From Candidatus Methylomirabilota bacterium (GTDB taxonomy: Bacteria > Methylomirabilota > Methylomirabilia > Rokubacteriales > CSP1-6): a stretch of DNA of 49,775 bases. How positions within the stretch are numbered: position 1 is the stretch's first letter; every line of letters begins with the position of its first letter. The notes under the pieces were generated by a model. It made no database searches, had not been told where the DNA came from, and worked only from the letters and a program-made list of their open reading frames with translations. The DNA lies in NCBI GenBank assembly GCA_036001065.1, contig DASYUQ010000123.1, positions 1-49,775 on the forward strand, read 5' to 3'. Positions 1 through 49,775 of this stretch are shown in pieces. The position numbers were made by a program, and so were the translations under genes.

Positions 1-304
1 GGACGTTCTCCTCGGGGATCCAGGGGGCGTGGCGCTGGATCTGGAAGCCGATGTCCCCTTGCTCGAAGAGGACCGGGGCGCCGTCCCCGCACAGGAGCGC
101 GTAGCGCAGGCCCGGCTTGAGCCGGTTCCAGCCCGGGGTGAGCGTGCTGGTGACGTAGCGGACGTTCTCGTCGTACATGAGGAGCAGCGCCCCCAGCCCG
201 TGGGCCTTCATCCGCTCCCGGGCGCGCTCCAGCCGGTACTTCCTCAGCCGATCCCAGTTGATGCGCTGTTGCCAGTCGACGCCGACGGTGCCGAAGTTCG
301 CCAT
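1..304 (-). CDS. M24-family aminopeptidase/creatinase-like protein, N-terminal part (cut by window edge)
   Basis: Reading leftward from an ATG at 304, 101 codons run to the window edge without a stop, so only the N-terminus is seen. The peptide begins MANFGTVGVDWQQRINWDRL and continues with RARERMKAHGLGALLLMYDENVRYVT. This matches the creatinase-type N-terminal domain that precedes the pita-bread catalytic domain in Xaa-Pro peptidase relatives. The catalytic metal ligands lie beyond the edge, so peptidase and creatinase-type hydrolase cannot be told apart. No good ribosome binding site is visible before the ATG, because a GGAGGGGG hairpin repeat begins a few bases upstream. Confidence 0.7.
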   Translation of the reverse strand, partial: MANFGTVGVDWQQRINWDRLRKYRLERARERMKAHGLGALLLMYDENVRYVTSTLTPGWNRLKPGLRYALLCGDGAPVLFEQGDIGFQIQRHAPWIPEENV

Positions 305-311
305 GTCTTCA

Positions 312-352
312 CTCGGAGGGGGGCTTTGCCCCCCTTCCGAACCCTCCCCCCA
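312..352 (+). repeat. Partial copy of a dispersed hairpin repeat (copy 1)
   Basis: The sequence has a GGAGGGGGG / CCCCCCTTCC stem followed by an ACCCTCCCCCC tail, but lacks the second GCGCCGGC-CAA-GCCGGCGC hairpin of the full copies. It lies between the start of the M24-like gene and the end of tctA. With copies 2 and 3 it fills almost the whole 280-base intergenic stretch, in which no gene is seen. Confidence 0.65.
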
Positions 353-374
353 AGGATCGCGCCGATCAACCTCA

Positions 375-446
375 TCGGAGGGGGCGCGACGCCCCCTCCG
401 ATACCTCCCTGCGGGCTCCGATTGCGCCGGCCAAGCCGGCGCTCGA
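375..446 (+). repeat. Dispersed two-hairpin repeat (copy 2)
   Basis: This is a full copy. It starts TCGGAGGGGGC, pairs with GCCCCCTCCGA, continues with an ACCTCC tract and ends in a second hairpin GCGCCGGC-CAA-GCCGGCGC followed by TCGA. The same layout recurs at 505-577, 38935-39032 and, inverted, at 32179-32274. All copies are intergenic, which suggests a REP/BIME-like element. Confidence 0.75.
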
Positions 447-504
447 ATCCGCTTGTACCACACGTGCGGTCATTCGGGCCTCTCAACCGGCCCCACGATC
501 TTCG

Positions 505-577
505 TCGGAGGGGGCCTCGACGGCTCCCTCCGAAACCTCCCCCAGGCATCGATGACGCCGGCCAAGCCGGCGCTCGA
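505..577 (+). repeat. Dispersed two-hairpin repeat (copy 3)
   Basis: This copy has the same order as copy 2: TCGGAGGGGGC, an imperfect return arm GGCTCCCTCCGA, an ACCTCCCCCAGG tract, then a hairpin of CGCCGGC-CAA-GCCGGCG and TCGA. It ends eight bases before the tctA stop codon, so its hairpins could also end or protect the tctCBA transcript. That role is inference. Confidence 0.75.
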
Positions 578-584
578 ACGGCGA

Positions 585-2099
585 TCATTTCTCCGGCACC
601 GGCCCCACGATCTCCCAGAACTTGCGCTGGAGCAGCCGGCGGATCAAGGGCGAAAGCACCATCAGGAGTGCCAGCGCGAGCAGCGTCGCCGAGATGGGGC
701 GTTCGAAGAACACCAGCAGATCGCCGCGCGAATAGATCAGCGACCGGCGGAGCGAGGCCTCCAGCTGCGGCCCCAGGATCATGGCCAGCACCAGCGGCGC
801 CGGCTCGAACTCGAACTTTCGCATCAGGTACCCGAGGAGCCCGAAGATCACGGTGAAGCCGACGTCGGTCGCGCTGTTGTTGACGCTGTAGGCGCCCACC
901 AGCACGAAGACGACGATGAACGGCGCCAGCAGCGGGTACGGGACCTGGAGCAGCTTCACCCAGAGCCGGATCAGCGGCAGGTTGAGGACCAGCAGCATCG
1001 CGTTGCCGAGGTACATCGAGGCGATCAGGCCCCAGAAGATCTCCGGCCGCTCCTGGATGAGCAGCGGCCCCGGCCGGATGCCGTGGATCAGGAGCGCGGC
1101 GAAGATGAGGGCGATCGACGCGTTACCGGGGATGCCGAGGGTCAGGAGCGGGATGAACGAGCTGGTGGCGGCCGCGTTGTTGGCCGCCTCCGGCGCGGCC
1201 ACACCCTCGATGGCGCCCCGCCCGAAGCGCTCGGGATGCCGCGAGAGCCTCTTCTCGAGCGCGTAGGAAATGAACGACGAGATGATGGCGCCCCCGCCGG
1301 GCAGCACCCCGATCAGGAACCCGAGCAGGGAGCCGCGCGCGAGCGGCGCCGTCGCCTGCCGCCACTCCTCCCGGCTCCCCAGCAACCCCTTGATCTTCGT
1401 CTGGAGGACCTCCGGCTTGATCGAGCGCTCGACGTTCACGAGCACCTCGCCGATCCCGAAGAGGCCCATCGCGACCAGGATGAACTGGAAGCCCTCCGCG
1501 AGCTTGAAGACCCCGTAGGTGAACCGGGGGCTGCCCACGATCGGGTCGAGCCCCACGGTGCCGAGCAGGAGCCCCAGGGCGGCCATCAGAAGGCCCTTGG
1601 TCATCGAGCCCCCGCCGAGATAGCCGACCATCATGAGCCCCAGCACCAGCAGCGCGGTGTTCTCGGTCGCTCCGAACTTGAGCGCGAAGTTGGCGAGCGG
1701 CGGCGCCAGCAGCATGAGCCCGATGATGCCGAGGGTGCCGGCCACGAACGAACCGATGGCGGAGACGGCCAGCGCGGCGCCGGCCCGCCCCTGGCGGGCC
1801 ATCTGGTAGCCGTCGAGGCAGGTGACGACCGACGCCGCCTCACCCGGAATGTTGAGCAGGATCGACGTCGTCGAGCCTCCGTACATGGCGCCATAGAAGA
1901 TGCCCGCCAGCAGGATGACGGCTGACGTCGGCGCGATGCCGTAGGTGACGGGCAGGAGGAGCGCGATCGTCGCCGGGGGGCCGAGCCCGGGCAGCACGCC
2001 GATCGCCGTGCCGATCAGCGCGCCGAGGAAGCAGTAGAGCAGGTTGATCGGCGTGGCGGCGACCGCGAACCCTTGGGCCAGGCTGCCCAGGATGTCCAT
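585..2099 (-). CDS. tctA: Tripartite tricarboxylate transporter, large membrane subunit TctA
   Basis: 504 residues starting MDILGSLAQGF. This is the large permease of a secondary, binding-protein-dependent organic-acid importer in the inner membrane. Family signatures are clear: GVLPGLGPPATIALLLPVTYG near residues 30-50, YGGSTTSILLNIPGEAAS near 70, GVLPGGGAIISSFISYALEK in the middle and EAANNAAATSSFIPLLTLGIPG after it, with many hydrophobic helices between. An open frame extends further upstream, but the ATG at 2099 is chosen because it gives the usual TctA N-terminus and lies just after the tctB stop. It is the last gene of a tctC-tctB-tctA operon. The exact substrate (citrate, other di- or tricarboxylates, aromatic acids) cannot be read from sequence. 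Confidence 0.93.
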   Translation of the reverse strand: MDILGSLAQGFAVAATPINLLYCFLGALIGTAIGVLPGLGPPATIALLLPVTYGIAPTSAVILLAGIFYGAMYGGSTTSILLNIPGEAASVVTCLDGYQMARQGRAGAALAVSAIGSFVAGTLGIIGLMLLAPPLANFALKFGATENTALLVLGLMMVGYLGGGSMTKGLLMAALGLLLGTVGLDPIVGSPRFTYGVFKLAEGFQFILVAMGLFGIGEVLVNVERSIKPEVLQTKIKGLLGSREEWRQATAPLARGSLLGFLIGVLPGGGAIISSFISYALEKRLSRHPERFGRGAIEGVAAPEAANNAAATSSFIPLLTLGIPGNASIALIFAALLIHGIRPGPLLIQERPEIFWGLIASMYLGNAMLLVLNLPLIRLWVKLLQVPYPLLAPFIVVFVLVGAYSVNNSATDVGFTVIFGLLGYLMRKFEFEPAPLVLAMILGPQLEASLRRSLIYSRGDLLVFFERPISATLLALALLMVLSPLIRRLLQRKFWEIVGPVPEK

Positions 2100-2104
2100 G
2101 CCGG

Positions 2105-2557
2105 TCAGCGCGCGAAGAGGCCGGCGGGCAGCGGCACGTCGAGCCAGACCGCGAAGACCACGTACGATCCGCCGGCGGCGAGCAGCGCCATCCCCAGCGC
2201 CAGCGGCCAGCGCTGGGGCTCGGTCACCCGGAGCATGAAGAGCACGAAGAAGAAGGTGGCGATCGGGTAGCCGATCACGTCCAGGGCGAGAGAATAGAGG
2301 GCGAGGACGGCGAGGACGCCCGCGACCTTGAGGAAACGGCCCCGCTGCTCGTCGAGCTGGGGCGCCGCACGCACCAGCAGCGACAGGCCGAGGAGCACGA
2401 GCGCGAGAAACCCCAGGGCCAGGCTCATCCACCAGGGGAAGAAGCCGGGCCCGGGGTTCCGGACGACGCCGAAGGGCAGGAGCCGCGCGGACTCGAAGGC
2501 CGCGACGACGGCGAAGAGCAGCAGCGCCGCCGCCGCGACCGCGTCGCGTCTGGCCAT
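2105..2557 (-). CDS. tctB: Tripartite tricarboxylate transporter, small membrane subunit TctB
   Basis: 150 residues with four predicted membrane segments at roughly 7-24, 40-62, 75-108 and 118-142. After the first helix comes the NPGPGFFPWW stretch typical of TctB N-terminal regions. It would pair with TctA in the inner membrane. It sits between tctC (13 bases upstream) and tctA (5 bases downstream), which is the usual operon order. Sequence conservation in this family is low, so the call rests on size, topology and position together. Confidence 0.88.
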   Translation of the reverse strand: MARRDAVAAAALLLFAVVAAFESARLLPFGVVRNPGPGFFPWWMSLALGFLALVLLGLSLLVRAAPQLDEQRGRFLKVAGVLAVLALYSLALDVIGYPIATFFFVLFMLRVTEPQRWPLALGMALLAAGGSYVVFAVWLDVPLPAGLFAR

Positions 2558-2570
2558 CAGAAGGAGCGGC

Positions 2571-3527
2571 CTACTTGGCGCCGGAGGCTACCCTGGAATG
2601 CTGCTCCCACTCATCGGCCCAGGTCTTCTCGAAGTCCTTGCCCCCTTGGAAGTGCACCTCGTCGCCGAGGCTCTTGATCAGGGCCTTGAAGGATCGATCC
2701 TCGCTGAGCTTCTTGAAGGCGGTCTCGAGCTTGTCGAGAATCGCCTGCGGGGTGCCCTTCGGTGCCAGCACCGACCGCCACATGGTGAAGACGACGTCGT
2801 ACCCCTCCTCTTTCACCGTGGGGACGTTCGGGAGGTCGGGATGCCGCTTGACGTCGGTGACGGCGAGGACCCGCATCTTCCCCGCCGCGATCTGGGGCAC
2901 CAGCTGGGCGGTGAAGCCGAACGTCGCGTCGGCGTGGCCGCCGAGGACGGCCAGCATGGACGGCCCGCCGCCGTCGTGCGGGATGTTGTTGTACTCGAAG
3001 CCAGCCGCCTTGGCGAGCATGCGCATGGGCAGGTCGGCGGCGCCCCACGGCCCGCTGTTGGCGAAGTTGAGCTTGCCCGGATTCTTCTTCGCGTGGTCGA
3101 CGAGCTCGCGGAGCGACTTCCAGGGCGCGTCGGCCCGGACCGCCAGGAGCGGCGCGCTGTAGTTGATCCGCGCCACCGGCGTGAACTGATCGGGGCCGAC
3201 GGGCGCCTTTTGCACGAGGGCGAAGGTGGTGTTGGGACCGCTGCCGCCAAACAGCAGCGTATAGCCGTCCGGCTTCGACCGGATGACGTGCTGGGAGCCG
3301 ACGGCACCCCCGCCGCCCGGCTTGAGCACGACCAGCAGCGGCTGGCCGAGGTACTGGTGGGCCACGCTGGCCACGGCCCGCGCCGTCAGGTCGTGTGAGC
3401 CGCCGGGACCGAACGGGATCACCAGCTCGATGGGCTTCGTGGGGAACTCCTGGGCCGACGCGGCGGCGGGGACGCCGATCAGCGCCAGCGCGACCGCCAG
3501 GAGCACGGACATCCGGTATCTCAACAT
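2571..3527 (-). CDS. tctC: Tripartite tricarboxylate transporter binding protein TctC (Bug family)
   Basis: 318 residues. A signal peptide (MLRYRMSVLLAVALALIGVP, cleaved near AAASA-QEF) leads into the Bug-family fold, with FPTKPIELVIPFGPGGSHDLTAR at the start of the mature protein. The start is the ATG at 3525-3527, because a strong AGGAGG lies eight bases upstream; an open frame extends further but has no such site. The protein binds the substrate in the periplasm and delivers it to TctAB. A sigma-70-like promoter with 17-base spacing lies just upstream (3556-3584). It is transcribed divergently from the Gfo/Idh genes, which hints that the imported solute may be handled by those enzymes; that link is inference. 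Confidence 0.93.
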   Translation of the reverse strand: MLRYRMSVLLAVALALIGVPAAASAQEFPTKPIELVIPFGPGGSHDLTARAVASVAHQYLGQPLLVVLKPGGGGAVGSQHVIRSKPDGYTLLFGGSGPNTTFALVQKAPVGPDQFTPVARINYSAPLLAVRADAPWKSLRELVDHAKKNPGKLNFANSGPWGAADLPMRMLAKAAGFEYNNIPHDGGGPSMLAVLGGHADATFGFTAQLVPQIAAGKMRVLAVTDVKRHPDLPNVPTVKEEGYDVVFTMWRSVLAPKGTPQAILDKLETAFKKLSEDRSFKALIKSLGDEVHFQGGKDFEKTWADEWEQHSRVASGAK

Positions 3528-3555
3528 GGTGGCCCTCCTAGCCGAAGTGGCGACA

Positions 3556-3584
3556 ACATTAGTCGCTGGCCGCGTCGAACGCAA
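3556..3584 (-). promoter_or_regulatory. Likely sigma-70-type promoter of tctCBA
   Basis: Read on the minus strand: TTGCGT (3584-3579), a 17-base spacer, then TAATGT (3561-3556). The -10 box lies about 30 bases before the tctC ATG, with AGGAGG in between. The match is good for such GC-rich DNA, but no start site has been measured. Confidence 0.55.
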
Positions 3585-3600
3585 CGGGCTGGCCGCGGCA

Positions 3601-3629
3601 TTGCCGGCACTACCGACATCGGGTAGAGT
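3601..3629 (+). promoter_or_regulatory. Likely sigma-70-type promoter of the first Gfo/Idh gene
   Basis: TTGCCG (3601-3606), a 17-base spacer and TAGAGT (3624-3629). It faces away from the tctC promoter, so the two operons share a divergent control region of about 150 bases. An AGGAGG site follows at 3666-3671, before the ATG at 3682. Confidence 0.5.
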
Positions 3630-3681
3630 GCGGCAGCGCGGCGCGCCGGGAGCGCGCCGACTCCCAGGAGGACCGGACCGC

Positions 3682-4719
3682 ATGAAGCGCATCCAGATCG
3701 GGATCATCGGGACGGGGTGGATCGGCGAGATCAGGGCCAAGGTGTGCGCGGCGCACCCGCTGGTGGAGAGCCTGCACCTGGCCGAGATCGACGAGGCGAA
3801 GCTCGCGCGCGTGGCCAAGGAGACGGGCGCCCGCACCGCGACCACCGACTACCGCGAGCTGCTCCGCCGCCGGGAGATCGACGCCATCATCGTGTCCACC
3901 ACGCCCGAGACGACCCATTACCCGTTCACGCGGGACTGCCTGCTGGCCCGCAAGCACACCTTCCTCGAGAAGCCCATGGGCCTCGAGCTGAAGGAGGCCG
4001 ACGAGCTCATGAAGCTGGCCCGCGCGGCCAACCTCAAGCTCACCATCGGCTACACGCAGCGCTTCAACCCCAAGTACGCCTACGTCAAGAAGTGCCTGGA
4101 GGACGGCACCCTGGGCCGGCCGGTCACCGCGCTGGTGAGCCGGAACGTGTCGCGCTCGATCGGGCACAAGATCGGCGGGCGCGTGCGGCTGTCCCCCGCG
4201 GTGATGGAGGCCACCCACGATCTCGACTTCATCCTCTGGTGCCTCCTGCCCGCCCGCCCGGTGCGCGTCTACTCCGAGGCGGTCTTCCGCATCATGGAGC
4301 ACGAGCACGGCGTGCCCGACTGCCAGTGGATCGTCGTCACCATGGACGACGGCACCGTCTTCACCATCGGCGCCGGGTGGGCGCTGCCGCCGGGATACCC
4401 GCACTTCTCCGTGGCGACGATCGAGTTCGTGGCGACCGAAGGCGCGTTGCTCATCGACGACAGCCACCGCGACATCGTGCTCAACACGATGCAGAAGGGC
4501 ATGGTACTGCCGCTCTCCACGATGCCCGGCGAGCAGGTCCGTCACGTCTATCAGGGCCCCATGGAGGCCGAGACGGTCCACTTCATCGAGGCGGTCGCCC
4601 TCGACCGCCCGCTGCTGGTGACGCCCGAGCAGGCGCGGCAGGTGATGGAGGTGACGCTGGCCGCCGACCTCTCGGCCGAGCGTCACGCGCCGGTCAGCCT
4701 CCCCCTCGATGGGGTCTGA
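3682..4719 (+). CDS. Gfo/Idh/MocA-family NAD(P)-dependent oxidoreductase
   Basis: 345 residues. The N-terminal Rossmann fold shows IGIIGTGWIGEIRAKV (residues 5-20), and the family EKP motif appears as TFLEKPMGLEL near residue 97, followed by GYTQRFNPKYAY. The C-terminal alpha/beta dimer domain follows. The family oxidises or reduces sugars, inositols or other cyclic hydroxy compounds with a pyridine nucleotide cofactor in the cytoplasm. The EKP lysine is the usual catalytic acid/base. The start is supported by AGGAGG ten bases upstream. A second, related gene begins about 30 bases after its stop, so the two probably act in one pathway. The substrate is unknown. Confidence 0.9.
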   Translation: MKRIQIGIIGTGWIGEIRAKVCAAHPLVESLHLAEIDEAKLARVAKETGARTATTDYRELLRRREIDAIIVSTTPETTHYPFTRDCLLARKHTFLEKPMGLELKEADELMKLARAANLKLTIGYTQRFNPKYAYVKKCLEDGTLGRPVTALVSRNVSRSIGHKIGGRVRLSPAVMEATHDLDFILWCLLPARPVRVYSEAVFRIMEHEHGVPDCQWIVVTMDDGTVFTIGAGWALPPGYPHFSVATIEFVATEGALLIDDSHRDIVLNTMQKGMVLPLSTMPGEQVRHVYQGPMEAETVHFIEAVALDRPLLVTPEQARQVMEVTLAADLSAERHAPVSLPLDGV

Positions 4720-4747
4720 GCGCGCGAGCGCCAAGGAGGCGCAGGTC

Positions 4748-5863
4748 ATGGGACCCAAGCCGGGGGCCGGGACGATCGGGCTCGGCATCGTGGGAGCGGG
4801 GCGGATCGGGCTGATCCGGGGCGAGATCGCCGCCAGGCATCCCAGCGTGGGATGGATCGGCATCGCCGAGGTGAAGGCGGATCGTGCCAAGGAGGTTGCC
4901 GCCCGGCTCGGCGCCGACTTCGTCACCACCGACTATCGGGAGCTGCTGGGGCGGCCGGAGATCACCGCGGCCGTGATCGCGACGGACGAGCACCTGCACG
5001 TCGATCCTATCCTCGCCGCGGTCGAGCGGCGGCTCCCCCTCATGATCGAGAAGCCCTTGGCCACCGAGCTCGCCGAGTCCGCCCGCGTGCTCCGGGCCAT
5101 CGAACAGGCGGGGATCGACGCCGTCGTCGGCTACACCCAGCGCTTTCGGCGGCGCTTCCTGGTGGCCAAGGAGAAGGTGCGGACGGGCCAGCTCGGCGAC
5201 GTCACCCTCGTGACCTCACGAGCCTTCATGAACCGGCTGGTGGCGATCGACAACTACCGGCGGACGGACAAGCCCGAGACGATCTCCCCGATGGTGATCT
5301 CGGGCACCCACGCGCTCGACGTCGTGATGTGGCTGCTGGAAGGCAAGCGGCCGGTGGAAGTGTACGCGCGCTCGGTGGACAGAGTTCTCGGCCCGACCTA
5401 CCGGGGCATCGACGCCACCGCCGGCGTCATCACGATGGCCGACGGCACGCTCTATCACCTGAACATCTCCTGGGCCCTGCCGGTCGTGTGGCCGGGCTCC
5501 GTCTACAGCCTGGAGATCGGCATCGTGGGAACGGAGGGCGTGCTCACCATCGACGATACCCACCGCGACGTCGTGATGGCCACGACCATCGCCCAGCCGG
5601 CAGGCTACACGCCCGACGCCACCCGGCACGTCGACTTCCTCGGGAGCTACCCTCCCGGCGACATCGCCCTCGGCGAGCTGTGGGGCCCGATGCGCGAGGA
5701 GACCAACGCCTGGCTCTCGCGCGTGGCCCTGGGCCACCCGACGCCCCACGCCACTGCCGCCGAGGCCCACGACCGCCTGACGCTGACCAAGGCGCTGGAC
5801 CTCTCGGCCCGGCGCAAGCGGGCCGTCACGCTGCCGATCACGCCCGAAAACGAGCGGGAGTGA
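4748..5863 (+). CDS. Gfo/Idh/MocA-family oxidoreductase, second copy
   Basis: 371 residues from the ATG at 4748, which has AAGGAGG eight bases upstream. An in-frame ATG at 4709 overlaps the preceding gene but has no such site. The Rossmann motif is GLGIVGAGRIGLIRGEIA and the EKP motif is LMIEKPLATEL. The Y-R-E-L-L-x-R-x-E-I pattern after strand 2 and the GYTQRFRRRF segment are shared with the previous gene, so the two are paralogs. Tandem Gfo/Idh pairs often work on successive oxidation states or epimers of one compound; here that is inference. Confidence 0.88.
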   Translation: MGPKPGAGTIGLGIVGAGRIGLIRGEIAARHPSVGWIGIAEVKADRAKEVAARLGADFVTTDYRELLGRPEITAAVIATDEHLHVDPILAAVERRLPLMIEKPLATELAESARVLRAIEQAGIDAVVGYTQRFRRRFLVAKEKVRTGQLGDVTLVTSRAFMNRLVAIDNYRRTDKPETISPMVISGTHALDVVMWLLEGKRPVEVYARSVDRVLGPTYRGIDATAGVITMADGTLYHLNISWALPVVWPGSVYSLEIGIVGTEGVLTIDDTHRDVVMATTIAQPAGYTPDATRHVDFLGSYPPGDIALGELWGPMREETNAWLSRVALGHPTPHATAAEAHDRLTLTKALDLSARRKRAVTLPITPENERE

Positions 5864-5885
5864 ACCTGGGACTCGCCGCCCGCCC

Positions 5886-6788
5886 TTGGAGATCGCGCGT
5901 ACCCTCCTGAGGCCCGATGGCGCGACGCTGGCCTACCGGCTCTGGCGGCCGGGCCGGCCGCGTCGGCTGATCGTCCTGATACACGGACTCGCCAGCAACC
6001 TCACGCGCTGGGCCGAGTTCGTGGCGACGACGCGGCTCCGCGAATCCTGGGACCTCCTGAGGTTGGATCTCCGGGGGTTCGGGGGCTCGCTCTATCGGGG
6101 CCGCGTGGGGCTCGACGAGTGGTGCCGGGACCTGGCGGCGATCCTCGATGCCGAGGGGCCGCCGCGGGCGGTACTGGTAGGGCACTGCCTGGGGGCGAAC
6201 GTGGCGCTCCACTTCGCGGCCCGCTACCCCGCGGCGACCCTAGGCCTGGTGCTGATCGAGCCGATGTTCCGCCAGGCGCTGACGGGTTCCCTGCGCCGGG
6301 CCACGCGGCTCCGCCCGCTGATGGCTGCGCTGGTGCAACTGGTTCGCGGCTTCAATACGCTCGGCCTGCACCGGCGACGCCTGGAGACGCTCGACCTCCA
6401 GCAGCTCGACCGCGACGCCCGGGCGGCCATCGCCGCCGCGGGGCCCGAGGCGTTCCCCGAAGCCCGCTACGGCTCGCCGCTGGAAGATCTAAAGTCCGCG
6501 CCGACGGCGGTGTATCTGGCCGGCCTCCTCGCACTGACGGAACCGCTGCCCGACCTCAGCGTCATCCGGACGCCCGCGCTGGCGCTGCTCTCGCGCGGTG
6601 GGCGGTTCGGCGATCCCGCGGTGACCGCCCGGATCCTCGCGGACCTCCCGCGGTGCGAAACGCGGATGCTCGAGGCCCGGCACTGGATCCCCACCGAGTG
6701 TCCGATCGAGATGCGCCAGGCGATCGAGGCGTGGTGCGACCGTCTTCTGGCGAGCGACGCCCCGGACGCCAGGACACCAGGTCCGTGA
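5886..6788 (+). CDS. Alpha/beta-fold hydrolase with a Cys nucleophile
   Basis: About 300 residues if it starts at the TTG at 5886; no ATG is well placed, so the start is uncertain. The fold is clear: LIVLIHGLASN (oxyanion-hole HG), LRLDLRGFGGS, the nucleophile elbow VGHCLGANVALHF, a late acidic site near SRGGRFGDPA and a His in LEARHWIPTE. The elbow reads G-H-C-L-G, so the nucleophile at residue 101 is Cys, not the usual Ser. Cys is seen in dienelactone hydrolase and some thioesterase-like members. It follows the second Gfo/Idh gene by about 20 bases and probably ends that operon. Function beyond ester, thioester or lactone hydrolysis is unknown. Confidence 0.8.
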   Translation: MEIARTLLRPDGATLAYRLWRPGRPRRLIVLIHGLASNLTRWAEFVATTRLRESWDLLRLDLRGFGGSLYRGRVGLDEWCRDLAAILDAEGPPRAVLVGHCLGANVALHFAARYPAATLGLVLIEPMFRQALTGSLRRATRLRPLMAALVQLVRGFNTLGLHRRRLETLDLQQLDRDARAAIAAAGPEAFPEARYGSPLEDLKSAPTAVYLAGLLALTEPLPDLSVIRTPALALLSRGGRFGDPAVTARILADLPRCETRMLEARHWIPTECPIEMRQAIEAWCDRLLASDAPDARTPGP

Positions 6789-6846
6789 TGCCGGGCGCCA
6801 CCGGCCTGGCTCAGCCCGGTCCCGGTAGCCGGGTTCCGAGGCGTAC

Positions 6847-6892
6847 TTGATAGTTACCTCCATAACTGGCTAAATATTGGCGGTTATGGAGG
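6847..6892 (+). promoter_or_regulatory. Promoter with flanking inverted-repeat operator before an AbiEi-like gene
   Basis: TTGATA (6847-6852) and CTAAAT (6870-6875) are separated by 17 bases, in an AT-rich patch that stands out from its surroundings. A perfect 10-base inverted repeat, CCTCCATAAC (6857-6866) and GTTATGGAGG (6883-6892), brackets the -10 box. The second arm also contains the GGAGG used as ribosome binding site for the GTG at 6903. This arrangement fits autorepression by the winged-helix protein encoded downstream, as known for AbiEi antitoxins. Binding itself is inferred. Confidence 0.6.
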
Positions 6893-6902
6893 ACATCATC
6901 AA

Positions 6903-7244
6903 GTGAAGCCCTTGGACTTCTTTTCGGTTCATCCCGTCTTCACTCGGGAGGAGTTCGCCCGCGCGGTGGCTGACGGGCGGAAGGCTTCGAGCCAGACCGT
7001 CGATTCGCACCTGGGCCGCTATCTGCGCGCTGGCAGGATCGGGCGGGTGAAGCGAGGGGTGTTCTTCGTCGCCGGCCCGGGAGAAACGGCCGCGAAGAGT
7101 CCGGTCGACTTTCTTCTCGTAGCTAGTCGACTGGCGCCCGACGCCGTCCTCGGCTATCACAGGGAAGCCCGCCAAGGGCGTGCCGGCGTCGGGCACGCGT
7201 TCAAGATCCGGGGGCACGTAAGCACGACAACCTCCTGGCGATGA
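6903..7244 (+). pseudogene. Truncated AbiEi-like type IV antitoxin / winged-helix regulator
   Basis: 113 codons from a GTG with GGAGG ten bases upstream. Residues 1 to about 85 (MKPLDFFSVHPVFTREEF to LAPDAVLGYH) look like the N-terminal winged-helix domain of AbiEi-type antitoxins, including the conserved VKRGVFFV turn. After LGYH the expected C-terminal antitoxin domain is missing and the frame runs through low-similarity sequence (REARQGRAGVGHAF). Full-length relatives are about 200 residues. No AbiEii-like nucleotidyltransferase toxin is visible beside it. A six-codon reading frame (ATG at 6887) ends in a TGA that overlaps its start codon. It is probably a decayed gene, although a free DNA-binding domain could still repress its own promoter. 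Confidence 0.6.
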
Positions 7245-7254
7245 ACCAGGAGGC
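7232..7254. other. Perfect 8-bp inverted repeat after the AbiEi-like remnant
   Basis: CCTCCTGG and CCAGGAGG are separated by seven bases. There is no T-run on either side, so a classical terminator is not supported. It sits at the end of the truncated antitoxin frame and before the convergent DctP-like gene. Confidence 0.4.
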
Positions 7255-7309
7255 TGCATGCGGCACGTTGGTTGCCGGGGCTGGATTTGTGCCAGCGATT
7301 TTTGAGGTA

Positions 7310-8248
7310 TCAGCCCAGCGGTCCCGCGTGGGCCTCCAGCAGGCTCCACGCCCTGGTCCCGAAGACCGTCTTCCAGCGGGCGTAGAAGGGGCCGAGCCGG
7401 GGGCGGAAGCTCGCCGCGTCGGCCTCGTTGAAGACCATGCCCCGCCGGGCCAGCCGCTCGGCGAGCGCGAGGTTGAGCGCGTCGGTGTCGCGGCGCTGCC
7501 GGATCGCGTACTGCGCCGCCGTGCGCTCGATGACCACCCGCACGTCCTGAGGGATCGCCTTCCAGGCCGCCAGGTTCGCCAGGAGGTTGAATCCGGACCA
7601 CATGTGGTTGGTGACGCTCACGTAGCGCTGGACCTCCCACAGCCGGTTGAACTCGATGACGACGAGCGGATTCTCCTGGGCCTCGACGACGCCCGCCTGC
7701 AGGGCCCCGTAGAGCTGGTTGAGGTTGATGGCCCTGGGCTTGGCCCCCAGGGACTCGAAGAAGTCGATGAAGAGCCTCCCGGCGGGCGTCCGGATGGTGA
7801 GGCCGACGAGGTCGTCGGCGTCGCGGATGGGGCGCGTGCGCGTGGAGATCTGGCGGAAGCCGTTCTCGAAGGTCGCGCGGGGAAGTGCCCAGAGACCCCG
7901 GGCGGCCATCTCCCCGCGGAGGTAGTCGCCGAACGCGCCGTCCATGACCGCGAACACGTGCGCGTGGCTCCGGAAGGCGAAGGGCAGGCCCTGCATCTCG
8001 GCGACCGGCACCACGGCCCCGATGAGGCCGCCCATCAGTGTGAAGAAGTGGAGCTCGCCGGCCAGCAGGAGCTGGAGCGCGGCGGGATCGCCGCCGGGGA
8101 TCCCGTTGTTCTGCGCGCAGGTCTCGACCTCGAAGCGGCCCCCGGTCTCGGCGCCGACGGCCGCCCACATCTCGGTGAGCCACCGGTGGAGCGGGCTCGC
8201 GGCCGGTTGATTGTGGTACTGCGTGTAGCGCAGGCCCGCCGGGGCCAT
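7310..8248 (-). CDS. DctP-like TRAP substrate-binding protein without signal peptide
   Basis: 312 residues starting MAPAGLRYTQYHNQPAASPL. The body matches the DctP family: the TIRTPAGRLF stretch carries the arginine (R153) that usually pairs with a carboxylate ligand, followed by the dimer helix region. Secreted DctP proteins begin with a signal peptide, and here the mature-like sequence starts almost at once. It would therefore stay in the cytoplasm unless translation starts elsewhere. No TRAP membrane genes (DctQ, DctM) are nearby. Instead the gene is last in an ABC operon, coupled to the preceding gene through TGATG. The 38-base tandem duplication at its 5' end may have removed or displaced its original start. 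Confidence 0.8.
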   Translation of the reverse strand: MAPAGLRYTQYHNQPAASPLHRWLTEMWAAVGAETGGRFEVETCAQNNGIPGGDPAALQLLLAGELHFFTLMGGLIGAVVPVAEMQGLPFAFRSHAHVFAVMDGAFGDYLRGEMAARGLWALPRATFENGFRQISTRTRPIRDADDLVGLTIRTPAGRLFIDFFESLGAKPRAINLNQLYGALQAGVVEAQENPLVVIEFNRLWEVQRYVSVTNHMWSGFNLLANLAAWKAIPQDVRVVIERTAAQYAIRQRRDTDALNLALAERLARRGMVFNEADAASFRPRLGPFYARWKTVFGTRAWSLLEAHAGPLG

Positions 8249-8288
8249 CAGTGGTACCGCGTGTAGCGCAGGCCCGCCGGGCCCATCA
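8213..8288. repeat. 38-bp tandem duplication at a gene junction
   Basis: Bases 8213-8250 and 8251-8288 are identical at 36 of 38 positions. On the minus strand each unit carries a TGATG stop/start overlap followed by codons for a PAGLRYTxYH peptide. The first unit therefore encodes a free 12-residue peptide ending at the second TGATG, and the second unit begins the DctP-like protein. Confidence 0.85.
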
Positions 8289-8603
8289 CTGGGGCGCGAT
8301 CCGCCGCACCCAGTAATGGCGCGCGATCCGCCAGACGTCGTCCGCGCGGACGCGGTTGATCAGCACGGAGGTGCCCCGCACCCCGCTCACCACGCCGTAG
8401 CCCTGGAACAGCCGGATGTGGAAGTCCTCGGGCACGAACGGGAGCGTGACCACGATGTTCACCAGGGCCTCCCGGTCCAGCGCGCGCGCGAGGGCGGCAT
8501 CGATCCGTCCGGGCGCCGTGAGGCGGACGAAGGCCTCGCCGGCGCCCCACAGCGCGGCGACGACGAGGAGGAACGCCAGCGTGCGGCGCGGCACCGCGAT
8601 CAC
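8286..8603 (-). CDS. Small membrane-anchored protein of unknown function in an ABC operon
   Basis: 105 residues from a GTG whose GTGA overlaps the stop of the preceding permease. Residues 9-25 form one hydrophobic segment (LAFLLVVAALWGAGEAF), either an uncleaved anchor or a signal peptide, followed by a basic/aromatic domain ending WRIARHYWVRRIAPQ. I do not recognise the family. It is too short and has too few helices for a TRAP DctQ subunit. Tight overlap at both ends means it is co-translated with the ABC permeases and the DctP-like protein. Confidence 0.65.
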   Translation of the reverse strand: MIAVPRRTLAFLLVVAALWGAGEAFVRLTAPGRIDAALARALDREALVNIVVTLPFVPEDFHIRLFQGYGVVSGVRGTSVLINRVRADDVWRIARHYWVRRIAPQ

Positions 8604-9373
8604 GGCGTCGTGGACACCAGGCCCCAGCGCTCGATCGTGCGGCGCTCCAGGGGCTGCAGGACCAGGCGGTCGGTGGCGAGCCAGAGGACGCCGATCGTCA
8701 GGATCCCGACCAGGATCGCGTCGGTCTGGTGGAAGTTGGCGGCGTTGTAGATGAGGAACCCGAGCCCGGTGCTGGTGGCGATCATCTCGGCGGCGATGAC
8801 CGCGCGCCAGCCGAAGCCGATGCTCATGCGAACCCCGGTGACGATGCTGGGCAGGGCGCCGGGGATCAGGACGTGGAAGATGACGTGCCGGCGCGAGCCG
8901 CCCAGCGTCAGCACCGCGTTCTCGAAGATCTTCGGCACGGTGCGCACGCCGACCAGGGTGTTGAAGAACACGAGGAAGAAGATCGTGTTAAACATGATGA
9001 ACGTCACGCTGGTCCAGCCCAGGCCGAACCAGGTGATGGCCAGGGGCAGCCAAGCGATCCCCGACAGCGCGTTGAAGAAGCCCACGATCGGCTCCACCAC
9101 GTGGGCCAGCCGCCGGCTCAGCCCTACCGCGACGCCGAGGCCCACCGCCAGCGGCAGGCTCACGGCCACGCCGATCAGCACGCGGCCCAGGCTGGCGCCG
9201 ATGTTGATCCAGAGGGAGCCGTCGCCGAGCATCTCCCAGGCCGTCCGCGCGACGTCGCCGGGTGGCGGCAGGAAGAGCGCCGGCACCACGCCCGCCCGCG
9301 TCAGCAGGGCCCAGGCGACGACGAGGGTGGCGAAGGGCAACGCGCCCCGGGCCGCGGTGGCGGCGCGCGTCAT
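8600..9373 (-). CDS. ABC transporter permease (SsuC/TauC-type), second permease
   Basis: 257 residues from the ATG at 9373, which overlaps the stop of the first permease (ATGA). Six hydrophobic segments are visible. The cytoplasmic EAA-type loop reads NAVLTLGGSRRHVIFHVLIPGALPSIVTG, which contacts the ATPase. Similarity to the upstream permease is strong across the loop and the FGWRAVIAAEM segment, so the two are paralogs and may form a heterodimer. The family imports sulfonates, nitrate, taurine, thiamine precursors or aromatic acids; the substrate here is unknown. Confidence 0.9.
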   Translation of the reverse strand: MTRAATAARGALPFATLVVAWALLTRAGVVPALFLPPPGDVARTAWEMLGDGSLWINIGASLGRVLIGVAVSLPLAVGLGVAVGLSRRLAHVVEPIVGFFNALSGIAWLPLAITWFGLGWTSVTFIMFNTIFFLVFFNTLVGVRTVPKIFENAVLTLGGSRRHVIFHVLIPGALPSIVTGVRMSIGFGWRAVIAAEMIATSTGLGFLIYNAANFHQTDAILVGILTIGVLWLATDRLVLQPLERRTIERWGLVSTTP

Positions 9374-10137
9374 CGCTGCACGAGGCCCCACCGCGCGAAC
9401 GTCGCCTGCTCCAGCGGGCGCAGCACGAAGTAGTCGAGGAGCAGCCACAGCAGCCCGATGATGGCCATCCCGAGCATGATGCGGGCGGTGAGGTGGAAGT
9501 TCTGGGCGTTGAAGATCATGAAGCCCAGACCGTTGGCCCCCACCAGCATCTCGGCGGCGATCAGCGCCCGCCAGCCGAAGGCCAGGCCCAGACGCATGCC
9601 GGTGGCGATGCTCGGCAGCGCGCCGGGGATCAGCACGTCGCGCACGATCCGCCAGCGGGAGGCCCCCAGGGTCCGCAGCGCGCTCACGTAGATGCGCGGC
9701 ACGCTCCGCACCCCCAGCAGGACGTTGAAGATGACCGGGAACAGCACCGTGTAGTTGACCGCGATCAGGATGGTCCGCTCGCCGAACCCGAACCACACCA
9801 GCATCAGCGGTAGCCAGGCGATGCCCGAGACCGACTGGAAGAAGTTCAGCAGCGGGTAGAAGAAGTCCGCCACCCGGCGGCTGAGCCCCAGCACGAGCCC
9901 GGCGGGGACGCCCACCAGCAGGCCGAGCACGGCCGCCAGCAGAATTCGCCGCAGGCTTTCCGCCACGTAGACGGGCAGGATGCCCTTGGTGACCAGATCG
10001 GCGGCCGCCGTCAGGACCGCCGAGGGCGGGGGCAGGAAGTAGTCGGGCACCGGCAGCGTCGCCGCCGCCACGCTCCACGCCCCCAGGGCGCCGGCGAGGA
10101 CGACGATCCAGGTGGCGGCGAGCTCCCAGCGCGCCAC
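9370..10137 (-). CDS. ABC transporter permease (SsuC/TauC-type), first permease
   Basis: 255 residues from a GTG at 10137. Hydrophobic segments lie near 8-28, 68-88, 105-135 and 180-240, with the EAA loop SALRTLGASRWRIVRDVLIPGALPSIATG. The start codon lies immediately after a MITE (10138-10364), so the ribosome binding site expected in the 3' end of the ATPase gene is now more than 220 bases away. If the MITE is removed, GAGGAG from the ATPase gene falls about ten bases before this GTG. The gene is intact, but its translation may depend on sequence supplied by the element. Confidence 0.9.
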   Translation of the reverse strand: MARWELAATWIVVLAGALGAWSVAAATLPVPDYFLPPPSAVLTAAADLVTKGILPVYVAESLRRILLAAVLGLLVGVPAGLVLGLSRRVADFFYPLLNFFQSVSGIAWLPLMLVWFGFGERTILIAVNYTVLFPVIFNVLLGVRSVPRIYVSALRTLGASRWRIVRDVLIPGALPSIATGMRLGLAFGWRALIAAEMLVGANGLGFMIFNAQNFHLTARIMLGMAIIGLLWLLLDYFVLRPLEQATFARWGLVQR

Positions 10138-10364
10138 CTAGTGCTCCGTCTGGGAAGTCATCTCAGGAGTCTGTCCAGCACGCGGCTCCGGGGCCGGCGG
10201 GCACGCGCGGCAGGGGTCGCCGGGATCCGTTCCCGCCCACCGGCGACGGACCTGGCGTCCCGAGGTGGAGCCCAGCCGCAACGGGGCAGCGGACGCCGGC
10301 CGCGTGGTCCCGCGACCCCTGCCGCGTGTGCCCGCCGGGCTCGGCGCGCGGGCACGGACACTAG
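10138..10364. mobile_element. Hairpin MITE, copy 1 (CTAG-flanked, right end eroded)
   Basis: The left end starts CTAGTGCTCCGTCTGGGAAG, the exact inverse of the right end of the copy at 24250-24510. The interior is clearly related to that copy, including shared blocks around GGTGGAGCCCAGCCGC and GTGGTCCCGCGA. Two long internal arms (GCGGGCACGCGCGGCAGGGG and its near-complement CCCCTGCCGCGTGTGCCCGC) make a large hairpin. The right end keeps only a remnant before CTAG at 10361-10364. No transposase is encoded. The CTAG at the right end also supplies the TAG stop of the ATPase gene. Confidence 0.8.
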
Positions 10365-11152
10365 GCCGTCTCCTCGCCGCCCACTTCTTCGCGCACCAGC
10401 CGCAGCACGTGCTCCTTGGTGGCGGCGAAGGCGGAATCGGACGTGAACATCTTCCACGTGCGTCCCTCCCGCGGGATCTTCACCGGCACCAGCGACTTCA
10501 CCCGGCCGGGCCGGCGCGACAGGATGCAGCAGCGGTCGCCCAGGAAGACGGCCTCCTCGACGTTGTGGGTCACGAAGAGGATCGTCTTGCGGGTGGCCAG
10601 CGCGATCGCGTTCAACTCCTCCTGGAGCGTGATGCGGGTCTGGGCGTCCACCGCGGCGAAGGGCTCGTCCATCAGCATCACCTGAGGGTTGGCGGCCAGC
10701 GTCCGGGCCACGGCGACGCGCTGCTTCATGCCCCCGGACAGCTCGTGGGGATACTTCTGCTCGAAGCCGGCCAGCCCGATCAGGTCCACGAAGCGCCGAA
10801 CGGCGGCGGCGCGCTCGGCCCGGGGAACGCCCTGGATCTCGAGGCCGTGGGCGATGTTCCGCTCCACCGTCCGCCACGGCAGGATGGCGAACTCCTGGAA
10901 GACGACGCCGCGGTCGCGGCCCGGGCCCGTCACCGGCTGGGAGTCGAGCAGGATCTGCCCCCGCGTGGGCGGGATGAGCCCGGCCAGGATGTTGAGCAGC
11001 GTCGTCTTGCCGCACCCGCTGGGGCCCACCACGGTGAGGAACTCGCCCTCCGGCACCTCCAGATCGAGCCCGTCGAGCGCGACCACCCGCTCGCGCGTGA
11101 AGGGGTTGACGTACTCGTGCCCGACGCCCCGGAGCGTGATCTTCGGAGGCAC
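10361..11152 (-). CDS. ABC transporter ATP-binding protein (SsuB/TauB-type)
   Basis: 263 residues from the GTG at 11152; an open frame continues upstream into the binding-protein gene but is not needed. Walker A is GPSGCGKTT (residues 43-51), followed by a Q-loop in VVFQEF, the signature LSGGMKQRVAVART, Walker B VMLMDEP with its D-loop, and the switch His in FVTHN. It powers the two SsuC-type permeases from the cytoplasmic side. Its TAG stop lies in the CTAG end of a MITE, so the insertion left the protein intact while separating it from the next gene. Confidence 0.93.
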   Translation of the reverse strand: MPPKITLRGVGHEYVNPFTRERVVALDGLDLEVPEGEFLTVVGPSGCGKTTLLNILAGLIPPTRGQILLDSQPVTGPGRDRGVVFQEFAILPWRTVERNIAHGLEIQGVPRAERAAAVRRFVDLIGLAGFEQKYPHELSGGMKQRVAVARTLAANPQVMLMDEPFAAVDAQTRITLQEELNAIALATRKTILFVTHNVEEAVFLGDRCCILSRRPGRVKSLVPVKIPREGRTWKMFTSDSAFAATKEHVLRLVREEVGGEETA

Positions 11153-11175
11153 GCCGGCTCGCCGCGCCCTTAGGC

Positions 11176-12186
11176 TCAGGGCACCGGCTTGAGGTCCGAG
11201 AAGAGCTGCGGGTGCGACTTCATCACCTTCTCGATGAAGCGCAGCTCGATCCCCTGCTGCCAGGGGATCGCCGCCCGGAGCTTCTTCTGCTCGATCAGGA
11301 TCCCGACGTTCTCCTCCCAGGCCGCCACCGTGTGCGGGGTGATGCGGGGATCGAAGGTCATGTGGCGGATGGCCTGCTTGGCGACGGCCGCGTCCAGGCC
11401 CGTGACCCAGCGGGTGGCGATCTCCGCCGCCTCGTCGAGATGCTGCCGCGTGTACTGGGCCGCTTCGGCCATGGCGACGACGTAGCGTTCCACCAGCTCG
11501 GGGCTCTTGTCGATGACGTCGTTGCGGATGGCCATGTTGATGTAGTAGCCGATGTGCCCCCCGCCGCGCGACACCAGCACGGCATCCGCGACCCGCGCCT
11601 GGACGAGCGATCCGAACGGCTCCCAGCAGGCGACCGCGTCCACCCCGCCGCCCTGGAGCGCCGACACGAGGTTGCCGGGCGGGACGTTCAGGAGGTTCAC
11701 CTTCTCGCGGGAGAGCCCTTTGCGCTTGAGGACCACGCCGAGGTACTCGTCGGCGGTGCCGCCGACCGGCGTGCCGATCTTGCGGCCGGCCAGATCCTCG
11801 ACCTTGGTGATGCCCGTGCCCTTCCGGGTCCAGATGCTGACGGGGTCGTCGGAGTACCGGCTGTTGCGGTCGCCCATCAGCCCCACCACGCCCCGGGCGC
11901 CCATCCCGCGCTCGACGGCCACGGGGAAGTTGGAGTAGGCGGAGCCGATGATCTGGGCCTCCCCCGCCTGCAGCGCCTTGGCCATCTCCTGGCCGGTGTT
12001 CAGGACTTTCAGCTTCAGGTCGATGCCGTGCTTGAGGAAGATGCCCTTCTCCACGCCCACGAAGCTGGGGACGTGGTTCATGTTGCCGCCCACCGCGGCC
12101 GCCATCGGCGCCGGCTGCTGCGCCGGTGTCGGCCCGGCCATCGCCAGGACGGCGACCAGAACTCCCACGGACAGGACTCGGTTCAT
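11176..12186 (-). CDS. ABC transporter substrate-binding protein (NMT1/TauA/SsuA-type)
   Basis: 336 residues from the ATG at 12186, with AAGGAG nine bases upstream. The signal peptide is MNRVLSVGVLVAVLAMAGPT, probably cleaved after TPAQ. The mature domain has features of the NMT1-like periplasmic fold: FVGVEKGIFLKHGIDLKLKV, EMAKALQAGEAQIIG, GRKIGTPVGGTADEYL and DAVACWEPF. It captures a small organic solute in the periplasm for the ATPase and two permeases encoded just downstream. The nitrate/sulfonate/taurine grouping is by fold, and the ligand cannot be named. Confidence 0.9.
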   Translation of the reverse strand: MNRVLSVGVLVAVLAMAGPTPAQQPAPMAAAVGGNMNHVPSFVGVEKGIFLKHGIDLKLKVLNTGQEMAKALQAGEAQIIGSAYSNFPVAVERGMGARGVVGLMGDRNSRYSDDPVSIWTRKGTGITKVEDLAGRKIGTPVGGTADEYLGVVLKRKGLSREKVNLLNVPPGNLVSALQGGGVDAVACWEPFGSLVQARVADAVLVSRGGGHIGYYINMAIRNDVIDKSPELVERYVVAMAEAAQYTRQHLDEAAEIATRWVTGLDAAVAKQAIRHMTFDPRITPHTVAAWEENVGILIEQKKLRAAIPWQQGIELRFIEKVMKSHPQLFSDLKPVP

Positions 12187-12221
12187 CGCTCTTGTCTCCT
12201 TGGCTGAGTGATCGGTCACCA

Positions 12222-12875
12222 TCACCGTCCCTCCACGCCGCCGGCGCGCGCCCCGCCGCATACGCGGCAAGCATACTCGTCCAGCGCACGCGCCGTCACG
12301 CCGACCGCCCGATGCTGACGGCGGTTCACCTCGTCCGGCTCGAGCTCGGTGCGGAACGAGTCGTTGAGCCGGTTGATCATGTTGAAGAGCGCCGCGGCCA
12401 TCGAGATCTCCACGATCTCCGCGTCGGTGAAGTGCCGGCGCATCTCCGCCCAGGCCGCGTCGTCGTTCTTGGCGGTGTTGAGGGTCAGGGCCTCCGCCCA
12501 GCGGAGGACGGCCCGGTCGCGCGCGTCGAAGAGCGCGCTGGCCGCATAATCGCCTTGCAGGGCGGCGAACTCGGCATCGGTCAGTCCCAGGGCTTGACCA
12601 AGCACCCGGTTGTGCTCGGTTCAGTAGCGGCAGCCGTTGACGGTCGAGGTCTTCAGCACCGCGAGGTTTCTCAGCCGCGGCGATGACACCGCCCCGGCCC
12701 GGGGCTGGCGGATGGCCGCCACCAGCGGCAGGAACCACTTGGCCAGGCCCGGGCTGTGGGCCACGATCCGCAAGAGGTTCGCCACCCGCCCCAGCATCTC
12801 GGTGGACGCCGCGAACACCTCCGCCACCGGGCCGGTCGCTTCCTCGTCGGTGATGCCCCGGATCCGCTGCGCCAT
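12222..12875 (-). CDS. AhpD/carboxymuconolactone-decarboxylase-like selenoprotein (in-frame TGA read as Sec85)
   Basis: The frame opens at ATG 12875 with GGGAGG upstream, runs 84 codons to NGCRY, meets a TGA at 12623-12621, and continues in the same frame for 132 codons (TEHNRVLGQALGLTDAEFAAL onward). Relatives of this family normally read NGCRYCTEHN here, so the TGA stands exactly where the second, peroxide-reactive Cys of the CxxC pair belongs, giving C82-R-Y-U85-T-E-H88. Both flanks look healthy, and a SECIS-like hairpin follows the TGA. In AhpD-like enzymes this pair reduces peroxides or disulfides. The mature product would be 217 residues, with a further CxxC (CRVC) near the C-terminus. 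No SelA, SelB or SelC gene is in the window. The alternative is a pseudogene with a point nonsense mutation, which I consider unlikely. It lies between the ABC operon and a divergent LivK-type gene. Confidence 0.85.
12587..12609 (-). promoter_or_regulatory. Bacterial SECIS-like hairpin downstream of the recoded TGA
   Basis: On the mRNA, starting 12 bases after the UGA, CCGGG, a bulged U, GCUU, the loop GGUC, AAGC and CCUGG fold into nine pairs (one G-U) with a single bulged U on the 5' side. The loop starts 22 bases after the UGA and opens with GG. The Escherichia coli fdhF element has the same plan: a bulged U, a short upper stem and a GGUC-containing loop recognised by SelB. A competing nine-pair stem, ACCGAGCAC with GUGCUUGGU (12620-12597), overlaps it. 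Confidence 0.8.
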
Positions 12876-12942
12876 GCTCGCCTCCCCGCCCGGCCCCGGC
12901 GGGGGCCGGCGCGCCCCACTTGATACCACAACCCGCGTGTCC

Positions 12943-12971
12943 TTGCGGGGCCTCCGCGCGCGTGCTAGGCT
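12943..12971 (+). promoter_or_regulatory. Likely promoter of the 13.0-17.2 kb operon
   Basis: TTGCGG (12943-12948), a 17-base spacer and TAGGCT (12966-12971), placed about 40 bases before the ATG at 13011. GGAGGTG follows at the usual distance. The weak TAGnnT form of the -10 box resembles that proposed at 3624-3629. Confidence 0.5.
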
Positions 12972-13010
12972 GCGCGCCTCCGCCGTCCAATCCCGTCCGG
13001 AGGTGCGACA

Positions 13011-14237
13011 ATGCGCTTCATCGCGATCTCGATCGCGCTCGTGTCGCTGGCGCTGGCGACACCGGTCCGCGCCACCGCGGCCGAGCCGATCCGCGTGGGC
13101 TACCTGGGGCCGCTCACGGGCATCTTCGCCCAGGCCGGCAAGGACATGCTCGAGGGCCTCAAGATGGGCTTCGAGCAGGCCGGCTACCAGGCGGCCGGGC
13201 GGAAGATCGAGCTGCTCGAGGAGGACACCGAGGGCAACCCGGCCACGGCCCAGGCCAAGTACCGCAAGCTCGCCCAGCAGGACCGGATCCACGTGCTGGC
13301 CGGCGTGCTCCTGACCAACGTCGGCGTGTCCCTGGTAGCGCCGATCGAGCGGGACGGGATCCCGACGCTCTTCCTCACCACGCCTGACGAGCTCACCAAG
13401 CGCCGGCGGCCGCAGTGGATCATGCGCTCGAACTTCAGCGCCAGCCAGCCCATGCACGCGCTCGGCGACTACGCGGCCAAGACGCTCAACTACAAGCGCG
13501 TGGCCACCATCGCCATGGACAACGGCTTCGGCCACGAGGGCATCGGCGGCTTCCAGCGCGTCTTCGAGGACAGCGGCGGCAAGGTGGTGCAGAAGATCTG
13601 GGTGCCGCTCAACGCCCTGGACTTCGCGCCGTACCTGGCCCAGATCCGCCGGGACGTGGACGCGGTCGCCCAGGTCTTCGTCGCCGCCCAGGCCGTCCGC
13701 TTCGCCAAGCAGTACGGAGAGGCGGGGCTCAAGGAGCGGCTGCCGCTCATCGGCAGCGGCGTGTTCACCGACCAGTCGGCCCTCAAGTCGATGGGCGACG
13801 AGGCCATCGGGATCATCAGCTCGCTCATCTGGGCGCCGTCGCTCCCGACCAGGGCCAACGGGGAATTCATGAAGCTGGCGGCCGCCAGGGGTAACCCGCT
13901 GCCGGCCTACTTCACCGCCGTCATGTACAGCGCCGGCCGCTGGATCACCGAGGCCGCCCGCGCGCTCGACGGGCGGGTGGAGGACCGCGAGCAGTTCCTC
14001 GGCGCCCTCCGCGCGGCGATCGAGAAGACCGAGGATCCGCGGGGGCCCATCAAGCTCGACGAGTACAACAACCCCACCGAGAACGTCTATATCCTCAAGG
14101 TCGAGAAGGTCGGCGGCCGCCTGCAGAACACCGTCATCCACACGTACCCGATGGTGTCGCAGTTCTGGACGTACAAGGCCGAGGAGTTCCTCAAGACGCC
14201 GCCCTACGATCGCAACTATCCCCCGGTGAAACCATGA
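13011..14237 (+). CDS. LivK-type ABC substrate-binding protein
   Basis: 408 residues. A signal peptide (MRFIAISIALVSLALATPVR) is followed by the type I periplasmic fold: IRVGYLGPLTGIFAQAGKDMLEGLKMGFE, then IELLEEDTEGNPATAQAKYRKL. The C-terminal block TVIHTYPMVSQFWTYKAEEFLK is shared with the proteins at 18292-19533 and 22944-24167, so the three form a local subfamily. This one ends YPPVKP rather than YPPCKHC. No permease or ATPase is adjacent, so it either serves a transporter encoded elsewhere or acts as a sensor. It leads an operon with two hydrolases and an outer-membrane protein, and its stop overlaps the next start (ATGA). Confidence 0.9.
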   Translation: MRFIAISIALVSLALATPVRATAAEPIRVGYLGPLTGIFAQAGKDMLEGLKMGFEQAGYQAAGRKIELLEEDTEGNPATAQAKYRKLAQQDRIHVLAGVLLTNVGVSLVAPIERDGIPTLFLTTPDELTKRRRPQWIMRSNFSASQPMHALGDYAAKTLNYKRVATIAMDNGFGHEGIGGFQRVFEDSGGKVVQKIWVPLNALDFAPYLAQIRRDVDAVAQVFVAAQAVRFAKQYGEAGLKERLPLIGSGVFTDQSALKSMGDEAIGIISSLIWAPSLPTRANGEFMKLAAARGNPLPAYFTAVMYSAGRWITEAARALDGRVEDREQFLGALRAAIEKTEDPRGPIKLDEYNNPTENVYILKVEKVGGRLQNTVIHTYPMVSQFWTYKAEEFLKTPPYDRNYPPVKP

Positions 14238-15007
14238 AGACCCACTACCGCCTCGACGGCCCGGCCGGTGCCCCGGTCGTCACGCTGAGCCACGCCCTCG
14301 GCGCCACCCTCGACCTCTGGGACGCCCAGGCGGCGATCCTCACCAGCCAGTATCGCGTCCTGCGCTATGACGTGCGCGGCCACGGCGCCTCCGCCGTGCC
14401 GCCGGGCCCCTACACGCTCGAGCAGATGGTGGACGATCTCCGCGACCTGCTCCGATCACTCGAGATCGACCGGACCCACTTCGTCGGGCTCTCGATTGGC
14501 GGTCTCATCGGCATGATGGCCGCGCTCACCACGCCCGCGACGATCCGGAGCCTGGTGCTGTGCGATACCACGAGCTCGTACGGCCCGGGGCTCCAGCCGA
14601 TGTGGGAGGAGCGGATCGCCACCGCCGAGCGGCAGGGCATGACGGACGCCCTCATCGAGCGCACGATGGAGATCTGGTTCACGGCGCCGTTCCGGGAGTC
14701 CCACAAGGCGGTCGTCGACCGCATGCGCCAGATGCTCCTGAACACCGACCCGCGGGGCTACGCCGCGGCCATCCGGGCCATCGCCGGGGCGGATCTCAGC
14801 GAGCGGATCCACGCCATCACGTGCCCGGCGCTCATCGTCGTCGGCGAGCGCGATCCCGGCACGCCCCCGGCGATGGCCCGCGTCCTCCACGAGCGCATCC
14901 GCGACTCCCAGCTGGTCGTCCTGCCGAACGCCGCCCACTGCTCCGTCGTCGAGCGCGCCGACGAGTTCACCCGGCTGCTCCGGAGGTTCCTGGACGGGGT
15001 GAAGTAG
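14234..15007 (+). CDS. Alpha/beta hydrolase, 3-oxoadipate enol-lactonase-like
   Basis: 257 residues. VVTLSHALGATLDLWD carries the oxyanion-hole region, YDVRGHGASAVPPGPYTLEQMVDDL is typical of PcaD-like enzymes, the nucleophile elbow is FVGLSIGGLIG (Ser87), the acid is in VVGERDPGTPP and the His is in LPNAAHCSVVER. Enol-lactonases open a lactone in the beta-ketoadipate pathway, but many relatives cleave other esters or C-C bonds. It is co-translated with the LivK-type gene before it and followed by an amidohydrolase, which suggests ring or lactone degradation of whatever the binding protein captures. Confidence 0.85.
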   Translation: MKTHYRLDGPAGAPVVTLSHALGATLDLWDAQAAILTSQYRVLRYDVRGHGASAVPPGPYTLEQMVDDLRDLLRSLEIDRTHFVGLSIGGLIGMMAALTTPATIRSLVLCDTTSSYGPGLQPMWEERIATAERQGMTDALIERTMEIWFTAPFRESHKAVVDRMRQMLLNTDPRGYAAAIRAIAGADLSERIHAITCPALIVVGERDPGTPPAMARVLHERIRDSQLVVLPNAAHCSVVERADEFTRLLRRFLDGVK

Positions 15008-15021
15008 CCAGGCGGAAGCCC

Positions 15022-16023
15022 ATGGTGATCGACGTTCACGCCCATCTCTACCCCCGTGCCTTCATGGAGGAGCTGGCGGCCCAGGGGCCCGCTCACCACG
15101 TGAGTCTGACGGCGGATGCGCCGCCGTTCCTCTGCTTCGAGGGGATCCGCTTCTGGCGCTATACGCCGGCCTTCCACGACGACGCGCTCCGCCTGGCCGA
15201 GCTGGACCGCGCCGGCGTGGACCGGCAGGTGCTCTCCCTGGGCCCGCCCATGGTCTACTGGGCGCCGCCCGACCTCGGACTGCGACTGGCGCGCATCTTC
15301 AACGACGAGATCGCCAAGCTCGTCCGCAGCCACCCCGACCGCTTCGTGGGGTTCGCGGCCGTGCCCCTGCAGGCGACCGATCTGGCCCTGGCGGAGCTGG
15401 AGCGCGCCGTGGGCGATCTAGGGCTGCGCGGCGTGGCGATCGGCTCCAACATCCAGGGCAAGCCGCTCGATCACCCGAGCCTCTGGCCATTCTACGAGCG
15501 GGTGGAGGCGCTCGGGATCCCTCTCTTCGTCCACCCGATCAACCCTCCCGGCCACGGAGACATCCACGACTACCGCCTCGACCTCGTCGTCGGCTTCCCG
15601 TTCGACACCACCCTGGCCGCCGTCCGCCTCGTCTACAGCGGCGTGCTCGAGCGGTTCCCGAGGCTCCGGGTCTGCCTGGCCCATCTGGGCGGAGCGCTGC
15701 CCTTCCTGCGCGAGCGCGTCGTCATCGGGTACCGGGTGGGGCGCGAGCACTTCGGGGCCGCGCTCGGGATCGCGCGGAGCCCCGAGCCGTATCTCGAGCG
15801 TTTCTACCTCGACACCGTCTCGTACTACGAGCCGGCGCTCCTCGCCGGGCTCGCCTGCGTCGGCATCGCCCGGCTCGTTCTGGGCAGTGACGCGCCCTTC
15901 GCCGTGGGCGACCTGGCGCGCTCGGTGGCCTCGATCCGCGGGCTCAGCTTCCTGCCCGAGGGCGACCGGGAGCGAATCCTCGGCGCCAACGCCCACAGCC
16001 TCCTGACCGGCGAGTCCGGGTGA
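15022..16023 (+). CDS. Amidohydrolase-superfamily enzyme (ACMSD-like decarboxylase/hydrolase)
   Basis: 333 residues. Metal-site motifs of the ACMSD branch are present: VIDVHAHLYP (His6, His8), LFVHPINPPG in the middle, CLAHLGGALPF and the late LGSDAPFAVGD aspartate. ACMSD-like enzymes decarboxylate or hydrate aromatic and muconate-type acids with one zinc ion in the cytoplasm. The GGAAG before the ATG at 15022 acts as a weak ribosome site. With an enol-lactonase-like hydrolase upstream, a role in aromatic ring-cleavage metabolism is plausible. The exact reaction is not determined. Confidence 0.88.
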   Translation: MVIDVHAHLYPRAFMEELAAQGPAHHVSLTADAPPFLCFEGIRFWRYTPAFHDDALRLAELDRAGVDRQVLSLGPPMVYWAPPDLGLRLARIFNDEIAKLVRSHPDRFVGFAAVPLQATDLALAELERAVGDLGLRGVAIGSNIQGKPLDHPSLWPFYERVEALGIPLFVHPINPPGHGDIHDYRLDLVVGFPFDTTLAAVRLVYSGVLERFPRLRVCLAHLGGALPFLRERVVIGYRVGREHFGAALGIARSPEPYLERFYLDTVSYYEPALLAGLACVGIARLVLGSDAPFAVGDLARSVASIRGLSFLPEGDRERILGANAHSLLTGESG

Positions 16024-16039
16024 TCGGCGGGGAATTCCC

Positions 16040-17170
16040 ATGACCTTTTGGAAGATCGGCATCGTCGTCCTGGTGCTCGCCGTCGGCGCGGCCGCCGTTC
16101 CCTGGCCAGGGGACGCCGCGCCGGGCGACGATGCCTACATCGAAGGCTACGCCGCCGCCTTGCTCGAGCGCGAGTTCAAGCTCACCACGCCCTCGCTGCG
16201 CGTGCAGCACGGCGTGATCACCGTGAGCGCCGCCGACCTCGTCGGCGTCGATCGCGCGCGGGTAGTGGCGGCGCTCGAACGCATCCGCGGCGTCGCGCGG
16301 GTCGAGGTCGTCGAGCCCGGCGCCCGACCAAGCGTGGGGGCGTCGCCGACCGCGCCCGAGCCGGCGCGGCCCGCCGAGCCCCGGCCCCTGCGCATCCTGA
16401 GACAGCTCGAGTCCGGCCTGCTGCCGGGCGGCCAGCTCTTCAACCCGCTGATCGCCGACCCGCGCTGGCCGCACTTCGCGGCCTCCCAGCAATACTACCT
16501 GAACGATCCTCAACTGAAGAACGTTGGGGCCGTGAGCTTCGGGGAAACCTTCACCGTCTACCGCGATCACATCGGCTCCGGCTGGTGGGAAATCGGTGTT
16601 CAGGCCGGCGTCTTTTCCATCTTCGACCTCGACGCGCCCTCGAAGGACCTGATCAACACGGACTTCCTGGTGGCCGCGGTCGCTGGCTACCGCTACCAGG
16701 ACCTGTCGGCGCTCTTCCGCGTGTTCCACCAGTCGAGTCACCTCGGCGACGAGTTCCTGCTGCGCAGCCGCGTGCCCAACCGGGTCAATCTCAGCTACGA
16801 GGCGGTCGATCTGCGGCTCTCGTACGACTTCGGCGAAGTCCTCCGCGTGTACGGCGGCGGGGGCTATCTCTTCGACCAGGACCCGTCGAACCTCCGGCCC
16901 GGGTTCACGCAGGCCGGCGCCGAGCTCCGCAGTCCGTGGCCCGATCCGGCCGCCGGGTGGCGCCCGGTCGCCGCAGTCGATATCCAGAACCGCGAGCAGA
17001 ACGATTGGCACGCCGACTTCTCGCTGCGCGCCGGTGTGCAGTTCGAAGGCCTCCTGGTGACGAGGAACTTCCGGCTCCTCCTGGAGTACTTCCGCGGCCA
17101 CTCGCCCAACGGCCAGTTCTACCGGCACAAGATCGACTACATCGGCCTGGGCGCCCACGTCCACTTCTGA
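16040..17170 (+). CDS. Predicted outer-membrane protein, DUF1207-like, with N-terminal BON-like domain
   Basis: 376 residues. The signal peptide is MTFWKIGIVVLVLAVGAAAV. Residues 35-100 (LRVQHGVITVSAADL to GVARVEVVEP) look like a BON-type alpha/beta domain, followed by a Pro-rich linker. The rest has the DUF1207 style: LFNPLIADPRWPHFAAS, then alternating aromatic beta strands and a final LGAHVHF ending in Phe, as is typical of outer-membrane barrels. Function is unknown. Its place after two hydrolases in the operon suggests a pore or binding barrel for the operon's substrate, which is inference. Confidence 0.65.
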   Translation: MTFWKIGIVVLVLAVGAAAVPWPGDAAPGDDAYIEGYAAALLEREFKLTTPSLRVQHGVITVSAADLVGVDRARVVAALERIRGVARVEVVEPGARPSVGASPTAPEPARPAEPRPLRILRQLESGLLPGGQLFNPLIADPRWPHFAASQQYYLNDPQLKNVGAVSFGETFTVYRDHIGSGWWEIGVQAGVFSIFDLDAPSKDLINTDFLVAAVAGYRYQDLSALFRVFHQSSHLGDEFLLRSRVPNRVNLSYEAVDLRLSYDFGEVLRVYGGGGYLFDQDPSNLRPGFTQAGAELRSPWPDPAAGWRPVAAVDIQNREQNDWHADFSLRAGVQFEGLLVTRNFRLLLEYFRGHSPNGQFYRHKIDYIGLGAHVHF

Positions 17171-17183
17171 CGAGCCGATCGGT

Positions 17184-17422
17184 ATGACGCCCGAGCGCAG
17201 GGACGTCGGGGCCAGCGGCGCCGCTTACGAGCCCTACGTGGGCCGCTGGAGCTGGCTGGTGGCCCGGGAGTTCGTCGGCCGGCTGGAGACGCCGCGGGAG
17301 CAGTGCTGGCTCGACATCGGCTGCGGCACCGGCGCGCTGGCCGCGCTGTTCCGGGGCGTCGGGCCGACGCCACCATCCCCCTGATCGCCCGCGCGTGGGC
17401 GGTCAAGGGCGTCGCACCCTAG
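17184..17422 (+). pseudogene. SAM-dependent methyltransferase with central deletion
   Basis: The N-terminal part (MTPERRDVGASGAAYEPYVG to LDIGCGTGALAALFRG) carries motif I of class I methyltransferases. At about 17362 the sequence jumps, in another frame, to ATIPLIARAWAVKGVAP and a TAG at 17420, which reads like the C-terminal strand of the same family. Around 150-200 residues of the middle are missing, so the enzyme cannot be active. Its end overlaps the convergent gene at 17403 by about 20 bases. Confidence 0.65.
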
Positions 17423-18287
17423 CCAGCGACTCCAGCACCGTCACCACCACCGAGAGGTCTTCGCCCGCGTGACCCTCCGCCTGCGCGGCGGCGTAGAGGC
17501 GCTCGGCCAGGTCGGTGAGCGGAAGCGGGGCGCCCACGCTCGCCGCCGCCGCCTGGATCAGGTGCAGGTCCTTCATGAAGAGATCGAGCTTCATCTGGGG
17601 CGGAAACTCGCCGCGCACGATCAGCGGACCGCGCACCTCGAGCATGCGCGAGGTCGCCGCGCTCGCGGCCAGGACTTCGAGGACCATGCCGGGATCGAGC
17701 CCGCCGGCGCGCGCCATGGCCAGCGCCTCGGCGGCCGCCGCGCTGTGCAGGCCGATGAGCAGGTTGGCCACCAGCTTGACGAACATCGCCCGCCCCGCCG
17801 CCCCCACCCAGAAGGCCCGCGGCAGCACGGCCTCCAGCACCGGTCGCCACTGCTCGAAGAGGGCGCGGTCGCCGCCGACGATGACGATGCCGTCGCCCTG
17901 CGCGACCTGGGCGCTGGTGCCGCTGATCGGGCAGTCGAGGAACCCGAGCCCGCGCGCGGCCACCGCGTGGGCCAGGCGCTCGGTCAGCGCGGGTGAGATC
18001 GTGCTCATCTGGATGACGACCTGCGCGGGGCGCGCCCCGGCCAGCACGCCGTCGGGGCCGAGGATCGCCTCCTCCACCGTGGCCAGCGACGGCAGGACGG
18101 TGCACACGGCCTGGGAGGCCTTGGCCACCGCGGCCGCGGAGGCGGCAGGCTGGCCGCCCAGCGCGCCGAGCGCCTGCATCCGGTCGGGCAGCACGTCGTA
18201 GCCAACGATTTGATGGCCGGCGGCGTGGAGGCGCGAGGCCACGGCGTGGCCGAGAAGCCCGAGGCCGACGATCCCGACCGTCGTCAT
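17403..18287 (-). CDS. NAD(P)-dependent beta-hydroxyacid dehydrogenase (3-hydroxyisobutyrate dehydrogenase family)
   Basis: 294 residues. The Rossmann motif is TVGIVGLGLLGHAVASRL. The substrate-binding motif DCPISGTSAQVAQG lies at 118-131, and the catalytic lysine is in FVKLVANLLIGL (K171, with N175). The family oxidises 3-hydroxyacids such as 3-hydroxyisobutyrate or tartronate semialdehyde equivalents. It is last in a minus-strand operon behind a LivK-type protein and an isochorismatase-like hydrolase, with only four bases between it and the binding-protein stop. The substrate is unknown. Confidence 0.9.
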   Translation of the reverse strand: MTTVGIVGLGLLGHAVASRLHAAGHQIVGYDVLPDRMQALGALGGQPAASAAAVAKASQAVCTVLPSLATVEEAILGPDGVLAGARPAQVVIQMSTISPALTERLAHAVAARGLGFLDCPISGTSAQVAQGDGIVIVGGDRALFEQWRPVLEAVLPRAFWVGAAGRAMFVKLVANLLIGLHSAAAAEALAMARAGGLDPGMVLEVLAASAATSRMLEVRGPLIVRGEFPPQMKLDLFMKDLHLIQAAAASVGAPLPLTDLAERLYAAAQAEGHAGEDLSVVVTVLESLARVRRP

Positions 18288-18291
18288 GCGA

Positions 18292-19533
18292 TCAGCAGTG
18301 CTTGCACGGCGGGTAGTCCCGCGAGTAGACCGGGTTCTTGAGGAACTCGTCCGGCTTGTAAATCCAGAACTGCGAGACGTTGGGGAAGGTGTGGAAGACG
18401 GTATTCTGCAGGCGGCCCCCCACCTTCTCCACCTTGCGGACGTAGACGTTCTGGACCGGGTTGCCGTAGTCGTCGAAGCGGATGGGCCCGCGCGGCGCGT
18501 CCGAGAGGTCGGCCCGCCGGAGCGCGCCCAGGAACCTCTCGACGTTCTCGATGTCGCCGCCGGTCGCCTCCAGGGCCGCCCGGAGGGCGGCGCCGGCCAC
18601 GTACGTGCCCTCCGAGTAGTACGAGGGGACCTGCTTGAACTTGGCCTCGTAGGCGGCGGCGAACTTCTTGTTGGCGGGGGTCGGGAGCGCGGCCGAGTAG
18701 TGGAGCGCGGTGACGACCCCCAGCACCTCGTCGCCCATGGTGCGGAGCACGTGCTCGTCGGTGAAGGTGCCGCCGCCGATGAGGGGCAGCCGGGCCTTCA
18801 GGCCGGCCTCGTCGAACTGCTTGGAGAAGCGCAGGGCGTCGGCGCCCGAGAAGACGCAGTAGATGGCGTCCACGTCGCGCCGCAGCTGGGCCAGGTAGGG
18901 CGCGAAGTCCGGCGTGTTGAGCGGCGGCCAGAGCTTCTGGACGACCTGTCCGCCGGCCTCCTCGAAGCTGCGCTGGAAGCCGGCAGCCACCTCCCAGCCG
19001 AAGGCGAAGTCATAGCCGATCATGGCGATCTTGCGGTACTTGAGGTTGTCGTACACCCACTTGCCGAACGGGTGCGAGGGCTGGGAGCTGCTCCAGCCCG
19101 TGCGGACGATGTAGGGGCTGCGCTTGCGCTGGGTGATGTCCTCCGACGAGACGATGGGGTAGATCGTCGGGACCTTCTTGCCGTCGACGTAGGGCGCGAT
19201 GGCGTAGCCCACGGCGGCGCTGAGCGGGCCCATGATAAGGTGCACGCCCTGCCCCTCGACGAGCCCGCGCAACTTGGTGAGCCCGGTGGCCGGCTTGCCC
19301 TCGTCGTCCTCGATGATGAGCTTGACCTCCCGCCCGGCCAACCGGTACTTCTGCTCCTCGAAGAACAGCTCCAGGCCGTTGATCATGTCCTTGCCGTTGG
19401 CCGAGAGCGGCCCGCTGGTGGGCACCAGCAGCGCGACCTTGACCGGCCCCCGCTGCGCCCACGTCGGGCGCTCGCCGACGAGCAGCAGCGCGAGAGCGGC
19501 CAGGGTGACGACGACCATCCCGAGTCTTCGCAT
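18292..19533 (-). CDS. LivK-type ABC substrate-binding protein with C-terminal CKHC
   Basis: 413 residues. The ATG at 19533 follows GAGGAG. The signal peptide is MRRLGMVVVTLAALALLLVG. The mature type I fold begins VKVALLVPTSGPLSANGKDMINGLELFFE. It is closely related to the proteins at 13011 and 22944, sharing the KLWPPLN-x-x-D segment and the FHTFPNVSQFWIYKPDEFLK tail, and it ends DYPPCKHC. A terminal CxxC is unusual for this fold and is repeated in the 22944 gene. No permease is adjacent. It is flanked in one operon by an isochorismatase-like and a dehydrogenase gene. Confidence 0.9.
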   Translation of the reverse strand: MRRLGMVVVTLAALALLLVGERPTWAQRGPVKVALLVPTSGPLSANGKDMINGLELFFEEQKYRLAGREVKLIIEDDEGKPATGLTKLRGLVEGQGVHLIMGPLSAAVGYAIAPYVDGKKVPTIYPIVSSEDITQRKRSPYIVRTGWSSSQPSHPFGKWVYDNLKYRKIAMIGYDFAFGWEVAAGFQRSFEEAGGQVVQKLWPPLNTPDFAPYLAQLRRDVDAIYCVFSGADALRFSKQFDEAGLKARLPLIGGGTFTDEHVLRTMGDEVLGVVTALHYSAALPTPANKKFAAAYEAKFKQVPSYYSEGTYVAGAALRAALEATGGDIENVERFLGALRRADLSDAPRGPIRFDDYGNPVQNVYVRKVEKVGGRLQNTVFHTFPNVSQFWIYKPDEFLKNPVYSRDYPPCKHC

Positions 19534-19557
19534 CGTGGTCTCCTCGTCTGACCGGGA

Positions 19558-20196
19558 TCAGGCGCCGAGCGCCTGAAGAATCTCCGTGTTCGACAGCGGC
19601 CAGCCGATCGCCGCCGCCATCAGCGTGAGCGCGAAGCGATGCATCTCCTCGCCGTCCATGGAGTCCACCGCTTCGGCGGCGATGACGACGCGGAAATCGC
19701 GGTTCGTCGCCTCGAAGCCCGCGCAGAGCACGCACGTGGTGGTGTTGATGCCGGCCAGGATCAGCGCCTCCACCCCCAGCCGGCGGCGCAGGACGAACTC
19801 GAGGTCGGTCGCCTGGAAGGAGTTGTAGCGCTTCTTGCCTCGCACGATGAGGTCGCGCGGGTCGCGCAGCTCGGGGATGACCTCCACCCCGGCGCCGCCG
19901 GCCAGGTTGTGCTTGAGGATGCCGCGGCGGGCCTTCGTCGGATCGTCGTGCGCGACCTTCCAGAAGGGGTTGGCGGCGATCTCGCCGGGGTCACGATATT
20001 CGGTGACGACGTGGACGACGGGGACGCCGAGCCGGCGCAGGTCGGCGAAGAGCGCGGCCGCCCGCTTGATGAGCGGGCCGCAGCGCTCGGCCGGCAGCGG
20101 CAGCGTGGCCACGGAGGGGTCGAGGTGCCCGCGGTGCATGTCGATCGCCACCACCGCCGTGGTCTTGGGGTCGAGCCGGATCGGGGGGCTCACCAT
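19558..20196 (-). CDS. Isochorismatase-family cysteine hydrolase
   Basis: 212 residues. The catalytic triad of the family is visible: Asp19 in VVAIDMHRGH, Lys at 121-122 in VRGKKRYNSF and Cys155 in GINTTTCVLCAG. The cis-peptide region before the Cys is typical. Members hydrolyse isochorismate, N-carbamoyl compounds, nicotinamide or biuret-like amides. The ATG at 20196 has no good ribosome site and overlaps the end of a degraded frame upstream. It probably heads the operon with the LivK-type and dehydrogenase genes, consistent with breakdown of an imported amide, though that is inference. Confidence 0.88.
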   Translation of the reverse strand: MVSPPIRLDPKTTAVVAIDMHRGHLDPSVATLPLPAERCGPLIKRAAALFADLRRLGVPVVHVVTEYRDPGEIAANPFWKVAHDDPTKARRGILKHNLAGGAGVEVIPELRDPRDLIVRGKKRYNSFQATDLEFVLRRRLGVEALILAGINTTTCVLCAGFEATNRDFRVVIAAEAVDSMDGEEMHRFALTLMAAAIGWPLSNTEILQALGA

Positions 20197-20317
20197 GACG
20201 CCGCGGTCGCCCGATCCACGATGCGCTGCGCGGCGGCCTGACGCACCCTGGCCACGCACTCCGGCGCCGGTCGCTCGGGAAGCGCGAGGCCCGAGACTTT
20301 CGGAAATCCCAGCGCGC

Positions 20318-20440
20318 TCATGGGGACCAGCGAGCCGCCGCGAAGGGCCCGCGGCGCGTGATCTCGTTCCGCGTCACCGCCGCCTCGGCCGTCGCGGTGG
20401 GCAGCGCCACCACGGCCAGGAACAGAACCCACCGCTTCAT
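20318..20440 (-). pseudogene. Broken 5' end of a secreted protein gene
   Basis: A well-formed start (GGGAGG, eight bases, ATG at 20440) encodes a signal peptide MKRWVLFLAVVALPTATAEA followed by AVTRNEITRRGPFA, then a stop after 40 codons. The mature start resembles the VTRxEIxxRxPFA opening of the alpha/beta-hydrolase-domain proteins. In the neighbouring frame, sequence stays open down to the isochorismatase start. A frameshift or deletion remnant is most likely. The rest of the 420-base gap at 20197-20616 holds no other recognisable gene. Confidence 0.4.
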
Positions 20441-20596
20441 CGCTGGCCTCCCACCACGCGCGTCCGGTGACCGGCGCGCGCTCGCCAGGAAACGCACCGC
20501 AAGGTTAGGAGTGGAGCGATCGTAGTCTGCCCGCCGGGACCGGTCAAGTTTGAACCGATGTGCTAGCCTAAGAGCCCGTTCAGGGAGGACGCGCCC

Positions 20597-20617
20597 ATGG
20601 TCACCAGCTCCACTTGA
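20597..20617 (+). other. Six-codon leader frame overlapping the Mo-hydroxylase start
   Basis: GGGAGG at 20583-20588 sits eight bases before an ATG that encodes MVTSST and then TGA. The TGA overlaps the ATG of the large Mo-hydroxylase subunit (TGATG at 20615-20619). The best ribosome site therefore serves the leader, and the enzyme would be translated by coupling. Confidence 0.45.
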
Positions 20618-22941
20618 TGGCGAGCCTCATCGGCGCCGAAGTCCGGCGGCGCGAGGACCCCGCCCTCGTCCAGGGGGCGGGGCGCTTCGTGGACGACCTG
20701 GTGCTGTCGCGCCTGGCCTTCATGAGCGTGCTGCGCTCGCCCCACGCCCACGCGCGCGTCCTCCGCATCGACACCACGCGGGCGGCGGCGCTGCCCGGCG
20801 TGCTCCGCGTGATCACCGCGCGCGACGTGGAGGGCACGGTCGATCCCGAGCCGGCCGTCGGGATCCCGCCGGCGGCGCACCGCCCACCCCGGCCGCTCCT
20901 GGCACGCGAGGTCGTCCGCTACGTCGGTGAGCCCGTGGCCGCCGTCGTCGCCGAAGATCGCTACGCCGCCGCCGACGCCTGCGCGGGCGTCGAGGTCGAG
21001 TACGATCCGCTGCCGGCGGTGAGCGATCCCGAAGCGGCGCTCGCCCCCGGGGCGCCGCGCGTGCACGCGCAGTTCCCGGACAACGTGGCCCTCGCCTGGT
21101 CCTGGAGCGAGGGCGACGTGGACGGCGCCTTCGCCCGCGCCCGGACGGTCGTCCGCCTCCGCCTGCGCAACCAGCGCGTGGCCGGCATGGCCCTGGAGCC
21201 GCGCGGCTGCCTGGCCGAGTTCCGCGGCGGTGCGCTCACGGTGTGGGCGGGCACCCAGACGCCCCATCGTCTCCGCTGGGGCCTCGCGCAGATGCTGAGG
21301 CTGCCCGAGTCCGCGGTGCGCGTGATCGCGCCCGACGTGGGCGGCGGGTTCGGATGCAAGATCGGTTTCTACGCCGACGAGGCGCTCTGCGCGTGGGCCG
21401 CCCGGCGCCTGGGACGGCCGGTCAAGCTCGTCCTCACCCGCCGCGAAGATTTCTTGACGACCACCCAGGGGCGCGGCCAGCTCAACGACGTGGAAGCGGC
21501 GGTGGCCGAGGACGGCACCGTCCTGGCGCTCCGCTGCCGGACGATCGCCGATCTCGGCGCCTATCTGGAATCGCTGACGCCGTATCCGGGCATGCTGACC
21601 GGACGGCTCCTTACCGGTCCCTACCGCATCCCGGCAGCGCGCTACGAGCTGACCAGCGTGTTCACCAACGCGATGGCCACCGCGCCCTACCGCGGCGCCG
21701 GGCGCCCGGAGGCGACGTACCTGCTCGAGCGAACGATGGACGAGATCGCGCGCACGATCGGGCTCGACCCGGCGGAGGTCCGACGCCGCAACCTGATCCG
21801 CTCCGAGGAGTTCCCGTATCGCGCGCCGTCGGGGCTCCTCTACGACTCCGGCCAGTACGAAGCGGCACTCGACCGGGCGCTGGCGATGGTCGACTACAAG
21901 CGCTTCCGCGACCTCCAGCACCGCGGGCGCGAGGAAGGGCGGTATCTCGGCATCGGCTTTTCCACCTTCATGGAGACGGCGGGCGTCGGCCCGTCCAAGA
22001 TCACGCCCATCTTCGGCTGGGAGAGCGCCACCGTGCGCGTGGAGATGTCGGGCAAGGTCACCGTGCTCACGGGCACGAGCCCGCACGGCCAGGGGCTCGA
22101 AACGGCCTTCGCTCAGATCGCCGCCGATCGCCTCGGCCTTCCGATGGATGATGTGGCCGTACTCCACGGCGACACCGCCGTCGTGGCCGCGGGCGTGGGG
22201 ACGTTCGGCAGCCGCTCCATCGCCGTCGGCGGTCCCGCCGTCGCCGCGTCGATCGACAAGGTGCTCGACAAGGCGCGGCCGATCGCGGCGGCGCTGCTCG
22301 AGGCCGCCGCCGACGATATCGTCTTCGACGGCGGTCGGTTTTCGGTGCGCGGCGTGCCGGATCGGGCCCTGACGCTGGCCGACGTCGCCGCGGCCGCCTG
22401 GGCAGCCAAGACGCTCCCCGCCGGCCTGGAGCCCGGGCTCGAGGCCACGACCGTGTGGGATCCGCCGAACTTCACCTTCCCGTCGGGCACTCACGTGGCC
22501 GTGGTGGAGGTCGATCCCGAGTCGGGCGGGGTCCGCCTGCTTCGCGTCGTGGCCGTGGACGACTGCGGGCGCGTCATCAACCCGCTCCTCGTCGAGGGAC
22601 AGATCCAGGGAGGGCTCGCCCAGGGCCTCGGCCAGGCCCTCTGGGAGCAGGTGGCCTACGACGAGACCGGGCAGTGTCTCACGGCGTCGCTCATGGACTA
22701 TGCGGTCCCGAAGGCCGACGCGCTGCCGCCCTACGAGCTCGACCGGATCGAGACGCCCTCGCCGGTCAACCCGCTGGGCGCCAAGGGCTGCGGCGAGGCG
22801 GGCACGATCGGCTCCACGCCCGCCGCCGTCAACGCGGTCATCGACGCGCTGGCCCCCTTCGGTGTCACGCATCTCGACATGCCGCTCACCGCCGCGCGCG
22901 TGTGGTCGGCGATCCAACAGGCCCAACACTCAAGGAGATGA
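20617..22941 (+). CDS. Molybdenum hydroxylase large (Moco-binding) subunit, orphan
   Basis: 774 residues of the xanthine dehydrogenase/aldehyde oxidase large-subunit family. Recognisable parts are the N-terminal RREDPALVQGAGRFVDD, APDVGGGFGCKIGFYADEA, TAPYRGAGRPEATYLLERTMDEIA, HGQGLETAFAQIAADRLG and the C-terminal KGCGEAGTIGSTPAAVNAVIDAL, where Glu (about 727) is the catalytic base. The active-site loop reads PYRGAGRPE and lacks the AYXCSFR motif of true CO dehydrogenase, so a CoxL call is not supported. No FAD or 2Fe-2S subunit gene is adjacent; the nearest set is at 40.4-41.8 kb. A LivK-type gene starts right after its stop. It probably hydroxylates an organic acid, aldehyde or N-heterocycle. 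Confidence 0.9.
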   Translation: MASLIGAEVRRREDPALVQGAGRFVDDLVLSRLAFMSVLRSPHAHARVLRIDTTRAAALPGVLRVITARDVEGTVDPEPAVGIPPAAHRPPRPLLAREVVRYVGEPVAAVVAEDRYAAADACAGVEVEYDPLPAVSDPEAALAPGAPRVHAQFPDNVALAWSWSEGDVDGAFARARTVVRLRLRNQRVAGMALEPRGCLAEFRGGALTVWAGTQTPHRLRWGLAQMLRLPESAVRVIAPDVGGGFGCKIGFYADEALCAWAARRLGRPVKLVLTRREDFLTTTQGRGQLNDVEAAVAEDGTVLALRCRTIADLGAYLESLTPYPGMLTGRLLTGPYRIPAARYELTSVFTNAMATAPYRGAGRPEATYLLERTMDEIARTIGLDPAEVRRRNLIRSEEFPYRAPSGLLYDSGQYEAALDRALAMVDYKRFRDLQHRGREEGRYLGIGFSTFMETAGVGPSKITPIFGWESATVRVEMSGKVTVLTGTSPHGQGLETAFAQIAADRLGLPMDDVAVLHGDTAVVAAGVGTFGSRSIAVGGPAVAASIDKVLDKARPIAAALLEAAADDIVFDGGRFSVRGVPDRALTLADVAAAAWAAKTLPAGLEPGLEATTVWDPPNFTFPSGTHVAVVEVDPESGGVRLLRVVAVDDCGRVINPLLVEGQIQGGLAQGLGQALWEQVAYDETGQCLTASLMDYAVPKADALPPYELDRIETPSPVNPLGAKGCGEAGTIGSTPAAVNAVIDALAPFGVTHLDMPLTAARVWSAIQQAQHSRR

Positions 22942-22943
22942 GC

Positions 22944-24167
22944 ATGATCTTCCGCGTCTTCGCGCTCCTGGTCCTCTTCGTCCTCGCCGGGGCTCCCGCC
23001 TCCGCGCAGGAGCCCATCCGGATCGGCTTCGTCACGATCCTGACCGGGCCGCTGGCGGCGCCCGGCAAGGACATGGAGAACGGGATCGAGCTGTTCCTGC
23101 AGCAGCAAAAGACGACGTTGTCCGGCCGGCGCGTCGAGCTGACCGTGGTGGACAGCGGCGGCCAGCCCGCCGGCACGCTGGCCCGGGCCCGCGAGCTGGT
23201 CGAGCAGCGCAAGGTCCACGTCATCATCGGTCCGCTGGCGGCCTTCGAGGCCTACGCGATCGCGCCGTACGTGAACGCCCAGCGCATCCCGACCATCTCG
23301 CCCAGCGCTGCCGCCGACGACCTCACCCAGCGCAAGGCGACCCAGTTCTTCGTGCGCGCGACCTCGGACTCCAGCCAGCCCACCATGCCCTTCGGCACCT
23401 ACGCCGCCAAGACGCTGGCGTACCGGAAAATCGCGACCATCGCCGACGACTTCGCTTTCGGCCACGAGGTGGTCGCGGGCTTCCACAAGGCCTTCGAGGA
23501 CGCCGGGGGCCAGATCGTGCAGAAGCTCTGGCCGCCGCTGGGCGCCGCCGACCAGGGGCCGTACATCGGCCAGCTCCGGCGCGACATCGACGCGGTCTTC
23601 ATCGGCTTCGCCGGCGTCGCCGCCCTCCGCTTCCTCAAGCAGTACGAGGAGGCCGGGCTGAAGGGCAAGATCCCGGTGCTGGCGAACCAGACCGCCGTGG
23701 ACGAGGCCCTATTGAAGAACATGGGCGACGAGGCGCTGGGCGTCGTCTCGACCATGCACTACAGCGCCGCCCTCGACACGCCGGCCAACCGGGCCTTCGC
23801 CGGCGCCTACCGCAAGGCCTTCGGCGCCGATCCCGGCTACTACTCGGTCGGCGCCTACACGGCCGGGCTCTTCCTCAAGCAGGCCCTCGAGAAGGTCGGC
23901 GGCAAGGTCGAGGACACCGACGCCTTCCTCAAGGCCCTGCGGGGGGTCGCGATCGCGGAAGCCCCGGGCGGGCCGATCCGCCTGGACAAGTACGGCCAGC
24001 CGATCCACAACATCTACATCCGTCGCGTCGAGCGCAAGGAGGGGCGCCTGCAGAACAGCGTGATCCACACCATCGAGAACGTCAGCCAGTTCTGGACCTA
24101 TCCCGAAGACGAGTTCCTCAAGCAGCCGCCCTACTCGCGCGCCTGGCCGCCGTGCAAGCACTGCTAG
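22944..24167 (+). CDS. LivK-type ABC substrate-binding protein with C-terminal CKHC
   Basis: 407 residues from the ATG at 22944, six bases after AAGGAG; an in-frame ATG at 22938 abuts that site and is less likely. The signal peptide is MIFRVFALLVLFVLAGAPAS. The fold starts IRIGFVTILTGPLAAPGKDMENGIELF. It aligns throughout with the 18292 gene (QKLWPPLG, SVIHTIENVSQFWTYPEDEFLK) and also ends WPPCKHC. Its TAG stop lies in the CTAG that begins a MITE (24164-24253), so the insertion spared the coding sequence. It is coupled to the Mo-hydroxylase subunit before it, and UbiD follows beyond the mobile elements. Confidence 0.9.
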   Translation: MIFRVFALLVLFVLAGAPASAQEPIRIGFVTILTGPLAAPGKDMENGIELFLQQQKTTLSGRRVELTVVDSGGQPAGTLARARELVEQRKVHVIIGPLAAFEAYAIAPYVNAQRIPTISPSAAADDLTQRKATQFFVRATSDSSQPTMPFGTYAAKTLAYRKIATIADDFAFGHEVVAGFHKAFEDAGGQIVQKLWPPLGAADQGPYIGQLRRDIDAVFIGFAGVAALRFLKQYEEAGLKGKIPVLANQTAVDEALLKNMGDEALGVVSTMHYSAALDTPANRAFAGAYRKAFGADPGYYSVGAYTAGLFLKQALEKVGGKVEDTDAFLKALRGVAIAEAPGGPIRLDKYGQPIHNIYIRRVERKEGRLQNSVIHTIENVSQFWTYPEDEFLKQPPYSRAWPPCKHC

Positions 24168-24253
24168 TGCCGTTCCAACTTGTTGATACTAAATCTGTCC
24201 ACGAACGACGTACACGGTGCCTTCCTAGGCGCGAATAGTTGGAACGGCACTAG
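24164..24253. mobile_element. 90-bp MITE with perfect 17-bp terminal inverted repeats
   Basis: The left end is CTAGTGCCGTTCCAACT (24164-24180) and the right end is its exact complement, AGTTGGAACGGCACTAG (24237-24253). The 56-base interior is more AT-rich than the genes around it and encodes nothing. CTAG at both ends fits insertion at a TA inside CTAG, the preferred target of IS630/Tc1-mariner-type transposases. That family assignment is inference. Confidence 0.85.
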
Positions 24254-24510
24254 GGTTCCGTCTAGGAAGTCATGTAAAGAGGCCGCCAGCACGCGGTGCC
24301 GAGGCCGACGGGCACGTGCGGCAGGGGTCGGCGGGACCCGTCCCCGCCCGCTGGCCACGGACCCCGCGTGCCCAGGTGGAGCCCAGCCGCCATGGGGCAG
24401 CGGTCGCGTGCCGCGTGGTCCCGCGATCCCTGCCGCACGTGCCCGTCGGCCCCGCTGGCAGCGGCGCGAGCGCGGCGATCGTTAACATGACTTCCCAGAC
24501 GGAGCACTAG
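24250..24510. mobile_element. 261-bp hairpin MITE, copy 2 (intact ends)
   Basis: It starts at the CTAG that ends the 90-bp element and ends CTAG at 24507-24510. About 30 bases at each end are inverted repeats (25 of 30 matching), the right one being the complement of CTAGTGCTCCGTCTGGGAAG. Internal arms at 24304-24326 and 24428-24450 are perfectly complementary over 23 bases. It is related to 10138-10364. No transposase is encoded. The 24168-24535 gap is filled by this and the 90-bp element, with 25 bases left before the UbiD start. Confidence 0.85.
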
Positions 24511-24535
24511 TGCGCCTCCCACCGGATTTTCTCGA

Positions 24536-25924
24536 ATGAGCCAGGATCTCCGGAGCTTCATCGCCGAGTACGAGCGAGCCGACCCCGAGGAGGTCGTCCG
24601 CATCGCCGAGCCCGTGGGGATCGAGCACGACGTGATGGCGCTCGTGCTCGAGTACGAGCGCCGCCGGCGGTACCCGGTCCTCCTCTTCGAGCACGTCAAG
24701 GGCTACGACATCCCGATCGTCGCCAACGTGGTAGCCAGCCGCCGCGCGCTGGCCTTCGCGCTCGGCGTCCCCGCGAACAGGCTGGCCGCCGAGTACGCCC
24801 GGCGCATCAAGGAGCGGATCAAGCCGGTCGTCGTGCCGGACCCGCCGTTCCGGCACCGCCGGCTGAGCGGTGACGCCGTCGATCTGGGGGCGCTTCCGAT
24901 TCCCGTCTACTTCCCCGGCGACGCGGGTCGCTATCTCACCGCGGGGATGGTGGTGGCACGCGACCCCGACACCGGAGTCGAGACGGAGGGCTACCACCGC
25001 TTCCAGGTCAAGGGGCGCAACCGGATGGGCGTGAGCCTGCACTCGCGGCGCCGCATGTTCGAGTACCAGCGGCGCGCCGAGGCCAAGAACCAGCCGCTGC
25101 CCTGCGCGATCGTCCTCGGGCTCCACCCGCTGGTCTCGATGGGCTCACTGGCCTATCCGCCGCCGGACGTCGGGAAGTTCGAGGTGGTGGGCGGTCTCCT
25201 GGGCGAGCCTCTGGAAATCGCGCCGTGCGCGACGATCGATCTCCACGTCCCGGCCACGGCGGAGATCGTGATCGAGGGCGAGATCCTGCCGCACGCGCGC
25301 GAGCCGGAAGGCCCGTTCGGCGAGTTCACCGGCTACTTCTCGCGGCGCAGCACCGAACACGTGTTCGTCGCCCGGGCCATCGCCATGCGCGAGCATCCGT
25401 GGTTCCAGTCGATCGGCTCGGGCCGCGCCGGCGACCACATCACGACCCTCGGCCTCATCCGGGAGGCCGAGATCACCAACGCCCTCACCCGCGTGATCCC
25501 CAACGTGACCGGGGTCCACGTGCCGCTCTCCGGCACCTCCTCCTTCATCGCCTATGTGTCCATCAAGCAGAGCCGGCCCGGCGAGGCCAAGCACGTGATC
25601 CCCATCGTGCTGGGCGTGGACCATTATTTGAAGCTGGTGATCGTCGTCGACGACGACATCGATGTGTTCGATGAATCGGACGTGCTGTGGGCGGTCGCGA
25701 CACGGATGCAGGCCGACCGCGATTTACTCATCATCTCCGGCAGCCTCGGCGCCCTGCTCGACCCCAGCGCCGACGACCGCGGCATCACCGCCAAGCTCGG
25801 CATCGACGCCACCCGCCCCTTCGGTCAGCCGTTCGGCGAGAAGCTCGTCATGGCGCCCGACCGCATGGCCTGGGCCCGCGCTCTGGTGGACAAACTCAGC
25901 TCGTCAGGGGGACGCCCGTCATGA
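24536..25924 (+). CDS. UbiD-family prenylated-FMN-dependent decarboxylase
   Basis: 462 residues. The family signature is REPEGPFGEFTGYFSRRST, giving the catalytic acidic pair E258 and E263; the conserved arginines lie in VKGRNRMGVSLHS (about 161-163). Length and domain order fit UbiD/FdcA-type (de)carboxylases, which use prenylated FMN made by a UbiX partner; UbiX is not in this window. These enzymes decarboxylate or carboxylate aromatic and alpha,beta-unsaturated acids in the cytoplasm. The ATG has only a poor ribosome site and lies 25 bases after a MITE, so its original promoter may have been replaced. The next gene starts inside its last codons. Confidence 0.92.
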   Translation: MSQDLRSFIAEYERADPEEVVRIAEPVGIEHDVMALVLEYERRRRYPVLLFEHVKGYDIPIVANVVASRRALAFALGVPANRLAAEYARRIKERIKPVVVPDPPFRHRRLSGDAVDLGALPIPVYFPGDAGRYLTAGMVVARDPDTGVETEGYHRFQVKGRNRMGVSLHSRRRMFEYQRRAEAKNQPLPCAIVLGLHPLVSMGSLAYPPPDVGKFEVVGGLLGEPLEIAPCATIDLHVPATAEIVIEGEILPHAREPEGPFGEFTGYFSRRSTEHVFVARAIAMREHPWFQSIGSGRAGDHITTLGLIREAEITNALTRVIPNVTGVHVPLSGTSSFIAYVSIKQSRPGEAKHVIPIVLGVDHYLKLVIVVDDDIDVFDESDVLWAVATRMQADRDLLIISGSLGALLDPSADDRGITAKLGIDATRPFGQPFGEKLVMAPDRMAWARALVDKLSSSGGRPS

Positions 25925-26586
25925 AGCACTACATCGATCTCTCGGTCACCGTGAACGACAGCACGATGAGCCCGCCGTCCACCAACATGCGGCTCGAGAT
26001 CACGCCGCACCGGCGGGGACCGGGGTTCTGGCAGGTCTCCACCGTGCGCCAGAGCCTGCACACCGGCGCCCACATCGACTCCCCGCTGCACGTATATAAG
26101 GATGGGATCACCACCGCGGACATCGGGCTGGACCAGGTGATCGGGGAGGCGCTGGTCGTGGACCTCTCCTTCGTGGGCCCCAACCACGCGGTCACCATCG
26201 ACGATCTCCGGCGGGGCGGCGCCGACGAGGTGAAGCGGGGCGACATCGTGCTGCTGCGCACCGACTGGACCGACAAGATGTACGGCAAGTGGCCCGACTA
26301 CTTCACCCAGTCGCCCTACTTCCCGCCCGAGTCGGCGGAGTGGCTGGTGGCCAAGGGCCCCAAGAACATCGGCTTCGACTTCTTCGAGGAGTACTGCGCC
26401 CGCCTGCCCGACTTCAGCTCCGAGGACTTCCCCATGCACCGGGTCATCCTGGGCGCGGGCGTGGTGATCATGGAGGGCTTGACCAACCTCGGCGCGCTGC
26501 CCCGTCGCCGGGTGGACTTCTTCGCGCCCTTCTACAAGATCGCGGGCACCGAGGGGGCGCCGGCGAGGTTCTTCGCCACCGTCTAG
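25921..26586 (+). CDS. Cyclase-family metal-dependent hydrolase (kynurenine formamidase-like)
   Basis: 221 residues. The metal motif of the cyclase family reads LHTGAHIDSPLH (H47, H51, D53, H57), and YIDLSVTVNDSTMSPP at the start is typical. Relatives hydrolyse N-formylkynurenine or act on polyketide or isatin-like substrates. The ATG overlaps the end of the UbiD gene (ATGA), so the two are co-translated and probably consecutive in one catabolic route. Its TAG stop shares the palindrome CTAG with the stop of the convergent TPR gene. Confidence 0.88.
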   Translation: MKHYIDLSVTVNDSTMSPPSTNMRLEITPHRRGPGFWQVSTVRQSLHTGAHIDSPLHVYKDGITTADIGLDQVIGEALVVDLSFVGPNHAVTIDDLRRGGADEVKRGDIVLLRTDWTDKMYGKWPDYFTQSPYFPPESAEWLVAKGPKNIGFDFFEEYCARLPDFSSEDFPMHRVILGAGVVIMEGLTNLGALPRRRVDFFAPFYKIAGTEGAPARFFATV

Positions 26587-28346
26587 GCGCCGGGCTCCCC
26601 CAGGCGCTCGAAGATCTCGTCGGCCTTGACCAGCGCCCCGATCAGCTCGGCTCTCGTCACGCCGCGCTCCATCGCGTCGTGCAGCAGGGTCCGCAGCTTC
26701 TCACCGGCCGCCAGCGCCGCATCACGATCACCGTCCTCCGCCAGTTGCTGGATGAGCGGGCCCCGCGCCTCGACGAGCCCCTCCAGGGCGTGCACCACCG
26801 GCCGCCGCGTCTCCTCCAGGCGTGCCGCGCCGACGCTCGAGAAGCCGAGCCCGTGTAGCAGCGGCTCCAGCGCCTCCTCGTACAGACCCGCCTCCAGCCG
26901 GCCGATCCCCACCTTGGTGTAGCCCCACCAGAGTCGCCGCTCCAGCTCCTGCCGGCGCTTTTCGGGTATCCCGTCATCGGTGATCGTCGACAGCAGCTCC
27001 TCGGCGCGATCGAGCGTGGCCAGCGCCTCCACCTCCCGGCCCTCCTGCATCCGGCGGATCGCCTCGGCGGTGAGCTGGCCCACCTCGCCGCTGTGGGTGG
27101 CCGAGAGCAGCTCGCTGAACGTCTGCTGGAGATCCGCCGGGCAGTCGACGTCGGTGAGCGCTTCGGTCAGCAGCCGCCGGGCCGCGTGATACTCCTGGCG
27201 CTGGATCAGCTCGGCGGTCACCTGGTCGTAGGTCGGCCAGAGCGCGGCCCGCGCGGCCGCCGCCGCCTCGTGCAGCGCGTCGTCGCCGGGCGCCGCCGCC
27301 ACCCCGCGATCGAACCACGTGATGGCCGCGTAGAGCGTGCTCACGCGCTCCTCGGCGTCGGTGGCGCCCGGACTCTGCGCCTGCGCCAGCAGCTGCTGGC
27401 CGACGTGCAGCGCCAGCGAGGCGAGATGCCGCTCCCATGCTCCCCGGTGCGCGCGGGGAGCCACGGCGATCGCCTCCTGGAACGCCATGCGCGCCCCGTT
27501 ATGGTCTCCGAGCGCCCGCCGCGCGAGCCCCATGACACCCCAGAGCTTGGCGAGGTCCGGAGACCCCATGTCCAGCGCGCCGCTGGCCACCGCTTCGAGT
27601 GCGAGGGCGCCCTGGGTCACGACCTCGCGAAATTGCTCGGCCTCGTAGAGGGCATAACAGCTCTCGACCGGCGAACGGCGGTCGGGCACCGACGGCGGAG
27701 GCTCCGGCTCGGGCGCGGCAGGCTCCACCGCGGCCAGGACCTCGGGTTCCGGCTCGGGCGTGATCGCCGCGTCGAGCCAGGCCTCAGGCTCGGAGGATAG
27801 CGCCGCGTCGGCGGCTGCCACGGCGGCTTCGAGATCGAGGGCGGGTTCAACGTCGGGTTCAGGCTCCAGGGCGCGCTCGAGCGCGACGGCCGGCTCGGGC
27901 TCGGCAGCGGGTTCGGGCCCGACGGCAGGCTCGAGCTCGATGGTGGGCTCGGGCTCGACGGCGCGGGCGGGCGCGATCGGCGATTCCCTGACAGTAGTGG
28001 TAGGCTCAGCGGGCCGCCGCTCCACTGGTGGAGGAGGCGCGGGAAGAGCGCTCGCGCGGGGCTTGACGGCTTCGGCCTGAGAGATCAGGAGCTGCTCGAT
28101 CGGCGGTCCGGCGTCCTCGACGGCCGGCCTCACCGGCGCCCTGACGGGCTCCGCGAGGGCCCGCGCCGCGCGCTTCGCGGCGGGCGTGCGAGGCACGTAG
28201 CCGCGGCGTCGAAGTTCGGGGCTCCGGGCCTCGCGCCGCCGCAGACGGCGCGGCCGCGTAGGCGCGATCAGCTCCAGCACGCCGAGGATGAGGAGCACGC
28301 AGGCCCCGGCCGCGGCGAAGAGGATGAGCGCTTCTTCACTCAGCAT
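26583..28346 (-). CDS. Membrane-anchored protein with acidic Pro-rich linker and TPR-like C-terminal domain
   Basis: 587 residues. Residues 5-28 form one membrane helix (EALILFAAAGACVLLILGVL) followed by a strongly basic patch (PRRLRRREARSPELRRRGY). Residues 90-230 are low-complexity, rich in E-P pairs and alanine, likely an extended spacer. From about 235 to the end, helical hairpins with TPR spacing appear (CYALYEAEQFREVVTQGALAL, LWGVMGLARRALGDHNGARMAF and later repeats). I do not recognise a named family. Such architecture usually makes a scaffold at the membrane. The start overlaps the stop of the Gfo/Idh gene upstream. Confidence 0.7.
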   Translation of the reverse strand: MLSEEALILFAAAGACVLLILGVLELIAPTRPRRLRRREARSPELRRRGYVPRTPAAKRAARALAEPVRAPVRPAVEDAGPPIEQLLISQAEAVKPRASALPAPPPPVERRPAEPTTTVRESPIAPARAVEPEPTIELEPAVGPEPAAEPEPAVALERALEPEPDVEPALDLEAAVAAADAALSSEPEAWLDAAITPEPEPEVLAAVEPAAPEPEPPPSVPDRRSPVESCYALYEAEQFREVVTQGALALEAVASGALDMGSPDLAKLWGVMGLARRALGDHNGARMAFQEAIAVAPRAHRGAWERHLASLALHVGQQLLAQAQSPGATDAEERVSTLYAAITWFDRGVAAAPGDDALHEAAAAARAALWPTYDQVTAELIQRQEYHAARRLLTEALTDVDCPADLQQTFSELLSATHSGEVGQLTAEAIRRMQEGREVEALATLDRAEELLSTITDDGIPEKRRQELERRLWWGYTKVGIGRLEAGLYEEALEPLLHGLGFSSVGAARLEETRRPVVHALEGLVEARGPLIQQLAEDGDRDAALAAGEKLRTLLHDAMERGVTRAELIGALVKADEIFERLGEPGA

Positions 28347-29314
28347 GTCAGCTCGACAGGACGGCGCTCGGCGATCGATCGGTAGGCGGCGAGCACCACG
28401 GCGAGGTCGTCACGTCCGGCCGCGCCGTCCATCTCGTCGGCTTTGCCCCGGTCCATCGCGTCACGAAATGCGGACAACATCGCCCGGTACCCGCGCATAT
28501 CGCGGCGGCAAAGCCACAGCCGGAAGCCCCCGCCTCCGCGCACCGCGACCCAGCGCCCTCGATTGTCCACGAAGCAGGTCGCCCGTGCTCCCGTCACTGT
28601 GGTCCATTGAAACTTCGGCAGGCCCGGGGCGGCAAGAGAATTGGAGAGGAAGCCGACGGCCCCGCCGGGCATCTCGGCGAGCAGGCTGACCGCGTCCTCG
28701 CCGGGCAGGGCCAGGACGGTCTGGGGCGGGCGGAGTGCGAAGACCCGCCGGACCCTGCCGCCCCACCACCGCAAGTTGTGGACGTAGTGGATGCCCCCGT
28801 CGATCAGCGCGCCGCCGCCCGCGGTCTCCGCGTCCAGCCGCCAGCCCTGCCGTCCGTGGAACCCGCGGGCGACGAGATGGATCTCGCGCAGGTCGCCCAG
28901 GCGTCCGGCCTCCAGCAGCGCCTTCACGCGACGGAACGCGGGCATGAAGTGGAACTGCTCGGCGACCATCAGCACGCGCCCGGCCTCGGCGGCGGCGGCG
29001 ATCATCTGGTCGGCCTCGTCGAACGTCCGGGCGATCGGCTTCTCGACGAGGACGTGCCGGCCGCACCTGAGCGCCAGCAGCGCATCGGGCAGATGGCGGT
29101 CGTGAGGCGTGCAGATGACGGCGCCCCGCCCGCGGGGGTCGCGCAGCGCCTCCTCGTACGAGCCGTAGGCCGCCAGGCCTCCAAACCGCCTGGCGTAGGC
29201 CCGCGCGCGGCCGGGGTCGCGGCTGGCGAAGATCAGCGGCAGGCCCAGGCGTCGTGCCGCCGCCGCGTGACGCAGCGCGATCCAGCCGCATCCAACAAGG
29301 ATGAGGGCGTTCAT
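28340..29314 (-). CDS. Gfo/Idh/MocA-family oxidoreductase
   Basis: 324 residues from the ATG at 29314, giving an N-terminus (MNALILVGCGWIALRHAAAA) that enters the Rossmann fold directly; upstream in-frame codons reach back into the thiolase promoter region and are less likely. The EKP motif is HVLVEKPIARTFDEADQM, and the C-terminal domain contains GGGALIDGGIHYVHNLRWWG. It is more distant from the tandem pair at 3682-5863 than those are from each other. It is divergent from the thiolase and co-transcribed with the TPR protein. The substrate is unknown. Confidence 0.87.
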   Translation of the reverse strand: MNALILVGCGWIALRHAAAARRLGLPLIFASRDPGRARAYARRFGGLAAYGSYEEALRDPRGRGAVICTPHDRHLPDALLALRCGRHVLVEKPIARTFDEADQMIAAAAEAGRVLMVAEQFHFMPAFRRVKALLEAGRLGDLREIHLVARGFHGRQGWRLDAETAGGGALIDGGIHYVHNLRWWGGRVRRVFALRPPQTVLALPGEDAVSLLAEMPGGAVGFLSNSLAAPGLPKFQWTTVTGARATCFVDNRGRWVAVRGGGGFRLWLCRRDMRGYRAMLSAFRDAMDRGKADEMDGAAGRDDLAVVLAAYRSIAERRPVELTC

Positions 29315-29357
29315 GATTTCTCGAATGCTATCATTGGAATAGTTACAAGGAGGACCT

Positions 29358-30512
29358 ATGCGACGCGTCGCGGTGATCGGAGTCGGAGTGACGAAGTTCG
29401 GCAAGCACGACCGGACGTCTGCCGAGCTGTTCGCCGAAGCCGCGCGGGACGCGCTGGCCGACGCCGAGCTGCCGCCGAGCGCGGTGCAGGCCCTCTACTA
29501 CGGCAACGTCGTCGGGGGCGAGACGGAGAAACAGTTGCACACGGGACCGCAGGCGGCCTCCGTGCTCGGCATCCCCACCGTGCCGACGACGCGCTTCGAG
29601 ACGGCCTGCGCCTCGTCGCACGCGGCCTTCCGCCACGCGGTCATGGAGCTCGCCGCGGGCGTCTCCGAGGTCGTCCTGGTCGGCGGCGCCGAGCGTGTGC
29701 TCAACGTGCCCACCGCCGAAGCGACCGAGTACTTCGCCTACGCCTCCGACGCCGTGTGGGAGCAGCCGGTCGGGCTCACCTTCCCCGGCGTCTTCGCGCT
29801 CATCGCGCGCGCCCACATGGCCAAGCACGGCACCACCGAGGAGCAGATGGCCCACGTCGCCGTGAAGAACCACCGGCACGGCGCGCTCAATCCAAAAGCC
29901 CAGTTCCAGAAGGAGATCACGCTCGAGCAGGTCCTCCGGAGCGCCTACGTGGCCGACCCGCTGAAGCTCTACGACTGCTGCCCGTTCACCGACGGCGGCG
30001 CCGCCGTGGTGCTGGCCTCGGAGGAGATTGCCCGCCAGCGCCGGCGCGGCATCTGGGTGCTCGGCTCGGCCGCCGCGTCCGACTCCATGCTGATGCACGA
30101 CAAGCGCGATCTGGCCCGCGTGCCCGCCACCGAGCGCGCGGCGGCGGCGGCCTATCGCCAGGCGGGGCTGGGGCCCGAGGACGTGGACGTCGTCGAGCTG
30201 CACGACTGCTTCACCATCGCCGAGATCGTGGCCACGGAAGGCCTGGGCCTCTTCGAGCCCGGCACCGGTGGCCTCGCCGCCGAGAAGGGCTGGACGAGCC
30301 TGGGCGGCAAGATCCCCGTCAACACCTCCGGCGGGCTCAAGGCCAAGGGCCATCCGATCGGGGCCACGGGCGCCGCGCAGATCGTCGAGGTCGTCACGCA
30401 GCTCCGTGGCGAGGCCGGCCCGCGCCAGGTGGAGGGCGCCCGGATCGGCCTCACCCACACGCTGGGAGGCAACACCGCCACCGTTCTGGTGAGTCTCTTT
30501 GGCCGCGACTGA
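29358..30512 (+). CDS. Thiolase-family acyl-CoA acetyltransferase
   Basis: 384 residues from an ATG with AAGGAGG upstream. The nucleophilic Cys84 lies in TRFETACASSHAAF, the His in VELHDCFTIAEI, and the C-terminal motif is GGLKAKGHPIGATGAAQ. The motif order is that of the SCP-x-like thiolase branch, which often works with a DUF35 OB-fold partner encoded next door, as here. It cleaves or condenses beta-ketoacyl-CoA in the cytoplasm. The window does not reveal the acyl chain. Confidence 0.92.
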   Translation: MRRVAVIGVGVTKFGKHDRTSAELFAEAARDALADAELPPSAVQALYYGNVVGGETEKQLHTGPQAASVLGIPTVPTTRFETACASSHAAFRHAVMELAAGVSEVVLVGGAERVLNVPTAEATEYFAYASDAVWEQPVGLTFPGVFALIARAHMAKHGTTEEQMAHVAVKNHRHGALNPKAQFQKEITLEQVLRSAYVADPLKLYDCCPFTDGGAAVVLASEEIARQRRRGIWVLGSAAASDSMLMHDKRDLARVPATERAAAAAYRQAGLGPEDVDVVELHDCFTIAEIVATEGLGLFEPGTGGLAAEKGWTSLGGKIPVNTSGGLKAKGHPIGATGAAQIVEVVTQLRGEAGPRQVEGARIGLTHTLGGNTATVLVSLFGRD

Positions 30513-30885
30513 GCCCGTGATCACCCTCAAGAACTTCTTCGAGCGGGCCCGCGAAGGAGCGCTCACCGCGGTCAGGTGCGGCAAGTGCAGCGCGCTGGCG
30601 ATCCCCCCCAAGGAGTTCTGCGAGTCCTGCCACCAGCGCGCGTGGGAGCCGGTGGCGCTCTCCGGCCAGGGCACGATCGCGTCGTACACGATCATCCGCG
30701 TCGCGCCCGCCCGCCACGCGGCGGAGGCGCCCTACGCCGTTGCGGTCGTGCAGCTGAAGGAAGGCGTGTCGCTGCTGGGGCGCATCGTGGACCTGCCGCT
30801 CGACAAGCTCCAGGTCGGCCTGCCCGTGAAGTTCCGCCCGCTCGTCGTGAACAGTCAGACCGCCCTCGGCTTCGGGCCGGCCTGA
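30499..30885 (+). CDS. Zn-ribbon DUF35/OB-fold protein, thiolase partner
   Basis: About 128 residues. A rubredoxin-like zinc ribbon uses C27, C30, C41 and C44 (VRCGKCSALAIPPKEFCESC), followed by an OB-fold (GQGTIASYTIIRVAPA to LPVKFRPLVV). DUF35 proteins bind acyl-CoA and assist SCP-x-type thiolases. The TTG at 30499 overlaps the thiolase end; a GTG at 30517 (VITLKNFF) is an equally reasonable start. The following 170 bases to 31058 hold no gene that I can support. Confidence 0.87.
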   Translation: MAATEPVITLKNFFERAREGALTAVRCGKCSALAIPPKEFCESCHQRAWEPVALSGQGTIASYTIIRVAPARHAAEAPYAVAVVQLKEGVSLLGRIVDLPLDKLQVGLPVKFRPLVVNSQTALGFGPA

Positions 30886-31058
30886 GCGTCGCCCGGCACC
30901 TTTTGTCTTCTTGGCACCCCCACTCCCGGGCTGTCACCGCCCGCCGGCTTTTGGTGCTGGTCACCCGCAGGAATCCCACGTCTTCGTAACGGCTTAGCGC
31001 CCCGGCACCCCAGCTCAGGGCGTGGCCCGCGAATTGCTCGCCTGCCCCTGTACCGCGC

Positions 31059-32129
31059 ATGGGCCAGGACGTCAGAGCAACGGGGCCGGCCCCTTCCCCA
31101 GACGGCATCACTCGCGCGCCGTCGAATGGGGAAAACGCCTCAGTCGCGACCGACGACGTCGCGAGCCCGGTGCGGGCGACGGGCGCCGCCACGGGACATC
31201 GCCTGGTCTTCCACGGCCGGGGCTGGTCGCTCTTCGGTATCCACATCGTCAACGTCTTCCTCACCCTGGTCACGCTGGGCATCTACTACTTCTGGGCGAA
31301 GGTGCGCGTGCGGCGATACGTCTTCGGCCAGGCGGAGTTCGAGGGCGATCGCTTCACGTTCCACGGGCGCGGCACCGAGCTGCTGCTCGGCTTCATCAAG
31401 GCCGTGATCGTCTTCGGAATCCCCTTGACCGCCCTCAATTACGTCCCGCAGATCCTGGACGCCAGCACCCCCGTCACGGTGGCGACGTCGCTAGCAGCCT
31501 ACGCGCTGGTGCTGGTGCTGATCCCGGTGGCGCGCGCCGGGGCCCGGCGCTACCGGCTGAGCCGGTCCTCGTGGCGGGGCATCCACTTCTCCTTCCGCGG
31601 GCGCACCGCCGAGTTCGTGCGGGTGTTCGTGGTCGGCTCGCTGCTGGCGGTGGTGACGCTGGGCCTCTACTACCCGGTCTTTGCCACGCGCAACCACGCG
31701 TTCATGATGCGGCACTCGTACTTCGGCACGGCGAAGTTCGACTTCGACGGTCACGGGCGCGACCTCCTGGTGAGCTTCCTCTACGCCGCCCTCCTGACGC
31801 TGCCGACGTTCGGCTTCGCCTGGTTCTGGTTCGCCGCCGCCAAGCGCCGGTACTTCTGGGAGCGCACCTCGTTCCTGGGCGCCCGCTTCCGGTCCACCGT
31901 CACCGGGGGGCGCCTGCTCCGGCTCAAGCTGGGCAATCTCCTGGTGATCATCGTCACCCTCGGTCTGGGCTGGCCGTTCGCCATGATCCGCACCGCGCGC
32001 TTCAATTGCCGGCACGTGATGCTCGAGGGCGCCCTCGACCTGGACGCGATCCGGCAGCAAGCCGAGGGAGCCACGGCCACCGGCGAAGGGCTGCTGAGCC
32101 TCTTCGAGGCCGACCTGGATCTCGGATGA
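31059..32129 (+). CDS. YjgN/DUF898-family inner-membrane protein
   Basis: 356 residues. After about 45 hydrophilic residues the YjgN pattern repeats: HRLVFHGRGWSLFGIHIVNVFLTLVTLGIYYFWAKVRVRRYV, then RFTFHGRGTELLLGFIKAVIVFG, IHFSFRGRTAEFVRVFVVG and FDFDGHGRDLLVSFLYAALL. Each basic F-x-G-x-G strand is followed by membrane helices, giving about six in total. The biochemical function of the family is unknown. It is commonly found next to M48 proteases, as here, which supports a shared envelope role. It leads a five-gene plus-strand cluster. Confidence 0.88.
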   Translation: MGQDVRATGPAPSPDGITRAPSNGENASVATDDVASPVRATGAATGHRLVFHGRGWSLFGIHIVNVFLTLVTLGIYYFWAKVRVRRYVFGQAEFEGDRFTFHGRGTELLLGFIKAVIVFGIPLTALNYVPQILDASTPVTVATSLAAYALVLVLIPVARAGARRYRLSRSSWRGIHFSFRGRTAEFVRVFVVGSLLAVVTLGLYYPVFATRNHAFMMRHSYFGTAKFDFDGHGRDLLVSFLYAALLTLPTFGFAWFWFAAAKRRYFWERTSFLGARFRSTVTGGRLLRLKLGNLLVIIVTLGLGWPFAMIRTARFNCRHVMLEGALDLDAIRQQAEGATATGEGLLSLFEADLDLG

Positions 32130-32178
32130 CCCATCCTGTGTCGACCAAAATGCGGCATCGCGCGCCGACCCTGCTCCT

Positions 32179-32274
32179 TCGAGCGCCGGCTTCGCCGGCG
32201 CAATCGGCGCTGGGGGAGGCCTCGGAGGGGGCCGTCGCGCCCTGCGGGCGCGCCTGTGAAGGCGCCCTCTCCGA
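32179..32274 (-). repeat. Dispersed two-hairpin repeat (copy 5, inverted)
   Basis: Read on the minus strand it follows the same order as the other copies: TCGGAGAGGGC, an extra GGCGCGCCCGCAGGGCGCG insert (also in the 38935 copy), GGCCCCCTCCGAG, CCTCCCCCAG, then GCGCCGGCG-AA-GCCGGCGC and TCGA. Its end lies four bases before the ATG of the M48 gene, where a ribosome binding site would be expected. Confidence 0.75.
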
Positions 32275-32277
32275 TCT

Positions 32278-33375
32278 ATGACCTGGCAGGGGCACTACCT
32301 GGACGGCCAGAGCGCGCAACGGTGCCGGGCGACGGTCCGCGTGGCATCGACCGGGCTCGAGATCACGACCGAGGACGGTGTGACGCGCCGCTGGCTGTTT
32401 TCCCAGATTCGCCAGACGCAGGGCCATTACGCGGGAGAGCCGGTCCGCCTCGAGCGCGGAGGCGAGATGTCCGAGGCGCTCATCATGCCGGACGTCGCGT
32501 TCATCACGGCGGTGCGGGCGGCGGCAACCGCGCGGCGCGGGCGCTTTCACAACCCACGGTGGCGACTCCTCCGAACGCCCCTGACGCTGGCCGCCGGGCT
32601 CGCCGCCATCGGCCTCGTCGCCGTCCTCTATCGCTGGGGCATTCCCGCGGCGGCCGGCGTCGCCACCCGGTTCGTCCCGGTGGCGTGGGAGGCGCGGCTG
32701 GGCGACGAGGTCTTCGCGCGGCTGGTGGAGCCCGAGCATCGCTGCCAGAACCCCGACCGCCAGCGGGCCATCGACAGCATCCTGGCCCGGCTGACGCAGG
32801 TGCGGGGGGCCGGGCCCTATCGGCTGCGCGTCGCCGTCGTGGACCGCCCGGACGTGAATGCCCTGGCGCTGCCCGGCGGACAGATCGTGGTCCTGCGCGG
32901 GCTCCTGGAGATGACCGACAGCCCGGAGATGCTGGCCGGCGTCCTGGCCCACGAGGTGCAGCACATCCTCCAGCGCCACACGACGCGCGCGATCATCCAG
33001 CACGCCTCCACGGGGCTGATGGTCGCGGCGATCGCCGGCGACGTCAGCGGCATCGTGACCTTCGCGCTGGAGGGGGCGCGCGTCGTCGGTGCCCTCAACT
33101 ACAGCCGCCGCGCCGAGAAGGAAGCGGACGCCGAGGGCATGCGCCTGCTTCTCCAGGCGCGCGTCGATCCCGCCGGCATGATCGCCTTCTTCGAGCGGAC
33201 CCTCCACCCGCTCGAGCGCGCGGCGCCGAACGGCATGTGGCGCTACCTCTCCACTCACCCGCCCAGCCAGGACCGCGTGGCCGCGCTCCGCGCGCTGGCG
33301 CGAAGCGCGGGACCGCCGGTGAAGCTGCTGCCCGACCGCGACTGGAAGGACGTGAAGCGGATATGCGCCGCCTGA
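32278..33375 (+). CDS. M48-family membrane-associated zinc metalloprotease
   Basis: 365 residues. Residues 1-50 resemble the small DUF7092-type domain seen before M48 catalytic domains. One membrane helix lies at about 101-118. The catalytic zinc site is HEVQH (H225, E226, H229), with the third ligand in AEKEADAEGM. The end carries the THPPSQDRVAAL motif common to M48 exopeptidase-like proteins. It probably degrades or trims envelope proteins at the inner membrane. No ribosome site is visible because a repeat occupies that position. The YjgN gene precedes it and a TPR gene overlaps its last codons. Confidence 0.9.
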   Translation: MTWQGHYLDGQSAQRCRATVRVASTGLEITTEDGVTRRWLFSQIRQTQGHYAGEPVRLERGGEMSEALIMPDVAFITAVRAAATARRGRFHNPRWRLLRTPLTLAAGLAAIGLVAVLYRWGIPAAAGVATRFVPVAWEARLGDEVFARLVEPEHRCQNPDRQRAIDSILARLTQVRGAGPYRLRVAVVDRPDVNALALPGGQIVVLRGLLEMTDSPEMLAGVLAHEVQHILQRHTTRAIIQHASTGLMVAAIAGDVSGIVTFALEGARVVGALNYSRRAEKEADAEGMRLLLQARVDPAGMIAFFERTLHPLERAAPNGMWRYLSTHPPSQDRVAALRALARSAGPPVKLLPDRDWKDVKRICAA

Positions 33376-34463
33376 CGATGCTGGTGCTGGCCATCGCGCT
33401 CATGGTGGGCTGGGGCGTCGCCTACCAGCGCCTGAGCCAGATGGGCAGCGCGCTCTACCGGACCCCGCGGGCGCTGGCGCTCTATCTCCGCGGGCAGCAT
33501 GGCCAGGCCGCGCGGGCCTATCGCCAGGGGCAACGCGGCCACGTGTGGGGCGACTACAACAATGATCAGTCGGGCTTCTGGGCCCTGCGCGCGGGCGACC
33601 TGGCGCTGGCCCAGCGCCGCGCCACCACCACTCTGATGCTCGTTCCCGCGGCGGTGGAGCCACGCGTGACGCTCGGCGAGATCGAGCTCGAGCGGGGGCA
33701 GTTCCCCCAGGCACTCGTCCACTTCGGTGAGATTCTGGCCCGCCAACCCGACCATGTCGACGCGCTCCTGCTCTCGGCCGTCGCCTCCGCCCGCGCCGGC
33801 GATCACGGCCGCGCGATCGACGCGATCAACCGGGCCCTGCGCCACAACACCGCGGGCACCCGCGACACCCTGCTGTCCCGGTTCTTGGAGATCGCCGGCG
33901 ACCTCGCCGCCGAGCCCCCGGGCCTGAGGCCTCTGTGCCTGCTCGCCCATCTCCATCGCTACCTGCGCATCTTCGATGAGGCCAGCGGGCTCGTCGCCAT
34001 GACCTACGCCCGGCAGGCGATCGCGGCCGGCGATCGCCCGGCCGACGCCTACCTGACGATCGGCATCGTCCACGACAAGCGCGGCGAGTACGTCGCGGCG
34101 CTGGGGGCCATGCAGCGGGCGATCGCCATCGACGCCCGGCACGCCGAGGCGTACCGCTGGGCCGCGGTGGAGGCCGGCCGGCTCCACGAGCCGGCCCTCG
34201 AGTACCGCATGATCCGCGCGGCATTCGCGGCGGCGCCGACCGATCCCTTCTATCTGGCGCCGGTCGAGCGGGTCGTGATGACCTGGTTCGGCGACGCCCG
34301 CACCATGGCGGCCCTCATGCAAGAGGCGATCGATCGCGATCCCAGCTTCGCCGGCGCGCACGAGCGCCTGGCCCGCGCCGCCGAGGCGCTCGGCGACCGC
34401 GAGCGGGCGTCGACGCACAAGCGCCTGGCGACCGAGCTCAGGCCGAGCCGGAACGGACGATGA
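33363..34463 (+). CDS. TPR-repeat protein with N-terminal membrane anchor
   Basis: 366 residues from the ATG at 33363, overlapping the M48 stop by 13 bases. An N-terminal hydrophobic segment (LTMLVLAIALMVGWGVAY) is followed by helical repeats with TPR spacing: RVTLGEIELERGQFPQALVHF, ALLLSAVASARAGDHGRAIDAI, AYLTIGIVHDKRGEYVAALGAM and AHERLARAAEALGDRERA. The repeats likely sit on the periplasmic face and bind partners of the protease or the YjgN protein. There is no named family beyond TPR. Confidence 0.8.
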   Translation: MRRLTMLVLAIALMVGWGVAYQRLSQMGSALYRTPRALALYLRGQHGQAARAYRQGQRGHVWGDYNNDQSGFWALRAGDLALAQRRATTTLMLVPAAVEPRVTLGEIELERGQFPQALVHFGEILARQPDHVDALLLSAVASARAGDHGRAIDAINRALRHNTAGTRDTLLSRFLEIAGDLAAEPPGLRPLCLLAHLHRYLRIFDEASGLVAMTYARQAIAAGDRPADAYLTIGIVHDKRGEYVAALGAMQRAIAIDARHAEAYRWAAVEAGRLHEPALEYRMIRAAFAAAPTDPFYLAPVERVVMTWFGDARTMAALMQEAIDRDPSFAGAHERLARAAEALGDRERASTHKRLATELRPSRNGR

Positions 34464-35515
34464 TGTCCCGGGGCTTCGTCGGCCGGATCGTTTCCATACG
34501 GGTCCTCACGGCCGCGGTCCTCTCCGCGCTGACGTTCTACTTTACCTGCATCCTGTTCACCTATCGCCTGCCGGGCCCTCGCTTCCTCCTCGCCGTGGCG
34601 CTGGGGCTGGCGCTCTCGGCGGTGAGCGTGCTCGTCGTGGTGGGGCGGGTCTTCACGGCCACGCTGCCCTCCTTCGTGCGGCCCCTGGCCGGCCACGCGG
34701 AGAACTTCATCTTTCTCCTCGTGGTGAACCTGATCATCGTGAGCCTTCTCGCGCCGATCTTCCGGATGATCGCGCTGACTCCGATGCGCAACCCGGTCGT
34801 TCAACGCGTGTTCGGCGTCGCCGGCGAGCTCTCCGGCCACGTGCTGCTGGCGCTCTTCGCCGCCGGCGTGGCCGTGCTGGCGTGGGTGCTGGTCCTGCGC
34901 GTCGGCGATCGCGTCTTCCGGTGGGGACCGGCCCGCGGCCTGGCCCGCGCGCTCGACCGCGTGGCGGTCACCATGCTCGTCCTCTACTGCGTGGCCGTCG
35001 GCGCGCTCGCCGCCAACAGCGTCCTCGACACGTCGCCGGCTGTCGAGCACCGCTCGGAGATCGTCGCCGTGTCGGGGGTCACCGGCCCCTTCGGGCTCGG
35101 ACAGATCAGCTGGGCGGACGTCCGCTCCTGGACGGAGCCCGGTCAGGTCGAGCGCGTGCTGCTGATCGCCCAGCGCGACCAGCCCCGGCGCGAACGCGCG
35201 CTCCCGGGCCTGCCCGTGCGCGTCGAGGTGCGCGCCGGCTTCCTCGGATTCCCGTGGGTCGTCACGGTGGCGCGAGATCAGGCTCGCCAGACCGAGCAGG
35301 TCTTGGAGGCCGTGCCCACCGCCGCCGGCCTCAGGAAGTGGCTGATCAGCACGCTCGCCGAGCAGCAGCGCTGGAAGGAGCTACGGGTCCACGCGGAGGC
35401 GCATCTTCGCGCCTACCCCAGTGACCGAGAGTGGGTGCTGCTGATCGCCAAAGGGCTGCGCCAGCACGGTCAGCCGAACGAAGCGGCGGCGCTCGAGCAG
35501 GCGGTTCAGCCATGA
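34460..35515 (+). CDS. Polytopic membrane protein of unknown function
   Basis: 351 residues starting at an ATG that overlaps the TPR stop. Five hydrophobic segments appear at roughly 12-34, 42-62, 82-105, 125-150 and 170-190. A soluble domain of about 150 residues follows (SEIVAVSGVTGPFGLGQISW to the C-terminus), the last 60 of which are helical (LRKWLISTLAEQQRWKELRV, AAALEQAVQP). I recognise no family. The operon position between a TPR protein and a DUF4124 protein points to an envelope assembly. Confidence 0.6.
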   Translation: MMSRGFVGRIVSIRVLTAAVLSALTFYFTCILFTYRLPGPRFLLAVALGLALSAVSVLVVVGRVFTATLPSFVRPLAGHAENFIFLLVVNLIIVSLLAPIFRMIALTPMRNPVVQRVFGVAGELSGHVLLALFAAGVAVLAWVLVLRVGDRVFRWGPARGLARALDRVAVTMLVLYCVAVGALAANSVLDTSPAVEHRSEIVAVSGVTGPFGLGQISWADVRSWTEPGQVERVLLIAQRDQPRRERALPGLPVRVEVRAGFLGFPWVVTVARDQARQTEQVLEAVPTAAGLRKWLISTLAEQQRWKELRVHAEAHLRAYPSDREWVLLIAKGLRQHGQPNEAAALEQAVQP

Positions 35516-36573
35516 CGCGTCGGGCGCTCCTCTTCGGCCTCGTGACCGCCGCCGTGCTCGTGGCCCAGGATGGCGCCCACGGCAAGCCGCACCGCTGGGT
35601 GGACGAGCAGGGGAACGTGCATTACTCCGACCAGCCCCCGCCGGGCGCGGCGAAGCCGGTAGAGCAGGCGAGCCCACCGGCGGGCCGCCCGAGCGAGCCC
35701 ATCCGCCCCGAGCCAGCGAGGGAGCCAGTGCCCGCGCCGCGGCCTGCGCCGGCGCCGCCCGCGAATCCCGAGCCGTCAGGCCCACCGGCAGTGTCGTCGG
35801 CGCTCCCGTCCGAGCCTGAGCGCCCCGAGGTCGTGGCGCCGGGGATACCCGTCCGGGAGATCATGAACCTCTCCGGGCTCGATCACTGGATCGATTACCT
35901 GGCGAACTCGGGGCGGGGTGAGTTCGGACGGTACCGGTGGCGGATCAGCCAGCCGGACGCGGCGTGGGCTGCGCTGACGCAGGCGTTTCGCCGGGACGCG
36001 CTGGCCGCCACGGCCGCCCAGGTGCTCCTCCGGACCGTCGAGCCCGACGACGTGGCGCCGCTGCTGGCCTGGTTGCGCGCGCCTCTCTCCCGGAAGATCA
36101 CGGAGCTCCAGGCCGAGCTGACCGCGCCGGCGCGCCAGCAGGAGTACCGGACGTTCGTCTCCAAGCTGCCCGACGCTCCCCCGCCCGCCGCCCGCATCGC
36201 CCTCATCCAGCGGCTTGAGCGCGAGCGCCAGGTCGCGCAGTTCCAGGTCGAGATGGCCCGCGCCGTCCGCGCGAGCATGGCGCGGGTGCTCTCCCCGCTC
36301 AAGACGTCGACGGGGCGCTTTCGCAACGGCGAAGAGGACGACACCCGGCCCCGCAATGAAGAATGGGCGCGGTTCTACGCGGTGACCATGATGCTGTTCG
36401 CCTACCGGAGCCTCACCGACGAGGAGCTGGCCGAGGACGCGCAATTCTCCGAGTCTCCGCTCGGCGTACGGTGGCTGAAGATCTACGAGGAAAGCCTCCG
36501 GGAAGCGCTCCGCATCGCCGAGCAGCGCGCGGCGGCGGCCCTCAGGGGTCCCACGGCGCGGCGGGCGGAGTAA
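35512..36573 (+). CDS. Secreted DUF4124-domain protein
   Basis: 353 residues. The signal peptide is MTRRALLFGLVTAAVLVAQD. The DUF4124 motif follows at once: HRWVDEQGNVHYSDQPPPGA (about residues 27-46). Then comes a Pro-rich linker to about 115. The C-terminal helical domain (GLDHWIDYLANSGRGEF, VEPDDVAPLLAWLRAPLSRKI) recalls DUF2059-type domains. DUF4124 proteins are periplasmic and of unknown role. It is the last gene of the YjgN-M48-TPR cluster and converges on the Mo-hydroxylase operon with only 22 bases between. Confidence 0.75.
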   Translation: MTRRALLFGLVTAAVLVAQDGAHGKPHRWVDEQGNVHYSDQPPPGAAKPVEQASPPAGRPSEPIRPEPAREPVPAPRPAPAPPANPEPSGPPAVSSALPSEPERPEVVAPGIPVREIMNLSGLDHWIDYLANSGRGEFGRYRWRISQPDAAWAALTQAFRRDALAATAAQVLLRTVEPDDVAPLLAWLRAPLSRKITELQAELTAPARQQEYRTFVSKLPDAPPPAARIALIQRLERERQVAQFQVEMARAVRASMARVLSPLKTSTGRFRNGEEDDTRPRNEEWARFYAVTMMLFAYRSLTDEELAEDAQFSESPLGVRWLKIYEESLREALRIAEQRAAAALRGPTARRAE

Positions 36574-36595
36574 CGCCAGAAGGACGTCGCAGCCC

Positions 36596-38929
36596 TCAGC
36601 GCCGTGCGGCCAGGAGCCGGAACAGCCGCTCGCCGGTGACCGGCAGCTCGGTGATCTCGATCCCCAGCGGCGCCAGGGCGTCGGCCACGGCGTTGGCGAC
36701 GGCGGCCGGGGCACCGATAGTTCCCCCTTCCCCCACGCCCTTGAAGCCGCCCAGCGTGGTCGGCGAGGGCCGCTCCACGTGGTGGACCTCGATCGCCGGC
36801 ACGTCGCCCGCCGTGGGCACGAGGTAGTCCATCAGAGTGCCGGTGAGAAGCTGGCCGTCGGCGGCGTAGACGAGCTCCTCCAGCAGCGCGGCCCCGATGC
36901 CCTGGACGACGCCGCCGATGGCTTGCCCCTCCACGATCAGCGGGTTGATGATCCGACCGCAGTCTTCGACCACCACGTAGCGGAGCACGCGCACGGCGCA
37001 GGTCGCAGGATCCACCTCGACCACGGCCAGGTGCGTGGCGTTGGAGGCGGTGCCGAAGTACGGGTCATAGAAGCGTGTCGCCTCCAGCCCCGGCTCCACC
37101 CCCTTCGGCAAGCGCTTCGTTCCCGCATAGGCGGCCGCCGCCACCTGGGCGAGCGTCAAGGCGCGGTCGGGCACGCCGCGCACGCCGATCACGCCTGTGG
37201 CGATCTCCAGATCCCCCGCGCTGGCCTCCAGCTGATGGGCCGCGATGGCGAGGGCCTTGTCGCGCACGGCGCGCGCGGCGAGAATGGCGGCGCCCCCACC
37301 CAGCACGGCGCTGCGGCTGGCGTAGGTCCCGGTGCCATGGGGGCTGAGCCCGGTGTCGCCGTGAAGCACGCGCACGTCGTCCACCTTCACGCCGAGCTCG
37401 GCGGCCACCACCTGGGCGAGCGACGTCTCGTGGCCCTGACCGTGGCAGGCCAGCCCGAAGATCGCCGTCACGCCTCCGCCCGGCTCCACCCGGATGGTCG
37501 CGCCCTCTGTCCCCGTCGCGATGTCGGCGCCCGGTGAGACGGGAATGGCCGAGCCCACGCCCGTCAGCTCGACGTAGGACCCCAGCCCGATGCCGAGCCG
37601 GCGCCCCACCGCCCGCCCGCGCTCCTGCTCCTCGCGGAGCCCGGTGTAGCCGGCGACCTCGGCGGCGCGCTCGAGACACTCGGCGAAGGAGCCGCTGTCC
37701 CACACGATCCCCGACGGCGAGCGATAGGGCAGCTCGTCCGGGCGGATCACGTTGCGCCGTCGGACCTCCAGCGGGTCGATGCCGAGCCGCCGGCCGGCGC
37801 GGTCGAGCAGCGCCTCCATCACGAAGACCGACACCGGCCGCCCGACGCCGCGGTAGGGGCCCATTGGCGCCTTGTTGGTGGCCACGCCGAAGGCCTGGGC
37901 GCGATAGTGCGGCACGCGGTACGGCCCCGGCAGAAACGACACGACCTGGATCACCTCGATGCTCGCCGTCCACGGATAGATCGAGTAGGCGCCGATGTCG
38001 GCCACGACCTGCGCGCGGAGACCGCGGATGGCGCCGTCGGCGTCGAGGGCCAGCTCGGCGTCGATGACCTCGTCCCAGGCCTGCGTGCTGCTGAGCAGAT
38101 CTTCGCGCCGGTCACCGACCCACTTGACCGGCCGGCCGAGCCGGCGCGCCAGCACCGCGACCGTGATCTCCTCCGGGTAGAGCACAGTCTTCACCCCGAA
38201 GCCGCCGCCCACGTCGGGCGCCACGACGCGCACGCTCTGGGCAGGGAGCGCCAGCAGCTCGGCCAGGGCGTCGCGCACGATGCCGGGGATCTGCGTCGAC
38301 GTCCAGAGCGTCAGGGCTCCATTGCCGGCGTCGAAGCCGGCCAGACAGGCGCGGTTCTCCAGGGCCACGCCGGCATGGCGATGGAACCGGAAGCGATCGC
38401 CGACGACCGCCGTGGCCCCCCGGAGCGCCGTCTCCACGTCGCCTTGCCCGAACGCGCGCGAGAGGAGCACGTTGCTGCCGGCGTCCTCGTGCACCAGCGG
38501 GCTCCCCTCGGCCATCGCCACGCCGACTTCGGCGACGGCGGGGAGCGGCGCGTACTCCACCTCGATCAAGTCGACGGCGTCCTCGGCGTCGTAGCGGCTC
38601 TCCGCAACGACCGCCGCCACGGCCTCGCCGGCGTGGCGGACCTTGCCGAGGGCGAGCGCGGGGAAGTCGGTCGGCCGGTAGTCCTTCATCCGCGAGGGCG
38701 CCCGGAGCGGGCGAACGTGGCGGTGGAGCTCCTCTCCCGTCAGGCACGCGGCCACGCCCGGCACGCCGCGGGCCCGGGCCGCGTCGATCCCGACGAGGCG
38801 CGCGTGGGCGTGGGGGCTGCGGAGAAAGGCCACGTGCAGCATGCGCGGCAGCTCGAGGTCGGCCACGTAACGGGCCTGTCCGGTGAGGAAGCGGACGTCT
38901 TCGCGGCGCCGCAGCGGCGCGCCGATCAT
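36596..38929 (-). CDS. Molybdenum hydroxylase large subunit, second in its operon
   Basis: 777 residues from the ATG at 38929; an open frame continues upstream through a repeat but is not conserved. Family motifs: LRRREDVRFLTGQARYVADLELP, APDVGGGFGVKTVLYPEEI, MGPYRGVGRPVSVFVMEALLD, CHGQGHETSLAQVVAAELGV and FKGVGEGGTIGAPAAVANAVADAL, with the catalytic Glu at about 734. It lacks the CO dehydrogenase AYXCSFR loop. It is last in an operon that already carries a complete large/medium/small set plus a CoA ligase. It may use the same electron-transfer subunits on a different substrate. A dispersed repeat lies directly upstream. Confidence 0.9.
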   Translation of the reverse strand: MIGAPLRRREDVRFLTGQARYVADLELPRMLHVAFLRSPHAHARLVGIDAARARGVPGVAACLTGEELHRHVRPLRAPSRMKDYRPTDFPALALGKVRHAGEAVAAVVAESRYDAEDAVDLIEVEYAPLPAVAEVGVAMAEGSPLVHEDAGSNVLLSRAFGQGDVETALRGATAVVGDRFRFHRHAGVALENRACLAGFDAGNGALTLWTSTQIPGIVRDALAELLALPAQSVRVVAPDVGGGFGVKTVLYPEEITVAVLARRLGRPVKWVGDRREDLLSSTQAWDEVIDAELALDADGAIRGLRAQVVADIGAYSIYPWTASIEVIQVVSFLPGPYRVPHYRAQAFGVATNKAPMGPYRGVGRPVSVFVMEALLDRAGRRLGIDPLEVRRRNVIRPDELPYRSPSGIVWDSGSFAECLERAAEVAGYTGLREEQERGRAVGRRLGIGLGSYVELTGVGSAIPVSPGADIATGTEGATIRVEPGGGVTAIFGLACHGQGHETSLAQVVAAELGVKVDDVRVLHGDTGLSPHGTGTYASRSAVLGGGAAILAARAVRDKALAIAAHQLEASAGDLEIATGVIGVRGVPDRALTLAQVAAAAYAGTKRLPKGVEPGLEATRFYDPYFGTASNATHLAVVEVDPATCAVRVLRYVVVEDCGRIINPLIVEGQAIGGVVQGIGAALLEELVYAADGQLLTGTLMDYLVPTAGDVPAIEVHHVERPSPTTLGGFKGVGEGGTIGAPAAVANAVADALAPLGIEITELPVTGERLFRLLAARR

Positions 38930-38934
38930 TTCAT

Positions 38935-39032
38935 TCGGAGGGGGCGACTTCACAGGCGCGCCCGCAGGGGCGCGACGGCCCCCTCCGAGACCTCCCCCAG
39001 GATTCGATTGCGCCGGCCAAGCCGGCGCTCGA
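38935..39032 (+). repeat. Dispersed two-hairpin repeat (copy 4)
   Basis: TCGGAGGGGGC, an insert containing GGCGCGCCCGCAGGGGCGCG, GGCCCCCTCCGAGA, CCTCCCCCAGG, then GCGCCGGC-CAA-GCCGGCGC and TCGA. It fills the gap between the CoA-ligase stop (39042) and the second large-subunit start (38929). It could act as a processing or attenuation point inside the operon; that is inference. Confidence 0.78.
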
Positions 39033-39041
39033 CCGCACAGG

Positions 39042-40364
39042 TCAGAATGGGACCTCGCTGCGCTCGTCGAGGACACGCCGGGCCTTGTGGTCCCAGCGCG
39101 GCAGGCCACCGGGCTCGGTCGTCTCCACGTTGACGCGGATGCCCAGGCCCACGCGCAAATCGTCGGCCAGCGCCCCGGCCAGCCACGTGCGCTCGTCGAG
39201 CGCCAGGCTCGGCGCCGGGTCCACGCGCACCAGGATGTCGTCGAGACCCTCGACGCGGCGGAAGACGATCTGGAACTCGTCCACGCCCGGCCGCGCCCGC
39301 ACGATCTCTTCGATGCGGCGCGGGTAGACGATGATCCCCCGCACCTTCTTCATGTCGTCCAGGCGCGCCAGCACGCCACCCTCGAAGGCCACCAGCGTCC
39401 GTCCGCAGGGACAGGGGCGGTCGGCCAGCTGGACGATGTCGCGCGTGCGGTAGCGGATGAGCGGCATCGCCTTGCGGTAGAGGCTCGTGAAGACCAGCTC
39501 GCCGCGCTGGCCGGGCCGCACCGGCCGGTCGTGCTCGTCGAGGACTTCCGGATAGCAGTAGTCCTCGTGCACGTGGGTGAGGCCGGCCCGCGCGTCGCAC
39601 TCGAAGCCCCAAGCGGCGATCTCGGTGAGCCCGGGCAGGTCGAAGGCCCGGGCGCCGAACGCCGCTTCGATCTTGGCCTTGGTGGCGGGGATGGACGCGC
39701 CGGGCTCGCCGGTGTGCCAGGTGATCCGGATCTTCGTCTCCTTGGCGAGGTCGATCCCCTTCTTCTGCGCCTGCTCGGCCAGGAAGAGCGCGTAGGAGGG
39801 CGTGCAGCCCAGCACGGTGATCGGGTACGCGCGGAGCGTGTCGATACGCTGCTCCGTCGAGAGGCCGCCGGCCGGATAGACCAGCGCCCCCAGATCCTGG
39901 GCGGCGTAGAAGCCCGACCAGTAGCCGATCCAGGGGCCGTAGGAGAACGCGGCCATCACCACGTCGGCCTGGCGCACGCCGAAGGCGTAGAGGGAGCGGG
40001 CGTAGGAATGATAGAAGCCGTACCAGTCCTCTCGGGTGTCGAGAAAGGCCAGCGGCCGGCCGGTGGTGGCCGAGGTCATGTGCACGCGCAGGCATTGCTC
40101 GAAGGGGACGGCCAGCAGCGTGCCCCACAACGGGTGCTCGGCCTGGTCCTGCTTCAGCTCGTCCTTGGTCGTGAAGGGCAGGCGCTGGAGGTCCGCCAGG
40201 GTCTTGATCTGTTCGGGCTGGATGCCGGCAGCGTCGAGCTTGCGGCGGTAGAAGGGGCTGCTGGTGTAGGCATGCCGGACCTGGGCCCGCAGGCGCTCTT
40301 CCTGCAGCCGCCCCAGCATCCTGCGGGAGGCGGTCTCGATCTCGGGCTCGAGATAGCTCGACAT
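39042..40364 (-). CDS. Phenylacetate-CoA ligase-like AMP-forming enzyme
   Basis: 440 residues from the ATG at 40364, which overlaps the stop of the 2Fe-2S gene (ATGA). The PaaK-type phosphate-binding loop is TSATTGRP (97-104), and the later motifs are DLPGLTEIAAWGFEC, IRYRTRDIVQLADRPCPCG and the C-terminal domain hinge RLDDMKKVRGIIVYPRRIEEI. The family activates aryl or arylacetic acids to CoA thioesters with ATP. Placed between Mo-hydroxylase subunits, it suggests the operon oxidises an aromatic acid or its CoA ester, in the manner of 4-hydroxybenzoyl-CoA reductase-type chemistry. The substrate is not determined. Confidence 0.9.
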   Translation of the reverse strand: MSSYLEPEIETASRRMLGRLQEERLRAQVRHAYTSSPFYRRKLDAAGIQPEQIKTLADLQRLPFTTKDELKQDQAEHPLWGTLLAVPFEQCLRVHMTSATTGRPLAFLDTREDWYGFYHSYARSLYAFGVRQADVVMAAFSYGPWIGYWSGFYAAQDLGALVYPAGGLSTEQRIDTLRAYPITVLGCTPSYALFLAEQAQKKGIDLAKETKIRITWHTGEPGASIPATKAKIEAAFGARAFDLPGLTEIAAWGFECDARAGLTHVHEDYCYPEVLDEHDRPVRPGQRGELVFTSLYRKAMPLIRYRTRDIVQLADRPCPCGRTLVAFEGGVLARLDDMKKVRGIIVYPRRIEEIVRARPGVDEFQIVFRRVEGLDDILVRVDPAPSLALDERTWLAGALADDLRVGLGIRVNVETTEPGGLPRWDHKARRVLDERSEVPF

Positions 40365-40852
40365 CAGCGCGGGCGGCGGAGGACGGGCGCGGCGGCCTTC
40401 ACGGCGTTGATGATCCCCTGGTAGCCGGTGCAGCGGCACAGCACGGCCGAGATCCCCTCGCGGATCTCCGCCTCCGTCGGGTCGGGGTGGACGCGCAGGA
40501 AGTCGAGCGCCGTCATGAGCATTCCGGGCGTGCAGAAGCCGCACTGCAGGCCATGGTGCTCGCGGAACGCCTCCTGGAGCGGATGGAGCTGGCCGTCTTG
40601 CGCGAGCCCCTCGACGGTCATGATCTCCGCGCCGTCCGCCTGAACGGCGAGCATGATGCACGAGCGCGCCGCCTCGCCGTTGAGCATGATCGTGCAGGCG
40701 CCGCAGATGCCGTGCTCGCAGCCGACGTGCGTGCCCGTCAACCCGAGGTCCTCGCGCAGGAAGTCCACCAGCAGCTTGCGGGGCTCGCAGCGCCCTTCGC
40801 GGGCCGCCCCGTTCACGGTCAGGCGCACCGTGACTCCGTCCGTCATTTTCAT
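40364..40852 (-). CDS. Molybdenum hydroxylase small subunit (two [2Fe-2S] clusters)
   Basis: 162 residues. The plant-type cluster uses C45, C50, C53 and C65 (GCEHGICGACTIMLNG to RSCIML). The second, helical cluster domain uses C104, C107, C139 and C141 (LQCGFCTPGML, LCRCTGY). All eight ligands are present and the length is normal. It passes electrons from the Mo site to the FAD subunit. Start and stop overlap the neighbouring genes, indicating one co-translated unit. Confidence 0.96.
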   Translation of the reverse strand: MKMTDGVTVRLTVNGAAREGRCEPRKLLVDFLREDLGLTGTHVGCEHGICGACTIMLNGEAARSCIMLAVQADGAEIMTVEGLAQDGQLHPLQEAFREHHGLQCGFCTPGMLMTALDFLRVHPDPTEAEIREGISAVLCRCTGYQGIINAVKAAAPVLRRPR

Positions 40853-41754
40853 AGGCTCGCCTCGGACGCGGGGACCCCAGCCCCCGGCCGTCCTGCGGCT
40901 CGCACGACAGCCCGCCGGAGCGCGCGCGCCGTCAGCACGCGGGTCAGATGTCGCCGGTAGTCCGCCGAGGCGTGGATGTCGGAGTCGGGCTCCACCAGCT
41001 CCCCCGCGCTCTGCGCCGCGGCGTCGATGGCTGCGTCCCCGACGCCGTCCTTCTCGAGGATCTCCTCCGCCGCGCGGAGCCGAACCGGCACCGGGCCGGC
41101 TCCCGCCGTGGCCAGCCGGGCCTTCCGGCAGTGCCGGCCCTCGACGACCACCATCGCCGCGATGCCCACGATCGCGAAGTCGCCGTGGCGGCGCGCGAAC
41201 TCCTCGAACGCGTACCCCGCGCCGGCCGGCATGGCGGGCAGGCGGACCTCGGTCAGGATCTCGTCGGCCTCCAGGCCGGTCGTCAGGTAGGTCCGGAAGA
41301 GCTGCTGGGGGCGCAGCGTCCGCTCGCCCCCGGGGCCGCGGACGACGACCTCGCCCTCCAGCGCGACGAGCACGGCCGGATATTCGGCCGAGGGGTCGGC
41401 GTGCGCGATCGAGCCGCCGATGGTGCCGCGCGTCCGGATCGGCAGGTGACCGACCCAGCGGGTGGCCTCCTGGAGCAGCGGCAGCCGTGCCTGCACGACC
41501 GGGGAGAACTCCACGGCGCGCTGGCGCGTCATCGCCCCGAACCTCACCTGCCCGTCCGCCTCCTTCATATAGGCGAGGGCGGGGATGCGGTTGAGGTCGA
41601 TCAGCGCGGCCGGGCGGCTCAGGCGGAAGTTCAGCAGCGGCATGAGGCTCTGGCCGCCGGCCAGGAGCTTGGCGTCGCCCCCGTAACGCCCGAGCAGGCT
41701 CAGGGCCTCGTCGACGCTGGTGGGAGCGTGGTAGTCGAACCTCGGCGGCTTCAT
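40849..41754 (-). CDS. Molybdenum hydroxylase medium (FAD-binding) subunit
   Basis: 301 residues from the ATG at 41754. FAD-binding signatures are LLAGGQSLMPLLNFR (AGGQSL at 32-37) and TIGGSIAHADPSAEYP (from 111). A CO-dehydrogenase-like C-terminal domain follows. It connects the iron-sulfur subunit to the external acceptor. The ATG overlaps the TGA of the large subunit and its own end overlaps the small subunit, giving the order L-M-S. Confidence 0.95.
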   Translation of the reverse strand: MKPPRFDYHAPTSVDEALSLLGRYGGDAKLLAGGQSLMPLLNFRLSRPAALIDLNRIPALAYMKEADGQVRFGAMTRQRAVEFSPVVQARLPLLQEATRWVGHLPIRTRGTIGGSIAHADPSAEYPAVLVALEGEVVVRGPGGERTLRPQQLFRTYLTTGLEADEILTEVRLPAMPAGAGYAFEEFARRHGDFAIVGIAAMVVVEGRHCRKARLATAGAGPVPVRLRAAEEILEKDGVGDAAIDAAAQSAGELVEPDSDIHASADYRRHLTRVLTARALRRAVVRAAGRPGAGVPASEASL

Positions 41755-44180
41755 ATCTTCTGCTTCGCCCTCGCCTCCTGGATCAGCTCCCACAGCCGCG
41801 TCGGCGTCATCGGCAGCTCGCTGATTCTCACGCCGAGCGGCGCCAGCGCATCGCTCACCGCATTGGCGATGACCGCGGGCACCGTCATCGAGCTGGACTC
41901 GCCCAGGCCCTTGGAGCCGAGCGGCGTCAGCGGCGAGGGGGAGACGACGTGGGCGATCTCGATCACCGGCGCCTCGCTGGCCGTGGGCACCAGGTAGTCC
42001 ATGAAGGTGGCGGTGAGGAGCTGGCCGTGGTCGTCGTAGCGGAGCTCTTCGTAGAGCGCGCCGCCCAACCCGTGGAGGGCCCCGCCGTAGATCTGCCCCT
42101 CGGCGATCATGGGGTTGATGATGGTGCCGGCGTCGTGGACGGTGACGTACTTGAGAATCTCGATCGCCGCCGTCTCGGGATCGACCTCCACGGCCATCAC
42201 CTCGGCGATAAAGCCGTAGGTGTTGGAGGAGTTCACGCGATCCTCCGCGTCGACCGCCTTGGAAACGCTGAAGCCGAAGACCGCCGTGGCCTGGAGCCCC
42301 GGCTCCATGCCCTCGGGCAGCGATTCCGTGTGCCAGTGGGCGCGCCCGGCCAGGTCCTTGATGGAGTACGAAGGCCCCTGGCCGCTCTTCACGCGCACGG
42401 CGCCGTCGCGGAACTCGACCTGGTCGGGTTGGACGTCCATCAGGTGCGCCGCGTACTCCAGGAGCTTGGCCTTGAGCTTGCGCGCGGCCAGCGCCACGGC
42501 GCTGGTGCCGACGGAGCCGAACCGGCTCGAGTAGGTGCCCGAGGAGATCGACCACACGCGCGTGAACGTGTCCATCTCGTCCACGACGGTGATGTCCTCC
42601 GGCCGCAGGCCCAGCTCGTCGGCGACGATCTGGGTGACGATGGTCTGGTGCCCCTGGCCCTGCGGCGTCGTGCCCAGGATCGCGATGGCGCGCCCCAGCG
42701 GGTCGATCTTGATCGTGGCCGAGTCCACCGCCCCGGACTTGGGCAGGTACTCGGGCTTGGCGCGAAACTGCGGATCGAGCGCGGTCGCTACGTAGCCCAT
42801 GTTCGAGACCGAGGGATCGACGGCCAGCGCCAGGCCAATCCCAAAATAGCGGCCGGCGGCGCGCCGCTTGGCTTGTTCCTTCCGCAGCTCCTCGTACTTC
42901 GCCATCTCCAGCGCCTTGGCCAGGGCGGCGGGGTAATCGCCGCTGTCGTAGAGGCCACCGGTCGGCGTCCGGTAGGGGAACTGCTCCCGCCGGAGGAGAT
43001 TGCGCCGTCGGACCTCGGCGGGATCGAGGCCCAGCTTCTCGGCCAGCAGGTCCATCATCCGCTCGGTCTCGAAGTAGAGGTGCCCGCAGGCGTAGCCGCG
43101 GTTGGGCCCGGTGAGGCTCTTGTTGGTCATCACCACCGACGCATCGACTTCGAGATCCTGGAATCGGTAGGGACCGACGAAATTACCCGTGGGGCGGAAA
43201 CTGCAGCCGGGCTCCGGACTGCGGATGTAGCCGCCGACATTGTCGAACCACTTGAAGCGCATGCCCAGGACCGTGCCGTCCTGGCGGGCGGCCACCTCGC
43301 GATAGGCGATGCGGTCGGTGCCGCTGGAGGAGGCCAGCAGGTGCTCGCGGCGGTCCTCGATCCACTTCACGGGAACACCCGTCTTCATCGCGCTGAGCCC
43401 GATCAGCGCGATGTAGGGGTAGATGCTCGTCTTGATGCCGAAGGAGCCACCGATGTCCGACGGCACGATGAAGCGCAGCCGGTTCTCCGGCAGCCCCAGC
43501 ACGCGGGCCGTCAGGGGGTGCATGATGAACGGCCCCATGAAGTTGGACCACACCGTCAGCACGCCGTCGAGCGGGTCCCAGCGGGCGATGATGCCGTAGG
43601 TCTCGATCGGCGTCGAGCCGTACTTGGGGAACTTGAAGCGCTCGGCGATGACCACGTCCGCCTCCGCGAAGGCGCGATCGGGATCGCCGTAGACCAGTCG
43701 CCGGTGGCCCGCCAGGTTGGAGCCGACGGCCTCGTGCAGCAGGGGCGCGTCGGGATCGAGGGCGCGCTCGGGGTCGAGCACGACGGGCAGTGGCTCGTAC
43801 CGGACGACGACCGCCTCCGCCGCGTCCTCGGCCAGGTAACGGTCGCGGGCGACGACCACGGCCACCGGCTCCCCCGCGAACCGCGCCCGGTCGGTGGCGG
43901 CGCAGTAGTAGTGGACGGGCGCGGTGACGCCGACCGAAAAGGGCTTGGTGGCCCTGGCCACGTCCTCGCCGGTGACCACGCCCGCCACGCCCTCCCTGGC
44001 CCGCGCCGCGGCCACGTCGTAGCCGAGAATCCGCGCGTGGGCGTGGGGCGAGCGGACGATCGCCGCGTGATAGAGGTTGGCGACGGGCGGGTGGTCGTCG
44101 ATGAACGTCCCGCGTCCCGTCAGCAGGCGCGCGTCCTCGACGCGCTTCATGGAGCGGCCGACCCAGCGCTGGGAGCTCAT
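41751..44180 (-). CDS. Molybdenum hydroxylase large (Moco-binding) subunit, first in operon
   Basis: 809 residues from the ATG at 44180 (MSSQRWVGRSMKRVEDARLL). Motifs are SDIGGSFGIKTSIYPYIAL, LTGPNRGYACGHLYFETERMMD, PQGQGHQTIVTQIVADELGL and KGLGESSSMTVPAVIANAVSDAL, with the catalytic Glu at about 761. It differs from the other two large subunits in the active-site loop (GPNRGYACG versus PYRGxGRP), so a different substrate is likely. It heads the L-M-S-ligase-L2 operon. Only about 130 bases and an IS remnant separate it from the divergent genes to the right. Confidence 0.92.
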   Translation of the reverse strand: MSSQRWVGRSMKRVEDARLLTGRGTFIDDHPPVANLYHAAIVRSPHAHARILGYDVAAARAREGVAGVVTGEDVARATKPFSVGVTAPVHYYCAATDRARFAGEPVAVVVARDRYLAEDAAEAVVVRYEPLPVVLDPERALDPDAPLLHEAVGSNLAGHRRLVYGDPDRAFAEADVVIAERFKFPKYGSTPIETYGIIARWDPLDGVLTVWSNFMGPFIMHPLTARVLGLPENRLRFIVPSDIGGSFGIKTSIYPYIALIGLSAMKTGVPVKWIEDRREHLLASSSGTDRIAYREVAARQDGTVLGMRFKWFDNVGGYIRSPEPGCSFRPTGNFVGPYRFQDLEVDASVVMTNKSLTGPNRGYACGHLYFETERMMDLLAEKLGLDPAEVRRRNLLRREQFPYRTPTGGLYDSGDYPAALAKALEMAKYEELRKEQAKRRAAGRYFGIGLALAVDPSVSNMGYVATALDPQFRAKPEYLPKSGAVDSATIKIDPLGRAIAILGTTPQGQGHQTIVTQIVADELGLRPEDITVVDEMDTFTRVWSISSGTYSSRFGSVGTSAVALAARKLKAKLLEYAAHLMDVQPDQVEFRDGAVRVKSGQGPSYSIKDLAGRAHWHTESLPEGMEPGLQATAVFGFSVSKAVDAEDRVNSSNTYGFIAEVMAVEVDPETAAIEILKYVTVHDAGTIINPMIAEGQIYGGALHGLGGALYEELRYDDHGQLLTATFMDYLVPTASEAPVIEIAHVVSPSPLTPLGSKGLGESSSMTVPAVIANAVSDALAPLGVRISELPMTPTRLWELIQEARAKQKI

Positions 44181-44233
44181 GCGGTAACGTCCGAGGCTAG
44201 ACAGCGCCGCGCGGGTTGTCAAGCCGCCGCGTC

Positions 44234-44664
44234 GCCTCAAAATTATGGTTACCGGAGAAAGGGGGTCCGCCGCAGAAGTACGGTTACCGACCGAAAGGGG
44301 GGTAACCGTGACCCGAGCGAGCATCCGGGAGTACCTGGGCGCCCAGCGGTGCCGGTACCAGGTGTTACCGCGCACCGAGCGGAGCGCACTTCTGGACGAG
44401 ATCGTCGCCGTCACCGGCTATCACCGCAAAGCCGTGAGCCGACGGTTAGCGAACGCGCCACGCCGGCGGACGGGACGGCGCGCGGTCGGCCGCCCGCGGC
44501 AGTATGGCCCGGCGGTCGCGACGGCGGCCCGCGTGCTGTGGGAAGCGGCCGGGCAGATGGGGGCCAAGCGCCTACAGCCATTCGTGCCGGAACTGCCGGC
44601 GCGGCTCACCGCCTGCGGCGAATTACAGCTGCCCACTGAGGCACTACCCACGCAAGTAGCGTGA
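44234..44664 (+). mobile_element. Insertion sequence remnant, left end plus 5' part of transposase
   Basis: Two similar blocks, GGTTACCGGAGAAAGGGGG and GGTTACCGACCGAAAGGGG, mark the presumed left end. An inverted pair, ACGGTTACC (44280-44288) and GGTAACCGT (44301-44309), overlaps the transposase start. The right end is missing. Confidence 0.6.
44308..44664 (+). pseudogene. Truncated transposase (DDE integrase-core type, N-terminal part only)
   Basis: From the GTG at 44308: TRASIREYLGAQRCRYQVL, then LLDEIVAVTGYHRKAVSRRLAN, then GRPRQYGPAVATAARVLWEAAGQMGAKRLQPFVPEL. This is the N-terminal helix-turn-helix region of a transposase family that continues with an integrase-type DDE domain. The frame ends at TGA 44664 after a tail (LPTEALPTQVA) that does not fit, and no DDE residues follow. 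It is therefore a dead fragment. Confidence 0.7.
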
Positions 44665-44718
44665 TGACAAGCGGCCCTCGGGGATGCTAATGTCGGCCCC
44701 CCACTGGGAGCGGGGCCC

Positions 44719-45231
44719 GTGAGACGACCTCCCCTCGCGCTCGTCTTCGTCGCGGTCCTCATGATCGCGCTCGGCGAGACCGCCGGCGCCGTCATGTCGC
44801 AGCTGCGCCCGCAGACCGAGCGCTACGCCCGGGCGCGGGTGAAGGCCAATGCCCCCGCCCACGGGTTGGTGGGGGCGGCGGAGTACGACGCCGAGGTGAC
44901 ATCGCGCGCCGTCTTCACGGCCGAGGCCGGGCTGTCGTTCCTGCACACGCACGCCGAAGGGCTCGGCCCCGTGATCCTGCTGGCCGGCACCCTGGCCGCG
45001 ACCACCGTTCCCTGGCGGCGAATGCGCGCCCTCCTCTACGCGCTCTTCACACTGGGCGCTCTGTTCCCGCTCGGCTACCTCGTCTACGCCGTGGCCGTGC
45101 TGGAGGCGGGACGCGACGCGGGCACGGCGCTGGCCGAGCAGTACGTGCTGACGCCGCTCGGGAGCGCCGTCATCCTGGCGCTGGTCGGGCTCGTCATAGT
45201 GCTGGGGCGCCGGCACTCGCGCGCGGCATGA
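44719..45231 (+). CDS. Four-helix membrane protein, paralog A, with HTHAEG motif
   Basis: 170 residues from a GTG with GGGAG upstream. Hydrophobic segments lie at about 6-26 (with an embedded Glu, ALGETAGA), 83-98, 102-128 and 146-163. Between helices 1 and 2 are APAHGLVGAAEYD and AEAGLSFLHTHAEGLG. The next gene encodes a clear paralog with the same landmarks. I recognise no named family. Conserved histidines close to the membrane would suit metal or heme binding, which is inference. Its stop overlaps the next start. Confidence 0.65.
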   Translation: MRRPPLALVFVAVLMIALGETAGAVMSQLRPQTERYARARVKANAPAHGLVGAAEYDAEVTSRAVFTAEAGLSFLHTHAEGLGPVILLAGTLAATTVPWRRMRALLYALFTLGALFPLGYLVYAVAVLEAGRDAGTALAEQYVLTPLGSAVILALVGLVIVLGRRHSRAA

Positions 45232-45764
45232 CGGAGGCCCGGGGCGAGTCATGGCTCGTGCCGCCCGTTCCCGTGCTCCTGATCGCGGTCCTCATCATCG
45301 CCTGCGCGGAGGTGGGCGGGGCCTCGATGGTCAGGTTCAAGCTGGAGCTCGCCCGCGGGGCGCGGGGGGCGATGCTGGCGCGCCCCGACACGCACGGGTT
45401 GGTCGGCGTCCGGGACGTCGACGAGCAGATCCTGGACGAGGCGCTGGTGAAGTTCGACGCGGGGCTCCGCCTGTTTCACCTGCACGCCGAGGGCATGGGC
45501 ACGATCATCATCGTCACCACGATGGTGGCCACGACGCTGGTCCGAGGCGGCGCGCTCCGGCGGGCGATCGTCCTGCTGATCACGGTGGGAGGAGCGGGCT
45601 ATCCCTTGGGCTACCTGCTCTGGAGCGCGCTCATCCCTTTCTACGGCATCGAGCGCGGCAAGACGCTGGCCGAGTGGATCGTATGGATCCCGTTCGGGGG
45701 CGCCGCGATCGTGGCCCTGTGGATGCTCACCGGCGTCCTGGCGCTGAGGTTGGTGCGGCGATGA
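45228..45764 (+). CDS. Four-helix membrane protein, paralog B, with HLHAEG motif
   Basis: 178 residues. It shares with the preceding protein an acidic residue in helix 1 (IIACAEVGGA), the DTHGLVGVRDVD segment, KFDAGLRLFHLHAEGMG, the PLGYLLW helix and a final helix after AEWIVWIPFGGAA. Tandem duplication followed by divergence is the simplest reading, and the two may form a heterodimer. Its TGA overlaps the ATG of the periplasmic protein that follows. The function is unknown. Confidence 0.65.
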   Translation: MTEARGESWLVPPVPVLLIAVLIIACAEVGGASMVRFKLELARGARGAMLARPDTHGLVGVRDVDEQILDEALVKFDAGLRLFHLHAEGMGTIIIVTTMVATTLVRGGALRRAIVLLITVGGAGYPLGYLLWSALIPFYGIERGKTLAEWIVWIPFGGAAIVALWMLTGVLALRLVRR

Positions 45765-46384
45765 CGTTCGGCCTGGCCGTGGCCCTGCTGGCGGCGCTGG
45801 TGGCGCTGGTGGCGCCGGCGGCGGCGCATCACGTGGGGACCTGGACGCCCCGCGACAACGAGATCTCCACGAACTTCAAGCAGCTCAAGTTCTCGCTGCA
45901 GGCGCGCAAGTTCGACGTGGCCCGGCGGCTCTACGAGACGGGAGCCCTGCGCCGGGAGCTACGCGCCCAGGCCGCCGCGCTGCCGCCCGGCCTCGACGCG
46001 GCGATCCGGGCGGCCCTCCAGGCCGGCAATCCGGCCGCGGCCGAGCGCGGGCTCATGGTGTTCTTCGTCGCCCTGATCCGCGATCTGGCCCTGGAGGCCG
46101 ACCGCCAGCTCGCCGAGGCCGGCGCCCCCCTGGAGGTTCGCGCGGCCACCGGCCGGAAGTTCCTGGAGGCCATCTGGCGCTACTACAACCTCGTCGATTT
46201 CGCCGTCACCCAGCACGACGCCAAGGCGGCGACGGCGATCCGCCTGGCCTTCGAGGATGCCGAGGAGTCGGTGAAGAGGGCCCCGCCCAATCCCGACACG
46301 ATGCGCGCCCCCCTCAAGCAAATCGCCCGGCTCTGCTCGGGCGTGATCGAAGCGTCGTCAACGTCAGCAAGGAGGGACTCATGA
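45761..46384 (+). CDS. Secreted helical protein of unknown function
   Basis: 207 residues. The signal peptide is MTFGLAVALLAALVALVAPA, cleaved near AAA-HH, so the mature protein would begin with paired histidines (HHVGTWTPRDNEISTNFKQL). The rest is almost all helix: LQARKFDVARRLYETGALRREL, LPPGLDAAIRAALQAGNPAAAERGL and KFLEAIWRYYNLVDFAVTQHDAKAATAIRLAF. No known domain is evident. It is coupled to paralog B upstream and to the LivK-type gene downstream by four-base overlaps, so all four genes form one translational unit. It probably acts in the periplasm with the membrane pair. Confidence 0.65.
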   Translation: MTFGLAVALLAALVALVAPAAAHHVGTWTPRDNEISTNFKQLKFSLQARKFDVARRLYETGALRRELRAQAAALPPGLDAAIRAALQAGNPAAAERGLMVFFVALIRDLALEADRQLAEAGAPLEVRAATGRKFLEAIWRYYNLVDFAVTQHDAKAATAIRLAFEDAEESVKRAPPNPDTMRAPLKQIARLCSGVIEASSTSARRDS

Positions 46385-47601
46385 GAGTCAAATCGCTGCT
46401 CGCACTCACCCTGGCGGTGGCCGTGCTCGGCGGGACGAGGGCTCTGGTCCCGGCCGAGGGGCCGAAGGTGGTCAAGATCGGCGACCTGGGCTCCAAGGTC
46501 GGCGTCTTCGAGGGCTACGGCAAGTACCAGTCGATGGCCATCCAGCTGGCGGTGGAGGAGCTGAACGCCCGGGGCGGTGTCCTCGGCCACAAGATCGAGG
46601 TCATCGTGGAGGACGACGACACCAAGCCGGCGCCGTCGGTGCGCAAGGCCGAGAAGCTGATCCTCCAGGACGACGTGAAGCTGCTGGTGGGCGCCGTTTC
46701 CAGCGGCGCCACCATGGCGGTGATGGACGTCACCAAGAAGCACAAGGTGATCCACTGGAACGCGGTGTCGTGCGCGGAGTTCATGCGCACGACCAAGTTC
46801 CACAAGTACTACTTCTCCAACCAGCCCGACTCGCGGATGCAGGCCAACGGCCTGGCCAAGTACATCCTCGCCAAGATGGGCAAGCGCGTCTACATCTTCT
46901 ACACCGACTACGCCATGGGGCAATCGGACGGCCGCCAGTTCAAGACGGCCATCGAGAAGCTCGGGGGCGAGGTGGTCGGCGTGGCGGGGGCGCCGCTGGA
47001 CACCAAGGACTTCAGCCCGTGGTTCGGCGACATCAACGCCAAGAGTCCGGAGGTCATTTTCCTGGCCTTCGCCGGCACCGACTCGCTGCGCCTCATGACC
47101 CAGCTCCACTCCTTCGGCATGACCAAGAAGTACAGGCTGGCGGGCATCGACTGCTTCCTGCTGCAACAAGATTTGCCGGCCATCGCCGAGCCCATGGAGG
47201 GTTTCGTCCAGCTCGCCCACTTCTCGGCCTACAACCCGGACAAGAACATGCAGGCGTTCAACGCCAAGTTCAAAAGGAAGTTCGGCGTCGACGCCAACAT
47301 CATGGCCGGCGCCTACGACGGCCTGATGTTCTGGGCGACGGCCGTCGAGAAGGTCAAGAGCTTCGACGCCGACAAGGTGGCCGCGGCCCTGGAGGGCATG
47401 TGCCTGGAGGGGACGCACGTCGGCCGCCAGTGCATCCGCAAGGAAGACCACCAGGTCGTGATGGACATGCACCTCTATCAGGTGAAGGGTGGCAAGAACA
47501 TCCCCATCGCCGTCGTGGCCGGCCCCGACACCATCGGCTCGCCGATGGTCGGCCGGGACCCGGTGGAAGGCTTCACCTGGGAGATCAAGAAGAAGAACTG
47601 A
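46381..47601 (+). CDS. LivK-type ABC substrate-binding protein of a Liv transporter
   Basis: 406 residues. The signal peptide is MRVKSLLALTLAVAVLGGTR. The type I fold starts VKIGDLGSKVGVFEGYGKYQSMAIQLAVEELNARGGVLG and has the VIVEDDDTKPAPSVRKAEKLI block. It belongs to a different subgroup from the three CKHC/VKP-tailed proteins, with the KKHKVIHWNAVS and TDYAMGQSDGRQFKTAIEKLGG segments of amide/amino-acid binders. LivH and LivM follow about 370 bases downstream, so this one probably has its own transporter. The ATG overlaps the stop of the helical periplasmic protein. Confidence 0.92.
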   Translation: MRVKSLLALTLAVAVLGGTRALVPAEGPKVVKIGDLGSKVGVFEGYGKYQSMAIQLAVEELNARGGVLGHKIEVIVEDDDTKPAPSVRKAEKLILQDDVKLLVGAVSSGATMAVMDVTKKHKVIHWNAVSCAEFMRTTKFHKYYFSNQPDSRMQANGLAKYILAKMGKRVYIFYTDYAMGQSDGRQFKTAIEKLGGEVVGVAGAPLDTKDFSPWFGDINAKSPEVIFLAFAGTDSLRLMTQLHSFGMTKKYRLAGIDCFLLQQDLPAIAEPMEGFVQLAHFSAYNPDKNMQAFNAKFKRKFGVDANIMAGAYDGLMFWATAVEKVKSFDADKVAAALEGMCLEGTHVGRQCIRKEDHQVVMDMHLYQVKGGKNIPIAVVAGPDTIGSPMVGRDPVEGFTWEIKKKN

Positions 47602-47824
47602 TCGGCGCCGCGCCGGCGAGATGGGCCCGATGTCCCGCCTGCCGTGGAGAAAAGTCCGCGGCGGGCGGGACGAAGAGGCCCGAACAAATGCCGAACGTCG
47701 TGACCACGCCATCGTGACGTCCTCCTCGCAGGACGTTACGCACGACCAACATCGTATCGGCTCCGGGACTCAGCGTCAGGGCCGCGGCCACCAACGCGAA
47801 GGTCAGAACTTGCGCGTCAATCAT
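47585..47824 (-). pseudogene. LysE/RhtB-family exporter, N-terminal fragment
   Basis: From the ATG at 47824: MIDAQVLTFALVAAALTLSP, then GADTMLVVRNVLRGGRHDGVVTTFGICSGLFV, the first helix and the conserved SPGAD(T)xxV loop of LysE-type amino-acid exporters. After about 52 residues similarity stops and the frame runs through unrelated sequence into the end of the LivK gene. Full proteins have about 205 residues. The rest of the 47602-47970 gap holds nothing else that I can recognise. Confidence 0.65.
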
Positions 47825-47970
47825 GTCCCGTTCTCATAAGAGGCGCTGTTACCTCAAACGCTAGCGATCCGCCTGAACTCGACAAGTCTCGCGCCGGATA
47901 CGCTCGGGGCTCGTGGTCGGCCGCGCCAAGTCCATGATATCCTCCGCGGAAGCCTGGAGCCACCACTGGC

Positions 47971-48849
47971 GTGGACTATCTGATCGCGGTCCTGCTGCCG
48001 CAGCTCCTGCACGGCCTCGTGTTCGGGGCGGCGCTGGGGCTGCTGGCGCTGGGCCTGACCGTGATCTTCGGGCTGTTGGGCGTGATGAACTTCGCCCACG
48101 GCGAGCTGTACATGCTGGGCGCCTACGCGGGGATCGCGGTGATCGGGGTCACGCATTCGTTCTGGGTGGCCCTGATCCTCGCTCCCCTGCTCGTCGGCGC
48201 GCTGGGGGCCCTCACCGAGGTCGCGACCCTGCGTCCTCTCTACCGTCGCCAGCCGCTCTACGGCCTCATCCTGACCTTCGGCCTGGCCCTGGTGTTCCGC
48301 GAGGGCGCCCGCCAGGTATGGGGCGGCGACATGCGGCGGATCCTGCCGCCCATCACCGGCTCGACGCCGCTGCTCGGCATGACGTACCCGAACTACCGCC
48401 TCTTCCTGCTGGCGATCGCGTCGGTGCTGCTGGTGGCCATCTGGCTCTTCTTCACCAAGACGCGCGCCGGTGTCGTCGTGCGGGCGGCCGTCCAGGACGC
48501 GGAGATGTTGGACGGGCTCGGCGTCAACGTGCCGCGCGTGTTCACGCTCACGTTCGCCGGCTCGGCCGCCCTGGCGGCGCTGGCCGGGCTGCTGCTAGCC
48601 CCCGTCTTCACCGTCTACCCGCAGATGGGGGTCGAGATGATCCTGCTGGCGTTCATCGTGGTGATCCTGGGGGGCATGGGCTCGCTGGGTGGTTCCGTCG
48701 TCGCGGCCTTCGTGATCGGCATCGCCCAGAGCCTGCTCACCCTCTGGATGAACCCGCAGCGGGTGGCCATCGCCATCTTCGGCATCATGATCCTCGTGCT
48801 GATCGTGCGGCCCCGCGGCTTCTTCGGCCGGGCGGGCGTGCTTGAGTAG
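47971..48849 (+). CDS. livH: Branched-chain-type ABC transporter permease LivH
   Basis: 292 residues from a GTG. Typical LivH sequence: LLHGLVFGAALGLLALGLTVIFGLLGVMNFAHGELYMLGAY, FREGARQVWGG in the middle, RAAVQDAEMLDGLGVNVPRVF for the ATPase-contact loop, and VVILGGMGSLGGSVVAAFVIG near the end, with about eight membrane segments. It forms the inner-membrane channel with LivM. The LivM start overlaps its last codons. Confidence 0.93.
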   Translation: MDYLIAVLLPQLLHGLVFGAALGLLALGLTVIFGLLGVMNFAHGELYMLGAYAGIAVIGVTHSFWVALILAPLLVGALGALTEVATLRPLYRRQPLYGLILTFGLALVFREGARQVWGGDMRRILPPITGSTPLLGMTYPNYRLFLLAIASVLLVAIWLFFTKTRAGVVVRAAVQDAEMLDGLGVNVPRVFTLTFAGSAALAALAGLLLAPVFTVYPQMGVEMILLAFIVVILGGMGSLGGSVVAAFVIGIAQSLLTLWMNPQRVAIAIFGIMILVLIVRPRGFFGRAGVLE

Positions 48850-49775
48850 CGCCCGGTCCTGGCCCGCCCTGGTGGTCTTGGCGGCGCTGGCGGCGCTGCC
48901 GCTAACGCCCTTCATGACGAAGTACTACATGCTGCTCGCCTTCGACGCGCTCCTCTTCGGCGCGGTGGCCATGAGCCTCGACCTCCTGATGGGCTATACG
49001 GGCCTGGTCTCGTTCGGCCACGCCGCCTTCTTCGGGCTCGGGGCCTACGCCACGGCGGTGCTGCTCGAGCGGGGCGTGCTCTCGCTCTGGCTCTGCCTGG
49101 GCTTCGCCGTGCTGGTGGTCGGGCTCTACGCGCTGATCGTCGCCTACTTCGCCACCACCCGCCGGGGGATCTACTTCGCCCTGCTGACGCTCGTCTTCGC
49201 CGAGGTCGTCTACACCTTCTTCCGTTACACGCAGACCTTCGGCGGCTCCGACGGCATCCAGGGCCTGCCCGCCCCCCACCTCTGGCCCGGCGTGGCGATC
49301 GACACCCCCCAGCGCAACTACTACCTGATCCTCGCGTATCTGGCCCTGGCCTACGCCGCCTGCCGCGTGCTCGTCGGCTCCCACTTCGGCCGGGTGCTGG
49401 TCGCCATCCGCGAGAACGAGGACCGCGCGCGCTTCCTCGGCTACAACGTCCAGCGCTACAAGAGGGGGGTCTGTGTGATCTCGGCGCTGCTGGCGGGTCT
49501 GGCGGGCGCGCTCTACCCCGGCCGCGCGGGCTACGCCACGCCCGACCTCATGCACTGGTCCATCTCCGGCGAGTTCCTCATCATGGTGATGATCGGCGGC
49601 ATCGGCACGCTCGTCGGGCCCATCGTCGGCGGCGCGTTTTTCGTCGTGCTCCAGGAGAAGATCTCGTCGTACGTGCAGTGGTACTTCATCGTGATCGGCC
49701 TCGTGCTGATCCTCATCGTGCTCTTCATGCCGAAGGGTCTGCTCGGGCTCTCCCGGGCGCTCCGGCCACGGTCGT
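48842..49775 (+). CDS. livM: Branched-chain-type ABC transporter permease LivM (cut by window edge)
   Basis: About 311 residues are visible from a TTG at 48842 that overlaps the LivH stop. LivM signatures are DLLMGYTGLVSFGHAAFFGLGAYATAVLLERG, YFATTRRGIYFALLTLVFAEVVY, FGRVLVAIRENEDRARFLGYN for the ATPase-contact loop and MIGGIGTLVGPIVGGAFFVVLQE. It runs off the right edge close to its expected end (FMPKGLLGLSRAL). The LivG/LivF ATPase genes would be expected just beyond. Confidence 0.92.
   Translation, partial: MSSARSWPALVVLAALAALPLTPFMTKYYMLLAFDALLFGAVAMSLDLLMGYTGLVSFGHAAFFGLGAYATAVLLERGVLSLWLCLGFAVLVVGLYALIVAYFATTRRGIYFALLTLVFAEVVYTFFRYTQTFGGSDGIQGLPAPHLWPGVAIDTPQRNYYLILAYLALAYAACRVLVGSHFGRVLVAIRENEDRARFLGYNVQRYKRGVCVISALLAGLAGALYPGRAGYATPDLMHWSISGEFLIMVMIGGIGTLVGPIVGGAFFVVLQEKISSYVQWYFIVIGLVLILIVLFMPKGLLGLSRALRPRS

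Follow-up and report, generated by a model that had tools for sequence, protein, structure and literature searches.

We describe a gene from a Candidatus Methylomirabilota genome that most probably encodes a CMD/AhpD-fold selenoprotein, with UGA codon 85 decoded through a downstream SECIS hairpin and a C82xxU85 motif as its active site. That TGA 85 as such is read as selenocysteine (Sec) seems close to certain, being strongly supported by a conserved TGA, Cys/Sec pairs among homologs, a SECIS element conserved at the nucleotide level, purifying selection downstream of the codon, and Sec machinery throughout the lineage. The gene lies in a stretch of 49,775 nucleotides, hereafter called the window, and its host, a member of the Rokubacteria lineage, is a soil or groundwater bacterium. 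AhpD-like selenoproteins of the CxxU type are already known, and the Methylomirabilota have been reported as rich in selenoproteins. What is new, judging from the aligned sequences, is an orthogroup that combines an invariant C-terminal CxxC (C203/C206) with an Asn replacing the relay Glu of AhpD.

The gene covers positions 12222..12875 of the minus strand (217 codons, TGA 85 counted as Sec), an assignment drawn from its translation, Pfam/NCBIfam matches, an AlphaFold model, and Foldseek comparisons. It starts with an ATG at 12875, a few bases behind a GGGGAGG, and closes with a terminal TGA at 12224-12222. Codon 85 (12621..12623, minus strand) belongs to the motif C82-R-Y-U85, whose partner Cys82 is encoded at 12630..12632 (minus strand). 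The initial annotation, made from the sequence alone, had described a frame broken once, by the TGA at 12623-12621, a good ribosome site for the upstream half, and 132 downstream codons that remain open and family-like. All of this holds: the translation shows the same single interruption and the 132 open codons after it, the GGGGAGG is in place, and the PF02627 and TIGR01926 matches run across the TGA. It had also noted C82xxU85 with H88 nearby; the motif is indeed there, but H88 stands at U+3 rather than at the second-Cys+4 position of AhpD. When the whole window was scanned for internal TGA codons with coding-like base composition on both sides, only 12623-12621 and 19560 were returned. The latter was discarded as a genuine stop adjoining the next gene, that is, an ordinary gene junction.

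Close relatives were found at seven loci in a search of 84,980 species genomes, and one further relative (L030) came from 40 genomes searched within the lineage; L029, from the same 40-genome search, was taken to be the same contig as L017 and therefore counted once. The hosts of these orthologs are Rokubacteria and betaproteobacterial MAGs. Identity to the window protein ranges from 69 to 97%, the highest value belonging to a Rokubacteria MAG of the same genus. TGA is kept at codon 85 in 8/8 orthologs, hence in all nine orthogroup sequences, and since the search patterns spelled this site as Cys, the search did not favour TGA there. Cys82 is equally constant (9/9 in the orthogroup, 21/22 in the other homologs). 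Aligning homologs at the TGA, as had been proposed beforehand, places Cys in the codon-85 column of four more distant ones (L036, L047, L123, and L124). Cys/Sec pairs of this kind are standard evidence for selenoprotein families (PMC13188914), and the orthogroup thus displays what is asked of a bacterial selenoprotein, namely, an in-frame UGA that is conserved at a redox site where homologs carry Cys. TGA also occupies this column in many of the lineage's more distant CMD homologs, including three in the own genome (contigs C3, C116, and C79). The CMD paralogs with an in-frame TGA in that genome are L057, L120, and L121, and L121 reads APYU, with Ala replacing the partner Cys. No relative was found in viral contigs, and the plasmid search returned only CMD relatives at <60%.

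With the TGA read through, residues 65-129 match the Pfam CMD family (PF02627) at 28 bits, above the gathering score of 23, and the fold agrees with membership of the CMD superfamily. The match to NCBIfam TIGR01926 ('peroxidase-related enzyme', residues 8-174) reaches 73.9 bits and stays below the cut-off of 81.8, which leaves the protein outside that family. An AlphaFold model built from 31 sequences (pLDDT 90.9), which superseded an earlier one from 9 sequences (pLDDT 62.8), puts U85 near the start of helix 83-95. The closest folds in Foldseek are the debrominase Bmp8, the antioxidant-annotated Mlr4105, and AhpD-like proteins, with Bmp8 (6ohj) as the best match (E 6.4e-7, prob 1.00). The second dithiol motif, C203-x-x-C206 (12258..12269, minus strand), is located in an added C-terminal helix (195-211 in the model). 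It is invariant in 9/9 members, and both motif and helix are absent from the other 22 homologs aligned, most of which were aligned as matched stretches, with full tails checked for 20 homolog loci.

The redox pair of AhpD proteins (CxxC or CxxU) is thus present as C82xxU85. We take the AhpD proton relay to consist of a Glu that precedes the first Cys by 12 residues and a His at the second Cys+4, as in M. tuberculosis AhpD. At these two places all nine orthogroup members have Asn70 and Asn89, respectively, where 10/22 other homologs have Glu and 9/22 have His; like the added helix, Asn70 sets the orthogroup apart from all 22. For this reason, AhpD-type peroxidase chemistry appears doubtful, and the 'peroxide or disulfide reductase' of the initial annotation remains a guess. 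The CMD/AhpD fold, the CxxU in place of CxxC, and the resemblance to both TIGR01926 and D. radiodurans AhpD (6k40) would fit a genuine alkyl hydroperoxidase of the AhpD type, in which Sec is the peroxidatic residue and the C-terminal cysteines have no special role. Given the two Asn replacements and the invariance of the C-terminal CxxC, we regard such an enzyme as rather unlikely.

Only 35 nt downstream of the selenoprotein gene, on the same strand, lies a gene for an NMT1/THI5-like substrate-binding protein (11176..12186, minus strand; PF09084), the next gene of a probable operon that continues with an ABC ATPase (10361-11194, minus strand) and two permeases (9370-10137 and 8600-9385, minus strand; PF00005 and PF00528 for ATPase and permeases, 8600..11194). 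The selenoprotein gene is probably co-transcribed with this ABC importer. A LivK-type binding protein, an alpha/beta hydrolase, and an amidohydrolase are encoded divergently from it. The 'organic-acid transporters' first named as neighbours should be corrected to an NMT1/THI5-type ABC system, a DctP protein, and the LivK-type binding protein that runs divergently. Several neighbours of the orthologs are matched by genes elsewhere in the window. An M24 peptidase-like fragment (80-85%) lies at its left edge, a Gfo/Idh oxidoreductase (70%) at 4808-5857, and a UbiD gene, which shares 85% identity with the neighbour of L030, at ~24530-25897. This suggests a catabolic setting shared by the orthologs and implies no specific substrate. 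Between 20614 and 30512, the window also holds xanthine dehydrogenase-like, LivK-type, UbiD, cyclase-like, and thiolase-like genes (named by eye, except UbiD). As a whole, the window resembles a large region of catabolic genes.

Taken together, the protein is probably a selenol-thiol oxidoreductase, for which peroxides, disulfides, and halogenated compounds are candidate substrates; whether the substrate is a peroxide or disulfide is evenly balanced. In the mechanism that we propose, SelB and tRNA-Sec would decode UGA 85 through the directly downstream SECIS hairpin, and C82xxU85, at the N-terminal end of a helix, would form the active site. The U85 selenolate may then attack an oxidised or electrophilic substrate, after which C82 could resolve the adduct as an Se-S bond. 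The C203xxC206 dithiol might re-reduce that bond with electrons supplied by thioredoxin or a comparable reductant, a relay role to which we give about an even chance. The substrate would probably arise during the breakdown of an imported small molecule, because the gene is probably co-transcribed with an importer inside a catabolic region. A bolder version, tentative and on balance unlikely, is that of a so far unrecognised CMD-fold selenoenzyme orthogroup with a two-site relay that carries out a non-peroxide step (such as reductive dehalogenation or disulfide reduction) and that has moved between Rokubacteria and aquatic betaproteobacteria along with its SECIS and catabolic neighbours.

Bmp8 (6ohi/6ohj) has the same fold as the window protein and is a cysteine enzyme with a known substrate, and Bmp8 and deiodinase are linked by mechanism. 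One could envisage a reductive dehalogenase-like selenoenzyme that acts as Bmp8 and deiodinases do: the halogen of an aromatic or heteroaromatic intermediate would be attacked by U85, and C82, C203, and C206 would reduce the selenenyl halide so formed. Bmp8 is not only the best Foldseek match but is also matched by sequence profile, and related loci carry two-component flavin monooxygenase-like genes together with UbiD, the latter also being present in the window. However, Bmp8 is only 21% identical to the window selenoprotein, the antioxidant-annotated 3c1l scores equally well, and a nearby halogen-specific gene was not identified, so that we consider such a dehalogenase improbable.

The predicted bacterial SECIS downstream of UGA 85, CCGGG-U-GCUU-GGUC-AAGC-CCUGG with the single U bulged, spans 12587..12609 (minus strand), and its GGUC loop begins 21 nt after the UGA. 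Its 14 bases GTGCTTGGTCAAGC (codons +6 to +10) are identical in 9/9 orthogroup sequences. At codons +6 to +11, five of the six degenerate codons for invariant amino acids are themselves invariant vs 7/92 elsewhere (Fisher p = 6.6e-5, for a stretch picked after the data were seen). The SECIS codons CTT, GGT, and CAA account for 1%, 4%, and 5% of their amino acids in neighbouring genes. The orthogroup provides a clean example of SECIS bases being kept while the surrounding codons drift. The fold with the bulged U is found in the window, the same-genus ortholog, and L030; betaproteobacterial orthologs offer this U an A to pair with, meaning that the bulge is not universal. When all 54 nt that follow the UGA in the window gene are folded, a competing structure has the lowest energy; the hairpin is seen on folding the local segment. 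The bSECIS model describes a loop of 3-9 nt with a G in the first two positions, an upper stem of 4-16 bp, and a spacing of 16-37 nt (PMC13188914). With its GGUC loop, 21 nt spacing, and 9 bp with a bulged U (local segment folded), the window hairpin fits it. Folded for comparison, the SECIS of E. coli fdhF follows the same plan, with GGUC as the apical loop and a U bulging from the 5' strand of the upper stem. The two differ in having four (window) vs three (fdhF) bp above the bulge and in a distance between UGA and loop of 21 vs 18 nt. An Rfam search of the window gave no match.

The Sec machinery was looked for in the own assembly as well as across the lineage, its absence being what the initial annotation had named as speaking against a selenoprotein. 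The own assembly has a SelD that is itself of the Sec type (AYASCAG-U-ASKMAPG); in the selD locus (L024, G000:C202:25099-26043), the active-site Cys position is encoded by TGA. It gave no match for selA and none for selB, the best selB matches being other translation GTPases (rejected as IF-2, BipA, LepA, and EF-G). No tRNA-Sec candidate passed either: the four best loci were dismissed because ARAGORN assigns the matched places to tRNA-Ser, -Arg, -Gly, and -Leu. These three are thus missing even though the assembly is rated 100% complete. Among the 40 lineage genomes (own included), on the other hand, selA exceeds the cut-off in 38/40, selB in 37/40, and tRNA-Sec in 34/40, and the same-genus genome G001 has the order selC-selA-selB at C80:10457-15283, with a tRNA-Sec (anticodon TCA) confirmed by ARAGORN. 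The own contig C80 (7,824 bases) is syntenic with G001:C80 2057-9569 (93%) and ends there. Its final 140 bases (G000:C80:7685-7824, L125) have exact copies at one end each of contigs C13 and C14 and within C20 (C20:1494-1632). This repeat is probably the end of a mobile element, at which the assembly is interrupted beside the sel cluster. As the synteny runs out within this multi-copy repeat, immediately ahead of selC, the missing selA, selB, and selC likely reflect an assembly break, and the absence of Sec machinery is probably only apparent. A large real deletion is a less likely alternative, the 20 kb far flank (G001:C80 15001-35000) having no close match in the own assembly either. If it had occurred, at least five TGA-containing genes (the gene studied, three CMD paralogs, and selD) would have been tolerated as broken. 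A separate short interspersed repeat (~73-104 nt, copies mostly 78-97% identical) occurs at L118:13252-13355 and ~40 places in the own genome, with one copy between selA and selB in the same-genus genome.

The three genes missing from the own assembly could also be taken to mean that UGA 85 is read in another way, by near-cognate suppression or an unusual tRNA. We consider this very improbable in view of the conserved SECIS, the Sec-type selD, the full machinery in relatives, the repeat in which the own contig ends at the sel locus, and the fact that UGA also terminates the same gene.

Selection acts similarly before and beyond codon 85. Comparison with the same-genus ortholog gives a dN/dS of 0.09 for the upstream part and 0.15 for the downstream part; across the orthologs it is ~0.07-0.18 upstream and ~0.11-0.22 downstream, the values for distant pairs being rough because synonymous sites are near saturation. 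The downstream half is under purifying selection and is not decaying, as it might have been in close relatives had the initial annotation been mistaken. A pseudogene or sequencing error, at first sight suggested by a single in-frame stop within a metagenome assembly, is therefore rejected as having a negligible chance, the TGA being kept across nine separate genomes from independent assemblies, with a conserved SECIS and similar constraint on either side.

Selenoproteins of the AhpD-like CxxU type (TIGR01926 / COG2128 / PF02627) have been known since 2005 and were first listed from Sargasso Sea and GOS metagenomes (PMC1088965, PMC2398784); they also feature in a 2026 review (PMC13188914), in line with the earlier remark that they had been reported from metagenomes. 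The window protein has in common with them the CMD fold, the CxxU, a UGA aligned with the Cys of homologs, and a downstream SECIS, and differs by its C-terminal helix with an invariant CxxC and the Asn at the relay-Glu position. It is also related to NF053654 ('YciW-related (seleno)protein', NCBIfam; 67 bits, E 1.4e-18) but is not a member, as it scores far under the equivalog cut-off of 310 bits. PMC13188914 also mentions, as its ref. 66, a MAG of the Methylomirabilota for which 63 selenoproteins are predicted; going by the 97%-identical ortholog in the same-genus Rokubacteria MAG and by the placement of Rokubacteria, it would belong to the same phylum, and it likewise has many TGA-containing genes. 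Standard gene callers would split the gene at 12875-12222 into two fragments, and the same applies to the many other TGA-containing CMD genes of the lineage. The orthogroup offers a defined test of the role of Sec in an AhpD fold that lacks the AhpD relay residues and carries a second dithiol.
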